From an uncultured SAR86 cluster bacterium (GTDB lineage Bacteria > Pseudomonadota > Gammaproteobacteria > Magnimaribacterales > Magnimaribacteraceae): DNA of 64,000 nt. Positions 1 to 64,000 of the stretch are shown here, in pieces. The first letter of the stretch is position 1. Each line of letters starts with the position of its first letter. A program made the position numbers and the translations under genes. Location: contig CACGNN010000006.1 in NCBI GenBank assembly GCA_902574355.1, forward strand, positions 1 to 64,000, given 5' to 3'. The notes under the pieces are model-generated. The model was not told the origin of the DNA and did no database searches. It saw only the letters and a list, made by a program, of their open reading frames with translations.

Positions 1-1235
<1,235 letters not shown>

Positions 1236-1243
1236 AGATAATT

Positions 1244-1867
1244 GTGAATAAATCTAACTCATTGATACTAGCTTTGCCTAAGGGGAGGGTATATCAAGAC
1301 TTTATACCACTTTTAGATAAAACTCAGTTCGCAATAAAGGATGATGTAGAGAAATCCAGAAAGATGTTGCTTGATACAAAACATCCTAGCGTAAAAGTTT
1401 TAATTATCAGAGGATGGGATGTGCCCACATACATTACTTCTGGTGCTGCCGACATAGGTATTGTTGGAAAAGATATCCTCATGGAAAAGGAAGAGGAGGA
1501 GTTTGTGGAGTTGGCAGATCTTGGTCTTGGTAAGTGCAGATTATCCTTAGCAGGTTATGAAGACACTCTAACAGGTTCTGCAAGATTAAAAATAGCTACC
1601 AAATATCCTAAGAGCTCAATGAAATTTATGAACTCTATTGGAATACAACCTGAAATAATTTATCTAAATGGCGCACAAGAAATAGCTCCTGTACTTGGTT
1701 TGTCAGATGTGATTATAGATTTAGTAGATACTGGCAAAACTCTTACTGCGAATGGTCTTTCAGAAATTAAAACCATTGCAGATATTTCTACAAGATTAAT
1801 TGCTAACAAAGCATCAATTAAAACAAAATCTACATTTATTAATGAGATCATGGAAGCACTTAAGTAA
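1244..1867 (+). CDS. hisG: ATP phosphoribosyltransferase, short (HisZ-dependent) form
   Basis: First enzyme of histidine synthesis, condensing ATP with PRPP. The product of 207 residues starts at a GTG (LILALPKGR near the N-terminus) and contains the phosphate-binding segment VDTGKTLTANGL near residue 160. At this length it lacks the C-terminal regulatory ACT-like domain of the long enzyme; the short family works as a hetero-octamer with HisZ, a HisRS paralogue that is not encoded in this window. Its stop codon overlaps the hisD start by one base (TAATG), so the two are translationally coupled. Confidence 0.93.
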   Translation: MNKSNSLILALPKGRVYQDFIPLLDKTQFAIKDDVEKSRKMLLDTKHPSVKVLIIRGWDVPTYITSGAADIGIVGKDILMEKEEEEFVELADLGLGKCRLSLAGYEDTLTGSARLKIATKYPKSSMKFMNSIGIQPEIIYLNGAQEIAPVLGLSDVIIDLVDTGKTLTANGLSEIKTIADISTRLIANKASIKTKSTFINEIMEALK

Positions 1868-3165
1868 TGCTAATTTTCAATCAATTAGACACCAAAGAAA
1901 GCTCTTTCTCAAAAAGTTTTGATATCTATTTATTAGAAAGGAATAAGATATCTGGAGAGGTTTCTCAATTGGTTTCAGAAATTATTTTTAAAATCAGGAG
2001 CAAAGGTGATAATGCCTTAAGAGACTTAACGAAAGAATTTGATGGCTTCGATTCTGATGTTTTTAAAATTTCGAGTAAAGAAATTAATCAAATATTGAAA
2101 GGTTGCGACAAAGATATTTATAAGTCTCTTGAATATTCTTTTGAAAAAATACTTAATTATCAATCTCGATGTTTTACCTCTTTAAATTTGGAGGATACTG
2201 ACAATGAGATAACTCGAAAGTTTAGGGCTATAGAATCTGTAGGTATTTACGTACCAGGAGGCAAGGCCTCTTATCCTTCTACAGTATTAATGGGAGCTGC
2301 ACCAGCTATAGCTTGTGGTGTGAGTGATATTTCAATAACTTCTCCTGCTCAAAATGGAATTTTAAACACACTGACAATAGCTGCTGCAAAAATTGCAGGT
2401 ATAGAAAAAATTTATAGAATTGGAGGAGCTCAGGCAATTGCTGCTTTAGCTTTAGGAACAGATCAGATTCCTAAGGTCGATAAAATAATTGGCCCAGGAA
2501 ATATATTTGTTGCTGAGGCAAAAAAACAGCTTTTCGGCGAAGTGGGCATTGACTCAATAGCCGGTCCTTCTGAAATCCTTATCCTTGCAGATAGCTCTTC
2601 AAATCCAGAAACAATAGCTTGGGATCTTATGGCTCAATCTGAACACGACGCAGATGCATCAGGAGTTTTGATTTCGGATAGTGAAGAGATAATAGCTAAA
2701 GTAAAAGAAATCATATCAACTGAAATAGATTCCCTTGAAAGATGCTCTATTATTAAAGAATCAATCAGCTCAAATGGACTGATGATAAAAATCGATAATT
2801 TTTCTGAAGCTAAACAGTTAGTAAATAAGATTGCACCTGAACATTTGCATATAGCTTTTGATCATATGAATTATCATGATGAAAATTTATTAATAGCGGG
2901 CTTGATTCTAAAAGGAGAGAATTCAGCCAACTCTTTTTCTGATTATATTTTAGGTCCTAGCCATATACTGCCTACTAATTCATCTTCGAGATTTAGTTCA
3001 CCTCTATCGGTAGAAGATTTCCTAGTGAGTTATAGTTATATTTCACTAGATAGGGAAAAGAATATTAAACAATTCAATGAATATATTGAACATACTTCAA
3101 AGATAGCTAAAGCCGAGGGTTTGACAGCTCATGCTATAGCGGCAGAGAAAAGATTTAAAAATTAA
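1867..3165 (+). CDS. hisD: Histidinol dehydrogenase
   Basis: Zn- and NAD-dependent enzyme performing the last two oxidations of histidine synthesis. At 432 residues it has the usual length. Recognisable blocks are IYVPGGKASYPSTVLM, the NAD/zinc region GPGNIFVAEAKK followed by IAGPSEI, AQSEHDADA with metal/catalytic residues, and the C-terminal GPSHILPT segment. It starts within the hisG stop and ends head-to-head with the degS-like gene: both stop codons lie in one TTAA tetramer (3162-3165). Confidence 0.96.
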   Translation: MLIFNQLDTKESSFSKSFDIYLLERNKISGEVSQLVSEIIFKIRSKGDNALRDLTKEFDGFDSDVFKISSKEINQILKGCDKDIYKSLEYSFEKILNYQSRCFTSLNLEDTDNEITRKFRAIESVGIYVPGGKASYPSTVLMGAAPAIACGVSDISITSPAQNGILNTLTIAAAKIAGIEKIYRIGGAQAIAALALGTDQIPKVDKIIGPGNIFVAEAKKQLFGEVGIDSIAGPSEILILADSSSNPETIAWDLMAQSEHDADASGVLISDSEEIIAKVKEIISTEIDSLERCSIIKESISSNGLMIKIDNFSEAKQLVNKIAPEHLHIAFDHMNYHDENLLIAGLILKGENSANSFSDYILGPSHILPTNSSSRFSSPLSVEDFLVSYSYISLDREKNIKQFNEYIEHTSKIAKAEGLTAHAIAAEKRFKN

Positions 3166-4223
3166 TCTGCTTGTCCGGTTATCAAGATTAAATTTATGAT
3201 ATCAGAGCCTCTTTTTATCTCGAGCAGTATTTCTTCGCCCGGTTTAGACCTTGCAAATGTTTTGTATAAATTATCATACGTAGGGCTTTCTGAATTTATT
3301 GAGTTGATGACATCATCTTTCATAAGCCCACTTGTATAGGCTGGACCGTCCTCTACTACTTCTGAAATCACTAGTTGACCTCTTCTTAATAAATTCAGCC
3401 TCTCAATGCTAAAACCTAACCAACCGCGTCTTACTTCACCATACTGAATTAAGTCACTGATGATTTCCAAGGCATTCGTTGAAGGTATAGCCAAGCCTAT
3501 ACCTTCTGAACCACCAGTAGACGACCTTATAAGGGTGTTAATTCCAATCAATCTTCCTTTTGAATCTATTAATGCGCCTCCAGAGTTACCTCTGTTGATC
3601 GAAGCATCTGTTTGAATATAATTTGAATAAGGATTATCAAATTCTCTACCTGTTGCGCTCACAATACCCATACTTACTGATTGGCCAAGTCCATATGGAT
3701 TACCTATAGCAAGAACGATGTCTCCAATATTCACTTTATCTGAATCTTCAATTTCTATGGAAGGAAATATAATTTCATCGTTTTGAATCTTTAAAACTGC
3801 CAGGTCGGTTCCTTTATCAATGCCAATCAACTGAGCAATAAACTTGCGACCATCATATAATTCTGTTATCACCCTTAGGGAGTTATCTCCAACCACATGT
3901 TGATTTGTTAAAATATAACCATCAGAACTCAGAATAACTCCTGACCCTAGACTTGTTTTTACCTGTTGCCCTTTATTATTGAATATGGAATTAAATCTCC
4001 TTTGAGTGGGTAATTTTTTTTCTATTATTTGCTCGCTATAGATGTTTACTACAGCCGGTGAGGCCTTTTCTACTGCGTAGTTGTAGGAAAAAGCTGTATT
4101 ACTAAATTCATCTTTAACATATTTATCATCGTCATTTAAAAACATTAGTGAGATTACGAAGCCTATTGAAGCACCTACAAGTGAAAAAATAGAAAAATTA
4201 AATATTGATTTAGCTTTACTCAT
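3162..4223 (-). CDS. degS: DegS/AlgW-type inner-membrane serine protease
   Basis: Periplasmic trypsin-like protease with one PDZ domain, the family that starts the sigma-E envelope-stress cascade by cutting RseA/MucA. It has an N-terminal membrane anchor (residues about 9-29), a protease domain with the catalytic triad visible as H109 (TNQHVVG), D140 (GTDLAVLK) and S214 (RGNSGGAL), and a C-terminal PDZ domain from about residue 255. The single PDZ and the uncleaved anchor fit DegS rather than DegP/DegQ. Location next to hisD matches algW in pseudomonads. The cognate anti-sigma factor is not in this window. Confidence 0.9.
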   Translation of the reverse strand: MSKAKSIFNFSIFSLVGASIGFVISLMFLNDDDKYVKDEFSNTAFSYNYAVEKASPAVVNIYSEQIIEKKLPTQRRFNSIFNNKGQQVKTSLGSGVILSSDGYILTNQHVVGDNSLRVITELYDGRKFIAQLIGIDKGTDLAVLKIQNDEIIFPSIEIEDSDKVNIGDIVLAIGNPYGLGQSVSMGIVSATGREFDNPYSNYIQTDASINRGNSGGALIDSKGRLIGINTLIRSSTGGSEGIGLAIPSTNALEIISDLIQYGEVRRGWLGFSIERLNLLRRGQLVISEVVEDGPAYTSGLMKDDVINSINSESPTYDNLYKTFARSKPGEEILLEIKRGSDIINLILITGQAD

Positions 4224-4323
4224 ATATTTTTTTACTAACTAATCTTATTATCAAACCTTACAATACTTAAAATACATCGTAAATTTATAAACTTCTAGTT
4301 GAATATGACCGGTGTAAGCATTA

Positions 4324-4345
4324 AAATGCGCCCGCCTGCGCATTT
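4324..4345 (+). promoter_or_regulatory. Leader hairpin upstream of rplM
   Basis: A perfect 8-bp inverted repeat, AAATGCGC / GCGCATTT with a 6-base loop CCGCCT, lies 20 bases before the rplM start in an otherwise A+T-rich leader. L13 is known in E. coli to autoregulate rplM-rpsI through its mRNA leader, so this hairpin may be the operator for that control. The hairpin is seen directly; the regulatory role is inferred. Confidence 0.45.
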
Positions 4346-4364
4346 AGTCAACAAAAAAATATTA

Positions 4365-4793
4365 ATGAGAACAGAAAGTTATAAAAGAACAGATATTGAA
4401 GAAACCTGGATCATTATAGATGCAAAAGGAAAAACACTCGGTAGGTTTGCCAGTAAGATCGCAGATATTTTGTCAGGTAAAAACAAGCCTGAGTTCACTC
4501 CAAATGCTGATTTAGGTGACTACGTAGTTGTTATTAATGCTGCTGAAATTAATGTCACCGGTAAGAAATTAGACCAAAAAATATATTACAGGCATTCAGG
4601 TTACCCAGGAGGAATAAAATCCAAACCTTTGCGTAAAGTTATCGAAGAAACACCTACAGAAGCCATAAAAAAGGCCGTTAAGGGAATGTTGCCAAAAAGC
4701 AAATTAGGCAGACAAATGCTTACTAAGCTAAAGGTTTATAGTGATGAAAATCACCCTCATTCAGCCCAAAAACCAATCACATTAGAACTATAG
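4365..4793 (+). CDS. rplM: 50S ribosomal protein L13
   Basis: Large-subunit ribosomal protein needed early in 50S assembly. The start chosen is ATG 4365, giving 142 residues (MRTESYKR...), the normal family length; the frame stays open upstream to 4299 but that part would translate the leader hairpin. Family blocks WIIIDAKGKTLGRFAS, YRHSGYPGGIK and MLPKSKLGRQM are clear. Nine bases separate it from rpsI, the universal L13-S9 pair. Confidence 0.97.
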   Translation: MRTESYKRTDIEETWIIIDAKGKTLGRFASKIADILSGKNKPEFTPNADLGDYVVVINAAEINVTGKKLDQKIYYRHSGYPGGIKSKPLRKVIEETPTEAIKKAVKGMLPKSKLGRQMLTKLKVYSDENHPHSAQKPITLEL

Positions 4794-4802
4794 GAAAATA
4801 AA

Positions 4803-5189
4803 TTGGAACAAATTATTACAGTCGGTAGACGAAAGAGATCAACTGCAAGGGTATTTCTCCAGAAAGGTTCCGGTGAAATAATTGTAAACAAGAAAAAACT
4901 AGAAGTTTATTTCGGAAGAGAAGTTGCTCAAATGGTCGTTAAGCAACCTCTGGTTTCAACGGAATTATCGAAAGGTATTGATATTAAAGCTACAGTTTCA
5001 GGAGGTGGAAGCTTCGGCCAAGCAGGAGCAATAAGACTTGGAATTGCTCGAGCTTTGGTTGAATACGATGAGACTTTAAAACCCATTTTAAAAAAAGAAG
5101 GTTTCTTAACTAGAGATTCAAGAAAAGTTGAAAGGAAAAAAGTAGGTCTAAGGAAAGCAAGAAAAAGACCTCAATACTCAAAAAGGTAA
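4803..5189 (+). CDS. rpsI: 30S ribosomal protein S9
   Basis: Small-subunit head protein whose C-terminal tail reaches the P-site tRNA. The 128-residue product starts at a TTG, 9 bases after rplM. It shows the family N-terminus [12 protein letters not shown], the central [20 protein letters not shown] and the basic tail ending in QYSKR, which is complete. The petA start follows one base after the stop, so the ribosomal pair and the bc1 genes probably share a transcript. Confidence 0.97.
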
Positions 5190-5190
5190 T

Positions 5191-5787
5191 ATGCAACCAA
5201 AATCTCCTCCTAACCCAGGTAGAAGAAAATTTCTTATAAGCGCAACATCTGCGGTCGGTGCAGTAGGGGTCGCTGGTGCTGTAGTTCCCTTCATCAGTGC
5301 TTTTAACCCCAGCGCAGCAGCTGAAGCAGCCGGTGCCCCAGCAATCGCTGACATAGGAAAACTAGCTCCAGGAGAAATGATTATCGTAGAATGGAGAGGA
5401 ACTCCAATCTACGTAGTAAAGCATTCAGATGAGTCCATACAGGAAATAGACAAGAATTTAGAGAGACTTGCCGATCCCAACTCGGAAACTGAGGTTCAAC
5501 CTGATTATGCAAAAAATAAATATAGATCAAGAAAGCCCGGTATTTCAGTTCTATCAGCAGTTTGTACCCACCTTGGTTGTGCTCCTAAATATTACCCTCA
5601 ACTAGGAGTTGTAGATTTTGATTCCGAGTGGCAAGGAGGTTTCTTTTGTCCTTGTCATGGTTCAAAGTTCGATTTAGCCGGAAGAGTTTACGCAGGAGTT
5701 CCTGCCCCCGATAATTTAGCTGTGCCCCCACACTATTTTAAATCTGATGATATTTTAGTCATTGGAGAAGACGGAGATGTAGCGTAA
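5191..5787 (+). CDS. petA: Ubiquinol-cytochrome c reductase Rieske iron-sulfur subunit
   Basis: Carries the [2Fe-2S] cluster that takes the first electron from ubiquinol in the cytochrome bc1 complex. The N-terminus has a twin-arginine-type signal (R11-R12-K-F-L followed by an A/V/G-rich membrane helix, residues about 15-36), which stays as the membrane anchor. Cluster ligands are C125/H127 (CTHLGC) and C153/H156 (CPCHGS), with the second conserved cysteines C130 and C155. First gene of petABC; its last base is shared with the petB ATG. Confidence 0.96.
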   Translation: MQPKSPPNPGRRKFLISATSAVGAVGVAGAVVPFISAFNPSAAAEAAGAPAIADIGKLAPGEMIIVEWRGTPIYVVKHSDESIQEIDKNLERLADPNSETEVQPDYAKNKYRSRKPGISVLSAVCTHLGCAPKYYPQLGVVDFDSEWQGGFFCPCHGSKFDLAGRVYAGVPAPDNLAVPPHYFKSDDILVIGEDGDVA

Positions 5788-7025
5788 TGGTCACAAAATT
5801 AATGAACTGGTTCGATGATAGATTGCCTTTAACCGCAACTATAGAAAGACACCTGACAAAATATCCTGCTCCAATAAATATGAATATATGGTACCTAGCA
5901 GGGGTACTTCTTGTGGTAGTGCTTGTAATACAACTTGCATCCGGCATTTGGCTCTTAATGAATTATGAACCAACAGCCGAAGGTGCTTTCGCTTCCATCC
6001 AATACATCATGAGAGACGTTAAATATGGCTATATAATAAGATACATGCATACAACAGGAGCATCTGCTTTCTTTGCATTGATATTTTTGCATATGTTCCG
6101 TGGAATGATGTATGGCTCTTATCAAAAACCAAGAGAGCTTTTGTGGGTTCTGGGTTGGATTACATACTTCTTACTCTGCGCACTAGGATTTACTGGATAT
6201 GTCCTTCCCTGGGGACAAATGTCTTTTTGGGCAGCTCAAGTAATTATGTCTCTCTTCGGATCGATTCCTTATATCGGAGAAGATTTACTTACGTGGATAA
6301 GAGGTGACTATCTTATTTCTGGTATAACACTAAATAGACTTTTTGCTTTTCATGTTGTTCTTTTGCCGTTAGCATTGATAGCCGTTGTATTTGTTCATAT
6401 ATTGGCGCTTCATGAGGTGGGTTCTAACAATCCAGATGGAGTGGATGTCAAGAAATTTAAAGATGCTGATGGTGTTCCTTTAGATACAAAACCATTTTTT
6501 CCCTATGATGTAATGCATGATTTATATGCAATTGGTGTATTTTTAATCTTCTTTGTGGCAATTATGTTCTTCTATCCAGACGGGGGTGGGTACGTGATTG
6601 AATATGTTAACTATGAAGCAGCTGATAACTTAAAGACACCTGAGCATATTGTTCCCTCCTGGTACTACACTCCTTACTATGCAATGTTGAGAGCAGTTAC
6701 TTTTCCTTTATTTGGATTGACAGCGAAATTCCTTGGATTTGTTGTAATGGCCGCAGGTATTGCAATTTTTGTAGCTCTACCATGGTTAGATAGAAGCCCA
6801 GTAAAATCAATAAAATATAAAGGTATCTACAGCAAATTCTTCTTGGCTTTATTTGTAGTTAGTTTCCTAGTTCTAGGCTATCTCGGTGCAGTCCCATCTA
6901 CACCTGCAAGAACAATTGCTGCACAGATATTCACTGTATGCTACTTTGCTTACTTTTTGTTAATGCCTATATATTCAAAATACGAAACATGTAAGCCCGT
7001 GCCTGATAGGGTGCCCCTGGGATGA
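5787..7025 (+). CDS. petB: Cytochrome b subunit of bc1 complex
   Basis: Membrane subunit carrying haems bL and bH and both quinone sites. The 412 residues show eight or more membrane helices and the four haem histidines H88, H102 (helix B) and H189, H204 (helix D). The Qo-site tetrapeptide, usually PEWY, reads PSWY at residues 290-293, so the conserved glutamate is absent; see findings. The start overlaps the petA stop by one base (TAATGG) and the stop overlaps petC (ATGA). Confidence 0.97.
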   Translation: MVTKLMNWFDDRLPLTATIERHLTKYPAPINMNIWYLAGVLLVVVLVIQLASGIWLLMNYEPTAEGAFASIQYIMRDVKYGYIIRYMHTTGASAFFALIFLHMFRGMMYGSYQKPRELLWVLGWITYFLLCALGFTGYVLPWGQMSFWAAQVIMSLFGSIPYIGEDLLTWIRGDYLISGITLNRLFAFHVVLLPLALIAVVFVHILALHEVGSNNPDGVDVKKFKDADGVPLDTKPFFPYDVMHDLYAIGVFLIFFVAIMFFYPDGGGYVIEYVNYEAADNLKTPEHIVPSWYYTPYYAMLRAVTFPLFGLTAKFLGFVVMAAGIAIFVALPWLDRSPVKSIKYKGIYSKFFLALFVVSFLVLGYLGAVPSTPARTIAAQIFTVCYFAYFLLMPIYSKYETCKPVPDRVPLG

Positions 7026-7861
7026 ACAACAAAAGTCGAATTCTCACCTTTGTTGTAATTGTTGCAGCTAGTTTCGGTTCTTTAAAAGTTCATTCTGCTG
7101 CTGGAGCTGCTTGTGGTAGTTTCCTGTCAGAGGATGGTCTTACAAAGGGAGAATGCAAAGAGGCATATATAAATGCAAAAGATAAAGCCTCACTTCAACG
7201 AGGAGCACAAGTCTATATGAATTACTGTTTAGGCTGCCATTCCTTGAAATATGCAAGATACAAAAAGGTATCTGAAGATTTGGAAATCCCTCTTAGTATG
7301 TTTCAGGAAAATCTGATATTTGGTGATCAGAAGATGGGAGATTTAATCCAAGTAGGAATGGATCCAAAAGAAGCAAAAGAATGGTTTGGAAATGCACCAC
7401 CGGATTTAACCCTTGAAGCCGGCTTAAGAGGACCTGACTGGATATATACTTACCTTACAAGCTTCTATATTGATGAATCAAGACCCTTGGGTGTGAATAA
7501 TAAGGTTTATGAAAATGTTGGAATGCCTCATGTTTTAATTGATATGCAAGGAACTCCTAGATCAATATGTAAACAAATTCTTGCGTATGCAGATAATGGT
7601 GGCATAAAGCAGGATCCTCTAACTGGTGAACAGCTTACAGAAGAAAAATGTGGTTTTCTCCAGGTTGACAACGGCACTGGTGAAATGAGCCCCGAACAGT
7701 TTGATAAGGCTATGCTAGATCTTACTAACTTCCTAGCTTACATGACTGATCCACTGAAGGTTGAAAGAGAGACTATTGGAACTTATGTTTTACTGTACCT
7801 CTTTATTTTTACAATGCTTAGCTATCTTCTCTATAGAGAATTTAAGAAAGATCTTCACTAA
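7022..7861 (+). CDS. petC: Cytochrome c1 subunit of bc1 complex
   Basis: Covalent-haem subunit that passes electrons from the Rieske protein to a soluble cytochrome c. The N-terminus has a Sec signal (residues about 5-28). The haem site is C69-L-G-C72-H73 in YMNYCLGCHSLKY, the likely sixth ligand is the Met of VGMPHVL, and a C-terminal transmembrane anchor (YVLLYLFIFTMLSYLLY) ends the protein. At 279 residues it is slightly longer than classical c1 proteins. It overlaps petB by 4 bases. Confidence 0.96.
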   Translation: MNNKSRILTFVVIVAASFGSLKVHSAAGAACGSFLSEDGLTKGECKEAYINAKDKASLQRGAQVYMNYCLGCHSLKYARYKKVSEDLEIPLSMFQENLIFGDQKMGDLIQVGMDPKEAKEWFGNAPPDLTLEAGLRGPDWIYTYLTSFYIDESRPLGVNNKVYENVGMPHVLIDMQGTPRSICKQILAYADNGGIKQDPLTGEQLTEEKCGFLQVDNGTGEMSPEQFDKAMLDLTNFLAYMTDPLKVERETIGTYVLLYLFIFTMLSYLLYREFKKDLH

Positions 7862-7882
7862 TTTCCCTAAATAGGAGTTTTT

Positions 7883-8521
7883 ATGGTTTCACTTAGCAAT
7901 AGAACGTCAATGGCACTTTTCTCAGATCCAATGGATCATTATAGCCACAGAGTAAGGATAGTTATGGAAGAAAAGGGTGTTACTAGTGAAATAATTGATT
8001 CTGATACTAATGATTTAAGTGATGAGATTCTAGAGGTAAGTCCTTATGCAGAATTACCCGTATTGGTTGATAGAGATGTTTGTCTATATGACTCTTTGAT
8101 CCTAATGGAGTACTTAGATGAACGGTTTCCTCATCCACCACTTCTGCCTGTTTATCCAGTCTCTAGGGCACATATTCGATTATTCATCCAAAGAATAGAA
8201 AAAGATTGGTGCGAGATATTTGATGAGTTAATTAAAGGAAATCAAACGGAGGCTAAAGCTAAAAAATTACGTACCGAATTAAAATCTCAAATATTGGGAA
8301 TGTCTCAAATACTCAAAGAGAAGCCTTATTTTATGTCAGATGAATTCAGCCTTGTAGATTGTTGCATAGCTCCTATTCTATGGAGACTCCCCTTAATTGG
8401 TATAGAGCTTCAAAAAGATTCTAAAACTAAATCTATCTATGAATATATGCAGAGAGTTTTCACAAAACCTTGTTTTATTAATAGTTTGTCTGAGCTTGAG
8501 AGAGATATAAGGTCTACTTAG
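7883..8521 (+). CDS. sspA: Stringent starvation protein A (GST-fold RNA polymerase-associated protein)
   Basis: SspA binds RNA polymerase and alters transcription under starvation and acid stress in E. coli. The 212 residues have a thioredoxin/GST N-terminal domain (LFSDPMDHYSHRVRIVMEEKGV, about residues 12-33) and an all-helical GST C-terminal domain. A good ribosome site (AGGAG, 9 bases before ATG 7883) supports the start. It follows petC by 21 bases, the conserved petABC-sspA order. The usual next gene sspB is absent; an LpoA-like gene on the other strand follows instead. Confidence 0.93.
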   Translation: MVSLSNRTSMALFSDPMDHYSHRVRIVMEEKGVTSEIIDSDTNDLSDEILEVSPYAELPVLVDRDVCLYDSLILMEYLDERFPHPPLLPVYPVSRAHIRLFIQRIEKDWCEIFDELIKGNQTEAKAKKLRTELKSQILGMSQILKEKPYFMSDEFSLVDCCIAPILWRLPLIGIELQKDSKTKSIYEYMQRVFTKPCFINSLSELERDIRST

Positions 8522-8526
8522 TTTTT

Positions 8527-9657
8527 CTATAAAACCTTTATTCCTTTAGTAGTTATCTCAAATAGATAAGGAATCCTTTTGTGTTTTTTTCGATCCAGAC
8601 TTATTTTTCCAGTCAGACCTTTATAGATAAAGTCTTTTGAATTAACAGAACCATACTGCAAGAGAATAATTTCAAAAGCATCATATCCAATAGCAAACTC
8701 TCGAGTTCTATTTACTTCAGCTATATATTTAGGCATCTCAATGGGCATCATGATAGGCATATCTGAATGAATAGACCCAATAAGATCTTTTTCAAGAGGT
8801 TGATATTTTTCATTTGTATTCCAACTATTAAGTATGAAAATATCAAAATCCTTTTCAGATATATAGTCTATTGCTGGCTTTAGATTCCTTGCATCTTTTA
8901 GGTCTAATGATAAGAAAAAGGTATCAATATCACTTCGGCTTCTTGAAGTTGCCGTAACTGTCTCCGAAAGCCTTCTAGATAACTTTCTAATCCTTTCATT
9001 GCTTCTGTCAACCAATAGAATTTCAGAGAACATAGTTTGACTAGTTGTCTCATTATTGTATGTTTTAGAAGTCACGATTTCTTTTTTATAATCTATCAAC
9101 AAATTAACAATGTTATTTTTATCAATATTATTTTTACTATCTATGACAACAAACCTAGAGGAACTTTCTGGAATATTTTGAATTAATTTATATTTTTCTT
9201 CTTCTCTAGAGACTATAAAAGTATTCTCAAATCCTATTTCATCTAAGTTATTTGAGACATATAAAGTTTTAGTCTTAGAGAGTTTTTGAATACATTCCTT
9301 ATAAGATTTATCCATTGGCAGATTTGAAATATGGAAAATTATATTGAGGTTCGTTTTGTTTTCTTCAATTTTGCATTGAGTATATGTGATAGGTGAGAGA
9401 ACTATTTTTGGGATGTAGGAAATTCTCGAATTATAAAAAAAGGAATTTGCAATGAACCCTTTAATCTCTTTCGGCAGTAGAATGTTCTCATCGTTCTGAA
9501 AGAAAAATACATTAATTGTCTGAGGTAGAGATTTAATTTTATAGTTAAATTGAGGCTTTTGAATTAGAGTATTTGAAGATTCGCCTTTATCGCTTTTCGG
9601 AATTGATGAACATGCGGACACAAGAAGGATGATTAAAATCAAGTATATATTTTTCAT
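8527..9657 (-). CDS. lpoA: LpoA/LppC-like outer-membrane lipoprotein (short)
   Basis: Probable activator of penicillin-binding protein 1A. The N-terminus is a lipoprotein signal with lipobox VSAC (Cys16). The C-terminal end, YKGLTGKISLD about 30 residues from the end, matches the GLTG-x-LSLD block of the LppC family, and the position divergent from rsmI is that of lpoA in E. coli. At 376 residues it is much shorter than E. coli LpoA (about 680), so the N-terminal TPR domain seems absent and only the periplasmic-binding-protein-like domain remains. The middle is highly divergent, so the name rests on ends plus context. Confidence 0.72.
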   Translation of the reverse strand: MKNIYLILIILLVSACSSIPKSDKGESSNTLIQKPQFNYKIKSLPQTINVFFFQNDENILLPKEIKGFIANSFFYNSRISYIPKIVLSPITYTQCKIEENKTNLNIIFHISNLPMDKSYKECIQKLSKTKTLYVSNNLDEIGFENTFIVSREEEKYKLIQNIPESSSRFVVIDSKNNIDKNNIVNLLIDYKKEIVTSKTYNNETTSQTMFSEILLVDRSNERIRKLSRRLSETVTATSRSRSDIDTFFLSLDLKDARNLKPAIDYISEKDFDIFILNSWNTNEKYQPLEKDLIGSIHSDMPIMMPIEMPKYIAEVNRTREFAIGYDAFEIILLQYGSVNSKDFIYKGLTGKISLDRKKHKRIPYLFEITTKGIKVL

Positions 9658-9664
9658 TTAACTC

Positions 9665-10504
9665 ATGAATAAAAATTTAGGTTCTCTCTATATTGTCTCT
9701 ACTCCCATAGGTAATTTAAATGATATTACATTCAGGGCGATAGAAGTACTTAATAAAGTTCATATTTGTGCGTCTGAAGATACAAGAATATCTAGTGTGC
9801 TTTTTAAGAAATACAATATCAATACTAAGCTAACTTCTTACCACAAGTTTTCGGAAAAAAGTAAGATAAATAAATTTATAGATATTTTGAAGTCAGGAAA
9901 AGACATTGCCTTAATAAGTGATGCTGGAACTCCTTTAATCTCAGATCCAGGACAATTCTTAGTAGAAGCGGCTATTCAAAATAAAATAAGAATAATACCA
10001 ATACCAGGGGCAACATCAGTAATTACAGCATTAAGTGTTTCAGGTTTTAACCTTGAAAATTTTACTTTTTATGGATTTTTTCCACGAAAATCAGGAGAAA
10101 AAAAGATCCTCCTAAAAAAAATAGCTTCGTCTTCCGGCCCATCTGTTTTATTTGAGTCAGGTAGACGTTTAGAGAAATTATTTGATTCTTTATCTGAAGA
10201 ACTAAAACCAGATTGTAGAATTTTAGTTGCAAGGGAGCTAACTAAATTACATGAGACTCTTTATAGATCTGAGTTATATAAAATAAAGGAAATTCTTCTT
10301 GATTCCGAATTTGGATTGAAAGGAGAATTTGTAATTATCATTGAAGGGCACGAGGAGGAATCAGGAGATATTTTGATTGATGAAGAGAAAAGAATATTAG
10401 GAATTCTTATGGAAAAATTAGATAGAAAATTAGCTTTACAAATTGCGTCTGAAATACTCAAAAAAAAGAGAAATGAAATTTATAAAATAAAAATGAAGAG
10501 CTAA
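9665..10504 (+). CDS. rsmI: 16S rRNA (cytidine-1402 2'-O)-methyltransferase
   Basis: SAM-dependent enzyme methylating the ribose of C1402 in the ribosomal P site. The 279-residue product has the tetrapyrrole-methylase fold with LYIVSTPIGNLNDIT near the N-terminus, ASEDTR, ISDAGTPLISDPG and PIPGATSVITAL. Only 7 bases separate its ATG from the divergent lpoA ATG. It precedes rnpB, an order shared with many gammaproteobacteria. Confidence 0.95.
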   Translation: MNKNLGSLYIVSTPIGNLNDITFRAIEVLNKVHICASEDTRISSVLFKKYNINTKLTSYHKFSEKSKINKFIDILKSGKDIALISDAGTPLISDPGQFLVEAAIQNKIRIIPIPGATSVITALSVSGFNLENFTFYGFFPRKSGEKKILLKKIASSSGPSVLFESGRRLEKLFDSLSEELKPDCRILVARELTKLHETLYRSELYKIKEILLDSEFGLKGEFVIIIEGHEEESGDILIDEEKRILGILMEKLDRKLALQIASEILKKKRNEIYKIKMKS

Positions 10505-10506
10505 AC

Positions 10507-10535
10507 TTCTTTTCAATTACTTTTATGGATACAAT
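10507..10535 (+). promoter_or_regulatory. Putative rnpB promoter
   Basis: A -10 element TACAAT (10530-10535) ends exactly 7 bases before the inferred 5' end of RNase P RNA. A weak -35 (TTCTTT, 10507-10512) lies 17 bases upstream, overlapping the end of rsmI. The correct distance to the RNA start is the main support. Confidence 0.5.
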
Positions 10536-10541
10536 TCAAGG

Positions 10542-10868
10542 GAGTCAGCTGGATAATCGCTCAATTTTTTGAGAGGAAAGTCCGGGCTCCATTGGACAAG
10601 ACGCCAGGTAACTCCTGGGAGACGTAAGTTTACGGAAAGTGCAGCAGAAAATATACCGCCTCTTTGAGGTAAGGGTGAAAAGGTGTGGTAAGAGCACACC
10701 GCATATCAGGCAACTGATTATGGCTTGGCAAACCCCGTCTGGAGCAAGACCAAATAGAGGCTCTAATGTTAGTCCTGACAGGGCCAGGGTAGGTTGCTTG
10801 AATTTTGTGGTGACACAAAATCTAGATGAATGATTATCCTCGACAGAACCCGGCTTACAGGCTGACTC
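10542..10868 (+). ncRNA. rnpB: RNase P RNA, bacterial class A
   Basis: Catalytic RNA that removes 5' leaders from tRNA precursors. The ends form a perfect P1 helix (GAGTCAGC at 10542, GCTGACTC ending 10868). All conserved blocks are present in order: GAGGAAAGTCCGGGCTCC, GCCAGGTAACTCCTGG, GGTAAGGGTGAAA, the GGTAAGAGCACACCG hairpin, GGAGCAAGACCAAATAG, and ACAGAACCCGGCTTA near the 3' end. Its length of about 327 is slightly below the E. coli molecule. A T-rich stretch about 20 bases downstream may end transcription. Exact termini may differ by a few bases. Confidence 0.96.
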
Positions 10869-10968
10869 ATCCCATAATTTCTAATAATTTTTTTCCATAC
10901 TTTTTGGGGTTTTTCATTTGAGAAAAGTGTACTAATTATTGTAACTTTCACTAGTAATTTACTACAAA

Positions 10969-10993
10969 GTGTGTAAAAGTGTGTAAAAGTGCA
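10969..10993 (+). promoter_or_regulatory. Tandem 10-bp repeats upstream of mraZ, putative MraZ operator
   Basis: Two full GTGTGTAAAA units and a third partial unit (GTGCA) run in phase at 10969, 10979 and 10989, ending about 39 bases before mraZ. MraZ in E. coli represses the dcw promoter by binding three 5-base boxes spaced by 5 bases, i.e. the same 10-bp period. Here the box reads GTGTG/GTGCA instead of the known TGGG core, so the assignment is by architecture. The rest of 10869-11031 shows only A+T-rich promoter-like sequence with no gene. Confidence 0.55.
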
Positions 10994-11031
10994 AGATAAT
11001 GTAACGTCTACATATACTTGCGTATAAAGAA

Positions 11032-11511
11032 ATGAGTTTAGGAATATACGGATCAAGCACTCTGACCCTTGATACAAAAGGCAGAATTGTTATACCTGCA
11101 AGGTATAGAGAGCTTCTACGTAAGAGCTGTGAAGGCGAAATAGCAATCACAAAAGATCCTCAATATCCTGCACTCATAATATACCCAGGCAAAATTTGGA
11201 AAGATATTTCACAAAAATTTGAGGTTCTTGGCGGTTTAAATCAAAAAGTAAGATCTATTCAATGGAAAGTTTTGGGAAATGCTTCGGTAACAGAATTTGA
11301 AGCAGTTGAAAGGATGACTATTCTTATACCTCAAATATTAAGAGATTTTGCTGAGCTAGCAATTAAGCAACAGGTAGCTCTCATCGGAATGGGTTCAAAG
11401 TTTGAATTATGGAACCAAGAAAATTGGGACAAAAAACAATCTGGTCTTCAGATTCCTGGTGAAGATTTAATAGATGATCTTCCACCAACTTTAGAGGAGA
11501 TACCATTTTGA
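11032..11511 (+). CDS. mraZ: Transcriptional regulator MraZ
   Basis: AbrB-fold DNA-binding protein that represses the dcw cluster it begins. The first SpoVT/AbrB half is typical (LDTKGRIVIPARYRELL, about residues 13-30). In the second half the conserved DxxGR becomes E-A-V-E-R (near residue 85), keeping the Arg but losing Asp and Gly. At 159 residues the length is normal. The stop overlaps the rsmH TTG start. Confidence 0.93.
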   Translation: MSLGIYGSSTLTLDTKGRIVIPARYRELLRKSCEGEIAITKDPQYPALIIYPGKIWKDISQKFEVLGGLNQKVRSIQWKVLGNASVTEFEAVERMTILIPQILRDFAELAIKQQVALIGMGSKFELWNQENWDKKQSGLQIPGEDLIDDLPPTLEEIPF

Positions 11512-12392
11512 TCAAAGCTAGTCATGAAGCTGTGATGGTGAATGAAGTGCTAGAAAATCTTGTCTTTGAACAAAATGGAAAATATGTAGACTGCACATTT
11601 GGAGCAGGTGGTCACTCTTTAGAAATCTTAAAAAAAATTAATGAGTCTGGTACTTTAATCTCGATCGACAAAGATGAAAAAGCAACAGCCAACCTGTCCA
11701 AAGATTTTACTGATGATGGAAGATTCAGATTTATTAATGATTCTTTCTCTAATCTCAGAAACATATTTGAAGATAAAGAAGTTGACGGGATATTGATAGA
11801 TCTTGGTATTTCTTCAACACAACTCGATGATCCTCAAAGAGGTTTTAGTTTCCAATCAAATGGACCTTTAGACATGAGAATAGATAACACCAAAGGTCAA
11901 ACCGCATCAGAGTGGATAAATAGAGCCACAAAAAAAGAAATTGAAGATGTGCTATGGGTTCTTGGTCAGGAAAGAGCTTCAAGGAAGATTGCAAGTAAGA
12001 TTTGTGAAATAAGAGAAAAGAAGCCTATAGAATCAACTAAAGAATTATCTGATCTTATAAGATCTTGCGTTTATACGAGATCTAAAAAACACCCAGCTAC
12101 AAATTCTTTCAGAGCGATAAGGATGCTTATCAATAATGAGATAGAGGAACTTCAGAGAGTCTTAGAGGCTTCAAGTCATGTTTTATGTTGTGGAGGGAGA
12201 CTTGCAGTCATAAGCTTTCACTCTTTGGAAGATAGGATTGTCAAAAGATTCTTCCAAGGAAAAGATAGAAATGAATCAAATGTGAAGTTTCAATATATAA
12301 AAGATAAATTTCTTAAACCAACTCCTAAAGAAATAACCATTAATCCCAGAAGTAGAAGTGCAATTCTAAGAGTCGCCGAAAAGCTATGTTGA
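11508..12392 (+). CDS. rsmH: 16S rRNA (cytosine-1402 N4)-methyltransferase
   Basis: Adds the base methyl at C1402, the same nucleotide whose ribose is modified by RsmI encoded 1 kb upstream. Starts at TTG with a GAGGAG ribosome site 10 bases upstream and overlapping the mraZ stop. Visible blocks are HEAVMVNEVLE, the SAM loop DCTFGAGGHS, DLGISSTQLDDPQRGFSF, and the C-terminal SRSAILRVAEK. The 294-residue length is normal for the family. Confidence 0.96.
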   Translation: MIKASHEAVMVNEVLENLVFEQNGKYVDCTFGAGGHSLEILKKINESGTLISIDKDEKATANLSKDFTDDGRFRFINDSFSNLRNIFEDKEVDGILIDLGISSTQLDDPQRGFSFQSNGPLDMRIDNTKGQTASEWINRATKKEIEDVLWVLGQERASRKIASKICEIREKKPIESTKELSDLIRSCVYTRSKKHPATNSFRAIRMLINNEIEELQRVLEASSHVLCCGGRLAVISFHSLEDRIVKRFFQGKDRNESNVKFQYIKDKFLKPTPKEITINPRSRSAILRVAEKLC

Positions 12393-12676
12393 ATATTAAA
12401 CATAAATTAATTTCCATTTCCTTATTAGTCTCTATATCTTTTTTGAGTTCCTATAAACTCGTTTTGCAAACATATGAGCATAGGACTTTATTTGCAGAAT
12501 TGGAAAACCTTAGATTGGAAAAAGAGGAGTTATCTTTTCAATCAAATATCCTGATTGAAGAGGTAAAGTACTATAAGAACCACATCTCCTTAAGAAAATA
12601 TGCCTCCGAAAAGCTAGGAATGGTTATTCCTAAAGATAAAGATCGAGTCTATCTGACAAGGAGAATTGATAAATGA
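12386..12676 (+). CDS. ftsL: Cell division protein FtsL
   Basis: Small bitopic divisome protein that forms the FtsQLB scaffold. It has 96 residues: a short cytoplasmic part, one transmembrane helix (about residues 9-25) and a periplasmic coiled coil (ELENLRLEKEELSFQSNIL). Sequence is poorly conserved in this family, so the name rests on topology, size and position directly after rsmH. It overlaps rsmH by 7 bases and ftsQ by 4. Confidence 0.85.
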   Translation: MLNIKHKLISISLLVSISFLSSYKLVLQTYEHRTLFAELENLRLEKEELSFQSNILIEEVKYYKNHISLRKYASEKLGMVIPKDKDRVYLTRRIDK

Positions 12677-13335
12677 GATATCTGTTAATCATATTTTTTG
12701 CTTTACTTGCAAGTTGCTCAGGTCAAAAAGAAGCAAATATTGATTCAATTGATATCAAAATCTCAAAAGAAATAATTTCAAATTTTGAACAGGTTAAACA
12801 TCAGATTACTAATCACTTACAGAATAAAAATAAATATAACAAAAGTGAGATTTTCTCTAATTCTTGGGTCTCAGTTATTAAGACCACCAAAACATTTGAT
12901 GAAAAATTACATATTGAAGTCAAAGAACACCAACCAATAGCTTCTTTGGATAGAGGTAGGTTTATAACTCAAGAAGGAAAGATAATTACTCCTGCTGAAG
13001 GAAATAAGTCTCTTAAACTGGTATCAATCATCGGAAGAGATAATGAATATTTAACACTCCTTGATAGTATTTTTTTACTACAAAATATATTAAATCTCAA
13101 AGGAAACTCTCTCATTAGCATTGAGCATAGAGGGTCAGGTTTTATTGAGGCGGTTGATAATGAAAGTGTGATGTACAGATTTAATAAAGAGGATTTCCGG
13201 GTTCAGCTCGAGCGTCTCGAGGATCTTATACTGTTCGAGCTGAACTCAGGAATTAATGATCATATCAGATATATAGATTTGAGGTATAAAAATGCTATTG
13301 CATTAGGCAATAAGAATATGGAGAAATCAATATGA
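12673..13335 (+). CDS. ftsQ: FtsQ-type division protein with lipoprotein-like N-terminus
   Basis: Periplasmic divisome protein that recruits FtsL/FtsB. Assignment rests on position directly before ftsA, size (220 residues), and a POTRA-like N-terminal region followed by a FtsQ-type beta domain (VKEHQPIASL, ITQEGKII, YIDLRYKNAIAL). The N-terminus is unusual: Met-Arg, a short hydrophobic stretch and L-A-S-C15, a lipobox, replace the cytoplasmic tail and membrane helix of normal FtsQ. A stop codon (12670-12672) lies immediately before the ATG in frame, so no longer start is possible. Start overlaps ftsL, stop overlaps ftsA (ATGA). Confidence 0.78.
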   Translation: MRYLLIIFFALLASCSGQKEANIDSIDIKISKEIISNFEQVKHQITNHLQNKNKYNKSEIFSNSWVSVIKTTKTFDEKLHIEVKEHQPIASLDRGRFITQEGKIITPAEGNKSLKLVSIIGRDNEYLTLLDSIFLLQNILNLKGNSLISIEHRGSGFIEAVDNESVMYRFNKEDFRVQLERLEDLILFELNSGINDHIRYIDLRYKNAIALGNKNMEKSI

Positions 13336-14558
13336 GTAATGTAAGTAGAAATGAAATGCTAGTTGGTGTAGATATTGGAACTTCGAAAGTGGTTGCAATT
13401 GTTGCTGAGGCAAGAGGAGGCCAGCTAGAAATTATTGGTCTAGGAACACATTCTTCAAAAGGATTAAAAAATGGAGTTGTCGTAGATATTGATTCCACAA
13501 CAACAGCTATAAAAAAATCTATAGAAGAGGCTGAAAGTATGGCAGGTTGCCATATTGGTTCTTGCTACGTGGGCATATCAGGTAGTCACATCAGAGGTCT
13601 TAATTCAGAAGGAGTAGTACCAATTAGAGATGGAGAGGTAAAGTTCTCAGACGTAGATAGAGTTATTGAGACTGCTCAAGCTATGGCAATTCCTGCAGAT
13701 CAAAGATTACTTCATGTTCTTCCAAGAGATTACATCATTGATAAACAAGATGGTATTAAAGAGCCCCTAGGGATGGCAGGTTCTAGATTGGAGGCAAAAG
13801 TTCATTTAGTAACATGCAGCGAGAATTCTTCACAAAATATCCATAAATGTATTAGTGCATCGGGTCTAGATGTAGAAGCATTTGTTTTAGAGCAATTGGC
13901 TTCTAGCTACTCGGTTCTCACAGAAGATGAAAGGAACTTAGGAGTCTGTCTTATTGATATCGGCGGTGGAACAACTGATATAGCAGTTTTTGTGGATGGC
14001 TCTATTTGCTTTACTGATGTTATACCAGTAGCTGGAGATCATGTAACAAATGATATAGCTCAAGCTTTGAGAACACCGCCTACCCAAGCAGAAACAATAA
14101 AACAACGATACGGATGTGCAGTTAGTTCAATGACCAGACCTGAAGAAATAATGATGGTTCCGGGTATGGGGGGAAGGCCAGAAAGAGAACTCTCTAGACA
14201 AGCTTTAGCTGATGTCTTGGAGAGAAGATATGTAGAGATATTTAGCATGGCACAACAAAAATTGAGCTTAAGTGGTTTCGATGAGTTGATACCTGCAGGA
14301 ATAGTTTTAACAGGAGGGGCCTCAAAAGTTGAGGGTGCTACTGAGTTAGCAGAGGAAATATTTCATTCTCCAGTTAGGATGGGATCTCCACATTCAGTAG
14401 AAGGTTTTTCTGAAATAATTAATAATCCAGTTTATGCAACTTCAGTTGGCTTACTACTTTATGGTCAGAAGCAAATGCAAGAAGATCATTTAAATTATAT
14501 TCATAGAGATAAAAATATCTTAAACAGAATTTCTAGATGGTTTGGAGGAAATCTTTAG
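13332..14558 (+). CDS. ftsA: Cell division protein FtsA
   Basis: Actin-like ATPase that tethers FtsZ filaments to the inner membrane. Motifs: phosphate-1 loop VGVDIGTSKV, the inserted 1C domain around residues 85-165, phosphate-2 LIDIGGGTTDIAVF and adenosine loop VLTGGASKVEG. The C-terminus ILNRISRWFGGNL is the amphipathic membrane-targeting helix. The 408-residue length is normal. It lies between ftsQ and ftsZ as in most bacteria, but the trio sits near the front of the dcw cluster. Confidence 0.97.
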   Translation: MSNVSRNEMLVGVDIGTSKVVAIVAEARGGQLEIIGLGTHSSKGLKNGVVVDIDSTTTAIKKSIEEAESMAGCHIGSCYVGISGSHIRGLNSEGVVPIRDGEVKFSDVDRVIETAQAMAIPADQRLLHVLPRDYIIDKQDGIKEPLGMAGSRLEAKVHLVTCSENSSQNIHKCISASGLDVEAFVLEQLASSYSVLTEDERNLGVCLIDIGGGTTDIAVFVDGSICFTDVIPVAGDHVTNDIAQALRTPPTQAETIKQRYGCAVSSMTRPEEIMMVPGMGGRPERELSRQALADVLERRYVEIFSMAQQKLSLSGFDELIPAGIVLTGGASKVEGATELAEEIFHSPVRMGSPHSVEGFSEIINNPVYATSVGLLLYGQKQMQEDHLNYIHRDKNILNRISRWFGGNL

Positions 14559-14583
14559 TACTTAATTAAAAGAGAGGTTAATT

Positions 14584-15732
14584 ATGAGTGAATGGGAAAT
14601 AATCGAAGAAATAAAAGAGAATGCTTCAATTAAAGTTATTGGAGTCGGTGGTGGAGGGGGCAATGCGGTGCAGCATATGGTTGAATGCGGCATTGAAGGC
14701 GCCGAGTTCATATCTATAAATACTGATAAGCAGGCTTTAGATAAAAATGATGCAAGCACTAAATTAATATTAGGTATGGAAATTACTGATGGTTTAGGAG
14801 CGGGTGCAAATCCGATAATTGGAAGGGAAGCAGCCCTTGAAGATAGAGATAAATTGAGAGATATACTTAAAGGAACTGACATGGTTTTTGTAACGGCAGG
14901 GATGGGTGGAGGAACAGGAACTGGAGCCGCTCCTATAGTAGCTCAAGTTGCTAAAGAGCTTGGAATTCTTACTGTTGCCGTTGTAACAAAGCCATTTGAG
15001 CTTGAAGGTGCCAAGAGAATGAAGATTGCTCAAGAGGGAATAAAGGAGCTGGTCGAGGAGGTTGATTCTTTAATTACTATACCTAATCAAAAATTACTTG
15101 AAGTTCTTGGAGAAGATTGCAGTATGCTTGAGGCATTTAAACAAGCCAATGATGTTCTTGGTGGGGCGGTGAGAGGTATATCAGACATTATTATTAGACC
15201 TGGCTTAATAAATGTCGATTTTGCAGACGTAAAAACTGTAATGTCTGAAAAGGGAACTGCTATGATGGGTACAGGTACTTCAACTGGTCCGGATAGGGCT
15301 AGAATAGCTGCAGAACAGGCTGTCGCGAGTAAGCTTTTAGAAGATATTAGTTTAAAAGATGCAAAAGGTGTTCTAGTAAATATTACTGCTGGTCCTGAAT
15401 TATCTTTGGGTGAAATTAAGGCCGTTGGTGATTGCATAAATAGTTTTGCTTCTCCTGAAGCGATAATTGTTACCGGAACAGTTCTAGATGAATCTTCTAC
15501 GAATGATCTTACGGTTACAGTTATTGCTACGGGGCTGAATTCTTCTTTACAAACAGCTTCTAATAAACCTGAAAGTGTAAGGGTTGTAAGTCAAAGGCAA
15601 CCTTTACCTTTGAGCGATGCAGCCATGCAGTTACTTGATAATCCTCCATCAATAGAAAAAGCTGTGAAAAAGGCTTCTAATGAAGAGGAATATCTTGATA
15701 TACCGTCATTTGTAAGAACTCAGTTAGATTAA
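14584..15732 (+). CDS. ftsZ: Cell division protein FtsZ
   Basis: Tubulin-like GTPase forming the Z ring. It shows the GTP signature GGGTGTGAAP (108-117), the N-terminal GVGGGGGNA, the T7-loop region NVDFADVKTVM and the C-terminal peptide DIPSFVRTQLD that binds FtsA and ZipA. The 382 residues include a short linker. A ribosome site (AGAGAGG) 7 bases before the ATG marks it for high expression. Ten bases separate it from ftsI; lpxC, the usual downstream neighbour, is not here. Confidence 0.98.
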   Translation: MSEWEIIEEIKENASIKVIGVGGGGGNAVQHMVECGIEGAEFISINTDKQALDKNDASTKLILGMEITDGLGAGANPIIGREAALEDRDKLRDILKGTDMVFVTAGMGGGTGTGAAPIVAQVAKELGILTVAVVTKPFELEGAKRMKIAQEGIKELVEEVDSLITIPNQKLLEVLGEDCSMLEAFKQANDVLGGAVRGISDIIIRPGLINVDFADVKTVMSEKGTAMMGTGTSTGPDRARIAAEQAVASKLLEDISLKDAKGVLVNITAGPELSLGEIKAVGDCINSFASPEAIIVTGTVLDESSTNDLTVTVIATGLNSSLQTASNKPESVRVVSQRQPLPLSDAAMQLLDNPPSIEKAVKKASNEEEYLDIPSFVRTQLD

Positions 15733-15742
15733 TTAAGAGATT

Positions 15743-17392
15743 ATGTCTACAAGGATTCTCTATTCTTCGGGAAGAATAGTTTTTATCCAATTAATTATCC
15801 TTATAGGGTTCCTGTCTCTTTTGGGCAGATTAATTTATCTTCAAATTTTTCAAGATATTTTTTTAGATGATCAAGTTTTTAACAGATTAGATTCCCAATA
15901 CTCTCTTTTGGCTCCTCGAGGAAAAATATTAGATAGAAATGGTAATGTTTTAGCTCTTGATATAAAAGGATATAGTGTTGGAATAGATCTAGGAAAATTT
16001 AAATTCGAAGAAGAAACAATTACTTTTCTTTCGAAGCTATTAGATAAAGATCCTGTTAATCTTTCAAATATACTTCATGGAAAGTCTTCTGGTTATAAAG
16101 AGATAAGCAGAAATATTAATTTTGAGATAAAGGAAAAGCTTAAAGATAAAAAGATACCTGGTGTATATTTCAGAGAAAATTTAAGAAGGAGTTATCCTGA
16201 GAGGAATATAACATCACATGTTGTTGGCCTAACTGACATCGATAGAAAAGGCATTCAGGGAGTTGAATTAATCTTTGATAACGAACTGCGTGGTGAAGAG
16301 GGTAGTTTTGAAGGTATCAAAGGAGCTAAAAATACTAAGCTTGAAGGAAAAAGGATTGAAGCGGTATCTGGTAAAAATATCACATTAACTATTGATATCA
16401 ATATTCAGGCGATTGCTTACCATCAATTAAATGAGGCAATAAAAGAACACAATGCGAAGGCAGGATCTATAGTCGTTATAGAGCCAAAGTCAGGTGATAT
16501 ATTAGGATTAGTTAATTATCCTTCTTTTGATCCTTCTAATAGAAGAAATTTAGTGGACATGTCAAAATTGAGAAATCGAGCAACAGTAGATATATTTGAA
16601 CCAGGTTCAGTTTTAAAGCCGCTTGCGATGTCTGCTATATTAGAATCAGACTATCGACCCAAAGCTTCCAAAATCAACACCTCGCCTGGTTGGATAGAGT
16701 ATGAAGGCTTCAAAACAAGTGACTTTAAGGATTACGGAGCACTGAGCCTTTCTCAAATTATATCCCTTTCTAGTAATGTTGGAATGGTAAAGTTATGTCA
16801 ATATCAAGATATAGAACACCTCACAAATTATTATAAAAAGTTTGGTATTGGGCGTTATCCTACTGCAATTATGCTTCCGGCTAGAGAAGGTTTCCTTCCA
16901 CATTCATCTCAATTTACGTTGAGAGATAAAGTGAGCTCTTGTTACGGATATGGAATGACCTTGTCTGCACTCCAAATTGCACAAGCTTACTCAGTATTTG
17001 CAAATGAAGGAAATTTCGTTGAACTAAATTTATTTAGAGATCATAGTTTTGATGAACCCCTGCATGAAAAAGTCTTACAAAAGGAAACTAATGATATTGT
17101 TTTGGGTATGCTTGTTGAGACCGTAAACTCCTCTAACGGAACTGCTTCTAAAGCAAGACTGCAAGAGAAGATAGTCGCAGGTAAAACTGGAACTGCGAAA
17201 GAGAGTCTAGAAGAAGAAACTACTTACTCTGCAACATTTGCCGGATTTGTGCCTCATGATAAACCTGAATTACTTGCAGTTGTTGTAATCAATGGTCTAT
17301 CTGGAGAAGACTATTCAGGTGGTAGGGTCTCTGCTCCTGTATTTTCAAGATTAATGCAGCAGATATTTATGTTACAAGATCTAAAAATATAA
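15743..17392 (+). CDS. ftsI: Peptidoglycan D,D-transpeptidase FtsI (PBP3)
   Basis: Septal class B penicillin-binding protein that crosslinks peptidoglycan with FtsW. It has an N-terminal anchor (about residues 12-35), a non-catalytic dimerisation domain starting at RGKILDRNG, and the transpeptidase with S289-V-L-K292, S343-S-N345 and K481-T-G483. Length 549 matches the family. It joins murE with no spacer (stop followed directly by ATG). In the standard order it follows ftsL; here ftsQAZ intervene. Confidence 0.97.
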   Translation: MSTRILYSSGRIVFIQLIILIGFLSLLGRLIYLQIFQDIFLDDQVFNRLDSQYSLLAPRGKILDRNGNVLALDIKGYSVGIDLGKFKFEEETITFLSKLLDKDPVNLSNILHGKSSGYKEISRNINFEIKEKLKDKKIPGVYFRENLRRSYPERNITSHVVGLTDIDRKGIQGVELIFDNELRGEEGSFEGIKGAKNTKLEGKRIEAVSGKNITLTIDINIQAIAYHQLNEAIKEHNAKAGSIVVIEPKSGDILGLVNYPSFDPSNRRNLVDMSKLRNRATVDIFEPGSVLKPLAMSAILESDYRPKASKINTSPGWIEYEGFKTSDFKDYGALSLSQIISLSSNVGMVKLCQYQDIEHLTNYYKKFGIGRYPTAIMLPAREGFLPHSSQFTLRDKVSSCYGYGMTLSALQIAQAYSVFANEGNFVELNLFRDHSFDEPLHEKVLQKETNDIVLGMLVETVNSSNGTASKARLQEKIVAGKTGTAKESLEEETTYSATFAGFVPHDKPELLAVVVINGLSGEDYSGGRVSAPVFSRLMQQIFMLQDLKI

Positions 17393-18832
17393 ATGTATTC
17401 ATCAAATTTCTTACAAGAACTGAAAGATCTAGAAAATTTTAGAGACATTAAGATTAGAAGTATCCACTTAGATAGCAGAGAGGTAACAGAGGGAGGTCTA
17501 TTCTTTGCAATAAAGGGTCATGATAAGGATGGTAGCGATTTTATTTCCACAGCTTTATCAAATGGAGCCTCGCTTGTCATTTCGGATACATACCAAAAAT
17601 ATACGGAAAGAGTTATTTATTTTGAAGAACTTAAAAAATATATTGGTATTTTTGCATCCAGGTTTTATAACTCGCCAAGTTCAAAAATTAAATCCATATG
17701 TGTTACTGGTACAAACGGAAAAACTACCTCTGTTGAAACTTTTGCAAATATGAGTAATTTACTAGGATATAAATCTGGCTTTATGAGTACAATCAATTTT
17801 TCTAAAGACGGATTAATATTAGAGAAATCAGATCTAACCACCCCTGATGCCATAAAAATACATAAAAATATTAAAGATTCATTAGAATCTGATGCTATTT
17901 ACATCGCTATGGAGGCATCTTCTCATGGTTTAGAACAGGATAGACTTAATGGCCTAGATATCGATTATGCTATATTGACTAGCTTTTCGCATGACCATTT
18001 GGATTATCACGGCGATATACACAGTTATCAATCCGCTAAAGAAAAATTATTTTTAGATTTAAATCCAAAAAAAAATATAGTCTGCATAGATAGCTCTTTC
18101 GGCAAAAAACTTCATTCAAAACTTTTAAAAAATAATAGGGAAACTTTTAGCATATCTATAAAAGAAAATGCTGATTTCCATGCCTCATTCAAGAAATCAC
18201 CAATTGGATTGAAGGTTAATTTAAAAGCATTCGAGAAAAATTTTACTTTTGAACTTAAAACATTCTCAAGATATCTTGCTTCAAACGTAATATGCTCAAT
18301 GGCTGTTTTGATCTTGGAAGGAGTAAAGCTTTCTGATATTTCAAAAATAGCAAAAGATATAGTTTTTCCTCAAGGTAGGCTTGAAAGAATAATTAAAAAT
18401 GATCAAGTTATTTATATAGATTACGCACATACACCTGAAGCTTTGGAGTGCACACTGAAAGAATTGAATAACATACATAACGAGCCTATCTGGTGTCTTT
18501 TTGGGTGCGGGGGAAATAGAGACAAAGATAAAAGACCTTTAATGGGTAAGATTGCTAAAAAATATTCAAACCATGTAGTAATAACCAATGATAATCCAAG
18601 AGATGAAGATGAAATGGATATAATTAACGACATCCTTTCTGATATAAAGGAGATGGAACAAATCTCTATAAATCCAGATAGAAAAGATGCAATAGAATCA
18701 TCTATCTTGGAAATGGAAAGAAATCATATCAATGGTGTTTTATTGATTGCAGGAAAGGGTCATGAGAGCTACCAAGAAATTAATGATAATTTATATGAGT
18801 TAAATGATAAAAATATTGTTAATTCTTTATAA
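17393..18832 (+). CDS. murE: UDP-MurNAc-L-Ala-D-Glu:meso-diaminopimelate ligase
   Basis: Adds the third stem residue to the peptidoglycan precursor. N-terminal UDP-binding domain (SIHLDSREVTEGGLFFAIKG), ATP loop TGTNGKTT at about residues 106-113, and the C-terminal domain with D-N-P-R (in TNDNPRDED), the motif marking meso-diaminopimelate rather than lysine as substrate. GKGHESYQ near the end is also family-typical. 479 residues. Confidence 0.97.
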   Translation: MYSSNFLQELKDLENFRDIKIRSIHLDSREVTEGGLFFAIKGHDKDGSDFISTALSNGASLVISDTYQKYTERVIYFEELKKYIGIFASRFYNSPSSKIKSICVTGTNGKTTSVETFANMSNLLGYKSGFMSTINFSKDGLILEKSDLTTPDAIKIHKNIKDSLESDAIYIAMEASSHGLEQDRLNGLDIDYAILTSFSHDHLDYHGDIHSYQSAKEKLFLDLNPKKNIVCIDSSFGKKLHSKLLKNNRETFSISIKENADFHASFKKSPIGLKVNLKAFEKNFTFELKTFSRYLASNVICSMAVLILEGVKLSDISKIAKDIVFPQGRLERIIKNDQVIYIDYAHTPEALECTLKELNNIHNEPIWCLFGCGGNRDKDKRPLMGKIAKKYSNHVVITNDNPRDEDEMDIINDILSDIKEMEQISINPDRKDAIESSILEMERNHINGVLLIAGKGHESYQEINDNLYELNDKNIVNSL

Positions 18833-18845
18833 AATTTCCAAATAA

Positions 18846-20180
18846 ATGAATCTATCTAAACTAGCAGAAATATCAGAAGGTCAGCTCTTTGGAGAGGTAA
18901 CCAGTATTGATAGTTTTAGTATCGACAGCAGAACAATTAAGCAAAATGACCTTTATATTGCTCTAGAAGGAAAGAATTATGATGGGGCGCAATTTATTCC
19001 TGAGGCTATAAAAAAAGGCGCAGTAGGTATTATCTCCAATAATCAGATCGAACAGGACATACCAAACATAGTTGTTGCAAGTACCTACGAATTCATGGAA
19101 AGAGTCGCGAACTATAATCGCAGTAAATTCTCAGGTAAGGTAATAGGCATTACTGGAACTAACGGCAAAACTTCTACAAAACAGATACTCTCGAATCTTC
19201 TAAATGATGGTAAGTCTTGTCATAAAACTTTAGGCAATAAAAATAATCAGATAGGAGTTCCCTATACTCTCCTTAGTTTAAAAAATGTCTATGATTTTTC
19301 AGTAATTGAAATGGGCACTAGTGAGTCAGGAGAGATTGCAATTTTGAATAATCAGGTGAAACCAGATATAGCTGCAATTACTAATGTTTCTATTGGGCAT
19401 CTCGATGGCCTAAGAGATACAAAGTCAATTGCAAGAGAAAAAGGGAATATTCTTAATTTTTATAATGATAATGGAGTTGCGGTCTTACCTAAAGATTCTA
19501 TCTTTTTTGATTTTTGGTCAAAAAAAACCAATGCAAAAGAAGTAATAAGTTTCGGTTTTCAAGAGAATTCTGACTTTAAAGTTTCAGATATAGAAGTAGA
19601 TATTATCAATAATTCCACCAATTTTTATTTAAGGTTCGATGGTAAAAAAGAAAAATTTTCTATAAATGGAGCTAGTCGCCATAGTCCCTTAAATGCAGCA
19701 TTATCGGTTGCGACTGCAACATACTGTGGATGTCCACTTAGCAATATCAAAGAAAGATTAAAATTTATCGATCTTCCTGAAAGGAGATTGGCCATTTCTA
19801 ATACCTTAAGTGGTTCAATTTTAATTGATGATTCTTATAATTCAAATCCTGCTTCATTGAAAAATGCTGTTGATTTACTAGAAGGCCTTAAAAGAAAAAA
19901 AATTTGTATCCTTGGGGATATGAAAGAGTTAGGTTCAGATTCTCAAAGAATTCACCAAGAAATGTATGAATACATAAGCGAAAGGGTTGATAAGATTTTC
20001 TGTATAGGAGATGAGTGGTCAAGATGCAGTCCAAATGAAAAAAAAGATTTATATATTTTTGAAAATCAAGATGATCTTTATTCTCACTTAATTTCTATAA
20101 TTGATAAGAAAACTATATTATTAGTGAAAGGCTCTAGATCAACTAGAATGGATCTATTAGCTGATAAATTAAAAAAATAA
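18846..20180 (+). CDS. murF: UDP-MurNAc-tripeptide:D-Ala-D-Ala ligase
   Basis: Attaches D-Ala-D-Ala to complete the pentapeptide. It has the N-terminal [19 protein letters not shown] loop [12 protein letters not shown] (about residues 100-111), [13 protein letters not shown] and [10 protein letters not shown]. The 444-residue length is normal. It begins 13 bases after murE and its stop shares a base with the mraY ATG (TAATG). Confidence 0.97.
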
Positions 20181-21262
20181 TGTTACTACCTTTATTTGAA
20201 TACTTATCTGAATTTTTTGGACCTTTTCGAGTTGTAGAGTTTCTTTCTACAAGAGCAATTCTTGCTACATTAACTTCTCTCTTATTTTCTCTGGTATTAG
20301 GAACTAAATTCATAAATAAGATGAAAGATATTCAAGTAGGACAAGTTATACGAGAGGAAGGGCCTGATAGCCATTTATCAAAACAGGGTACACCTACAAT
20401 GGGCGGTACTTTGATTCTAAGTTCTATATTTTTAAGTGTAATCTTATGGGGGGATCTTGAAAATAGATATTTATGGGTTGCCTTTTTAACAGCCATGTCT
20501 TTTGGCGTTCTAGGATGGGTTGATGATCGCTTAAAAATAAAACATCAGTCCAGTGATGGCTTGTCACCTTTAAATAAAATTTTTTGGCAGTCTGTTATAA
20601 CTATTTTGGCATGTTCTTATCTTTATATTACTCAAGAAAATATTTCTGAAACAAGTTTGATAGTTCCATTCTTTAAAGATATTTCCATTCCTCTAGGTGC
20701 AGGTTTTATTGTTTTATCATATTTTGTAGTTATTGGTACTAGTAATGCGGTTAATTTAACTGATGGTCTAGATGGATTAGCTATTCTTCCTTGCGTTATG
20801 GTCGCAGCAGGTCTTGGAATTATTGGTTACTTAGCCGGAAATGCCATTTATTCAGATTTTTTAAATATTCCATATTTACCAGGCACGGGTGAAATGATTG
20901 TATTTTGCGGTGCTTTAGTAGGTTCTGGGATTGGGTTCCTTTGGTTTAATACTTATCCTGCTCAAGTATTTATGGGAGATGTAGGATCTTTATCACTTGG
21001 TGCTGCATTAGGAATAGTTACCGTTATTATAAGACACGAATATGTCTTGCTAATCATGGGCGGACTTTTTGTTATAGAGGCACTATCAGTTATCGTTCAA
21101 GTTACTTCGTTTAAGTTAACTGGTAAGAGAGTCTTCAATATGGCACCGTTACATCACCACTATGAGCTAAAAGGTTGGCCCGAACCACGAGTAATTGTCA
21201 GGTTCTGGATTATTACGTTTATGCTTGTCTTACTAGGTTTAGCTTTACTTAGACTAAGATAA
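20180..21262 (+). CDS. mraY: Phospho-MurNAc-pentapeptide transferase
   Basis: Integral membrane enzyme that makes lipid I from UDP-MurNAc-pentapeptide and undecaprenyl phosphate. About ten transmembrane helices. Typical blocks are GTPTMGG near residue 70, [10 protein letters not shown] with catalytic Asp pair, [24 protein letters not shown], and [14 protein letters not shown] with the HHH metal/substrate motif. 360 residues, full length. Confidence 0.98.
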
Positions 21263-21267
21263 ATCAA

Positions 21268-22572
21268 GTGCAGAAGAGAATACCTTTAGTTATTGGCTTT
21301 GGAATGACAGGTCAGTCAATCTTAAATTATCTTTCAAAAAAATATAATGAGATTTATCTAATAGAAGATTGGGAGGAAAATCCAAGCCTTGATGAGATTG
21401 ATAGATTTGGAATTAAAGTTCATGTTAATCCTCAAATAAATACTGAATTATTAAGTAGAGTCTCTGATGTTTATTCTAGTCCAGGTATACCTATTCATCA
21501 TAAGGCCTTATCTCTTGCTTCTAAGCACAAGATCAAAATTTCTTCAGACATTGAAGAGTTCTTAAAAAAAAATAAGAGTATAAAAGTACTTATTACAGGA
21601 ACAAATGGCAAAACCTCTACCTGCCATATCTTAGAAACACTCCTCACGTCAGTGTTATCGGATTTAAAAATAGTTTCTATAGGAAACATAGGGAAGCCTG
21701 TCCTAAATTATATTGATGATGATATTGACATATCAATCATAGAAGTTTCGAGTTTCCAATTAGAACTTTTAAATGAAGTTAAGTTTGATATAGGTTTATT
21801 ATTGAACATAGAAGAGGATCATTTAGATAGACATGCTGATATTGAAGATTATAGGAACGTAAAAAACTCAGTATTAAAAAATGCTGATATAAATATTTCT
21901 TACAATGATAAAAATCTTTTTTCAAAAAGATTCATAAATTACAAGACAATCATATTGCCTGATGAACTTGCTGAATCATCAATATTTAATAGTTGGCTTA
22001 GCCATGATATCGAAAATCTAAAGGCAAGTGTTGCTGTTTTAGAGCTCCTTATAGAACGATTTATAAAAAGTTCTTTTAAAAATATAAACTTGTCAGCTGA
22101 ACTAGAAAAAGCTTTCAATCAATTTAAAAAATTTCCGCACAGATTTGAGCTCTTAGAGATGGTTGGAGGAGTAAATTTTATAAATGACTCTAAGGCAACA
22201 AATTTAGATGCCACTTTGAAAGCTATAAGTGCAGCAAATGAATTAGAGCAGGTTGAGGATATATTTTTAATATGCGGGGGAGATTTAAAAGGACAAGAAA
22301 TTACTTCAAAACAACTGCAAGAAATAAAAAGTCTAAAAAAGGTCTTTATCTTCGGTAAAGATAAAAAATTAATTTTTAATACTTTAAGGCCATATGTCCA
22401 TTGCTTGATCGTTCATGACCTAAAGGAGGCAGTAAGAGAGGCAGTAAAGTTTAGTAAAGACGATGATTGTGTTTTATTTTCTCCGGCTTGTTCAAGTTTG
22501 GATATGTTTAAAGATTACAAAGATAGAGGAGAAACCTTCAAACGCATAATAAAAGACTTAAAAGATGAATAA
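21268..22572 (+). CDS. murD: UDP-MurNAc-L-alanine:D-glutamate ligase
   Basis: Adds D-glutamate to the precursor. Starts at GTG 21268, 5 bases after mraY. N-terminal Rossmann-like domain (LVIGFGMTGQS), ATP loop [11 protein letters not shown] (about residues 109-119), NDSKATNLDAT, and SPACSSLDMF near the C-terminus. 434 residues. The stop overlaps the ftsW start by 8 bases. Confidence 0.96.
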   Translation: MQKRIPLVIGFGMTGQSILNYLSKKYNEIYLIEDWEENPSLDEIDRFGIKVHVNPQINTELLSRVSDVYSSPGIPIHHKALSLASKHKIKISSDIEEFLKKNKSIKVLITGTNGKTSTCHILETLLTSVLSDLKIVSIGNIGKPVLNYIDDDIDISIIEVSSFQLELLNEVKFDIGLLLNIEEDHLDRHADIEDYRNVKNSVLKNADINISYNDKNLFSKRFINYKTIILPDELAESSIFNSWLSHDIENLKASVAVLELLIERFIKSSFKNINLSAELEKAFNQFKKFPHRFELLEMVGGVNFINDSKATNLDATLKAISAANELEQVEDIFLICGGDLKGQEITSKQLQEIKSLKKVFIFGKDKKLIFNTLRPYVHCLIVHDLKEAVREAVKFSKDDDCVLFSPACSSLDMFKDYKDRGETFKRIIKDLKDE

Positions 22573-23734
22573 ATTAAATTTCATTAAGGATTTCGACTTT
22601 TTAAAACTAGATTTTGTTTTGCTTACTTTGTTCTCAGTACTTGGGTTTTTCGGATTAATAATACTTTCTTCAGCTTCTGCACATTTTTCTGATTCTATTT
22701 ATGGTAATCCGTCTGCTATTTTTAATAGACAGTTCTTTTACTTTATACTTGGCATGTTCGGTCTTTTCGCATGTTTTTTTATACCTTTGAACTTTTGGTC
22801 CTCTTATGATCGATTGCTCATAACTTTTGGCATTTTATTACTTTTTTCAGTTTTCATTCCTGGTATAGGTATTGAAGTCAATGGCGCAAATAGGTGGATA
22901 AGGATAGCTGGATTTGGTCTGCAACCCTCAGAAATAATGAAATTCCTAAGTATCCTCTATATTTCATGCTACTCAGTAAGAAGAATAAAAGAAATACAAA
23001 CGCATTGGCTGGGATTCTTTAGGCCTGCACTAATAATTGTCAGTATTATTTCAATAATTCTCATTCAGCCTGATTTAGGTTCCTCGGCAGTAATATTTAT
23101 ATCCGTATTAGGAGTATTATTTGTGGCTGGAGTGAAAATTCAACAATTCCTAATCGTAGCTCTGCTAGGTATTATTGCTATTGCGATGATGATTATTTTT
23201 GTACCATGGAGATGGGAGAGGATAATATCTTTCATCGATCCTTGGAGTGACCCTTGGGGAAGTGGTTATCAATTAACCTTATCACTTATGTCTATTGGAA
23301 GGGGAGATTGGTTCGGAGTTGGACTGGGACAAGGTTTAATGAAAATGGGTTATCTTCCAGATGCTCATACGGACTTTATATTTTCCGTAATAGTTGAAGA
23401 AATGGGAATATTGGGAGGTTTTGCTATTATTTCATTGCTATTTGGTTTGTCATTTAGGATCTTTTTTATAGGTAGGGAATCATTAGTAAGAAAGAACTTC
23501 TTTGGATTCTATTTCTCTTTTGGAGTAGCCCTCTTGTTAGGATTGCACACCTTTATCAATGTCGGAGTTTCTTCAGGTCTTTTGCCTACAAAAGGATTAA
23601 CTTTGCCCTTAATCAGTGGAGGAGGTACTAATCTAATAATTGTTTGTCTAATGATTGGCTTAATTTTGAGAATAGATTACGAAAACAAAAATTCAATGCC
23701 AGTGCCAATGATTAAAAGACGAGCCCAATTTTGA
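22565..23734 (+). CDS. ftsW: Septal peptidoglycan polymerase FtsW
   Basis: SEDS-family glycosyltransferase working with FtsI. Around ten transmembrane helices; motifs include ILSSASAHFS, GANRWIRI, QPSEIMKF, QPDLGSSAVIF, GSGYQL, GVGLGQGLMKMGYLPDAHTDFIF-type region containing the conserved PDAHTDF, and GLTLPLISGGGTN. 389 residues, full length. The stop overlaps murG as TGATG. Confidence 0.97.
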   Translation: MNKLNFIKDFDFLKLDFVLLTLFSVLGFFGLIILSSASAHFSDSIYGNPSAIFNRQFFYFILGMFGLFACFFIPLNFWSSYDRLLITFGILLLFSVFIPGIGIEVNGANRWIRIAGFGLQPSEIMKFLSILYISCYSVRRIKEIQTHWLGFFRPALIIVSIISIILIQPDLGSSAVIFISVLGVLFVAGVKIQQFLIVALLGIIAIAMMIIFVPWRWERIISFIDPWSDPWGSGYQLTLSLMSIGRGDWFGVGLGQGLMKMGYLPDAHTDFIFSVIVEEMGILGGFAIISLLFGLSFRIFFIGRESLVRKNFFGFYFSFGVALLLGLHTFINVGVSSGLLPTKGLTLPLISGGGTNLIIVCLMIGLILRIDYENKNSMPVPMIKRRAQF

Positions 23735-24798
23735 TGAATATCCTAATAATCGCCGGTGGAACAGGTGGTCATGTCTATCCAGCATTAAGTATTGCCAACG
23801 AATTTCAAGTTGACGGAAATACTATTTCCTGGATAGGAAAGAAAAATGGTTTGGAAGAAAGCATAGCCTCAAGAGAAGATTTCTCATTTTATTCTATTGA
23901 TGCACGAGGTTTTCTTGGCAAAAATTTTTTTGCAAAGGTTAGTTCTATTTTTTATCTTTTTACGGCTCTAATCAGAAGTTTTTTCTTAATGAGTAGAATT
24001 AAACCTGACATTATCATTTCAACAGGAGGTTATCTTGCTCTTGCTCCTGGTTTGATCGGATCTCTTTTCTGTCCCTTATTTATTCATGAGCAGAACAGTA
24101 TCCCAGGACTAACTAATAGAATATTGCACAAAAGATCTAAAATTACCTTTGAAGCTTTTCCAGATACATTTAATAATCTAACAAATAAGGTAAAGTGCGT
24201 TGGGAATCCTATTCGTGATGATATAGTAAATATTTCTCCTATAAATAAATCTAATGAAGCAAAATTTAAGATTTTAATTCTTGGAGGAAGCCAAGGTTCA
24301 AAACAAATCAATGATATTTTGGTAAATATTTTATTGACTAAAAGGGTGCCTTCTCACTGGTCTTTTATTCATCAGGCTGGAAAGTTAACCTCAGAAGAAT
24401 TAAACGATGCTTATACTGAATCTGGTAATGAATTTGTGATTAAGGAATTTTTAGAAAATATGGCCGAGGCCTATCACTTTTGCGATATAGTTATTTCTCG
24501 CTCTGGTGCAATGACTGTTAGCGAAATTTGCGCCGTTCAAAAACCTTCTATACTTTTACCTCTACCTTGGTCTTCAGAAAATCATCAATACATCAATGCA
24601 GAATATCTAAAGAATATGGGTGCAGCTGAGATTATCGATTCTGATGTCTCCAATTCTATTCAATTGCTAAAGCTATTAATTAATTTGGAAAGCGACCATA
24701 ATAGATTAAATTCAATGGCACATTCTGCTTCTAAAGTTTTTCCTCAGTTTGCCTCCAGGAATATTTATAAATCAATTAATGAATCCCTCACAATATAA
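23734..24798 (+). CDS. murG: UDP-GlcNAc:lipid I N-acetylglucosaminyltransferase
   Basis: Converts lipid I to lipid II on the cytoplasmic membrane face. The start is taken as ATG 23734, overlapping the ftsW stop; an in-frame TTG directly before it (23731) is the alternative. GT-B fold with the G-loops IIAGGTGGHVYPAL and ILGGSQGS, ISTGGYLA, HEQNSIPG, and SRSGAMTVSE with PLPWSSENHQ. 354 residues. Confidence 0.97.
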   Translation: MNILIIAGGTGGHVYPALSIANEFQVDGNTISWIGKKNGLEESIASREDFSFYSIDARGFLGKNFFAKVSSIFYLFTALIRSFFLMSRIKPDIIISTGGYLALAPGLIGSLFCPLFIHEQNSIPGLTNRILHKRSKITFEAFPDTFNNLTNKVKCVGNPIRDDIVNISPINKSNEAKFKILILGGSQGSKQINDILVNILLTKRVPSHWSFIHQAGKLTSEELNDAYTESGNEFVIKEFLENMAEAYHFCDIVISRSGAMTVSEICAVQKPSILLPLPWSSENHQYINAEYLKNMGAAEIIDSDVSNSIQLLKLLINLESDHNRLNSMAHSASKVFPQFASRNIYKSINESLTI

Positions 24799-26167
24799 AC
24801 TTAACAATATCTATTTCATAGGTATTGGTGGCAGCGGTATGAGCGGCATAGCAGAAGTACTAAATAATCTTGGTTACAAGGTATCGGGCTCAGACAGTGC
24901 CTCTTCATCAAATACTGACAGGCTTGAGAAGTTAGGCATAAGTATTAACTATGATCATAATCCAAATAACCTAGAAGATGTTGAAATGGTTGTTATATCA
25001 AGCGCTATATCTGATGATAATCCTGAATTAGTCTCTGCCAGGAAACAGTTAATTCCAGTTTTAGCAAGGGCAGAAATGTTATCAAGCTTGATGAACAATA
25101 AAAGAGGTATTGCTATAGCCGGTACTCATGGCAAGACAACCACTACAAGTTTGGTAGCGTCTATAATGACTAACGCTAATCTTGATCCAACTTTTATTAA
25201 CGGTGGAATAATCAATAGTTTCAACTCTAATGCACAGTTAGGAGAGGGAGATTACTTAATTGCTGAAGCAGATGAAAGCGATAAGTCTTTTTTGCTCTTA
25301 CAGCCGTCTGTGTCCATAGTTACGAATATAGAGCCAGACCACTTGATTAATTATGATGGTAGTTTTGATAATCTAAAAAAAGCTTTCTTGGAATTTATAA
25401 AAAGACTGCCGTTTAATGGAGTATCCATTGTTTGTGGTGACGACACTGTTGTGAAAGAGTTGAAGATCAACTTCCAAAGACCTTATATCAGTTATGGTTT
25501 TGAGCCTTCAAATGATTATGTGTTATCAAACTACAGCACAGATGGAAGAAACTCTTACTTTAAATTAACCTCAGATACCAATTCAATTAACTTTAAGCTC
25601 AATATGCTTGGGAAACATAATGTTCTTAATGCAGCTGCAGCGATTGTATTATGTCTACAAGAGGGAATAGAAGTTCAAGTCATTCAGGATTCTCTGTCTA
25701 ACTTCATGGGCATAGATAGACGAATGCAAATTTTAGGGGAGAAGAAAATTGGAACTAGTACCTGCCTTTTCATCGATGATTATGGACATCATCCAACTGA
25801 AATTAAAAAAACGATTCAGGCAATAAGAGCTTCTTATCCTCACTTTGAGCTGAAAATGGTTTTTCAACCCCATAGATTTACAAGAACTAAAGATTTATAT
25901 AAAGAATTTATTGAAGTTTTAAGCCATGTGGATGAGTTATTTCTTTTGGATATTTATTCTGCGGGAGAAAATCCAATAGAAGGTATCAATAGCTCAAACA
26001 TACAAAGTTCATTGATTAGATCAGGTTTTGATAATGTAAAGTTATTGAATAGTAAAGAAGTAACCGAAGAAATTGATAAAGATTTAACTAAAGATACTAT
26101 CTTTGTTTTCCAGGGTGCGGGTGACATATCCTCCATTAGCCAAAGTATGGTTGAGGAATTTAAATAA
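24779..26167 (+). CDS. murC: UDP-N-acetylmuramate:L-alanine ligase
   Basis: Starts the stem peptide by adding L-Ala to UDP-MurNAc. ATG 24779 is preferred (20-base overlap with murG, beginning MNPSQYKLNNIYFIGIGG); a TTG at 24749 would add 10 residues without family similarity. Motifs: FIGIGGSGMSG, ATP loop AGTHGKTTTTS, ADESDKSFL and the C-terminal HHPTEIKKT. About 462 residues. murB, which often lies between murC and ddl, is absent. Confidence 0.95.
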   Translation: MNPSQYKLNNIYFIGIGGSGMSGIAEVLNNLGYKVSGSDSASSSNTDRLEKLGISINYDHNPNNLEDVEMVVISSAISDDNPELVSARKQLIPVLARAEMLSSLMNNKRGIAIAGTHGKTTTTSLVASIMTNANLDPTFINGGIINSFNSNAQLGEGDYLIAEADESDKSFLLLQPSVSIVTNIEPDHLINYDGSFDNLKKAFLEFIKRLPFNGVSIVCGDDTVVKELKINFQRPYISYGFEPSNDYVLSNYSTDGRNSYFKLTSDTNSINFKLNMLGKHNVLNAAAAIVLCLQEGIEVQVIQDSLSNFMGIDRRMQILGEKKIGTSTCLFIDDYGHHPTEIKKTIQAIRASYPHFELKMVFQPHRFTRTKDLYKEFIEVLSHVDELFLLDIYSAGENPIEGINSSNIQSSLIRSGFDNVKLLNSKEVTEEIDKDLTKDTIFVFQGAGDISSISQSMVEEFK

Positions 26168-26168
26168 A

Positions 26169-27122
26169 ATGGAACCTATTGAAATTCTTCAAGAACAAAA
26201 AATTTTATTATTGTACGGAGGATGGTCGGCTGAAAGAGATATATCAATTAATTCTGGAAAAGCAGTGGCAGGAGCTTTAATTAGAAATGACATAAATTTT
26301 ACAGAGTATGATTTAACTTCTGAAAAACAGGCTAAACTTTTATCTACTGATTACGACCTTGCTTTTATAGCCTTGCATGGAAGAGGGGGGGAAGATGGCT
26401 TCATCCAAGAGATTCTTGAATCTAAGAATATTAAATACACAGGTAGCGATACCATTTCTTGTAAAACTTCTTTAAATAAGATTGAGTCAAAGAAAATTTG
26501 GAGAGATTTGTTATTACCTACCCCAGATTTTGTTGAAATTTTAAATGTTGGCAAACCTGAGATGAAATTAACTCCGCATCTTTCAGGAGAAAATGATATT
26601 ACTGCATTAGATAAGACTTATGTAGTTAAGCCTGCGAATGAAGGCTCTAGTTTTGGTATAACTATCGTAAGGCCGGAAAAGGGTACTTTAGAAAAAGCTA
26701 TGCTAGATGCTTCTAAGTTTGACTCTTCAATCCTAGTAGAGGCATTTGTTGAAGGCAGAGAACTTACTGTCTCGATACTTGGAGACGATGTATTTCATCC
26801 AATTCATATCAAGCCGTCTGGAGATTTTTATGATTTCGATTCTAAGTATAATAATAAAGGTACGGAATATATAAAAGCTGACCTTTCAGTCGATAAACTG
26901 AATGAAATTAAAGAATATGCGTGGCACGCATTTTCTTCGCTTGGTTGTAGTAAGTGGGGTAGGGTTGATTTCATTGAAGATAAGGAAGGTAATTTTCAGA
27001 TAATAGAAGTTAATACTGTTCCTGGATTGACCGAAACAAGTCTTTTTCCTAAAGCTGCATCTTACGAAGGCATAGACTTCGATGAATTAATTATTAAAGT
27101 CCTTCATTTGTCTTGCAAATGA
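26169..27122 (+). CDS. ddl: D-alanine:D-alanine ligase
   Basis: ATP-grasp enzyme making the dipeptide used by MurF. The ATG at 26169, one base after the murC stop, gives 317 residues; the open frame extends upstream inside murC but lacks similarity. Motifs are LYGGWSAERDISINSG, LHGRGGEDG, KPANEGSSFG, and the metal/substrate end IEVNTVPGLTETSLFP. It closes the dcw cluster; in the canonical order ftsQ would follow, but here ribosomal genes do. Confidence 0.96.
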   Translation: MEPIEILQEQKILLLYGGWSAERDISINSGKAVAGALIRNDINFTEYDLTSEKQAKLLSTDYDLAFIALHGRGGEDGFIQEILESKNIKYTGSDTISCKTSLNKIESKKIWRDLLLPTPDFVEILNVGKPEMKLTPHLSGENDITALDKTYVVKPANEGSSFGITIVRPEKGTLEKAMLDASKFDSSILVEAFVEGRELTVSILGDDVFHPIHIKPSGDFYDFDSKYNNKGTEYIKADLSVDKLNEIKEYAWHAFSSLGCSKWGRVDFIEDKEGNFQIIEVNTVPGLTETSLFPKAASYEGIDFDELIIKVLHLSCK

Positions 27123-27141
27123 TATTACTTCTAAATAAAAT
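27113..27141 (+). promoter_or_regulatory. Putative promoter for the rpsF operon
   Basis: TTGCAA (27113-27118) and TAAAAT (27136-27141) are separated by 17 bases, matching sigma-70 spacing with 4/6 and 5/6 consensus positions. The -35 overlaps the last codons of ddl. Transcription would start near 27148, about 48 bases before rpsF. Confidence 0.45.
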
Positions 27142-27195
27142 GCTTCGTCCTTGTTCCACATATTGATATGGGAGCTATAAACCAAGAGGAAAATA

Positions 27196-27675
27196 ATGAG
27201 AAATTACGAAATAGTATTCCTAGTTCACCCTGATCAGTCTGATCAAACTTCTTCTATAATCTCCAAGCTTGATAAGCTAATAAAAGACTCTGGTGGTCAT
27301 GTTCATCGTTCTGAAAATATAGGAAATAGAAAACTAGCTTATCCCATTCAAGATCAATTTAAAGCAAGTTACGGACTCTTAAATGTGGAATGCAACCAGG
27401 AAGCAATTGAAGACATAAAGAGTTCGTTTAAGTTTAATGATTCAATAATAAGAAATATCGTCTTAAGCACTAAGAAGGCTCATAGTGAACCATCTGCTCT
27501 ACTTGCTCAAACAGAAGAGGATAATGAGAAAGATTCTTACCAGGAAGCAAGGGAAGCCGCAAATAAGGCAGTTGACCAAGAGGCACATGCAGCTTCGAAT
27601 AAAACTGAAAAGCCAAAAGAAATGTCTCAAGAATTAGATGATTCATCAACTAAAGAAAGTAAAGAGGAAGCGTAA
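27196..27675 (+). CDS. rpsF: 30S ribosomal protein S6
   Basis: Central-domain small-subunit protein that pairs with S18. The N-terminal 95 residues are the ferredoxin-like S6 fold ([14 protein letters not shown]..., [16 protein letters not shown]). A long Glu/Lys/Ala-rich C-terminal tail (residues about 100-159) is typical of gammaproteobacterial S6, where glutamates are added by RimK. A ribosome site (AAGAGG) precedes the ATG. Its last stop base is the first base of rpsR (TAATGG). Confidence 0.96.
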
Positions 27676-27938
27676 TGGCGAAGAAGCAAAAGAAAAATTT
27701 CAAACGAAAAAGTGATTTTGATAATAGACCTAAGTACTGTAAGTTTACTACCCTCGGCATCGAAGAAATAGACTTTAAAGATATAAAACTTCTTAAAGAA
27801 TACATTACCGAAACTGGCAAGATTATTCCTGCTAGAATGACCGGAACTTCTGCGAAGTATCAAAGACAACTTAACAAAGCTGTTAAAAGAGCAAGACATC
27901 TTGCTCTCATTCCCTATACAGATTCTCACTATAATTAA
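27675..27938 (+). CDS. rpsR: 30S ribosomal protein S18
   Basis: Small-subunit protein binding 16S rRNA as an S6-S18 dimer. The 87 residues are basic and show the family blocks [33 protein letters not shown] and HLALIPYTD. It overlaps rpsF by one base and is followed after 3 bases by rplI, the conserved S6-S18-L9 order (priB absent between them). Confidence 0.97.
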
Positions 27939-27941
27939 GCC

Positions 27942-28397
27942 ATGGAAGTAATATTATTAGAAAAAGTATCTCAATTAGGAGATCCTGGTGATCTAGTAAA
28001 TGTAAAAGCTGGTTATGGTAGAAATTTTCTTATACCTAATGGAAAAGCTGTAAGGGCGGATGAAGAGAATAAGGCAGAATACGAGAAGAGAAAAGAGGCA
28101 CTGCTTAAAGCGGAGGCTGAAAGAAAGGATTTAGCTACGAACCTTGCATCAGGTATGGAATTATTAGTTATTGAAATAACTGCGGAAGTGTCTGAAGAAG
28201 GCACTTTATATGGTTCAGTCGGCACAAGAGAGATCGCAGATTCTCTTGTTGAGAAAGGCCACCAAGTTGAAAAAAGTTCTGTTAGATTGCCTGAAGGAGT
28301 CCTAAAAGAAGTTGGTGAGTATTCGATTGATGTCGAATTACATCCAGAAGTGATAGCACCAATCACGGTTAAAATAATTGCTAGTCAAGAAACTTAA
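27942..28397 (+). CDS. rplI: 50S ribosomal protein L9
   Basis: Elongated protein near the L1 stalk. The N-terminal rRNA-binding domain reads VILLEKVSQLGDPGDLVNVKAGYGRNFLIP, followed by the long connecting helix rich in Lys/Glu/Ala and the C-terminal domain (GTLYGSVGTREIAD). The 151-residue length is usual. Followed after 27 bases by dnaB, as in many gammaproteobacteria. Confidence 0.97.
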   Translation: MEVILLEKVSQLGDPGDLVNVKAGYGRNFLIPNGKAVRADEENKAEYEKRKEALLKAEAERKDLATNLASGMELLVIEITAEVSEEGTLYGSVGTREIADSLVEKGHQVEKSSVRLPEGVLKEVGEYSIDVELHPEVIAPITVKIIASQET

Positions 28398-28424
28398 AAA
28401 GTAACTTGTCTTGGGCCTCTTCCA

Positions 28425-29864
28425 ATGGGAGAATTGATGTCTTTTCTAAAAAGAAATATGGCCTCAGAAAATATACCAAGTAGAGAATTACCTTACTCAA
28501 CCGAAGCAGAAAAAGCTGTTCTCGGAGGCATCATGCTTAAGAATGAGACTTGGGATATTATTTCTGACTTAGTTAAAGAGGATGATTTTCATAAGGAAGA
28601 ACATAAGCTAATTTATAGAACAATCAACAACCTTCAAGACGAAGGTAAACCTGTAGATGTAATAACAGTTCAAGAAGCTATTGAAGGTAATGGAGATCTC
28701 CCTAAGTTAATAAATTCGGGTGGCAAGGATTATCTTACGTTGTTAGCCAGAGAGACACCTAGCGTAGCAAACATTCAAAGCTACGCAGACATAATTAAGC
28801 AGAGATCAAATTTAAGACGTTTAATAATGGCTGCAGATAATATTTCAAAAATTGCAAAAGAATCTGATGCATCTGGTAGTGATAGAATTATTGATGAGGC
28901 AGAGGAAAAGATATTAAGCTTAAGAGATGACTTAAATCGATCTGTTGGCCCTAAAGAAGTTAAAGAGCTCCTCGGGCAAGTTTATACAGATATACAAGAA
29001 TCATCCGAAAGTGGTAATTCACTAGTAGGAGCTAGTACCGGCTTTACCGAAATAGATGAAGTAACTCTTGGCTTTCAAAAGTCTGACTTGATTATCATCG
29101 CAGGACGACCATCTATGGGTAAGACAGCATTTGCTTTTAACATCGCTGAGAATGTCGCCCGTCAAACTGATCAGACGGTTTTATTATTCAGTATGGAAAT
29201 GTCTTCTGAGCAAGTTGTCAGAAGATTTATTTCAAGCATTTCAAATATCGATCTACAAAGGTTGATGAGAGGTCAACTCGAAGATCAAGATTGGGAGGGA
29301 ATCGATAAGGCTCTCACAGTCTTGAGTCAGAAACATATTTTGCTAGATGATACTCCGGCATTATCTCCATCTGAAATAAGAGCTAGAGCAAGAAGGGTAA
29401 AGAGAGAGAATGACGATCTTGCTATGATTGTAATTGATTATCTACAACTTATGCAGATACCTGGAAGGGGAGATAATAGGGTCGCTGAGATTAGTGAGAT
29501 AAGCCGCTCTTTAAAGGCACTAGCTAAAGAATTGAATGTTCCAGTTATAGCTTTATCACAACTTAACAGAGCCGTGGAAACTAGACCAAATAAACGGCCA
29601 ATTCTAGCCGATCTGAGAGACTCAGGTGCTATAGAGCAAGATGCTGATGTTATTGCATTTCTTTATAGACACTCATACTACGATCCATCTGACTTAGAGA
29701 GTAAAGGCAAGGCTGAAGTAAATATAGCTAAACAGAGAAATGGCCCTACAAAGGCAGTTCAAGTAGCTTTCGTTGAAAATACAGCTACGTTTCAAAATTT
29801 AGCTAGGAGCGATAGATTTCCACCACAATACTATGATGAGAATGACGATCCTTTCCCTTCGTAA
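28425..29864 (+). CDS. dnaB: Replicative DNA helicase DnaB
   Basis: Hexameric helicase that unwinds DNA at the replication fork. N-terminal primase-interacting domain (PYSTEAEKAVLGGIM) and RecA-like motor with Walker A GRPSMGKTAFA (about residues 227-237), MEMSSEQVVRR and Walker B region IDYLQLM. No intein interrupts it. ATGs at 28425, 28437 and 28458 are all possible starts; similarity begins just after the last, so the first few residues are uncertain. Downstream 29865-29964 holds an imperfect inverted repeat and a TATAAT (29921) but no gene. Confidence 0.95.
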   Translation: MGELMSFLKRNMASENIPSRELPYSTEAEKAVLGGIMLKNETWDIISDLVKEDDFHKEEHKLIYRTINNLQDEGKPVDVITVQEAIEGNGDLPKLINSGGKDYLTLLARETPSVANIQSYADIIKQRSNLRRLIMAADNISKIAKESDASGSDRIIDEAEEKILSLRDDLNRSVGPKEVKELLGQVYTDIQESSESGNSLVGASTGFTEIDEVTLGFQKSDLIIIAGRPSMGKTAFAFNIAENVARQTDQTVLLFSMEMSSEQVVRRFISSISNIDLQRLMRGQLEDQDWEGIDKALTVLSQKHILLDDTPALSPSEIRARARRVKRENDDLAMIVIDYLQLMQIPGRGDNRVAEISEISRSLKALAKELNVPVIALSQLNRAVETRPNKRPILADLRDSGAIEQDADVIAFLYRHSYYDPSDLESKGKAEVNIAKQRNGPTKAVQVAFVENTATFQNLARSDRFPPQYYDENDDPFPS

Positions 29865-29964
29865 AATGACAGCATAAGTATTTAAAGAGGATATTTAAAA
29901 ATACCATCTTTAAGTTAATGTATAATCTTTATGAGAATTAGCAAGATTAAAGTTTTTATTTGAT

Positions 29965-31041
29965 ATGAAAATTAAATATACAGAAGAAACACCCAGAAAA
30001 ATTAGAGATTACGAAGACATAGAACCAGTTCTAAGTTCTGAAGAAGTTGAAGATATTGCTGAGATATTTAAAACACCTTTAACAGGAACCTACAATTGGG
30101 ACTACACGGTACAAGATAATCGCATAGCTAAGCTTTATGAACTAGGAAAGAAGCTCAATTGGAATGTTTCTATGGATATAGATTGGGACAGACCCATGGT
30201 TGTATCTGATGAAATACCACCTATGTTTTGGGATGAATATCCACCTTATAAAAAATTGAGTCAAGAAGAAAAGAGAGAATTCTTAAGACACAGAGGCGCT
30301 AGTCAATTTAGTCAATTTTTACATGGAGAACAGGGAGCACTTTTAGTCGCTTCGCAGTTAGTATCATGTGCGCCTACCTATCAAGCAAAACTTTACGCAG
30401 CTTCACAGGCGTTTGATGAGGCAAGGCATGTTGAAGCATTTACAAAGTATATTCAAAATAGATCTAAGCTCATGTACCCTGTCGGGTCCGGCTTAAAGAG
30501 CCTGCTCGATAAGATCTTAACAGATGAGAGATGGGACCTTAAACTCATAGGAATGCAGATTATTATTGAAGGCTTGGCCTTAGCTGCTTTCAATACTGCC
30601 AAAGCAGTTACTCCTGATCCAGTATTGAAAGATATCCTGCATTTGATTATCAGGGACGAAGCTCGACATGTAACTTTCGGTGTGAATTACCTTGAAGACT
30701 TTATCGAAAATCTTTCTGATAAAGAAAAAGAAGATAGAGCCATGTTCGCTTACGAAGCTTGTGTTATTAGTAAGGAAAGACTCTTTCCTACAGATGTTTT
30801 TAGAAAATTTGGCTGGGATGAAGACGAAGCTAGAGAATTTTCAAATAATGCAGGTTTTGCTTCTGAGTTTCAAAGGCTTTTATTCTCTAGAGTTGTACCT
30901 AACCTCTCAAGGATAGGCTTGCTCACAGACAAGGTAAGACCTCTATACGATAAACTAGGGGTACTTGAATTCGAAAGCCATGATCCTGATGGTGATATAT
31001 CTTGGGCTGAGTTAGAGAAACCTCTCGATTTATCTGCCTAA
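29965..31041 (+). CDS. R2-like ferritin-fold diiron protein, function unassigned
   Basis: A soluble 358-residue helical protein with a complete set of carboxylate/histidine diiron ligands arranged as in ribonucleotide reductase R2 and related oxygenases: E122, then D-E152-A-R-H155, E202, and a second D-E232-A-R-H235. The family oxidises organic substrates or stores radicals, but the substrate cannot be read from sequence. There is no R1 subunit, ferredoxin reductase or monooxygenase partner beside it; it stands alone between dnaB and pyrG with its own upstream gap of 100 bases. It could be an N-oxygenase or hydroxylase. No signal peptide. Confidence 0.75.
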   Translation: MKIKYTEETPRKIRDYEDIEPVLSSEEVEDIAEIFKTPLTGTYNWDYTVQDNRIAKLYELGKKLNWNVSMDIDWDRPMVVSDEIPPMFWDEYPPYKKLSQEEKREFLRHRGASQFSQFLHGEQGALLVASQLVSCAPTYQAKLYAASQAFDEARHVEAFTKYIQNRSKLMYPVGSGLKSLLDKILTDERWDLKLIGMQIIIEGLALAAFNTAKAVTPDPVLKDILHLIIRDEARHVTFGVNYLEDFIENLSDKEKEDRAMFAYEACVISKERLFPTDVFRKFGWDEDEAREFSNNAGFASEFQRLLFSRVVPNLSRIGLLTDKVRPLYDKLGVLEFESHDPDGDISWAELEKPLDLSA

Positions 31042-31135
31042 TATTATATTTCTATTGTTCCTCAGACAGGATTTTGTTAACCTGTAATCCCATCGTTGTG
31101 AAGCAAATCAACATTAAGCTTCAAATGTGTCTTAG

Positions 31136-33600
<2,465 letters not shown>

Positions 33601-33609
33601 GGTCTTTCT

Positions 33610-34878
33610 ATGAAAATACAAAACATAGAAGGCTTTGAAGTTATAGACTCAAGAGGCAATCCAACAGTAGCAGCGAGAGTTAGCCTTGAAGGTTTCTCTG
33701 CTTTTGCGATGGTACCCTCTGGAGCTTCGACTGGTCAGCATGAAGCAAATGAGAAACGTGATAAAGATGCAAACAGATATCAAGGCAAGGGTGTCTTAGG
33801 TGCGGTTAATGCAATCAATGCAGAGATATCCTCCTTACTAAAAGGTAAGGATATATTTGACCTGCTAGCTAATGACAAACTGATGATAGATGCAGACGGA
33901 ACTTCCAATAAAAGCAATCTTGGAGCTAATGCAATCTTGGCTGTTTCAATGGCGTCTGCAAAAGCCGCTTCGATAGTAAATAACATTCCTCTTTATACTT
34001 TTTTAAATAATAAATATTCAGAATTCTGTAATACAGATATTTCACCTTCCCTTCCAATTCCCATGATGAACATTCTTAACGGGGGAGCCCACGCAGATAA
34101 TCCAATCGATTTTCAAGAATTTATGATTCAACCAAGAGGGTTCAATTCTTTTTCCGAAACGTTAAGAGCCGGAGTGGAGATTTTTCATACCCTAAAAAAT
34201 ATTCTCTCTTCAAAAGGTCTAAATACATCAGTTGGCGATGAAGGAGGTTTTGCTCCAAACATAAAATCACCTGAAGAGGCTCTTGATCTAATTATGATAG
34301 CAATAGAAAAGGCAGGATATGCTCCAGGTGAGCAAGTTGCGTTATGTCTGGATATAGCTGCAACTGAATTTTATTGTGATTCAGTTTACAGCCTCGTAGG
34401 AATGAATAAAGATTTTAGCTCTGCTGACATGATAGGTTACATTAAAGACTTGTGTAAAAAATATCCTATAAGCTCAGTTGAAGATGGGCTTGATGAAGAT
34501 GATTGGGACGGATGGACAAAACTTACAGAATTATTGGGTTCCCAAATTCAACTAGTCGGTGATGACTTGTTTGTTACTAATCCAGAAAGAATTAAGAAAG
34601 GCATTAAAAACAATTCTGCCAATTCAGTTTTAGTCAAGGTAAATCAGATTGGAACTCTTCTAGAAACTTTTGAATCCGTAAAAACTTCCTTGGATAATAA
34701 TTTTACTACTGTTATTTCTCATAGATCTGGTGAAACTGAAGATACATTTATTGCAGATTTGGCTGTTGCAGTGGCTTCAGGTCAGATAAAGACAGGAGCA
34801 CCCTCAAGATCAGATAGGGTAGCAAAATATAATAGACTATTGATGATAGAGTCGGATTCTAAGATATATATTCGATGA
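33610..34878 (+). CDS. eno: Enolase
   Basis: Glycolytic enzyme interconverting 2-phosphoglycerate and PEP, and a core component of the RNA degradosome in gammaproteobacteria. Visible: EVIDSRGNPTV, PSGASTGQHEA, MNILNGGAHADN, SVGDEGGFAP, LVGDDLFVTN, VKVNQIGTL and the terminal signature SHRSGETEDT. The 422-residue length is normal. The stop overlaps ftsB (ATGA). Confidence 0.98.
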   Translation: MKIQNIEGFEVIDSRGNPTVAARVSLEGFSAFAMVPSGASTGQHEANEKRDKDANRYQGKGVLGAVNAINAEISSLLKGKDIFDLLANDKLMIDADGTSNKSNLGANAILAVSMASAKAASIVNNIPLYTFLNNKYSEFCNTDISPSLPIPMMNILNGGAHADNPIDFQEFMIQPRGFNSFSETLRAGVEIFHTLKNILSSKGLNTSVGDEGGFAPNIKSPEEALDLIMIAIEKAGYAPGEQVALCLDIAATEFYCDSVYSLVGMNKDFSSADMIGYIKDLCKKYPISSVEDGLDEDDWDGWTKLTELLGSQIQLVGDDLFVTNPERIKKGIKNNSANSVLVKVNQIGTLLETFESVKTSLDNNFTTVISHRSGETEDTFIADLAVAVASGQIKTGAPSRSDRVAKYNRLLMIESDSKIYIR

Positions 34879-35216
34879 TAAAAAAAGTAATTCTAATCAT
34901 AAAGGCGCAACCTATTTTCTTTGCATCTTTTATCATATTAAGTTTTTTAATCGGACTAACTCAATATCAATTTTGGTTTGGGGATTTTAGTAGAAGCAGC
35001 CTACAAACTCTTAAAGAAGATATGGCTCTAGTCGAATCAGAGACTAATTTGATCAAGGAACAAAACCAAGATTTGCTTAAAGAAAAACAAAAATTAAGCT
35101 CTGGAAAGGAAGCCCTAGAAGGAGCAGCTAGAATAGAGCTTGGAATGATAAAACAAGGTGAAAAGTTTTATGTTTTTAAAGAAGAGCCCTCTGTTGACTC
35201 ATTAAAAGAAAATTAA
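34875..35216 (+). CDS. ftsB: Cell division protein FtsB
   Basis: Bitopic divisome protein that pairs with FtsL and FtsQ. 113 residues: a membrane helix (about residues 14-32) and a periplasmic coiled coil (ALVESETNLIKEQNQDLL), then the family end EGAARIELGMIKQGEKFYVF. Location after eno and before ispD is the standard one. Together with ftsL and ftsQ in the dcw cluster it completes the FtsQLB complex in this window. Confidence 0.92.
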   Translation: MIKKVILIIKAQPIFFASFIILSFLIGLTQYQFWFGDFSRSSLQTLKEDMALVESETNLIKEQNQDLLKEKQKLSSGKEALEGAARIELGMIKQGEKFYVFKEEPSVDSLKEN

Positions 35217-35217
35217 A

Positions 35218-35910
35218 TTGATTGAACCATTCGTAGTGATATTACCTGGCGCAGGATTAGGATTGCGTTTTAACTCAGATATCCCAAAGCAATTTCAGAG
35301 AATAGAAGGAAAGTTAGTTATTGACTATTCCATAGATCTCTTCTTGACTTTCAATGAATGTAAAAAAATAATCATCGCCTTGCCAGACATACATTCATTA
35401 GATGAAAAAATAAAAAAAGATGCGAGAATAAAAATTATCAAAGGAGGGGATTCTAGGGCAGACTCTGTAAGGGAAGGTTTTAATGTGTTGATGTCATTAG
35501 GACATAAACAGCATGTATTGATTCATGATGTGGCTAGGCCTTGTCTACAGTTGACTGATGTCCAAAGTTTTTTGAATATTTTTTCATCTTCGAAAGCAGA
35601 TGGGATGATTTTTGCTAAACCTAGTACAGATACATTAAAGTCTTCAAAAGATGGTAAAGTCATAGACAATACGGTTGATAGATCGTTATTTTGGGAGGCA
35701 CAAACACCACAAATCTTTAATTCCCAGAAATTATCTCAAGCTTATCATTCATACCGCGGAGATTTAAGTAAGGTTACAGACGAATCATCTCTTTTCGATA
35801 ACAAAAAAGAGAATATACTTTTATTCAAAAGCCCTTCCAATAATATGAAAATAACTAACTCAGGCGACTTGCAATTAGCAGAGTATTTAATAAGGAGTTT
35901 TAAGGAATAG
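35218..35910 (+). CDS. ispD: 2-C-methyl-D-erythritol 4-phosphate cytidylyltransferase
   Basis: Third step of the MEP isoprenoid pathway, making CDP-ME. Starts at TTG 35218 one base after ftsB. The nucleotide-binding loop reads LPGAGLGLRFNSDIPKQF (family form PAAGxGxR), with GGDSRADSVREG, HDVARPC and EAQTPQIF. 230 residues. Supplies precursors for undecaprenyl phosphate used by mraY and murG products. Confidence 0.95.
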   Translation: MIEPFVVILPGAGLGLRFNSDIPKQFQRIEGKLVIDYSIDLFLTFNECKKIIIALPDIHSLDEKIKKDARIKIIKGGDSRADSVREGFNVLMSLGHKQHVLIHDVARPCLQLTDVQSFLNIFSSSKADGMIFAKPSTDTLKSSKDGKVIDNTVDRSLFWEAQTPQIFNSQKLSQAYHSYRGDLSKVTDESSLFDNKKENILLFKSPSNNMKITNSGDLQLAEYLIRSFKE

Positions 35911-35914
35911 ATAT

Positions 35915-36388
35915 ATGCGTATTGGACATGGATATGATGCACATAAATTGATTCCAGGTGGTGGAATGACTCTGGGAGGCATTGAAATAAAATGCGATTA
36001 CTCACTTGAAGCTCACTCTGATGGAGATATTTTAGTACATGCTTTGATTGATGCTTTATTAGGAGCAGCAGCATACGGTGATCTAGGAACTTATTTTCCT
36101 TCCGAAGATCAGTCACTTAAGAATATTTCTAGCTTATCTATGTTATCTACAGTTTTAGAAAAACTTAATACAGATGGTTTCGAGATTTTAAATATTGACC
36201 TCACTTATGTGGGGCAAGTTCCTAAATTAATATCTTATAGTAAAGAAATTAGACAAAATTTATCTACCTTCATTAACATGGACATCGAAAATATAAGTTG
36301 TAAAGCTACAACAACTGATCATTTAGGATTTGAAGGAAAACTGGAAGGAATATCTTGTCACTGTGTTGTGTTAATAGACCGTCAATAA
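35915..36388 (+). CDS. ispF: 2-C-methyl-D-erythritol 2,4-cyclodiphosphate synthase
   Basis: Fifth step of the MEP pathway. Short trimeric zinc enzyme of 157 residues, starting RIGHGYDAHKL with metal ligands D8 and H10, and continuing GIEIKCDYSLEAHSDGDILVHA-like region whose key H42 and SDGD are intact; KATTTDHLGFEGKLEGI closes the active site. Adjacent to ispD with a 4-base gap, as in most gammaproteobacteria. Confidence 0.97.
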   Translation: MRIGHGYDAHKLIPGGGMTLGGIEIKCDYSLEAHSDGDILVHALIDALLGAAAYGDLGTYFPSEDQSLKNISSLSMLSTVLEKLNTDGFEILNIDLTYVGQVPKLISYSKEIRQNLSTFINMDIENISCKATTTDHLGFEGKLEGISCHCVVLIDRQ

Positions 36389-36397
36389 AAATAAAAA

Positions 36398-37165
36398 ATG
36401 AAAATTCTACTTTCAAATGATGATGGATATGATGCACCAGGACTCGAAGTGCTTTTTGAGACACTGAAGGATTTTGCAGAACTTTGTGTTGTAGCTCCGG
36501 AAGAAAATAATAGCGGAGCAGGATGTTCCATAACGACCAATAAACCCATGAATGTTACCAAACAAAAAAATGGTTTTTTTTCTGTTAGTGGCAGACCCGC
36601 AGACTGCGTTTATCTTGGAATAAATGAGTTAGCTCCATGGAAACCAGATATTGTGATTAGTGGTATAAACCTTGGTGCAAATATGGGAGAAGACCTACTT
36701 TATTCTGGAACTGTCGGTGCTGCATTAGAAGCAAGAGGCTTAGATTATCCTTCTATAGCTATATCTGCCGCTGCATTTCATCAACCTGGCTCTGAAAATT
36801 TCATGGAACCTAATTATCAAACTTCTGCAGATGTAATTCTAGACCTCCTTCAAAATTATGAATTAGGTGCAATTGATCCATCTCTAGTTTTAAATATCAA
36901 TACACCCAATGTAGAATTTTCAGAGGATCTTAGATATGTAATTACTTCAGTTGGAACATGGGGAGCAAGAACTCCTCCTGGCGTAGAGAGAGATATAAAA
37001 GGCAATAAAACATACTGGACGACCCATAGAGACAAATTTCCACAGAATATAGAGAATTCTGACATAGCAACATTACAAGATAGTAAAGTTTCTATTTCTC
37101 CAATTAATCCAAGTTTCACTATTGACGAAGTATCTAATGGAACCTTTACTTTGAAAATGAAATGA
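36398..37165 (+). CDS. surE: 5'/3'-nucleotidase SurE
   Basis: Metal-dependent phosphatase acting on nucleoside monophosphates, a stress-survival protein. N-terminal signature LLSNDDGYDAPGL, then APEENNSGAGCSIT, SGINLGANMGEDLLYSGTVGAA, and NINTPN. 255 residues. truD, which lies between ispF and surE in E. coli, is absent. ATGA overlap with pcm. Confidence 0.96.
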   Translation: MKILLSNDDGYDAPGLEVLFETLKDFAELCVVAPEENNSGAGCSITTNKPMNVTKQKNGFFSVSGRPADCVYLGINELAPWKPDIVISGINLGANMGEDLLYSGTVGAALEARGLDYPSIAISAAAFHQPGSENFMEPNYQTSADVILDLLQNYELGAIDPSLVLNINTPNVEFSEDLRYVITSVGTWGARTPPGVERDIKGNKTYWTTHRDKFPQNIENSDIATLQDSKVSISPINPSFTIDEVSNGTFTLKMK

Positions 37166-37845
37166 GCGTAGATAAAGAAAATTTGCAAGGTCAGGGCATG
37201 ACCTCCTTAAGGACAAGGCAAAGACTAATTGAAAGACTGACTGAGAAAGGTATATCAGATGTAAGAATATTGGAGGCTATGAGAGATAGCCCTCGGCATT
37301 TATTTTTAGATGAAGCTCTCGCAACAAGGGCATATGAAGAATTATCCTTACCAATTGGTTATCAGCAGACAATCTCTCAACCCTACATAGTAGCCAGGAT
37401 GACAGAATGTCTGATTTCAGACGAGCGTTTATCAGAAACTCCACTTGAAAATACTCTAGAAATTGGAACAGGTTGCGGTTATCAAACATATCTTTTGTCT
37501 ATCTTTTCAAAAAAGGTTACAACTATTGAAAGAATTGAGCCTCTTCAGATTAAAGCTAAGAATATTCTTAAGAATCTAAAGGTTAATAATGTATCTTTTA
37601 AGTTTGATGATGGTAACAACTTAGATCAGCAACAATACGATGCCATTCTTTCAGCAGCAGCTCCTTTAGAAGTTCCACAAAACCTTAAAGAGCGTCTTGC
37701 TATTGGTGGTAAATTAGTTTTACCTGTGGGCAATAATGAACAACAAGTTCTTACCTTAGTAAAAAGGATTTCAGAAGATGAATTTTTAGAAGAAAAACTC
37801 GAAGATGTTATGTTCGTTCCTTTACTGAAAGGAGTAGTTTCATAA
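37162..37845 (+). CDS. pcm: Protein-L-isoaspartate O-methyltransferase
   Basis: Repairs isoaspartyl damage in proteins using SAM. Family blocks: MRDSPRHLFLDEALATRAYEE-type N-terminal region, PIGYQQTISQPYIVARM, SAM motif LEIGTGCGYQT, and SAAAPLEVPQNL. 227 residues. In relatives nlpD and rpoS follow; here a DUF368 gene follows instead. Confidence 0.96.
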   Translation: MSVDKENLQGQGMTSLRTRQRLIERLTEKGISDVRILEAMRDSPRHLFLDEALATRAYEELSLPIGYQQTISQPYIVARMTECLISDERLSETPLENTLEIGTGCGYQTYLLSIFSKKVTTIERIEPLQIKAKNILKNLKVNNVSFKFDDGNNLDQQQYDAILSAAAPLEVPQNLKERLAIGGKLVLPVGNNEQQVLTLVKRISEDEFLEEKLEDVMFVPLLKGVVS

Positions 37846-37886
37846 ATAAAGAAGGTAAATTCTCTCTTTTCTGCAAAGGAATTGCC

Positions 37887-38684
37887 ATGGGACTAGCAGA
37901 GATTATTCCAGGTATTTCTGGAGGCACTCTAGCTCTTATCTTGGGTATATACGAGAGACTTATAAATGCTATTAGCTCTTTTAATCTTGACCTTATTAGT
38001 TTGCTAAAGAATAAAAGAATCTTTCAAGCTTGGGATCAAGTTGATGGAACGTTTATAACATTACTTATTATTGGAATGTTGACCTCAATTTTCATCTTTT
38101 CTTCCCTCATATTATTTTTCATGGAAGAATATCCTTTTATTTTCAAGTCCTTTTTGTCGAGCATTTTGCTATGTTCTGCCTTTTTAGAACCACTTAGACC
38201 CAAAATGTCAGCGCGATTTTTAATAGGATTAACCCTTTCAATTTTTATTTGTAGTTTTCTATATCTTTTACCATCTAGAGAATTGGTGGATATAAACCGT
38301 TTGTACTTATTCTTTTCAGGATTTATTGCAGTTACAGCATTAATAATTCCAGGGATATCCGGTAGTTTTATTCTTCTTTTACTTGGAACATATACCACTA
38401 TGCTAATGGCTGTTAGGGATTTAAATTTCTATCTAATTTTTATCTTTCTATCAGGATCAATAATTGGGTTATTAAGTACAGTCAGATTTATCAAGTTTTT
38501 ATATCAAAAGGAAAGACACTTACTCCTTTCAATTTTCTTTGGTTTAGTTATTTTTTGTGTGCCACTTATTTGGGTCAATGAAACCAGTAATTCAACTACT
38601 GATTTTAAATTTCTACCTGTTGTAATTGGAGGTTTGCTTGGTTTTCTTTTAATCTTTTTATTTAACAAGATTAGGAAAAATTAG
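37887..38684 (+). CDS. DUF368 membrane protein, probable polyprenyl-phosphate translocase
   Basis: Membrane protein with about eight helices and the duplicated family signature: [23 protein letters not shown]-type N-terminal repeat (IPGISGGT) and [16 protein letters not shown] in the second half. DUF368 (PopT) proteins were shown to recycle undecaprenyl phosphate across the inner membrane, which fits a window rich in lipid II genes. Similarity seems to extend upstream of ATG 37887: in-frame residues NKEGKFSLFCKGIA precede it without an in-frame stop, but no ATG/GTG/TTG is available there, so a rare start (ATA 37842) is possible. The stop shares TTAG with fdxA. Confidence 0.82.
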
Positions 38685-39004
38685 CGTTCGATCATATCAA
38701 ATTTATCTTTCACTTCTTTCCATTGTTCTGAATCAGGCAGAGGCTCTTTTTGTTCAACTATATTAGGCCACTCCATGCAGAGCTCGGCATTCAATTCTAT
38801 ATATTTTATTTGATCTTCTGGAACTTCATCTTCCGAATAAATAGCATCTATCGGACATTCAGGTTCACATAATGCGCAGTCGATACACTCATCTGGATTG
38901 ATAACCAACATATTGGGACCTTCGTAGAAACAGTCTACTGGACAAACTTCTACACAGTCTGTTAACTTGCATTTGACACATGCGTCTCCAACAATAAAAG
39001 CCAT
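38681..39004 (-). CDS. fdxA: 7Fe ferredoxin, FdxA type
   Basis: Small electron carrier with one [3Fe-4S] and one [4Fe-4S] cluster. The start at 39004 ([13 protein letters not shown]) gives the normal 107 residues; an open extension to 39055 has no family similarity. Cluster residues: [17 protein letters not shown] and [12 protein letters not shown]. In Pseudomonas fdxA lies between rpoS and mutS; both are missing here. It could be an electron partner of the KorAB enzyme at the right end, but that is only a possibility. Confidence 0.95.
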
Positions 39005-39099
39005 CAATATCATTTTACCAGCTAACCAATATTTGAGTAACCACCATCTAGACAAAGATATGATTTCTGTTCTAATGACAAAGAATACTATTAAGCAAT

Positions 39100-39588
39100 T
39101 TGGAATTAACTGATCTAGAAAATCTTAGCTCAAATTTAGGAGCTCTTCTTCTTGAAAAGAAGATGTTTTTTACTTGTGCAGAGTCTTGCACAGGTGGGTT
39201 GTTATCTCAATCTATAGTTTCTGTGGCTGGAAGTTCAGCTTGGTTTGGGTGTAGCTTTATTACATATTCAAACTACTCTAAGCATAAGATGCTTGGAGTC
39301 TCAAAGGATTCACTGAAGTCGTATGGGGCTGTAAGTGAAGAAGTGGTCGGAGAAATGGTTTCTGGAGCTCTAAGTGAAAGCAGAGCAAATCTTGGAATTG
39401 CAATAAGCGGTATAGCAGGGCCAGGTGGAGGTTCTCCTGAAAGACCTGTAGGTACTGTATGTATAGCCTGGAAACTCAATGAAGGAGAAGAAATTAAAGA
39501 AACATTCCTATTTGATGGCAATAGAAACGAAGTAAGATATAGAACAGTTTTAAAAGCTTTAGAGGGAGCTATAGACTTATTAAAGTAA
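39100..39588 (+). CDS. pncC: Nicotinamide-nucleotide amidohydrolase (CinA C-terminal family)
   Basis: Deamidates NMN to nicotinate mononucleotide for NAD salvage. Starts at TTG 39100. The 162 residues form the stand-alone C-terminal CinA domain: [35 protein letters not shown] and [17 protein letters not shown]. Located just upstream of recA as in most gammaproteobacteria. Confidence 0.94.
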
Positions 39589-39599
39589 AATTTAAATAA

Positions 39600-39619
39600 T
39601 ACTGTTCATTTATACAGTA
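39600..39619 (+). promoter_or_regulatory. LexA (SOS) box of recA
   Basis: TACTG TTCATTTATA CAGTA: the core CTG-N10-CAG (39602-39617) matches the gammaproteobacterial LexA operator, with the flanking TA pairs also conserved. A -10 hexamer TATAAT follows at 39625-39630, so the operator covers the -35 region of the recA promoter. recA starts at 39659. Confidence 0.88.
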
Positions 39620-39624
39620 TTTTG

Positions 39625-39630
39625 TATAAT
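39625..39630 (+). promoter_or_regulatory. recA promoter -10 element
   Basis: Perfect TATAAT, 29 bases before the recA ATG. The -35 region at 17-bp spacing (CTGTTC) coincides with the LexA box, so repression would block polymerase directly. Confidence 0.7.
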
Positions 39631-39658
39631 GCAATAATATTTTAAACGGAGAAATATT

Positions 39659-40678
39659 ATGGCTCATAAAAAGGTGACTGACATAAAAGAAGTAGATAAA
39701 TCCAAGCAACTAGATAGCGCTTTAGGTCAAATTGAGAGACAGTTTGGCTCAGGTACCGTCATGCGCATGGGAGAAAAGAGACATGAAAAAATTCCTGCTA
39801 TTCCTACTGGATCATTAGGACTCGATATTGCATTAGGCATAGGTGGACTTCCCAGGGGAAGAATCGTTGAGATTTATGGCCCTGAGTCTTCTGGTAAAAC
39901 AACACTTACTCTTGAAGTGATAGCACAATGCCAAAAATTAGGTGGTACTGCGGCATTTATAGATGCTGAGCATGCATTAGACCCCATCTATGCTGAAAAA
40001 CTGGGAGTAAACGTTGATGAGTTGTTAGTTTCGCAACCTGATACCGGCGAGCAAGCTTTGGAAGTTGCAGATATTATGGTTGCATCTGGCGGCATCGATA
40101 TATTGGTTATTGACTCTGTAGCAGCATTAGTTCCGAAAGCTGAAATAGAAGGAGAGATGGGAGACCACCATGTTGGTCTGCAAGCAAGACTAATGTCACA
40201 AGCTCTAAGGAAGATTACTGGAAATGTTCAGAAGTCGGATACCTTGGTCATATTTATCAATCAAATAAGACACAAAATAGGAGTTATGTTTGGAAGTCCG
40301 GAAACAACTGCAGGTGGAAATGCTCTTAAGTTTTATTCCTCTGTGAGAATGGATATAAGAAGAATCGGCACTGTTAAAGATGGTGATGAGGCTGTAGGAA
40401 ATGAAACTCGAGTGAAGGTCGTTAAAAATAAAGTATCACCACCTTTTAAACAGGCAGAATTTCAGATACTTTACAATAAAGGGATAAATAGATTGGGAGA
40501 GCTGATTGATAAAGGAGCCGATCTCGATATCATAGAAAAGGCAGGTGCTTGGTATAGTTACGAAGGTGAGAAAATAGGACAAGGCAAGGCTAACTCCATC
40601 GAGTTTCTTGAACAAAATCCTAAATTACTGAAGACGATAGAAAAGAGAGTAATGGATTCCATTAATAAGGAGGATTAA
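39659..40678 (+). CDS. recA: Recombinase RecA
   Basis: Strand-exchange ATPase and SOS co-protease. Walker [11 protein letters not shown] (about residues 70-79), [55 protein letters not shown]-type L2 region, and no intein. 339 residues. Preceded by a ribosome site (ACGGAG). recX, the usual next gene, is missing; a terminator and a thiolase follow. Confidence 0.98.
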
Positions 40679-40720
40679 TTTCTCTTTCTCAAAATACCTA
40701 TTTTGTTATAGGATTCAAAT

Positions 40721-40747
40721 GTGGCGACTAATTGAGTCGCCACTTTT
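40721..40747 (+). terminator. Rho-independent terminator after recA
   Basis: Nine-base perfect stem GTGGCGACT / AGTCGCCAC with loop AATTG, followed by TTTT (40744-40747). It is strongly G+C-rich against the local background and ends 20 bases before the thiolase ATG, so recA is probably a single-gene transcript. Confidence 0.88.
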
Positions 40748-40767
40748 ATGAAAATTAAGGAGATATT

Positions 40768-41946
40768 ATGGGGAATGCATATATAGTCGGTGCAGTAAGA
40801 ACACCAGGCGGTAGGAAAAATGGAAAGCTAAGTCAGTGGCATCCTGCTGATCTAGGAGCACTTGTTCTTGATGAAATAGTAGAAAGAACTGGAGTGGAAC
40901 CCGAAATGATTGATGATGTAATTTTTGGATGTGTAAGTCAGTCAGGTGCGCAATCAGGAAATATAGCAAGAACAGCTGTATTAGCTTCTTCTTTACCTGA
41001 ATCAGTACCAGGCACAACAGTTGATAGGCAATGTGGTTCTTCTCAACAAGCAATTCACTTTGCTGCACAGGCAGTCATGTCTGAAACGCAGGATATAGTT
41101 ATAGCTGGTGGTGTAGAGGTAATGAGTCAAGTGCCCATTGGAGCAGCAATCATAGATAGTTTTAATGCAGGACATGGCCAACCTTTTGGAGGAAAGGGCA
41201 CTAGTGAAAGATATCCAGGCGTACAATTTAGTCAATTCACTGGAGCTGAAATGATGGCTGAAAGATGGAAAATGCCAAGAGAAGAATTGGATAGCTTTGC
41301 TTTGGCGAGTCATCAAAAAGCAATTAATGCAACAGAAGGTGGTTTTTTTGATAGAGAAATAGTTCCTGTGGAGGGAGATCTTCCTAACGGTGAGAAGGAG
41401 ATGGTCACTGTAGATGAAGGCATTAGATTTGATGCAAGTGAAGAAAGTCTATCTGGTTTGAATACTTTAACTGATGAAGGAGTTTTAACTGCCGGAACAT
41501 CGAGCCAAATTTGTGATGGAGCAGCTGCAGTTATGCTTGTAAATGATGCTGGTCTTAAAAAGCTTGGACTTAAACCGAGAGCAAAGGTAGTAGCTTTAGC
41601 TTTAGCCGGCGATGATCCGGTAATTATGTTGACTGGACCGATACCTGCTTCAAAAAATGTATTAGAAAAAGCTTCGATGTCTATCGAAGATATAGATTTG
41701 TATGAAGTAAATGAGGCGTTTGCTCCAGTTCCATTGGCATGGGCAAAAGAATTAAACGCTGATTTAGATAAATTAAATGTTAACGGTGGAGCAATGGCAT
41801 TAGGTCATCCATTGGGAGGAACAGGAGCAAAACTTATGACTACCTTGTTGCATGAATTGGAAAGAAGGGAAGCTAGGTTTGGTTTGCAAGCAATTTGTGA
41901 AGGCGGAGGCACTGCCAACGCAATGATAATTGAAAGAATTAGTTAG
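40768..41946 (+). CDS. Acetyl-CoA C-acyltransferase (thiolase)
   Basis: Thiolase-superfamily enzyme cleaving or forming a 3-ketoacyl-CoA. Active-site residues: nucleophile Cys in TTVDRQCGSSQQA (about residue 90), NEAFAPVPLAW, HPLGGTGAKLM with His, and the second Cys in CEGGGTANAM. 392 residues, complete. The DRQCGSSQQA form is common in fatty-acid and steroid-type degradative thiolases, so beta-oxidation is more likely than biosynthesis, but substrate is not determined. A strong ribosome site (AAGGAG) precedes ATG. No other fatty-acid gene adjoins it. Confidence 0.88.
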   Translation: MGNAYIVGAVRTPGGRKNGKLSQWHPADLGALVLDEIVERTGVEPEMIDDVIFGCVSQSGAQSGNIARTAVLASSLPESVPGTTVDRQCGSSQQAIHFAAQAVMSETQDIVIAGGVEVMSQVPIGAAIIDSFNAGHGQPFGGKGTSERYPGVQFSQFTGAEMMAERWKMPREELDSFALASHQKAINATEGGFFDREIVPVEGDLPNGEKEMVTVDEGIRFDASEESLSGLNTLTDEGVLTAGTSSQICDGAAAVMLVNDAGLKKLGLKPRAKVVALALAGDDPVIMLTGPIPASKNVLEKASMSIEDIDLYEVNEAFAPVPLAWAKELNADLDKLNVNGGAMALGHPLGGTGAKLMTTLLHELERREARFGLQAICEGGGTANAMIIERIS

Positions 41947-43217
41947 CTTTTAATAATTGAAACAAGATCTTGATGAGAAACTAATTTAGGTTTCTCATCT
42001 TTTCTTTCTTTTAATTCAATCTCGCCTGTTTCTATAGTTCTTTCACCGATAATTATAATGAAGGGAATTCCTGTAACTTCCATGTCAGCAAACTTAACTC
42101 CTGGCCTTTTATCTCTATCATCCCAGAGTACATCAATATTATTATCTTTAAGCAATTGATAAATTTCTAAACATTTTTTCTTAATTTCATCTTTACTCTT
42201 TTGATTAACTTCAACTAGTGCTACTTCAAATGGTGCTAGGGATTTTGGCCATATTATTCCTTTGTCGTCGTAGTTTTGTTCAATCGCAGCTGCCACGATT
42301 CTCGAAGCGCCGATCCCGTAACATCCCATTTCAGGATGTATATCTTTATCCTCACCTTGTATCCTCAAATTAAGAACCTCAGAATATCTCCTTCCTAGTT
42401 TGAAAATATGTCCAACTTCAATTCCTTTTTTTAACTTTAACGATCCTATGCCATCTGGGCTTGGCATACCCTCGAGTGAAGCAGGGTCTTGGCCCTCTTG
42501 AAGTTCCGCCAATAGCTCTGCATTAATTGCATAATCACTTTTATCGCTGAAAGCTAGAAGGTCTTCCCCCGAGTCTGCAAGAACATGAAATTCTTCCGAA
42601 TCAGAGCCACCTATAGTGCCGCTATCTGCTTTGACAATCCTGTAATCTAATCCTATGACATTGAATATTTGTGTGTATGCATCCTTCATAATAGAGTAAC
42701 TTTTATCCATACCTTCTTTGTCAAGATCAAAAGAATACGCATCTTTCATAATGAATTCTCTGGATCTCATTACTCCGAATCTAGGTCTTATTTCATCTCG
42801 AAATTTGGTTTGAATTTGATATAAATTTATAGGAAGTTGCTTGTAACTCGTTATGAGATTTTTACATAAATCAGTGATTATTTCCTCGTGGGTTGGCCCG
42901 AGGCAGAACTTATTCTCGTGTCGGTCAAAAAATACTAAAAGTTCTTGTCCGTACTGATCGATTCTTCCTGATTCTTCCCACAGCGAAGCTGGTTGAACCA
43001 TAGGCATCAAGATTTCTTGAGCCCCTGCATCATTCATACCTTTTCTGATGATATTTTCTATTTTTTGAAGTACTTTCTTTCCTAATGGAAGCCAGTTATA
43101 TATTCCAGATGAAACTTGTCTAATCAGACCAGCCCTTATCATGAGTTGATGGCTAATTATCTCTGCATCAGCAGGATTTTCTCTTTGAGTACCTAGGATT
43201 AAGTGTGAAGCTTTCAT
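41943..43217 (-). CDS. proS: Prolyl-tRNA synthetase lacking the INS editing domain
   Basis: Charges tRNA-Pro. Class II motifs are intact: RQVSSGIYNWLPLG, the motif 2 region TKFRDEIRPRFGVMRSREF, and motif 3 in GCYGIGASRIVAAAIEQNYDD; the C-terminal anticodon domain is present. Where the E. coli enzyme has roughly 165 residues of Ala-tRNA-Pro editing domain, this one passes directly from SDYAINAELLAEL to PSPDGIGSLKLKKGIEVGH. The 424-residue length is thus like alphaproteobacterial ProRS rather than the 570-residue gammaproteobacterial form. The stop shares TTAG with the thiolase. Confidence 0.93.
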   Translation of the reverse strand: MKASHLILGTQRENPADAEIISHQLMIRAGLIRQVSSGIYNWLPLGKKVLQKIENIIRKGMNDAGAQEILMPMVQPASLWEESGRIDQYGQELLVFFDRHENKFCLGPTHEEIITDLCKNLITSYKQLPINLYQIQTKFRDEIRPRFGVMRSREFIMKDAYSFDLDKEGMDKSYSIMKDAYTQIFNVIGLDYRIVKADSGTIGGSDSEEFHVLADSGEDLLAFSDKSDYAINAELLAELQEGQDPASLEGMPSPDGIGSLKLKKGIEVGHIFKLGRRYSEVLNLRIQGEDKDIHPEMGCYGIGASRIVAAAIEQNYDDKGIIWPKSLAPFEVALVEVNQKSKDEIKKKCLEIYQLLKDNNIDVLWDDRDKRPGVKFADMEVTGIPFIIIIGERTIETGEIELKERKDEKPKLVSHQDLVSIIKS

Positions 43218-43275
43218 AAAGTGTGCATGCTAATACTAACATATAGCTAGTTTTGAGAATCTATATAATTAAAAT

Positions 43276-43284
43276 TGCTATAAT
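43276..43284 (+). promoter_or_regulatory. Putative extended -10 promoter for fmdB-like/aspS/yebC
   Basis: TGCTATAAT at 43276-43284 is a perfect extended -10 (TGnTATAAT) 46 bases before the FmdB-like ATG. A second TATAAT lies at 43264-43269. No good -35 is seen at standard spacing, as expected for extended -10 promoters. Confidence 0.5.
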
Positions 43285-43329
43285 TACTGCATAAGTTGTA
43301 ATTCAGCTTTATTTATTTAGTAATCGTTT

Positions 43330-43608
43330 ATGCCAACATATATTTTTAAGAATAAAAAAACTGATGAGATTTTTGAGCAACAGATGCGAATTTCAGAGTT
43401 AGACGAATATAAGAAAGAAAATCCTGATCTTATTCAGATGCCTACAGCTCCATCATTTAGACTTAAAGGAACAGGATGGTATGAAACAGATTTTAAAACA
43501 GGAAATAAAAAAAATATTGCCAAAAGCGATAACGAAAGCCAGTCTTCTTCAAAGCCTAAAGAAAAAAAAGGTTCATCGACAAAAAAAGTATCATCTGAAA
43601 AGAAATGA
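43330..43608 (+). CDS. FmdB-family-like small protein without zinc cysteines
   Basis: A 92-residue protein upstream of aspS, where gammaproteobacteria often carry an FmdB zinc-ribbon gene. The start MPTYIFKNKKTDEIFEQQM and the block SFRLKGTGWYETDFKTG fit that family, but no cysteine occurs anywhere in the protein, so it cannot form the usual CxxC zinc ribbon. A Ser/Lys-rich tail (residues about 62-92) is probably disordered. Function is unknown. The stop overlaps the aspS ATG (ATGA). Confidence 0.7.
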   Translation: MPTYIFKNKKTDEIFEQQMRISELDEYKKENPDLIQMPTAPSFRLKGTGWYETDFKTGNKKNIAKSDNESQSSSKPKEKKGSSTKKVSSEKK

Positions 43609-45380
43609 AAAGAACGCATAAATGTAACCAAGTTACTTCAGACTTAATAGGTCAAGAGATTACTATTTCGGGTTGGATTCATAGGAGGCGGGACCATGGT
43701 GGTGTAATCTTTTTTGATGTAAGAGACGAAGACGGATTGGTTCAAGTTGTCTATAACCCAGAATCTAAAGATATATTTTCTTTGGCGGAGACTTGTAGAA
43801 ATGAATTTGTAATATTTTCAAAAGGGGTTGTAAGTGAGAGGCCAGTCGGCACAGCTAATGATAATTTGGTGACGGGAGAGGTTGAGATTATTGCCTCTGA
43901 TCTTGACATTCTAAACCCTTCTTTACCAATACCTTTTCAATTAGATGAATATTCACCTGTTGGAGAAGAAACTCGCTTGAAATTTCGATTCTTGGATTTG
44001 AGACGGACTGAAATGCAAGATAATCTCAGATTAAGATCAAAAGTATCAACCTCGCTTAGAACCTACCTTGATAATGAAGATTTTATTGAAATCGAAACAC
44101 CTCTTTTAACAAAAGCAACGCCGGAAGGTGCACGAGATTATTTAGTTCCCAGTAGAACATTTCCAGGTCAATTCTTTGCTTTACCTCAGTCTCCACAATT
44201 ATTTAAGCAAACTCTAATGGCTTCAGGTTTTGAAAAGTATTTTCAATTTGCTAAATGTTTCAGAGATGAGGATTTAAGGGCTGACAGACAGCCAGAATTT
44301 ACACAATTAGACATAGAGATGTCCTTCGTAGATTCTAAAGAGGTTATGAGCTTAATTACCAAAATGATTAAACAAGTATTTAAAGAAACTATGTCAGTTG
44401 ATTTGGGAGAGTTTGTAGAAATTACATACCATGAAGCTATTGAGAAATATGGTGTTGATAAACCAGACCTAAGAAACCCTCTAGAGTTAATTGAAGTAAA
44501 AGAATTGTTTAAAGAATGTGATTTTAAGGTTTTTAATGAACCAGCAAATGACAAAGATTCAAGAATTGCAGCTATTAAAGTACCTAATGGGAAGTTATTA
44601 ACCAGGAAACAAATAGATGATTATACAGAGTTTGTAGGAAATTATGGTGCAAAAGGACTAGCTTACATAAGGGTAGAAGATCCCTCGAAAGGAAAAGAGG
44701 GACTTCAATCGCCAATTATAAAATTTATAGAGGATTCCATCATAGAATCTTTATTATCAACTTTAGAAGTTCAAGAAGGAGATATTATTTTCTTTGGAGC
44801 AGGAAAAAGAAGTATCGTTAATGATTCATTATCAGCCTTTCGGGATCTCGTCGCAAAAGATCTAGATTTACTTACTTGTGAATGGGCACCATGTTGGGTA
44901 GTAGATTTTCCAATGTTTGAGAAAAATAGAAGTGGAGATTTAACACCATTACATCATCCATTTACTGCTCCGAATTGCACTACAGATGAACTAAAAGAAG
45001 ATCCGCTTGGGGCACTAACAGAGGCATATGATATTGTTTTAAATGGTACTGAGCTCGGAGGAGGCTCTGTAAGAATACATGATAGATTGATGCAAGAGAC
45101 TGTTTTGAAGCTTCTCAATATTAACGAGAAAGAGGCAGAAGAGAAATTTGGTTTCTTAATTGCAGCATTACAGCATGGTTGTCCCCCGCATGCAGGATTG
45201 GCAATAGGTTTTGATAGAATGATCATGTTAATGACCGGCTCAGATTCTATAAGGGATGTAATCGCCTTCCCTAAAACTCAAACAGCATCTTGTTTACTTA
45301 CTGAGGCGCCAGGACAAGCTGCGCAGGAACAACTTGAAGAATTACATATTAGGTTCCACGGATTAGAAAAGGAGGATTAA
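43605..45380 (+). CDS. aspS: Aspartyl-tRNA synthetase
   Basis: Class II synthetase of 591 residues. N-terminal OB-fold anticodon domain (SGWIHRRRDHGGVIFFDVRD), catalytic domain with FRDEDLRADRQPEFTQLDIEMSF-type motif 2 (FRDEDLRADRQPEF), the bacterial GAD insertion (about residues 285-410), and motif 3 GLAIGFDRMIMLM. Whether it is discriminating or also makes Asp-tRNA-Asn cannot be judged. Overlaps the FmdB-like gene and abuts yebC. Confidence 0.97.
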   Translation: MKRTHKCNQVTSDLIGQEITISGWIHRRRDHGGVIFFDVRDEDGLVQVVYNPESKDIFSLAETCRNEFVIFSKGVVSERPVGTANDNLVTGEVEIIASDLDILNPSLPIPFQLDEYSPVGEETRLKFRFLDLRRTEMQDNLRLRSKVSTSLRTYLDNEDFIEIETPLLTKATPEGARDYLVPSRTFPGQFFALPQSPQLFKQTLMASGFEKYFQFAKCFRDEDLRADRQPEFTQLDIEMSFVDSKEVMSLITKMIKQVFKETMSVDLGEFVEITYHEAIEKYGVDKPDLRNPLELIEVKELFKECDFKVFNEPANDKDSRIAAIKVPNGKLLTRKQIDDYTEFVGNYGAKGLAYIRVEDPSKGKEGLQSPIIKFIEDSIIESLLSTLEVQEGDIIFFGAGKRSIVNDSLSAFRDLVAKDLDLLTCEWAPCWVVDFPMFEKNRSGDLTPLHHPFTAPNCTTDELKEDPLGALTEAYDIVLNGTELGGGSVRIHDRLMQETVLKLLNINEKEAEEKFGFLIAALQHGCPPHAGLAIGFDRMIMLMTGSDSIRDVIAFPKTQTASCLLTEAPGQAAQEQLEELHIRFHGLEKED

Positions 45381-46127
45381 GTGGCTGGTCATTCAAAGTG
45401 GGCAAATATTAAGCATCGAAAAGGGAGACAGGATGCTAAGAGAGGAAAGATTTTTTCTGTATTAATTAGAGAGCTTACAGTTGCTGCAAAGCTTGGTGGC
45501 GGCGTAACAGATGATAATCCAAGATTGCGCACTGCAGTTGATAAGGCTTTAGCTGCAAATATGACTAAAGACACTATTGAAAGAGCTATTCAAAGAGGAG
45601 CTGGTGGCTTAGAAGGTGAAAATTTAGAAGAAGTAAGTTTTGAAGGATATGGACCAGGTGGAATAGCGATAATTGTAGAATCTATGACAGATAATAATAA
45701 TCGCACAGTTGCTGAAGTAAGACATGCATTTACAAAATCAGGTGGCAATCTCGGAACTAATGGGTCCGTATCTTACCTGTTTGAAAAAAAAGGTTTAATA
45801 AATATTACTCCTGATCAAGATGCAGACCAGGTAATGGAGATTTCAATTGAAGCTGGAGCTGAAGATATTGAAGTAAATGAAGACGATAGTATAACAGTGA
45901 GCTCTTCACCAGAAGATTTTGAGAATATAAAAAAAGCCCTGTTGGAGAAGGAAATTGATCTTATTGATTCTGATGTAGCCTTAATACCGGAGACAACTGT
46001 TAAAGCTGATTTAGATACCTCTTTAAAGGTTTTTAAGCTGCTTGAAATGCTTGAAGACCTGGATGATACTCAAAATGTCACCTCCAATATAGAGTTTGCT
46101 GAAGGCATGCTGGATCAATTGGATTAA
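45381..46127 (+). CDS. yebC: YebC/PmpR-family protein (TACO1-like translation factor/regulator)
   Basis: Conserved protein of 248 residues beginning AGHSKWANIKHRKGRQDAKRGK, with IQRGAGG and EGYGPGGIAIIVE. The family helps ribosomes through proline-rich stretches and has also been described as a transcription factor. GTG start with a consensus ribosome site (AAGGAGG) and no gap after aspS. In relatives ruvC-ruvA-ruvB follow; here a nuclease of another fold does. Confidence 0.95.
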   Translation: MAGHSKWANIKHRKGRQDAKRGKIFSVLIRELTVAAKLGGGVTDDNPRLRTAVDKALAANMTKDTIERAIQRGAGGLEGENLEEVSFEGYGPGGIAIIVESMTDNNNRTVAEVRHAFTKSGGNLGTNGSVSYLFEKKGLINITPDQDADQVMEISIEAGAEDIEVNEDDSITVSSSPEDFENIKKALLEKEIDLIDSDVALIPETTVKADLDTSLKVFKLLEMLEDLDDTQNVTSNIEFAEGMLDQLD

Positions 46128-46128
46128 T

Positions 46129-46548
46129 ATGACAAATTCTAGAAATAAAGGAGCTTCCTTCGAAAGAGAAGTGGCTAATTTATTGACTAATGATTTGAAT
46201 TTAACAAACAATATCAGAAGAATACTCGAGCAAACCAGAGAGAAGCATTTACCCGATTTAATGTTGGGAAGGTGGTATCTCGAATGTAAGAGATACGGAT
46301 CTGGAGCTGAACCATTAGATGCCTGGTGGAAGCAAGTCTTAGAGGCTACAAAAAATAAAGGAATCCCTGCTTTAGTATACAAATTCGATAGAAGGCCAAT
46401 TAAAGTTAGAGTGCCTCTAGGAGCCATAAACCCTTCACTCCATTTAGATTCACCTTTTACAGCAGACTTATTATGGGATGATTTTATCTTTCTTCTAAAA
46501 GAACTTTATGCCAATGATATAGCTGATCATGAACAAATAGACCAATGA
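46129..46548 (+). CDS. Putative PDDEXK endonuclease (Holliday-junction-resolvase-like)
   Basis: The start at ATG 46129, one base after yebC, gives 139 residues. It carries a PD-(D/E)xK nuclease core: RNKGASFEREVANLL (E12), then P42-D43-L, E52-C-K54 with an 8-residue gap, and a following helix DAWWKQVLEATKN, as in archaeal Hjc and phage-type resolvases. It sits between yebC and ybgC, exactly where ruvCAB lie in other gammaproteobacteria, and overlaps ybgC by 4 bases. A role as a substitute junction resolvase is inferred; a restriction or repair nuclease is the alternative. No phage gene is nearby. Confidence 0.72.
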   Translation: MTNSRNKGASFEREVANLLTNDLNLTNNIRRILEQTREKHLPDLMLGRWYLECKRYGSGAEPLDAWWKQVLEATKNKGIPALVYKFDRRPIKVRVPLGAINPSLHLDSPFTADLLWDDFIFLLKELYANDIADHEQIDQ

Positions 46549-46943
46549 AGGATTATCATTTAAGAATTTATTACGAGGATACTGATGCACAAGGCGTTGT
46601 GTATTATGCTAACTATCTGAAATTTTTTGAAAGAGCTAGAACTGAGTATTTAAGAGAAGTTGGTTACGAACAAATGAAGCTTATGCAGGAAGGTATTATA
46701 TTTATTGTCAGGAGTCTCGAGCTAAAACTTATGAAGCCAGCAAAGTTAGATGACACTGTTAAAGTGAGAACCGAATTATCTAAGCTTGGAAAAGTAAGTT
46801 TCGATTTTAAACAAACAGCATATGTCAATGATTCCTTGATTACTGAAGCGAATATTAAATGCGGTAGCTTAGATTCGAAAACTTTTACTCCTTCAGCACT
46901 TCCAGAATATTTATATAACGGAATGAAAAAACTACTTTTATAA
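46545..46943 (+). CDS. ybgC: Acyl-CoA thioesterase YbgC (Tol-Pal associated)
   Basis: Hot-dog-fold thioesterase of 132 residues, cytoplasmic, found at the head of tol-pal operons. Family signature IYYEDTDAQGVVYYANYLKFFERARTEYL near the N-terminus is recognisable through EDTDAQGVVYYANY with the catalytic Asp. ATGA overlap with the nuclease gene upstream and 4 bases to tolQ. Confidence 0.93.
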   Translation: MKDYHLRIYYEDTDAQGVVYYANYLKFFERARTEYLREVGYEQMKLMQEGIIFIVRSLELKLMKPAKLDDTVKVRTELSKLGKVSFDFKQTAYVNDSLITEANIKCGSLDSKTFTPSALPEYLYNGMKKLLL

Positions 46944-46947
46944 TTTT

Positions 46948-47622
46948 ATGGATCTCTCAATTTTAGAATTATTTTTAAATGCAAGTATTGTAGTTAAATC
47001 CGTCATAGTCATTCTAATTCTTGCATCTATTGTCTCTTGGATGATAATTTTCGAGCGTTGGATTTACATAAAAAAAGTAAACCAGGAATTCTTAGATTTT
47101 GAAACTAGATTTTGGTCAGATTCAGGACTTGAAGCTTTACTTTTAACAAGTCAAGAAGGGGAACATGAACCAATTGGCGCTGAATATATTTTTCAAGTAG
47201 GGTATCTTGACTACAAACGTCTCATAGCAGAAAGAATTGATTCAGATACTATCATGTCAAGTGTGCAGAGAAATATGCAGGCTGCGTTAACAAAAGAGCA
47301 ATCATTACTTGAAAAACATTTACCTTTTTTAGCCACTGTTGCTTCTGTGAGTCCTTACATAGGTTTGTTTGGAACAGTTTGGGGCATAATGAACTCATTC
47401 AGAGGGCTTGCCGGTTCATCTCAAGCAACATTATCTGCTGTAGCTCCCGGTATCTCTGAAGCTCTTATAGCAACGGCAATAGGACTTTTTGCAGCGATAC
47501 CTGCTTTAATCGCTTACAACAAGTATATATCTGATTCAGATCGTCTCATTTCAAGTTTTGAAGGTTTCAAAGAGGAATTTTCTTCGGTTCTTCATCGCGA
47601 TATACAGTCTGATAAAAAATGA
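46948..47622 (+). CDS. tolQ: Tol-Pal system proton channel subunit TolQ
   Basis: Inner-membrane subunit that with TolR converts proton-motive force into TolA movement during outer-membrane constriction. 224 residues with three membrane helices (about 12-35, 132-155, 170-192) and the family block PFLATVASVSPYIGLFGTVWGIM. The stop overlaps the tolR ATG by 4 bases. Confidence 0.96.
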   Translation: MDLSILELFLNASIVVKSVIVILILASIVSWMIIFERWIYIKKVNQEFLDFETRFWSDSGLEALLLTSQEGEHEPIGAEYIFQVGYLDYKRLIAERIDSDTIMSSVQRNMQAALTKEQSLLEKHLPFLATVASVSPYIGLFGTVWGIMNSFRGLAGSSQATLSAVAPGISEALIATAIGLFAAIPALIAYNKYISDSDRLISSFEGFKEEFSSVLHRDIQSDKK

Positions 47623-48035
47623 AACGAAGAAATCTGATCTCTGATATTAATGTTGTTCCTTACATAGATGTAATGCTGGTTTTATTGGTTATTTTTATGA
47701 TATCAGCTCCTTTGATGGTTCAAGGAATTCAGATAAATCTTCCCGAAGCGTCCTCTGAAGCTCTACCTGTCAAGAATAATGAACCTCTCATTATTTCCAT
47801 TAAAAAAGATGGCGCTATATTTTTAGAAACTGAATCTACTAAAGACAGATCTTTAAGTATCGAGGAGATGAACAATTTAGTCTCGAAGATTTTTGAAGCT
47901 AGTCCTGGTTTACAAGTCGTTATAAGAGGAGATGGTGAAGTGAAGTATGAAAGAGTCATGACTGTTATGGCTGAGTTACAAATAGCCGGAGCTAGTGACA
48001 TAGGATTAATCTCACAACCAATATCGTCTCAGTGA
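47619..48035 (+). CDS. tolR: Tol-Pal system subunit TolR
   Basis: ExbD-type proton-channel partner of TolQ. 138 residues: N-terminal ISDINVVPYIDVMLVLLVIFM contains the protonatable Asp in the single membrane helix, followed by the periplasmic domain (VVIRGDGEVKYERVMTVMAEL). The stop overlaps the GTG start of tolA. Confidence 0.96.
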   Translation: MKRRNLISDINVVPYIDVMLVLLVIFMISAPLMVQGIQINLPEASSEALPVKNNEPLIISIKKDGAIFLETESTKDRSLSIEEMNNLVSKIFEASPGLQVVIRGDGEVKYERVMTVMAELQIAGASDIGLISQPISSQ

Positions 48036-48637
48036 ACTATTTTGCTCCACTCTTTTTATCAGTATTTATTCATTTTGGTTTAGTTTTATCCTTTTCAAAT
48101 TTTTTCACTATAGACTTTGATAAATTTAATATAGAAGCTAAAAAACCCATTACTGCTTATATTGTCTTTGCTGAAAATAAAAAGACCCAAAAAAACCCCA
48201 TTAAAATTAAACAAGATATTCAAAATAAGTCTATTTTGGAAATTGAGGCTGAAAAGATAGAAATCAATAGCAGCACTTCAGTCATAGAAGCAATTGAAGC
48301 TCTGGAGAATATAAAAACTTCCGATACTCAAGAAAGAGTGGAAGTATCTCAATCCGATGTTGAGAAATACTCTTATGTTATCAAAAAACAAGTTATGGCA
48401 AACTGGAAAAGACCTAAAAATCTAAATTCGAATTTAAAGACTGAAATCCAAATTAATCTTGTGCCAACAGGTGAAATTATATCTTCAAGAATAATTAAAG
48501 GGAGTGGCAATAAAATTTTTGATGATTCAGCTTTGTCCGCAGTTTTAAAGGTTAGATCTTTTGAAGGACTAAACATGCAAATGAGTCTATTTGATCAGCA
48601 CTTTAGAGAATTTATTTTAATATTTAGTCCAAATTAA
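48032..48637 (+). CDS. tolA: Tol-Pal system protein TolA, short form
   Basis: Links the inner-membrane motor to Pal/TolB. GTG start. N-terminal anchor (about residues 3-27) and C-terminal TonB/TolA fold (KKQVMANWKRP..., VPTGEIISSRIIKGSGNKIFDDSALSAV). The central helical domain is only about 80 residues, so the whole protein has 201 residues against about 420 in E. coli. Assignment rests on this architecture and its place between tolR and tolB. Confidence 0.88.
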   Translation: MNYFAPLFLSVFIHFGLVLSFSNFFTIDFDKFNIEAKKPITAYIVFAENKKTQKNPIKIKQDIQNKSILEIEAEKIEINSSTSVIEAIEALENIKTSDTQERVEVSQSDVEKYSYVIKKQVMANWKRPKNLNSNLKTEIQINLVPTGEIISSRIIKGSGNKIFDDSALSAVLKVRSFEGLNMQMSLFDQHFREFILIFSPN

Positions 48638-48650
48638 TTTGAATGACGCA

Positions 48651-49943
48651 ATGTTTTATAAAAATATTATTTTAATAACTGCATCATTATTTTTTCTTTC
48701 AACACTTTCCGGACAGCTCAGAATTGAGATCAAAGGTGGGCTGGAGGACCCAATAAATGTAGCAGTAGTTCCTATGCAATGGAATTTGGATAGCCCTCAA
48801 GATTTATTTGTTCATGAAGTAATAAAGTCTGATCTAGAATCATTTGGAGAATTCGAGGTATTGCCTCCTAGGAATATGTTGAGTCTACCTAGTTCTAAAG
48901 AAGAAGTTTTTTTTAAAGACTGGAGAATATTAGGAACAGATTTCTTGGTGATAGGAGACATAGGTCTTTCGGAGGTGGAGAATGAAATAAAAGTTTCATT
49001 TATCATTTTTGATATTGTGAAAGAAAGATTGATACATAGAGGAGTAGTATTTGGTTCCAAAAAGTCTTTGAGAAGAATCAGTCATAAAATCAGTGATAAC
49101 ATTTATTCAAAAATAAATGGTATTCCAGGTATTTTTTCAACTCAAATAGCCTATATAGATAAGCCATCTGTCAGTGATCCTAACTATAACTTAATGATTT
49201 CTGATCTAGATGGATTTCAGAGCTTATCTCTTTTTTCTTCTCCTCAGCCTTTGATGTCTCCAAGTTGGTCTCCTGACAAGAAGAAAATTGCATATGTATC
49301 TTTTGAAGAAGGAACTTCGCGTATCTTCATACAGCAACTTTCTAATGCTCAAAGGTTTGGTCTTAAACTTGAAAGAGGTATTAATAGCTCACCAAATTGG
49401 TCACCAAATGGTGATAAATTGTCTGCTGTCCTATCTAAGACAGGTAATCCGGATATTTTTATCTACGATCTTAAACTTTCCACTTGGATCCAAGTTACTA
49501 ATCATTTCGGAATTGATACTGAACCAGATTGGTCACCTGATTCTAGAAAAATTTTATTTACCTCTAATAGATCTGGTTCACCGCAGATATATGAAGCAAA
49601 TGTAAAAACGAACAGAACAAAAAGAATTACCTTCGATGGAACTTATAATGCCAGGGGTAGGTATCTACCCAACGGAAAGGATATTGTCTTTGTTCACAGA
49701 AGAAATGGTGTCTTCCATATAGCCAAGCAAAACTTGAGATCTGGAAATATAAATATATTAACTGATACTTCATTAGATGAATCTCCAACAGTTTCACCTA
49801 ATGGAAATGTTGTTATTTATGCAACTAAGGACGGGGATAAAGATATTTTGGCCGGTATAACTTTAGATGGTAAGACAAAATTTATTATGCCTTCATTGAA
49901 GGGAGAGGCGAGAGAACCATCCTGGTCTCCTTTGATAGATTAG
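48651..49943 (+). CDS. tolB: Tol-Pal system beta-propeller protein TolB
   Basis: Periplasmic protein that shuttles Pal. ATG 48651 is preferred and gives a clean Sec signal (MFYKNIILITASLFFLSTLSG); a TTG at 48639 would add four residues. N-terminal domain to about residue 160, then WD-like repeats with SPSWSPDKKKIAY, SPNWSPNGDKLSA, EPDWSPDSRKILF, and SPTVSPNGNVVIY motifs forming the six-bladed propeller. About 430 residues. Confidence 0.96.
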   Translation: MFYKNIILITASLFFLSTLSGQLRIEIKGGLEDPINVAVVPMQWNLDSPQDLFVHEVIKSDLESFGEFEVLPPRNMLSLPSSKEEVFFKDWRILGTDFLVIGDIGLSEVENEIKVSFIIFDIVKERLIHRGVVFGSKKSLRRISHKISDNIYSKINGIPGIFSTQIAYIDKPSVSDPNYNLMISDLDGFQSLSLFSSPQPLMSPSWSPDKKKIAYVSFEEGTSRIFIQQLSNAQRFGLKLERGINSSPNWSPNGDKLSAVLSKTGNPDIFIYDLKLSTWIQVTNHFGIDTEPDWSPDSRKILFTSNRSGSPQIYEANVKTNRTKRITFDGTYNARGRYLPNGKDIVFVHRRNGVFHIAKQNLRSGNINILTDTSLDESPTVSPNGNVVIYATKDGDKDILAGITLDGKTKFIMPSLKGEAREPSWSPLID

Positions 49944-49980
49944 AATCAAAATAGAAGTATAATAGAAACAGGAGGCTTAA

Positions 49981-50445
49981 ATGAACATCATACAAAAATC
50001 TTTAATAACTTTTCTCGTAATTACTTTAGCTTCATGCAGTTCTGTCTCAATGGATAGGACAAGCGATTCAACAGCTATATCTGCATCTGCATCAGGTGCT
50101 TACTCCGATAGCGGTCTTACATCTAACAATATTCTTTACTTTGCATATGATAGATCAGACATAAATTCTGAGGGTAGGGCGAAAATTAGATCACTTGCTA
50201 ATGTTATAAAAGACAATAATTTAAGTGTAAGAGTTGAAGGACATTGTGATGAGAGAGGGACACGTGAATATAATTTAGCCCTTGGAGAACAAAGAGCTAA
50301 AACAGTCGCTGAATTATTAATTATCAATGGAGTTTCTTCAGAAAAAATTTCTACTGTAAGTTATGGTGAGGAAAAACCAGCCGTCTCAGGCTCTAATGAG
50401 AGCTCTTGGTCAAAGAATAGAAGGGCACTAGTTAAAACATTCTGA
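49981..50445 (+). CDS. pal: Peptidoglycan-associated lipoprotein Pal
   Basis: Outer-membrane lipoprotein that binds peptidoglycan and TolB. Signal with lipobox L-A-S-C (Cys19), a short Ser/Ala linker, then the OmpA-like domain: ILYFAYDRSDINSEG, RVEGHCDERGTREYNLALGEQRA and SYGEEKPA. 154 residues. A strong ribosome site AGGAGG and a TATAAT (49958-49963) upstream suggest extra expression of its own. Confidence 0.97.
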   Translation: MNIIQKSLITFLVITLASCSSVSMDRTSDSTAISASASGAYSDSGLTSNNILYFAYDRSDINSEGRAKIRSLANVIKDNNLSVRVEGHCDERGTREYNLALGEQRAKTVAELLIINGVSSEKISTVSYGEEKPAVSGSNESSWSKNRRALVKTF

Positions 50446-50450
50446 TTAAT

Positions 50451-51122
50451 TTGAAAAATATTTTTCTTAGTTTTTTACTTCTATCTTCTTTTACGATTTT
50501 TTCTGAAGAAAATGAAAGTTTAGAACTTCTCTACAAAAAGATAGAAGTCCTTGAAGAGGAAATTAGAGATTTAAGAAATATACTAGAGGAAAATTCCATT
50601 CTGGTTGATAGATCTCTTGAACTGCAACAGCAGAGATACTTAGACTTAGATGCAAGAATATTGGAAATATCGAAAATCTACTCTGAAAAGCCAAGCTCAG
50701 TGGATGAGGAGGGCCAGTATTTAGATACTGAAGAAAAAGAGTTATTTAAGTCAGCATTAATTTTATTTGAAGAATCAAGATTTGCTGAGGCGTTAGAAAT
50801 TTTCTCTCAAATTATAATTACTTTTCCTGATGGATCTTTTACGGCTGATGCATATTTCTGGTCAGGTGAATTATTTTTGGCTCAAGAGATGTTCGAAGAT
50901 GCCAAACTAAGCTTTAATAATGTAGTAGATAATTTTTATCAACATTCAAGAACACCAGATTCTTTATTTAAATTAGGCGAAATTTATAGAATAGAAGGTG
51001 ATATTGAGAGATCACTAGAATATTATGGTAAGGTCAAAGAAGATTTTCCTGATTCAGGAGCATCTCAACTAGCAAAAAAATCACAAGAAATTTTAAAAGA
51101 AGAGTCGAATTTAGTTGAGTAA
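50451..51122 (+). CDS. cpoB: Cell division coordinator CpoB (YbgF)
   Basis: Periplasmic TPR protein coordinating PBP1B activity with Tol-driven constriction. TTG start 5 bases after pal. Signal peptide (residues 1-18), an N-terminal coiled coil (LELLYKKIEVLEEEIRDLRN) for trimerisation, and TPR repeats from about residue 95 (ALILFEESRFAEALEIF, DAYFWSGELFLAQEMFEDA, SLFKLGEIYRIEGDIERSLEYY). 223 residues. Confidence 0.93.
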   Translation: MKNIFLSFLLLSSFTIFSEENESLELLYKKIEVLEEEIRDLRNILEENSILVDRSLELQQQRYLDLDARILEISKIYSEKPSSVDEEGQYLDTEEKELFKSALILFEESRFAEALEIFSQIIITFPDGSFTADAYFWSGELFLAQEMFEDAKLSFNNVVDNFYQHSRTPDSLFKLGEIYRIEGDIERSLEYYGKVKEDFPDSGASQLAKKSQEILKEESNLVE

Positions 51123-51144
51123 ACCTTTAAAATACGCATTTTTC

Positions 51145-51220
51145 GGGCCGTTAGCTCAGTCGGTAGAGCAGTTCGCTTTTAACGAATTGGTCCTGCGTTC
51201 GAGTCGCAGACGGCCCACCA
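51145..51220 (+). tRNA. tRNA-Lys (anticodon TTT)
   Basis: 76 bases with all arms: acceptor GGGCCGT/ACGGCCC, D-arm GCTC...GAGC, anticodon loop CTTTTAA with TTT at 51178-51180, T-loop GTTCGAGTC and encoded CCA end. It follows cpoB as lysine tRNAs do in E. coli. No duplicated 3' end nearby suggests an integrated element. Confidence 0.98.
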
Positions 51221-51227
51221 ATCTTAG

Positions 51228-51593
51228 ATGAATATCTTTTTAATTTGTTTAGGAGGTTCGATAGGAGCTCTGTGTAGATTTTATTTATCTAGCCTATTTC
51301 AAAAGTCAGAGAATTTTGAATTACCCTTGGGAATTTTAATTGTAAATATTACAGGTTGTTTCTTATTGGGTTTGTTTTACCATTTAATGGATTCAAATCT
51401 AGAAAGATACTTAACACCATTCCTTTTTGTCGGGTTTTTGGGCGCTTTTACAACCTTTTCTGCTTTTTCAAAGGAGTCTTTAGAGTTGTTGTATCAAGGT
51501 AATTTTTTGATGGCCCTTTTATATGTAATATTATCTGTATCTTCTTGCTTAGGGGCAACATGGTTAGGAATTTACCTAACAAGAGTTACTTAA
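51228..51593 (+). CDS. crcB: Fluoride ion channel FluC/CrcB
   Basis: Small dual-topology fluoride exporter of 121 residues with four membrane helices. Signature elements: GGSIGALCRFYLS at the N-terminus, IVNITGCFLLGLF with the conserved Asn and Gly, and GFLGAFTTFSAFS with the Na-binding loop and Phe box. It begins only 7 bases after tRNA-Lys. No fluoride riboswitch fits in that gap. Ends 8 bases inside the opposing gene. Confidence 0.95.
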   Translation: MNIFLICLGGSIGALCRFYLSSLFQKSENFELPLGILIVNITGCFLLGLFYHLMDSNLERYLTPFLFVGFLGAFTTFSAFSKESLELLYQGNFLMALLYVILSVSSCLGATWLGIYLTRVT

Positions 51594-52149
51594 CTTTTAG
51601 TCCTCTAGTATCCCGCATTATTTGCCTATAACTATATCCTCTGTAACCCTCAGAGGTTAAAAGTTTTGATGCTTCCTTGCGTAGCCAAGTTATTCCTTTT
51701 CCTGGATTATCTGTTTGTAATTCCTTTATGACATTCACAACCCTTTCTTTTTTTAGAGCTGATTCCATTGAAAGACTACTATTATTGAGCTCTTTGTATT
51801 TGGGAGAGGATTTATCAGTCATATAGCCCTTTAAATTTGAGACTTCAAGTGCATCCATCATCAACATAGTATTGTATACAATAGTTTTTGATATTGGATT
51901 TCTATCCACTTCATCAAGTACGAGTTTTGCCCTAAAAATTATATGGGCTGCAAGCCTTAATCTCTCCGATATATTTTCACTATCTAACATTTTAATAACA
52001 TCATCCCATTTGGTAGAGAAATCAGATTCAGCTAAAATTTCTGCTGCAGCCGCGGCGATATTTTGTAAGTTCTTTTTTGGATCAAGATCTTCAACTGCCT
52101 CTTGAAGTTGAGTTAAAGAAATATCTAGATGTGATTCTTTAGATTTCAT
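51586..52149 (-). CDS. Hypothetical protein, 187 residues
   Basis: I do not recognise this protein. It is soluble, mostly helical and charged, without signal peptide or membrane segment. The N-terminal part has an Ala-rich helix (IAAAAAEILAES, residues about 31-42) and the C-terminal part (ITWLRKEASKLLTSEGYRGYSYRQIMRDTRG) has a pattern compatible with a helix-turn-helix. Coding is supported by an uninterrupted frame between crcB (8-base convergent overlap) and a divergent membrane-protein gene. A DNA-binding role is only a guess. Confidence 0.65.
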   Translation of the reverse strand: MKSKESHLDISLTQLQEAVEDLDPKKNLQNIAAAAAEILAESDFSTKWDDVIKMLDSENISERLRLAAHIIFRAKLVLDEVDRNPISKTIVYNTMLMMDALEVSNLKGYMTDKSSPKYKELNNSSLSMESALKKERVVNVIKELQTDNPGKGITWLRKEASKLLTSEGYRGYSYRQIMRDTRGLKVK

Positions 52150-52197
52150 ATATCTTCTTTTATATTAACTATTGTTGTTTAATTATTAAATACCTTT

Positions 52198-52548
52198 ATG
52201 TACACAATAATTAAGATCATTTTTACCGCCTTAGTGATAGTAATCATTTCTGAAATAGCCAAGAGGTCTACACTAATTGCGGGTATTGTAGCTTCTATTC
52301 CTTTAACATCTTTGTTAGCATTTATGTGGCTATACTTTGATACACAAGACCCAAACTCCATAAGAGATTTATCTAGAAATATACTTTTAATGATACCTCC
52401 CTCTTTGACATTCTTTATCGCTTTATACAGCTTAATAGGATGGGATATATCTTTCTATTCAAGTCTAACTATATCAATTTTGCTTACAGCCTTTGTGTAT
52501 TGGGTATATTTCTTTATATTAGGATTTTTTGGAATTACTTTAAAATAA
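52198..52548 (+). CDS. DUF3147-like small membrane protein
   Basis: A 116-residue protein with four predicted membrane helices (about 3-20, 27-46, 60-80, 86-112). The start MYTIIKIIFTALVIVIISEIAKRS followed by ASIPLTSLLAFMWLYFD resembles the DUF3147 family (positions of E-x-A-K-R-S and P-L-T-S are characteristic). Function of the family is unknown. It precedes the DUF1543-like gene by 8 bases. Confidence 0.7.
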   Translation: MYTIIKIIFTALVIVIISEIAKRSTLIAGIVASIPLTSLLAFMWLYFDTQDPNSIRDLSRNILLMIPPSLTFFIALYSLIGWDISFYSSLTISILLTAFVYWVYFFILGFFGITLK

Positions 52549-52556
52549 AAAATAGT

Positions 52557-52826
52557 ATGAAATTATTTATGGTGCATGTTGGATTTTATGACAGATCTAT
52601 TGGGGAGGGTCTCTACGAGACCCACGTGAATTATTTTATAGCTGCAAAGAATGCTAAAGAAGCCAAAACTAAGGCACATTCCTTAGAAGAATTTCAGGCA
52701 AAATCTATGCACATTGATGGGATAAAAGAAATTTCAAATGTTCAGGGCTATGAAGTTATTTTGAAGGAAGGTTCCGAATCAGAGCAAGGAAAGGTCATTT
52801 CTTATGATGAAGTAAAGGAGTTATGA
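52557..52826 (+). CDS. DUF1543-like protein
   Basis: An 89-residue soluble protein starting at ATG 52557 (MKLFMVHVGFYDRSIGEG); the longer open frame upstream overlaps the membrane-protein gene and has no similarity. The N-terminal block FMVHVGFYD and YETHVNYFIAA match my recollection of DUF1543 proteins, whose role is unknown. Stop overlaps hinT by 4 bases, so it is translated with it. Confidence 0.68.
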   Translation: MKLFMVHVGFYDRSIGEGLYETHVNYFIAAKNAKEAKTKAHSLEEFQAKSMHIDGIKEISNVQGYEVILKEGSESEQGKVISYDEVKEL

Positions 52827-53170
52827 GAGTGAGCGATACAATTTTTCAAAAGATCATCGATAAACAATTACCAGCAGATATAATTTATGAAGATGATAAA
52901 TCTTTAGTTTTTAGAGACATTAACCCTGTTGCGCCCACTCATCTATTAATAATTCCAAAAAAACAAATAGAAAAAATATCTGATGCACAAAAAGAAGATC
53001 AGGAACTTCTTGGTCATTTATTTCTTGTAGCTGGAGAAGTGGCAAGACAATTAGGAATACAAGATGCTTTTAGACTTGTTGTGAATAATGGTGCAGGAGC
53101 GCAACAAACTGTTTTTCACCTCCATATACATCTTATAGCTGAAAGAGATTTTTCCTGGCCTCCGGGTTAA
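52823..53170 (+). CDS. hinT: HIT-family purine nucleoside phosphoramidase HinT
   Basis: Hydrolyses AMP-lysine and similar phosphoramidates. The 115 residues contain TIFQKIIDKQLPADIIYEDD at the N-terminus, RDINPVAPTHLLIIPKK, and the catalytic histidine triad HLHIHL near the end. A ribosome site (AAGGAG) lies 4 bases before the ATG. The stop shares TTAA with bepA. Confidence 0.95.
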   Translation: MRVSDTIFQKIIDKQLPADIIYEDDKSLVFRDINPVAPTHLLIIPKKQIEKISDAQKEDQELLGHLFLVAGEVARQLGIQDAFRLVVNNGAGAQQTVFHLHIHLIAERDFSWPPG

Positions 53171-54609
53171 GAGAAGGACTTGAGGGCTTCGATAGATTTA
53201 TGGGATCTTTCAATCTTATTATGGATAGCCTCTGTAAGTTGAAAATTATTGCCAGTTAAATCAAGAGCCATCCTAAGATGTTTTATTGATGTCTCGTAAG
53301 ATCCTGTTAAGAAAAAAAATTCCGCTCTGGATAGGTGCAATCCTATTAAATTTTTATCTAGCCCTTGCACCTCTGCTAACCAATACCAAACTTGAGGATC
53401 TTTAGGTCTTTTCAATGTGAGATCCTTCAGTATCTTTTCTCCCAATTTATAGTCACCTTTATTCATCAAAACTCTGTTGTAAAGCATTGAGATAGGATAA
53501 TTGTAAGGATTAGTGCTTAACAGAGATGATGCTAACGCTTCTGCCTCAAAATAATTTTCTGCTTCAATATGAAGTTCTAAGAGACCTATTTGAAGCATGA
53601 GGTTTTCACTATCCATTTCTAATGCTTGTCTCATGCTATTTAATGCTTGAGAGTGTTTGTTGTCCCTAGAATACGCAAGTGCAAGTCCATAGTGCGCTTC
53701 TAATTTTTCTCTTTCATCAGATGAATCTGTAAGCTCTTTTTGAAATATTGTTACAGCTTGTCGAGGTATTTCAGAAAAATGTACGATTGTCCTATTCCTC
53801 ACAAGATCATAATCAAGGGAATTTCTGTAGTTTTTGTTTTCAAAACCTTGTGCCCTGGATTGAGCATCCGCGATTCTATTTTTAGTAAGAGGGTGAGACC
53901 TTAAAAACTCAAGTTCGTTCGAACCTGAAAGCCTACTTAAAGATTGTAATTTTTCAAACATATAAGAAGTACTTTTTGGATCGAAACCTGCCGATACCAT
54001 ATTTTTAAATCCAATTCTGTCAGCTTCTTGCTCATCGCCTCGACTAAAGGAGAGGTTCTGCTGAGTAATTGCTTGTTGACCTACTAGAAGAGCATTTGGA
54101 TTACTAGTTGCCCCAGCAAGGGCTATACTTCCTAGTATCATGAGGGAATTGGCTAAGCTCCTATCTTTTTGCCTCTGCATTCTTCTTGCGAAGTGTCTTT
54201 GACTTAAATGAGCTAATTCATGAGATAGAACAGAAGCAAATTGACCTTCGGTGTCCGCATGAAAAATAAGACCAGCATTGATGCCAATAATGCCTCCAGG
54301 TGCAGCAAAAGCATTAACAGACTTTTCATCTATTAGTGCAATCTCCAATCTTCTATCAGTTAATTCACTAAATTCGGATAATCTGTATACTAAATGTTCA
54401 GAATAATCCTGAGAAACCGGATCGATATATTCTGGTAAAGTTCTTCGGAGTTGGGCCATATATAGCCTTCCTAAATTATATTCAGAAGCAATAGATATAA
54501 CCGAAGAAGAGCTATCTCCTATAACAGGGAGGTCCTCCTCGGAAGAAAATAAGTTGCTAGATACCAAGATCAACAAATAGATTATGAATTTCGCTATAAT
54601 GCTTCGCAT
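53167..54609 (-). CDS. bepA: Periplasmic M48 metalloprotease/chaperone BepA
   Basis: Quality-control protease for outer-membrane protein assembly by BAM and LPS transport. Signal peptide (residues about 5-22), M48 zinc site HELAH in LSHELAHLSQRHF with the downstream Glu of QEADRIGF, and a C-terminal TPR domain from about residue 290. 480 residues. Divergent from perM, its usual neighbour in E. coli. Confidence 0.92.
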   Translation of the reverse strand: MRSIIAKFIIYLLILVSSNLFSSEEDLPVIGDSSSSVISIASEYNLGRLYMAQLRRTLPEYIDPVSQDYSEHLVYRLSEFSELTDRRLEIALIDEKSVNAFAAPGGIIGINAGLIFHADTEGQFASVLSHELAHLSQRHFARRMQRQKDRSLANSLMILGSIALAGATSNPNALLVGQQAITQQNLSFSRGDEQEADRIGFKNMVSAGFDPKSTSYMFEKLQSLSRLSGSNELEFLRSHPLTKNRIADAQSRAQGFENKNYRNSLDYDLVRNRTIVHFSEIPRQAVTIFQKELTDSSDEREKLEAHYGLALAYSRDNKHSQALNSMRQALEMDSENLMLQIGLLELHIEAENYFEAEALASSLLSTNPYNYPISMLYNRVLMNKGDYKLGEKILKDLTLKRPKDPQVWYWLAEVQGLDKNLIGLHLSRAEFFFLTGSYETSIKHLRMALDLTGNNFQLTEAIHNKIERSHKSIEALKSFS

Positions 54610-54682
54610 AAAATTTTATAACGCTAATTATATTAAATTAAAGAAATAGATTACCTAAAATATTATTAGTTCCACAATTATA

Positions 54683-55720
54683 ATGCAGAGTTTATTAGAT
54701 AAATTTATAAAAAGGTTTTTCTCCAATGAGGAATCTGTATATTTTGCCATCCTACTAATATTTTCTTTCCTTTTTATAATTTTCTTTGGTGATATCTTAT
54801 TACCAGTAATTATCAGTGTAGTTATAGCGTTTCTTTTAAATGGGTTCATGAATGCTTTGCTTAAGATGGATATTTCTCAACAACTATCTTTGACCATAAC
54901 CTTATTAGTCTTTTTTGGCTGTTATATGAGTTTATTTTTAGCTCTTCCTTCAATTGGTACAGAAATTAATAATTTATTGCAAAATCTTCCGACAATTGTG
55001 AGCTCTTTTCAACAAACTCTAGTTGAGATGAATAATTATTTTTCAAAGGAAGATATAGATTTGATTTTCGCTAATTTGAGCAATCAGATTAATAGTTTAT
55101 TAAGCTCAGCTTTGGGTCAATTAGCAGGGACTATTTCTTTAATGTTTAATGCAATCCTTTACGCAATAATGATTCCTTTGATGGTTTTCTTTTTCCTGAA
55201 GGATAAGAATGAATTACTACCAATTGCCTCATTTTTACTACCCAAAGAAAATGGATTTATGCAATCCGTTTTTTCAGAAATGAATGATCAACTCTTTAAT
55301 TACGTTACTGGAAAATTTTTGGAAATGATTATTGTTGCTAGTGCCTCATATATCTTATTTGCTGCACTTGGACTTCCTTATGCTGTGTTAATTGCAATAC
55401 TTGTTGGTCTTTCAGTAATTATCCCAATATTTGGTGCAATTTTAGTGACCGTCCCAGTTGTTTTGATTGGCCTGTATGAGTGGGGTGTATCTGAGAATTT
55501 CTACTGGCTACTGGGATTCTATCTATTAATACAAATTTTAGATGGTAATGTTCTTGTTCCTATACTTTTTTCGACTAGAAATAATCTTCATCCGGCAGTT
55601 ATAATTGTAGCTATTCTATTCTTCGGAGGAATTTGGGGTTTTTGGGGGTTATTTTTTGCCATTCCTCTGGCAACATTCATTAAAGCAATTATTAATTCGT
55701 GGCCAGAACCAATTGATTAG
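54683..55720 (+). CDS. perM: AI-2E family transporter/permease PerM
   Basis: Polytopic inner-membrane protein of 345 residues with about eight helices; family blocks FFGDILLPVIISVVIAFLLN at the start and LVGLSVIIPIFGAILVTVPV, LDGNVLVPILFSTRNNLHP and FFGGIWGFWGLFFAIPLA towards the end. Substrate is unknown; some relatives act as Na+/H+ antiporters. The stop shares TTAG with bcp. Confidence 0.88.
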   Translation: MQSLLDKFIKRFFSNEESVYFAILLIFSFLFIIFFGDILLPVIISVVIAFLLNGFMNALLKMDISQQLSLTITLLVFFGCYMSLFLALPSIGTEINNLLQNLPTIVSSFQQTLVEMNNYFSKEDIDLIFANLSNQINSLLSSALGQLAGTISLMFNAILYAIMIPLMVFFFLKDKNELLPIASFLLPKENGFMQSVFSEMNDQLFNYVTGKFLEMIIVASASYILFAALGLPYAVLIAILVGLSVIIPIFGAILVTVPVVLIGLYEWGVSENFYWLLGFYLLIQILDGNVLVPILFSTRNNLHPAVIIVAILFFGGIWGFWGLFFAIPLATFIKAIINSWPEPID

Positions 55721-56190
55721 CCCTTAAGAAGTTTTGCTGCCTCAAGAACTTCTTTGGCATGACCAGTAACCTTAACTTTTCTCCATTCGTTGACTAATTT
55801 CCCTTTTGAGTCTATTAAAAATGTACTTCTCTCTATTCCCATATATTTTTTACCATACATGCTCTTTTCTTTTATCACATCGTATTGTTTGCATATTTTT
55901 TCATCGGGATCAGATATCAGTTCGAAATTGAATTTCTCATTCTTTTTGAATTTTTCATGAGATTTTATTGATTCCCTAGATAAACCAAAAATTACAGTAT
56001 TTGCTCTGGTAAATTGGGCTTTTAAATCTCTGAAGTCTTGACCCTCCGTAGTGCAGCCTGGAGTGCTATCTTTCGGATAAAAATACAACACTACATTCTT
56101 ACCTTTAAAATCAGAGAGACTTACGTTCTTATTTCCGGTGCATTCGCCCTTAAAGATTGGGGCTTTATTATTTATTTTAGGTGTTGGCAT
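55717..56190 (-). CDS. bcp: Thioredoxin-dependent peroxiredoxin Bcp
   Basis: Reduces organic hydroperoxides. 157 residues with the active site DSTPGCTTEGQDFRD (peroxidatic Cys), and FYPKDSTPG, LISDPDEKICKQYD and RSTFLIDSKG. The second Cys is not five residues after the first, so it may be a 1-Cys type enzyme. Convergent with perM; divergent from dapA, its usual neighbour in E. coli. Confidence 0.94.
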   Translation of the reverse strand: MPTPKINNKAPIFKGECTGNKNVSLSDFKGKNVVLYFYPKDSTPGCTTEGQDFRDLKAQFTRANTVIFGLSRESIKSHEKFKKNEKFNFELISDPDEKICKQYDVIKEKSMYGKKYMGIERSTFLIDSKGKLVNEWRKVKVTGHAKEVLEAAKLLKG

Positions 56191-56253
56191 ATCTCCTCCC
56201 TTAGAAACATTCTATAATATTGAGATTCTAACATTGAGTTAAAAAAATTATTA

Positions 56254-57150
56254 ATGTTTAATCTAAAAGGCTCTATTACAGCTCTGGTTACTCCAATGGA
56301 ATCGGATGGGGAGATAAATTGGGAAGGCTTACAAGATCTAATTGAATGGCACATTAGCGCTAGCACGTCAGGACTAGTGGTGGTTGGAACAACTGGAGAG
56401 TCAGCTACATTAGATGTTTCGGAACATGTCCAACTTATAGAAAGAAGTGTAGATATTTCGAATGGCAGAATAAAAGTTATAGCTGGCACGGGAGCTAATT
56501 CTACAAAAGAAGCTATATATCTTACAACTTCAGCTAAATCTGCAGGTGCTGATGCTGCACTATTAGTTACACCCTATTACAATAAGCCGACACAAGAAGG
56601 CTTATATCTGCATTATCAGTTAATTGCAGATGAAGTTGATCTTCCACAAATTCTTTATAATGTGCCTTCAAGAACGGGATGTGATCTCTTGAATGAAACT
56701 GTTCTGAGGTTAGTGGATCATCAAAATATCGTTGGTCTGAAAGATGCTACTGGCGATCTTGGACGCTTAGAAGATTTTATGACCAATTTAGATTCAGAAC
56801 AAAAAGATAACTTTGCTTTATATTCTGGAGACGATCCAACTGCCACTGAATTTATGATAAATGGTGGAACAGGAACAATTTCAGTAACTTCCAATATTGT
56901 TCCTAAAACAATATCAAATATATGTGATTATGCTCTTAGCGGAGAAGCCAAGGCAGCCCGAGAGTTAGATGCAACGCTAGTCAGACTTAATCAAATTCTG
57001 TTTATAGAATCTAACCCAATTCCAATAAAATGGATGCTCAATCGAATTGGAAGAATAACTGACGGCATAAGATTGCCTTTGTCTCATCTAGACACAAAGT
57101 TCCATGATGAGGCCGAGGAAGTTTTGGCTGAATTAAACTTATTAAATTAA
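56254..57150 (+). CDS. dapA: 4-hydroxy-tetrahydrodipicolinate synthase
   Basis: First step of the diaminopimelate/lysine branch, feeding MurE with meso-DAP. Class I aldolase fold of 298 residues with GSITALVTPM, VVGTTGESATL, the catalytic Tyr in LYNVPSRTGCDL, the Schiff-base Lys in VGLKDATGDL and GDDPTATEFM. Ends in TAATG shared with bamC. Confidence 0.97.
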   Translation: MFNLKGSITALVTPMESDGEINWEGLQDLIEWHISASTSGLVVVGTTGESATLDVSEHVQLIERSVDISNGRIKVIAGTGANSTKEAIYLTTSAKSAGADAALLVTPYYNKPTQEGLYLHYQLIADEVDLPQILYNVPSRTGCDLLNETVLRLVDHQNIVGLKDATGDLGRLEDFMTNLDSEQKDNFALYSGDDPTATEFMINGGTGTISVTSNIVPKTISNICDYALSGEAKAARELDATLVRLNQILFIESNPIPIKWMLNRIGRITDGIRLPLSHLDTKFHDEAEEVLAELNLLN

Positions 57151-58127
57151 TGAATATGAATAAATTTATCTATTTACTGATTGTTTCTCTCTTTTTAAGC
57201 TCTTGTAGTTATCTTTTAACTGATCATAAGAATGACTATTTAAGAGAAAAGCAAGAAAAGTCATTAGACTTACCAGAAAATTTGACCACTAGACCGATCA
57301 TCGATTACTACCCCATAAATTCTTCGAACACTGAGACTATTGGCAATGAATACAATATCCCTATGCCACAACAAGTATTTTCTTCAGGTACCTCTAATGA
57401 GGTAAGGATGCATAAATTAGGTGAAATTAGATGGGTTTATGTTGAAACTTTACCCAGCAGCGCATGGCCGATGATGAATGATTTCTGGATTACAAGTGGT
57501 TATAGCCTGGCAAAATCAGATCCAACATCAGGAATTATCGAGAGCACTAATATAGGAGACAGCGAAATAAAGTCCAAACTTGTTATGAAAGTCGAACACG
57601 GTATCAGGCAAGCAAGCTCCGAAATTTTTGTCACTCATTTGGAAGAAATTGAAGGTCAATGGATACGAGTGGTAGGAGATGATAATCTTGAAGAAGAAAC
57701 TATGCGAAAGGTGTTAGATTACTTCGCAACTACACCACCAAGTGGAGGTACTTCATTGGTAGCCTTAAACCTGAATTATGGTCAGAAAGCCGCTCTCATA
57801 CAAGATGATAGTCAGGTAAGTTTTATTGAGCTTAACTTGGAATATGCGCGTGCTTGGGCAGCCGTTGATAGAGCACTAAAAGAAGCTTTAATAGACGTAA
57901 ATGACCTTGATAGAGATGAAGGAGTTTTTTATGTAAACTTTTCAAGAGAAGAGCAAAAGGGTTTTATTAGAAGAATCTTTTCTGGTGATTCATTTAACGG
58001 AGATTTTAAAATCTTAGTTACAGAAATTGATGAAAAAACTTGCAGAGTTACAATAAGCTCAGAAGTGGAGGAGGCTAAAGCTTATGAGCGGGAGCTTCTT
58101 TCAGAAATCAACCAATCATTGTCTTAA
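57150..58127 (+). CDS. bamC: Outer-membrane assembly lipoprotein BamC
   Basis: Accessory subunit of the beta-barrel assembly machine. Lipoprotein signal with lipobox L-S-S-C (Cys19), an N-terminal unstructured stretch, and two helix-grip domains, the second including [31 protein letters not shown]. 325 residues. Placement between dapA and purC is the conserved gammaproteobacterial one. Confidence 0.92.
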
Positions 58128-58132
58128 ATTTT

Positions 58133-58849
58133 ATGGAAAATATTGAAAAAGGAGAACTAATAACTACAGGAAAGGCTAAATCTTTGTATGAGTCTAATGA
58201 ATCAGATTACCTGATAATGCACTATCGAGATGATACTTCTGCTTTCGATGGCAAGAAAATTGAAAGTTTAGATGGGAAAGGAACCATTAATAATAAATTT
58301 AATGCTTTCATAATGGATTATCTTGAAGGGGAGGGAATTCCTACTCACTTTGAAAAACTTATCAGTGAAACGGATAGTCTAGTTAAAAGACTTGATATGG
58401 CACCTGTAGAGTGTGTTGTAAGAAATGTTGCTGCTGGAAGTATTTGTAAAAGACTAGGTTTGGAGGAGGGTATGGACTTAAACCCACCTACATTCGAATT
58501 CTTTTATAAAGATGATGATCTTGGTGATCCAATGATCAATGAATATCATATTAAATCATTCGGTTGGGCAACCGAGGATCAAGTAACTCAAATGCAAACA
58601 AAAACATTTCAAGTTAATGATGCTCTAAAGAAATTATTTTCTGAAGCCGGAATGATCTTAGTAGATTACAAGTTAGAATTTGGAGATTTCAAAGGTGAAC
58701 TTTTGTTAGGAGATGAATTCACGCCAGATGGTTGCCGAGTTTGGGATGTAGAAACTAGAGAAAAGCTTGATAAGGACAGATTCAGACAAGGTCTAGGAGA
58801 TGTTGTGGAGTCGTATCAGATAATGGCAAAAAAACTTGGAGTCATTTAG
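58133..58849 (+). CDS. purC: Phosphoribosylaminoimidazole-succinocarboxamide synthase
   Basis: Purine synthesis step adding aspartate to CAIR. ATP-grasp-like enzyme of 238 residues with [55 protein letters not shown] and LVDYKLEFG. It ends 2 bases before the opposing korB stop. Confidence 0.97.
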
Positions 58850-58851
58850 AT

Positions 58852-59907
58852 TTATTTAAGACCAGAATTTATATCCTTTAATTTTTCTGAACCAGGACAT
58901 AAATCATTAAGATCCATCTCATTTAAAGGCTTGTCTGAGACGTTTAGAATTTCTTTTAAATCCTTAGCTTCTGGATCTGCATAAAGAAGACCTGTTAGAA
59001 CCTTCCCATCTCTTTGAGATTCTTGAATATTTTGTATGGCCTTTATTTTATCTGCAGGATCATAATTTTCGGAGATTTTTTCCAGAGAAAGTAACGAACC
59101 ATCATGTAAAGGAACATCAACAGTTGATCCTTTTGGATAATCAGTAAGTATTTCCTTTCCAGAAGGTACAAAGTCTGGCCTAGACAGGGCGTCATTATGT
59201 TCTCGAATGTAGTCATAACTTTTAGTAGAGGTGTTGTGATTATTAAAGGTTACACAAGGAGAAATTATGTCTAAAAAAGAGAAACCTTTATGGGATAAGG
59301 CAGCTTTTAGCAAAGGAACTAATTGCTCTTTATCTCCAGAAAAGCTTCTTGCAACAAAACTTGCACCTAATTGAATGGCCATGGAAGGTAAATCTATTGA
59401 AGGAAATAGATTATCATCGCCATATTTACTTTTCGATTCCAAATCATTTGTAGCTGAAAATTGACCTTTTGTAAGTCCATAAGTGCCATTATTTTCAACT
59501 ATATATGTCATATTAAGCTGCCTTCTAGCACAGTGAATAAATTGACCAATACCTATTGATGCGCTGTCTCCATCTCCAGAAATCCCCAAATATAATAGCT
59601 CATGATTCGCCATAGCAGCACCAGTTGCGATTGAAGGCATCCTTCCATGAACTGAGTTGAATCCATGAGATTGGTTCAAAAAGTAGGCGGGAGCTTTAGA
59701 CGAACAACCTATTCCTGATAATTTTGCGACCTTGTAAGATTCTATACTGAGTTGAAAGCAAGCCTCAACTATTGCTGAGCTTATTGAGTCATGCCCACAT
59801 CCTGCACAAAGGGTAGAGACAGCACCCTCATAATCTCTTCGTGTTAGTCCCAATTCATTTTTTTCAAGAAGTGGATGATGATTTTTTGGCTTTACTATAT
59901 AAGTCAT
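58852..59907 (-). CDS. korB: 2-oxoacid:ferredoxin oxidoreductase, beta (TPP) subunit
   Basis: Thiamine-pyrophosphate subunit of an enzyme that oxidatively decarboxylates a 2-oxoacid (probably 2-oxoglutarate or pyruvate) to acyl-CoA, or runs in reverse. TPP/Mg site GDGDSASIG (111-119) and NNGTYGLTKGQ; four cysteines C34, C37 (CAGCG), C68 (IGCSS) and C218 (SPCVTFN) fit the [4Fe-4S] site of the family. 351 residues, with a C-terminal extension from about residue 290. It follows korA by 9 bases and is the last gene of the operon. Substrate is not readable from sequence. Confidence 0.9.
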   Translation of the reverse strand: MTYIVKPKNHHPLLEKNELGLTRRDYEGAVSTLCAGCGHDSISSAIVEACFQLSIESYKVAKLSGIGCSSKAPAYFLNQSHGFNSVHGRMPSIATGAAMANHELLYLGISGDGDSASIGIGQFIHCARRQLNMTYIVENNGTYGLTKGQFSATNDLESKSKYGDDNLFPSIDLPSMAIQLGASFVARSFSGDKEQLVPLLKAALSHKGFSFLDIISPCVTFNNHNTSTKSYDYIREHNDALSRPDFVPSGKEILTDYPKGSTVDVPLHDGSLLSLEKISENYDPADKIKAIQNIQESQRDGKVLTGLLYADPEAKDLKEILNVSDKPLNEMDLNDLCPGSEKLKDINSGLK

Positions 59908-59916
59908 TTAATTTCC

Positions 59917-61734
59917 TTACGAGGCTACTAATGCCGGTTTACCGGATATGTGAGCATTTATTTTATTTGTAATATGTTCAGCGGTTATAGGTTGACCATC
60001 AAAACAAAGAATAGATACAAGTTTGTCAGGAATTATTCCACCTTCAGCCATAATTAATGTTCTCATTTGACCATCTCTATTTTGTTCAACTATAAAAAGT
60101 AGATCATGGTCTTCAATGAATTCCCAAACTTCAAGATTAAATGGGAAAGCCCTAATTCTCATTGCATCAATATTTATATTTTGTTCATCGAGAACATCAA
60201 GAGCCTCTTGCATAGAGCAATCTGTACTTCCAAAATAAATAATTCCCATCGAACTAGTATTCTTTTCTTGATTAAATACTGGACTAGGCACTAAAGAAGA
60301 GGCTGTTTGAAATTTCTTTACAAGTCTTGTTAGCATTTCAGCATTTTTAACCCCATCTTCAGTATAACCGGCATATTCATCATGTGAGGTACCTCTTGTA
60401 AAATATGCCCCTTTTTCAGGATGTGTTCCAGGATATGTTCGATAAGGTATGCCATCTCCATCAACGTCTAAATATCTTCCAAATTTCTCTATTCCATCTA
60501 AATCTTCTTTAGATAATACTTTCCCTCTATCATATTGATTATTATCGTCCCACTCGAATTCTTTTGTAGACCAATCATTCATGCCTAGGTCTAAGTCCAG
60601 AAGGACAATAACAGGCGTCTGAAGTCGATCTGCTAGATCAAAAGCTTCCACGGCAAAATCAAAACACTCCTTAGGATCTGATGGGATTAATAAAATATGT
60701 TTTGTATCTCCATGAGAAGCATATGCTGAACACAAGATATCGGACTGTTGCGTTCTGGTTGGCATACCTGTTGAGGGACCACCTCTTTGCACATTAAATA
60801 AGACAGTAGGAACTTCAGCAAAATAGGCTAATCCAATAAACTCGCTCATTAAGGAAACTCCTGGTCCGCTAGTAGCAGTAAAAGCCCTCGCTCCGTTCCA
60901 ATTTGCGCCAATAGTCATACCCATGGCAGCTAATTCATCTTCAGCTTGAATAAATGCAAATTTATTTTTTTCAGTGCCAATTTCGACCCTCATTTTTTCA
61001 CTATATTTGCTGTAAGATTCTGCAAGAGATGTGGAAGGTGTAATAGGATACCAGGCACAAACAGTGGCGCCACCATATACACAACCCAAACCGGCAGCAT
61101 CATTTCCACTAGTTAGGATTAATCCATCAGTTTTATTTGATTTGTTAACCTTGATATCACAATAATCTTTGAAGTTTTCTTCTGCATAGTTATACCCAAT
61201 GTTGAGAGCTTTTACATTAGGTTCGATGAGTTTTTCTTTGCCTTTAAATTGTTCTTCTATTAGTGAAATATATATATCTTTATCCATTTCAAGTATAGAA
61301 GCTAACAAGCCTACATACCCAAGATTTTTAAAGAGAAGTCTTTGCTTCGGATTGGTGAATTCTTGGACGCATAATTTCGTGAGCGGAATTTCTAGGATAT
61401 TTATATCTTCCCTACCAAAATCTCTTTTCCAAGAAGAATCATAGATAAGGTAACCTCCCGCTTTAAGCTCTTCTACATCCTTTTGATAAGATTGAGGATT
61501 CATTGCAACAAATAAATCTATGCCTTCTCTTCTACCAAGGTATCCCTTTTCATTGACCCTTACCTCGAACCAAGTTGGCAAGCCTTGTATATTTGACGGA
61601 AAGATATTTTTTGGACTAACAGGTATTCCAGACCTAAAGACTCCTTTAGCAAACATTTGATTAGCGCTTGCAGAGCCAGAGCCATTAACATTCGCAAATT
61701 TAATAACAAAGTCATTTACAGATTTTATCTTCAT
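59917..61734 (-). CDS. korA: 2-oxoacid:ferredoxin oxidoreductase, fused gamma-alpha subunit
   Basis: Large subunit with the gamma domain at the N-terminus (IKFANVNGSGSASANQMFAKG, residues about 12-180) joined to the alpha domain (SGNDAAGLGCVYGGATVCAWYPITPSTSLAE, then AEDELAAMGMTIGANWNGAR and ATSGPGVSLMSEF). The start is ATG 61734, which overlaps the stop of the upstream flavoprotein gene as TAATG; the frame is open 28 codons further but that part is inside the upstream gene and lacks similarity. 605 residues. It uses KorB for catalysis and probably the Fe-S flavoprotein for electron transfer. Confidence 0.9.
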   Translation of the reverse strand: MKIKSVNDFVIKFANVNGSGSASANQMFAKGVFRSGIPVSPKNIFPSNIQGLPTWFEVRVNEKGYLGRREGIDLFVAMNPQSYQKDVEELKAGGYLIYDSSWKRDFGREDINILEIPLTKLCVQEFTNPKQRLLFKNLGYVGLLASILEMDKDIYISLIEEQFKGKEKLIEPNVKALNIGYNYAEENFKDYCDIKVNKSNKTDGLILTSGNDAAGLGCVYGGATVCAWYPITPSTSLAESYSKYSEKMRVEIGTEKNKFAFIQAEDELAAMGMTIGANWNGARAFTATSGPGVSLMSEFIGLAYFAEVPTVLFNVQRGGPSTGMPTRTQQSDILCSAYASHGDTKHILLIPSDPKECFDFAVEAFDLADRLQTPVIVLLDLDLGMNDWSTKEFEWDDNNQYDRGKVLSKEDLDGIEKFGRYLDVDGDGIPYRTYPGTHPEKGAYFTRGTSHDEYAGYTEDGVKNAEMLTRLVKKFQTASSLVPSPVFNQEKNTSSMGIIYFGSTDCSMQEALDVLDEQNINIDAMRIRAFPFNLEVWEFIEDHDLLFIVEQNRDGQMRTLIMAEGGIIPDKLVSILCFDGQPITAEHITNKINAHISGKPALVAS

Positions 61735-63755
61735 TATGAATATACTTTCGCTTCTTGATAGAGGAAATTTTGCATGTCCCAAGCTCCTGTAGGACATCTC
61801 TCTGCACATAAACCACAATGCAGGCAGACATCTTCGTCTTTCACCATGACACGTGAAGTTTGCTCTAATTCCTCAGAAACCAAAATTTGCTGGTTTAAAT
61901 TAATGGCAGGGATTCTTAATTTATTTCTTAGGTTTTCTTCAGAGTCATTGTGAACAAAACTTATACAGTCTGTAGGGCAAATATCTACACATGCATCACA
62001 CTCAATACAAAGATCCTCTGAGAAGACAGTTTGAATATCGCAGTTTAAACAACGCTCTGCTTCCTCAAGAGCAGTGATTTCATCAAACCCTAACTCAACT
62101 TCCATCTTAAGATCTTTTAGAGCATTTTTTTGGTCTGCATGAGGCACTAAAAACCTTTTGGCTTGCGAAATGTCGTTATTATAAGACCATTCGTGAACTC
62201 CCATTTTCTGACTTATAAGTGTGGTTGTTGGCTCTGGTCTATCGTATAGATCTAAACTTTTACAGAATTTATCGATTGAGATTGCTGCTTGATGACCATG
62301 CGCGGCTGCCCAAATTATATTTTCTGGCCCCCATGCTGCATCTCCACCAAAGAAAATCTTCTCATTTGATGACTGAAAAGTTACTTTATCGACTATTGGC
62401 ATATCCCACTCACCGAATTCTATTCCAATATCTCTTTCAATCCACTCAAAAGCATTATCCTGTCCAATTGCAACTAATACATCATCACATTCAAGAATAA
62501 TCGGATCTTCACCTGTAGGAACAAGACTTCTTTTGCCTTCTTCATCAAATACAGCTTCTACTTTTTCAAATTCCATTCCAACCAGCTTCTCGTCTTTGAT
62601 TAAGAAGCGTTTGGGTACGTGATTATCTAGGATAGGAATTCCTTCACCGAGAGCATCCTCTATCTCCCATTCTGAAGCTTTCATTTGGTCGAAAGGACTT
62701 CTAACTGCAACCTTCACTTCTTCAGCGCCAAGTCTTATAGCCGTTCTGCAACAATCCATTGCTGTATTTCCTCCGCCCAAAACTATTACTTTTTTTCCAA
62801 CTGATTTGGTATGTTCAAAGGCTATGCTTGTAAGCCAATCTATCCCTATGTGTATATTTTTATCAGCGGCTTCTCTACCTTCGATATTTATATCTCTACC
62901 TTTAGGTGCTCCTGTTCCCACGAAGACTGCATCAAAATCTTTTTCTAAAAATTCTTTCATACTCTTTATTTCTGAATTAAATACAGTTTCGATACCCAAG
63001 TTCAAGACTTGATCAACTTCCTCATTTAGAACTTCTTCCGGAAGTCTAAAAGAGGGTATATTCGTTCTCATCAGACCCCCAGCTTGAGGATCTCTTTCGA
63101 AGAGGGTGCATTGATAACCCATCATTACTAAATCTCTTGCCACTGTTAATGAAGCAGGACCACCTCCTATAAGGCCAACTGTCTTTCCATTGCTAATTTC
63201 AGGAGTGGGTAGTAGATTCGAAATATCATCTTTATGGTCATAAGTAACTCTCTTAAGCCTACAAATTGCTACCGCTTTTTCATGAGTTCTAGTTCTCCGA
63301 CAGGCAGGTTCACAGGGTCTATCACAGGTTCTTCCGAGTATTCCAGGAAATACATTAGACTCCCAATTGAGCATATATGCTTCATTGTAGTTACCTTGAG
63401 AAATTTGTCTTATGTACTCAGGTACAGGTGTATGTGCAGGGCAGGCGTGCTGACATTCTACGACTTTATGATAGTACTGAGGATTTGCGGTATCTGTAGG
63501 AGGTACATGTTGAGTAACCGTTTGCTCAGGTACAGAGAAAAGGTTGAGACTCTCTTGGCTTTTCGCTTGATCTATTTTAGCCTTTAGTTGTTCAACTACT
63601 TGCCATCTTAATTCTTGCGCTTTGTCTAAATCGTGAGTCTGAAGTGACCTTCTCAAATCATACCCTAATTCCTCTCTCAGAGTTTTAGGTACAGCTACTT
63701 TAACCCACCAAGTATTGTACCTTTTAAACAAGTACCTTGTGTCTGCGTTACTCAT
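61734..63755 (-). CDS. DUF6538-like domain fused to GltD-type FAD/NAD(P) Fe-S oxidoreductase with 2x[4Fe-4S] tail
   Basis: A 673-residue fusion. Residues about 8-62 (YLFKRYNTWWVKVAVPKTL, then DLRRSLQTHDLDKAQELRW) look like DUF6538, the N-terminal domain of tyrosine integrases; no integrase catalytic core follows. Residues about 95-505 are a glutamate-synthase-small-subunit-like oxidoreductase: Fe-S cysteines C101, C105, C144, C148, C152; FAD loop IGGGPAS (196-202); NAD(P) loop LGGGNTA (326-332). The C-terminus has two ferredoxin clusters, C583/586/589/593 and C644/647/650/654. No Met exists between the two domains, so the fusion is in one frame. First gene of the korAB operon; it probably exchanges electrons between KorAB and NAD(P)H. 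Confidence 0.82.
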   Translation of the reverse strand: MSNADTRYLFKRYNTWWVKVAVPKTLREELGYDLRRSLQTHDLDKAQELRWQVVEQLKAKIDQAKSQESLNLFSVPEQTVTQHVPPTDTANPQYYHKVVECQHACPAHTPVPEYIRQISQGNYNEAYMLNWESNVFPGILGRTCDRPCEPACRRTRTHEKAVAICRLKRVTYDHKDDISNLLPTPEISNGKTVGLIGGGPASLTVARDLVMMGYQCTLFERDPQAGGLMRTNIPSFRLPEEVLNEEVDQVLNLGIETVFNSEIKSMKEFLEKDFDAVFVGTGAPKGRDINIEGREAADKNIHIGIDWLTSIAFEHTKSVGKKVIVLGGGNTAMDCCRTAIRLGAEEVKVAVRSPFDQMKASEWEIEDALGEGIPILDNHVPKRFLIKDEKLVGMEFEKVEAVFDEEGKRSLVPTGEDPIILECDDVLVAIGQDNAFEWIERDIGIEFGEWDMPIVDKVTFQSSNEKIFFGGDAAWGPENIIWAAAHGHQAAISIDKFCKSLDLYDRPEPTTTLISQKMGVHEWSYNNDISQAKRFLVPHADQKNALKDLKMEVELGFDEITALEEAERCLNCDIQTVFSEDLCIECDACVDICPTDCISFVHNDSEENLRNKLRIPAINLNQQILVSEELEQTSRVMVKDEDVCLHCGLCAERCPTGAWDMQNFLYQEAKVYS

Positions 63756-63794
63756 GCTTTGATATTAAATTCATTCCAATTAAGTTCGGAATAT

Positions 63795-63883
63795 ATGGTA
63801 CATGTATTAGGTTTATATACCAATACTTTTTGTGAAAAATGTCTATATGTTAATGATAATCATTATCATTGATGGTACATGTA
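63795..63883. repeat. Direct repeat pair ATGGTACATGTA flanking the divergent promoter region
   Basis: The 12-mer ATGGTACATGTA occurs at 63795-63806 and again at 63872-63883, 77 bases apart, on either side of the A+T-rich centre of the intergenic region. Each contains the palindrome TACATGTA; the second extends to GGTACATGTACC (63874-63885), a perfect 12-bp palindrome. They look like operator sites for a dimeric regulator. No known regulator is assigned. Confidence 0.6.
63849..63870. promoter_or_regulatory. Fur box
   Basis: GTTAATGATAATCATTATC (63849-63867) matches the 19-base Fur consensus at 18 positions. It lies in a perfect odd-centred palindrome, AATGATAAT-C-ATTATCATT (63852-63870). It sits between the oxidoreductase operon (start 63755) and iscR (start 63951), 46 bases upstream of the iscR -35, so it can serve either direction. 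Confidence 0.88.
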
Positions 63884-63911
63884 CCTGTTTTTTTTGTTTT
63901 TTAGACACATA

Positions 63912-63936
63912 ATTCTTGACTAATTTACTCGGGAAC
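63912..63936 (+). promoter_or_regulatory. IscR type-1-like binding site
   Basis: The 25 bases at 63912-63936 agree with the published type 1 IscR motif (ATASYYGACTRWWWYAGTCRRSTAT) at 21 positions, including the GACT half and the A-TC half. It overlaps the -35 and spacer of the iscR promoter, the arrangement used by [2Fe-2S]-IscR to repress its own operon in E. coli. Confidence 0.78.
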
Positions 63937-63943
63937 ATATAAT
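63916..63943 (+). promoter_or_regulatory. iscR promoter
   Basis: TTGACT (63916-63921) and a perfect TATAAT (63938-63943) are separated by 16 bases. The GTG start of iscR lies only 8 bases after the -10, so the mRNA would be leaderless or nearly so, or the true start is downstream of this GTG; the protein similarity begins at once, favouring a very short leader. Confidence 0.72.
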
Positions 63944-63950
63944 TCCGCCC

Positions 63951-64000
63951 GTGAATTTGACTACCAAAGGCAAATACGCTGTCACAGCAGCACTTGATTT
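63951..64000 (+). CDS. iscR: Rrf2-family Fe-S regulator IscR, N-terminal fragment cut by window edge
   Basis: The GTG at 63951 opens a frame reading V-N-L-T-T-K-G-K-Y-A-V-T-A-A-L-D to the right edge, which matches the start of IscR (M-R-L-T-x-K-G-R-Y-A-V-T-A-M-L-D), the first helix of its winged-helix domain. IscR senses [2Fe-2S] supply and controls isc/suf genes. The Fe-S ligand cysteines lie beyond the window. The promoter and binding site upstream support the name. Confidence 0.85.
   Translation, partial: MNLTTKGKYAVTAALD

What the first reader, a model, noticed from the sequence alone, without database searches (positions are those of the whole stretch)
61734..63755. In-frame fusion of an integrase-type N-terminal domain (DUF6538-like) to a GltD-type Fe-S flavoprotein
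Residues about 8-62 resemble the DNA-contacting N-terminal domain of tyrosine recombinases, yet the rest is a complete NAD(P)H/FAD/Fe-S oxidoreductase with a double-cluster ferredoxin tail. There is no Met between the domains and the GltD cysteines start at residue 101, so this is one continuous protein. It could be capture of an integrase 5' end, or a redox enzyme that also binds DNA, possibly the ATGGTACATGTA repeats upstream of its own gene.
Basis: partly seen in the sequence, partly recalled or inferred. Interest (0 to 1): 0.8.

Follow-up and report, generated by a model that had tools for sequence, protein, structure and literature searches.

The report
Redox enzyme carrying an integrase DNA-reading domain
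In SAR86 ocean bacteria a domain otherwise found on phage-type integrases has been attached to several different metabolic proteins, and short DNA sites that go with it lie at those genes' own promoters, suggesting enzymes that control their own genes.

Summary
Window 61734-63755(-) is one 673-aa protein: DUF6538 (residues 8-65, E 1.4e-9) fused to a GltD-type 4Fe-4S flavoprotein, first gene of a 2-oxoacid:ferredoxin oxidoreductase (Kor) operon, divergent from iscR-iscS. The domain sits on this enzyme in 25 of 35 genomes of the window's SAR86 family. Elsewhere in the order it sits on IscS, the Rieske protein, a small membrane protein and one true integrase; in another gammaproteobacterium on KorA. 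All carriers read have half-sites (GGTACA or GNGTACA) just upstream, mostly two or more; Kor genes of genus g20 mostly have one. The same genes without the domain rarely have any (1 of 24 Rieske, 0 of 15 isc, 6 of 74 GltD homologues). DUF6538 loci of other Pseudomonadota show GGTACA upstream in 13 of 42 (0.43 expected), some as tandem repeats 12-13 bp apart. Best reading: DUF6538 is a GGTACA-reading arm-binding domain, co-opted as a portable autoregulator. Binding, repression and the sensed signal are inferred, not shown; structural comparison was weak.

The parts
61734..63755 (-). DUF6538 + GltD-type Fe-S flavoprotein, 673 aa, first gene of the Kor operon
63561..63734 (-). DUF6538 domain, residues 8-65; predicted strand-strand-helix-strand-long helix
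63874..63885 (.). perfect palindrome GGTACATGTACC = two abutting GGTACA half-sites in the divergent promoter region
63797..63802 (+). further GGTACA half-site in the promoter region (inside GGTACATGTATT 63797-63808)
63688..63721 (.). intragenic inverted pair of GGTACA half-sites within the domain's coding sequence
63421..63534 (+). three further intragenic GGTACA half-sites (63421, 63502, 63529)
59917..61734 (-). KorA-like 2-oxoacid:ferredoxin oxidoreductase (POR + POR_N), overlapping the fusion gene by one base (TAATG)
58852..59907 (-). KorB-like subunit (TPP_enzyme_C + PFO_beta_C)
63951..64000 (+). start of divergent iscR (Rrf2 family), continuing beyond the window to G000:C6:64400, then iscS, iscU, iscA-like, fdx

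Best explanation
The N-terminal domain is the arm-type DNA-binding domain of DUF6538 tyrosine recombinases, grafted onto the first enzyme of the Kor operon. It most likely binds GGTACA half-sites in the promoter region shared with isc, and in the first codons, so that the enzyme regulates its own operon, most probably by repression, as integrases with arm sites in their promoters do. A poorly conserved linker (about residues 66-85) tethers it to the Fe-S flavoprotein, so the amount, redox state or cluster state of the enzyme could be read out at the promoter. Shown: the fusion, its conservation, and the association of domain and site. Inferred: binding, sign of regulation, the sensed signal.
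For: Pfam match; conserved fusion. GGTACA in the 250 bp upstream: Kor f1 25 of 25 loci with at least 3 (mean 3.36, shuffles 0.10); Kor f3 16 of 16 with at least 3 (3.81 v 0.06); Kor g20 11 of 11 with at least 1 (1.27 v 0.05); IscS 12 of 12 with at least 2 (2.25 v 0.02). GNGTACA: Rieske 9 of 9 with at least 2 (2.11 v 0.07); membrane class 15 of 15 with at least 2 (2.93 v 0.07). Integrase L066: 2 GGTACA. Without the domain: Rieske 1 of 24 with one GGTACA and 0 of 24 with GNGTACA; isc 0 of 15; GltD homologues 6 of 74 with one, none with more. G004 has purC-iscR-iscS without Kor or domain, and no GGTACA in the 250 bp before iscR. KorA fusion, 61% G+C: GGTACA at -266 and -171, no other within 3 kb. 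Other DUF6538 loci: GGTACA in 13 of 42 v 0.43 expected; 7-mer direct repeats in 23 of 42 v 3.0. Intragenic sites above synonymous expectation in Kor f1 (1.72 v 0.33) and IscS (1.33 v 0.14). TGGTACANT within 16 nt of the start in 12 of 12 IscS loci. Model of the domain, mean pLDDT 85.7.
Confidence: 0.72

Rival explanations
1. GGTACA is the site of another regulator of these operons, for example IscR, and the domain has another role.
For: In the window's family IscR is divergent from the fusion gene, and 25 of 25 domain-carrying f1 genomes have an IscR match.
Against: None of the 40 f3 genomes has an IscR match, yet their Kor fusions keep 3 or more and their IscS fusions 2 or more GGTACA (36). 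G004 has IscR but no GGTACA before it. A pattern for an IscR box (recalled from memory) is a separate stretch: 19 of 25 f1 loci, 0 of 16 Kor f3, 0 of 12 IscS; the pattern did not match in G004 either. Rieske, membrane, KorA and integrase genes carry the half-site without an isc cluster beside them in the loci read.
Confidence: 0.08
2. The domain tethers the enzyme to DNA, or competes with incoming integrases at GGTACA arm sites, without controlling transcription.
For: Other DUF6538 genes share the site; each of the 120 genomes of the order with a match at E 0.001 or better has exactly one.
Against: Sites are local to the promoter and first codons of the carrier gene and form a -10-like TGGTACANT in 12 of 12 IscS loci.
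Confidence: 0.12
3. The domain is a relic of gene fusion without function.
For: DUF6538 is an integrase family and fusions can arise by chance.
Against: Found in three families of the order and on several partners, each time with the half-site; Y8, L9, A46, R50 invariant in 45 rows.
Confidence: 0.05

Closest known systems
Autoregulated integrases, e.g. IntS of prophage KplE1 (PMC2951348: abstract and found passages seen)
   Same: N-terminal arm-binding domain; arm-type sites overlap the gene's own promoter, one of them the -10 box; negative autoregulation shown there
   Different: here there is no recombinase core; the domain is on metabolic proteins and the site is GGTACA
PutA, proline-catabolic enzyme that binds promoter DNA (PMC9132996: start of abstract seen in listings; domain type recalled)
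   Same: an enzyme that itself binds promoter DNA
   Different: unrelated DNA-binding domain (recalled); one enzyme, not a domain found on several partners
MrpR, master repressor of prophage SPbeta (PMC10516654: start of abstract seen; its recombinase-like fold is recalled)
   Same: recombinase-like protein acting as repressor
   Different: a whole recombinase-like protein, not an arm domain on an enzyme
IscR (Rrf2 family)
   Same: regulator encoded at the neighbouring isc operon
   Different: different domain; no match in the 40 f3 genomes, where the DUF6538 domain remains in 36
ALOG domains (PMC3537659: start of abstract seen); plant AP2/ERF and ApiAP2 factors (recalled)
   Same: recombinase-related DNA-binding domains used as regulators
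   Different: eukaryotic; not fused to enzymes of the regulated operon

Membership tests
DUF6538 (PF20172) | profile score above the curated cut-off of 27 bits | tested here: met
   window protein 37.9; examples of other carriers: Rieske 27.9, KorA 35.6, integrase L066 37.5 above it; IscS 18.5 and membrane protein 25.4 below it
Tyrosine recombinase | catalytic Phage_integrase domain | tested here: not met
   no PF00589 in the window protein's rows (25 of 29 families shown); above cut-off in L066 and in L290, L299, L300, L316 of ten DUF6538 frames scanned
Integrase arm-binding fold | three-stranded sheet packed on a C-terminal helix | tested here: inconclusive
GltD-type Fe-S flavoprotein | Fer4_20, Pyr_redox_2 and 4Fe-4S motifs | tested here: met
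   74 of 80 kept homologues align from residue 56 or later
Kor operon | followed by POR/POR_N and TPP subunits | tested here: met
Enzyme that regulates its own operon (PutA-like mode) | sequence-specific binding at its own promoter | not testable with these tools
   comparative association only:
IscR/Rrf2 | Rrf2 domain | tested here: not met
   no Rrf2 among the rows shown for the window protein; the neighbour P0001 has it

The most novel reading that the evidence does not exclude
DUF6538 plus its GGTACA operator is a portable autoregulatory module: it moves as a unit between metabolic genes (GltD/Kor, IscS, Rieske, KorA, a membrane anchor), at most one per SAR86 genome, turns the carrier protein into the sensor-repressor of its own operon, and in one SAR86 family took over isc control after IscR was lost.
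Probability: 0.35. Interest if true: 0.92.

Novelty: new variant of a known kind. Interest (0 to 1): 0.8.

Why it matters
It gives a Pfam domain of unknown function a testable role and a concrete binding site, shows a mobile-element DNA reader recruited repeatedly by core metabolism, and proposes how streamlined SAR86 genomes, among the most abundant bacteria of the surface ocean, may regulate Fe-S and redox operons. The pairing of domain and site also predicts arm sites for DUF6538 integrases in general.

Tried and rejected
IscR as owner of the palindrome: rejected on G004 and on the f3 genomes. Second genomic copy of the palindrome as another target: one search lists 38 places in 26 of 35 f1 genomes; 27 were read: 14 at the Kor-iscR region, 11 in one acyl-CoA dehydrogenase-like coding sequence (IKVHVPI), also in genomes without the domain such as G005, G006 and G013, and 2 (L139 of G032, L144 of G012) in other long open frames. 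Of the 11 unread, 6 lie at the Kor locus by coordinates and 5 were not looked at. Inverted pairs up to 30 bp apart in G000: 4 places, two of them at this gene, two elsewhere (one the dehydrogenase, one at C2:56100 not looked at). G048's second pair lies in a seryl-tRNA-synthetase-like gene; G036 gave no pair with that pattern.

PDB sequence search: best E 0.69, no relative. Foldseek: nothing at E 0.001 (81). Rfam on the intergenic region: nothing. Viral contigs with the SAR86 integrase: no match. Papers (CC-licensed library only): DUF6538 0 hits; SAR86 + IscR 2, unrelated by title; searches: no listed title or abstract start described this; of the papers only PMC2951348 was opened.

Rows dropped or weak: a crude regex for DUF6538 failed for most class loci and was replaced by match coordinates. 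The 42 loci are from the best-scoring matches only (30 loci kept per search); contig-edge loci L325, L336, L342, L344, L295, L304, L305, L310, L314, L315 and the below-cut-off L308 were left out, as were SAR86 loci L306, L309 and the KorA locus L303. Some genomes give more than one of the 42. In one search, L202, L203, L208 and L180 gave no start and were not counted; L161 had only 53 bp; where iscR precedes iscS the 250 bp lie largely in iscR, so the isc control is weaker than its count. In one search many starts were set at an internal Met. G190's weak match was not confirmed by my profile.

Full report
What is there. The window's gene 61734-63755(-) encodes one 673-residue protein. Pfam gives DUF6538 at residues 8-65 (E 1.4e-9, 37.9 bits, cut-off 27), then Fer4_20, Pyr_redox_2 and 4Fe-4S motifs. 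It overlaps by one base a KorA-like gene, followed by a KorB-like gene. Across a 195-bp gap lies divergent iscR, starting at 63951, followed beyond the window by iscS, iscU, an iscA-like gene and fdx in the same contig.

Conservation. All 61 genomes have some match, many of them only to a GltD paralogue; fusions of the window's kind are read at 68-98% identity without stops. Named records that carry the domain are five labelled SAR86 cluster and one labelled uncultured Gammaproteobacteria; one of the SAR86 contigs (41,851 bases) has the length and position of G026:C9, a genome of the window's family. The domain is thus an addition to an ordinary enzyme.

Other carriers. A search of 203 genomes of the order found PF20172 in 120 at E 0.001 or better, one match each; 27 of the 40 best genomes have it. 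Loci that I read show five classes: GltD/Kor (families f1, f3 and genus g20 of f2), IscS (12 f3 loci), Rieske, followed by cytochrome b and c1 genes in the locus read in full, L062 (9 loci of genus g15), a protein of about 150 residues whose C-terminus looks like a membrane helix by eye (15 loci), and one true tyrosine recombinase, L066 of G092. In f1, 25 of 35 genomes have the domain; three of the ten without (G003, G011, G034) hold only pieces of the enzyme. Of 40 f3 genomes 36 have the domain; the 4 without are 60-76% complete; none has an IscR match. In the 5 of 12 IscS-type genomes covered, no Kor fusion enzyme was found. In G036 an unfused iscS is divergent from the domain-carrying Kor gene. 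A class-wide search of 369 genomes (23 with a match) added G368, with the domain on KorA.

Tree. On 61 columns the IscS domains fall inside the f3 Kor clade (97/95) and are interleaved there with Kor domains at weak support; the Rieske domains fall inside the membrane class, and the KorA domain inside the f1 Kor clade (95/86). The program warns of few columns and of long branches, Rieske among them. It suggests repeated moves between partners, not proof of them.

The site. Upstream regions printed (partly cut) share GGTACA. Counts, shuffles and controls are: every domain-carrying locus counted has the half-site or its GNGTACA form, and the same genes without the domain rarely do. f1, f3 and g20 carriers favour A(A/T)GGTACA, the Rieske and membrane carriers TATGNGTACA, in step with two sequence types of the domain, one with a three-residue insertion. 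In five f3 genomes where an unfused iscS faces a domain-carrying Kor gene, the region has 3-5 sites. Sites extend into the first codons more than synonymous choice predicts in Kor f1 and IscS, not clearly in the other classes. The perfect palindrome stands at the Kor locus of 20 of 25 domain-carrying f1 genomes, 14 read and 6 by coordinates. In the KorA case, at 61% G+C, GGTACA stands at -266 and -171 with no other copy within 3 kb.

Other DUF6538 genes. In 42 loci of other Pseudomonadota with full flanks, GGTACA is the commonest 6-mer of the 130 bp upstream (13 loci; 0.43 expected from tiled windows of the same loci), and 23 of 42 have an exact 7-mer direct repeat at spacing 10-15 against 3.0 expected; the seven GGTACA spacings are 13 (six) and 12 (one). 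Of ten such frames scanned, four have Phage_integrase above cut-off, two below it, one only an integrase SAM-like domain below its cut-off, and three short frames only DUF6538, so not every one is shown to be an integrase.

How it works, as inferred. The palindrome at 63874-63885 lies between the two divergent operons; a TTGACT-16-TATAAT match for iscR is at 63916-63943 (shifted to window coordinates; the scan as a whole found no more than shuffles). In IscS carriers a TGGTACANT stands within 16 nt of the start codon in 12 of 12 loci, like an extended -10 element, so binding should repress. The autoregulated integrase IntS has an arm-type site over its own -10 box (PMC2951348). The GltD-type enzyme and Rieske are Fe-S proteins and IscS is the sulfur donor for clusters, which hints at Fe-S or redox sensing; this is a guess.

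Standing. Fusion, and association of domain and site: strong. DNA binding by this domain: likely. Autoregulation: probable. Sensing, and replacement of IscR: open.

Noticed in passing
L059 (G041) and L060 (G035), membrane-type DUF6538 genes: The DUF6538 gene lies within a few kb of a proteorhodopsin-like gene and a formate dehydrogenase-like gene (names by eye).
   Followed up: no
f1 genomes G005, G006, G012, G013, G021: No IscS, IscR, Kor fusion or domain match was found: the isc-kor locus seems missing or replaced, in G005 in a single-contig genome.
   Followed up: partly
L031 and L035 (IscS-type loci): Where the Kor operon is gone, an aldehyde dehydrogenase-like and an acetolactate synthase-like gene stand between purC and iscS (names by eye).
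   Followed up: no
upstream of DUF6538 genes L291, L293, L307, L316, L320, L328, L329, L330, L333: Tandem repeats other than GGTACA (for example GGGCACA, GGGACACA, TGTGACACA) at 12-13 bp spacing, perhaps arm sites of DUF6538 subtypes.
   Followed up: partly
L035, L038, L046: In these f3 loci a ferredoxin and an IscA-like protein are read as one frame of 242-244 aa; they are separate in f1 (L039) and in f3 locus L031.
   Followed up: no
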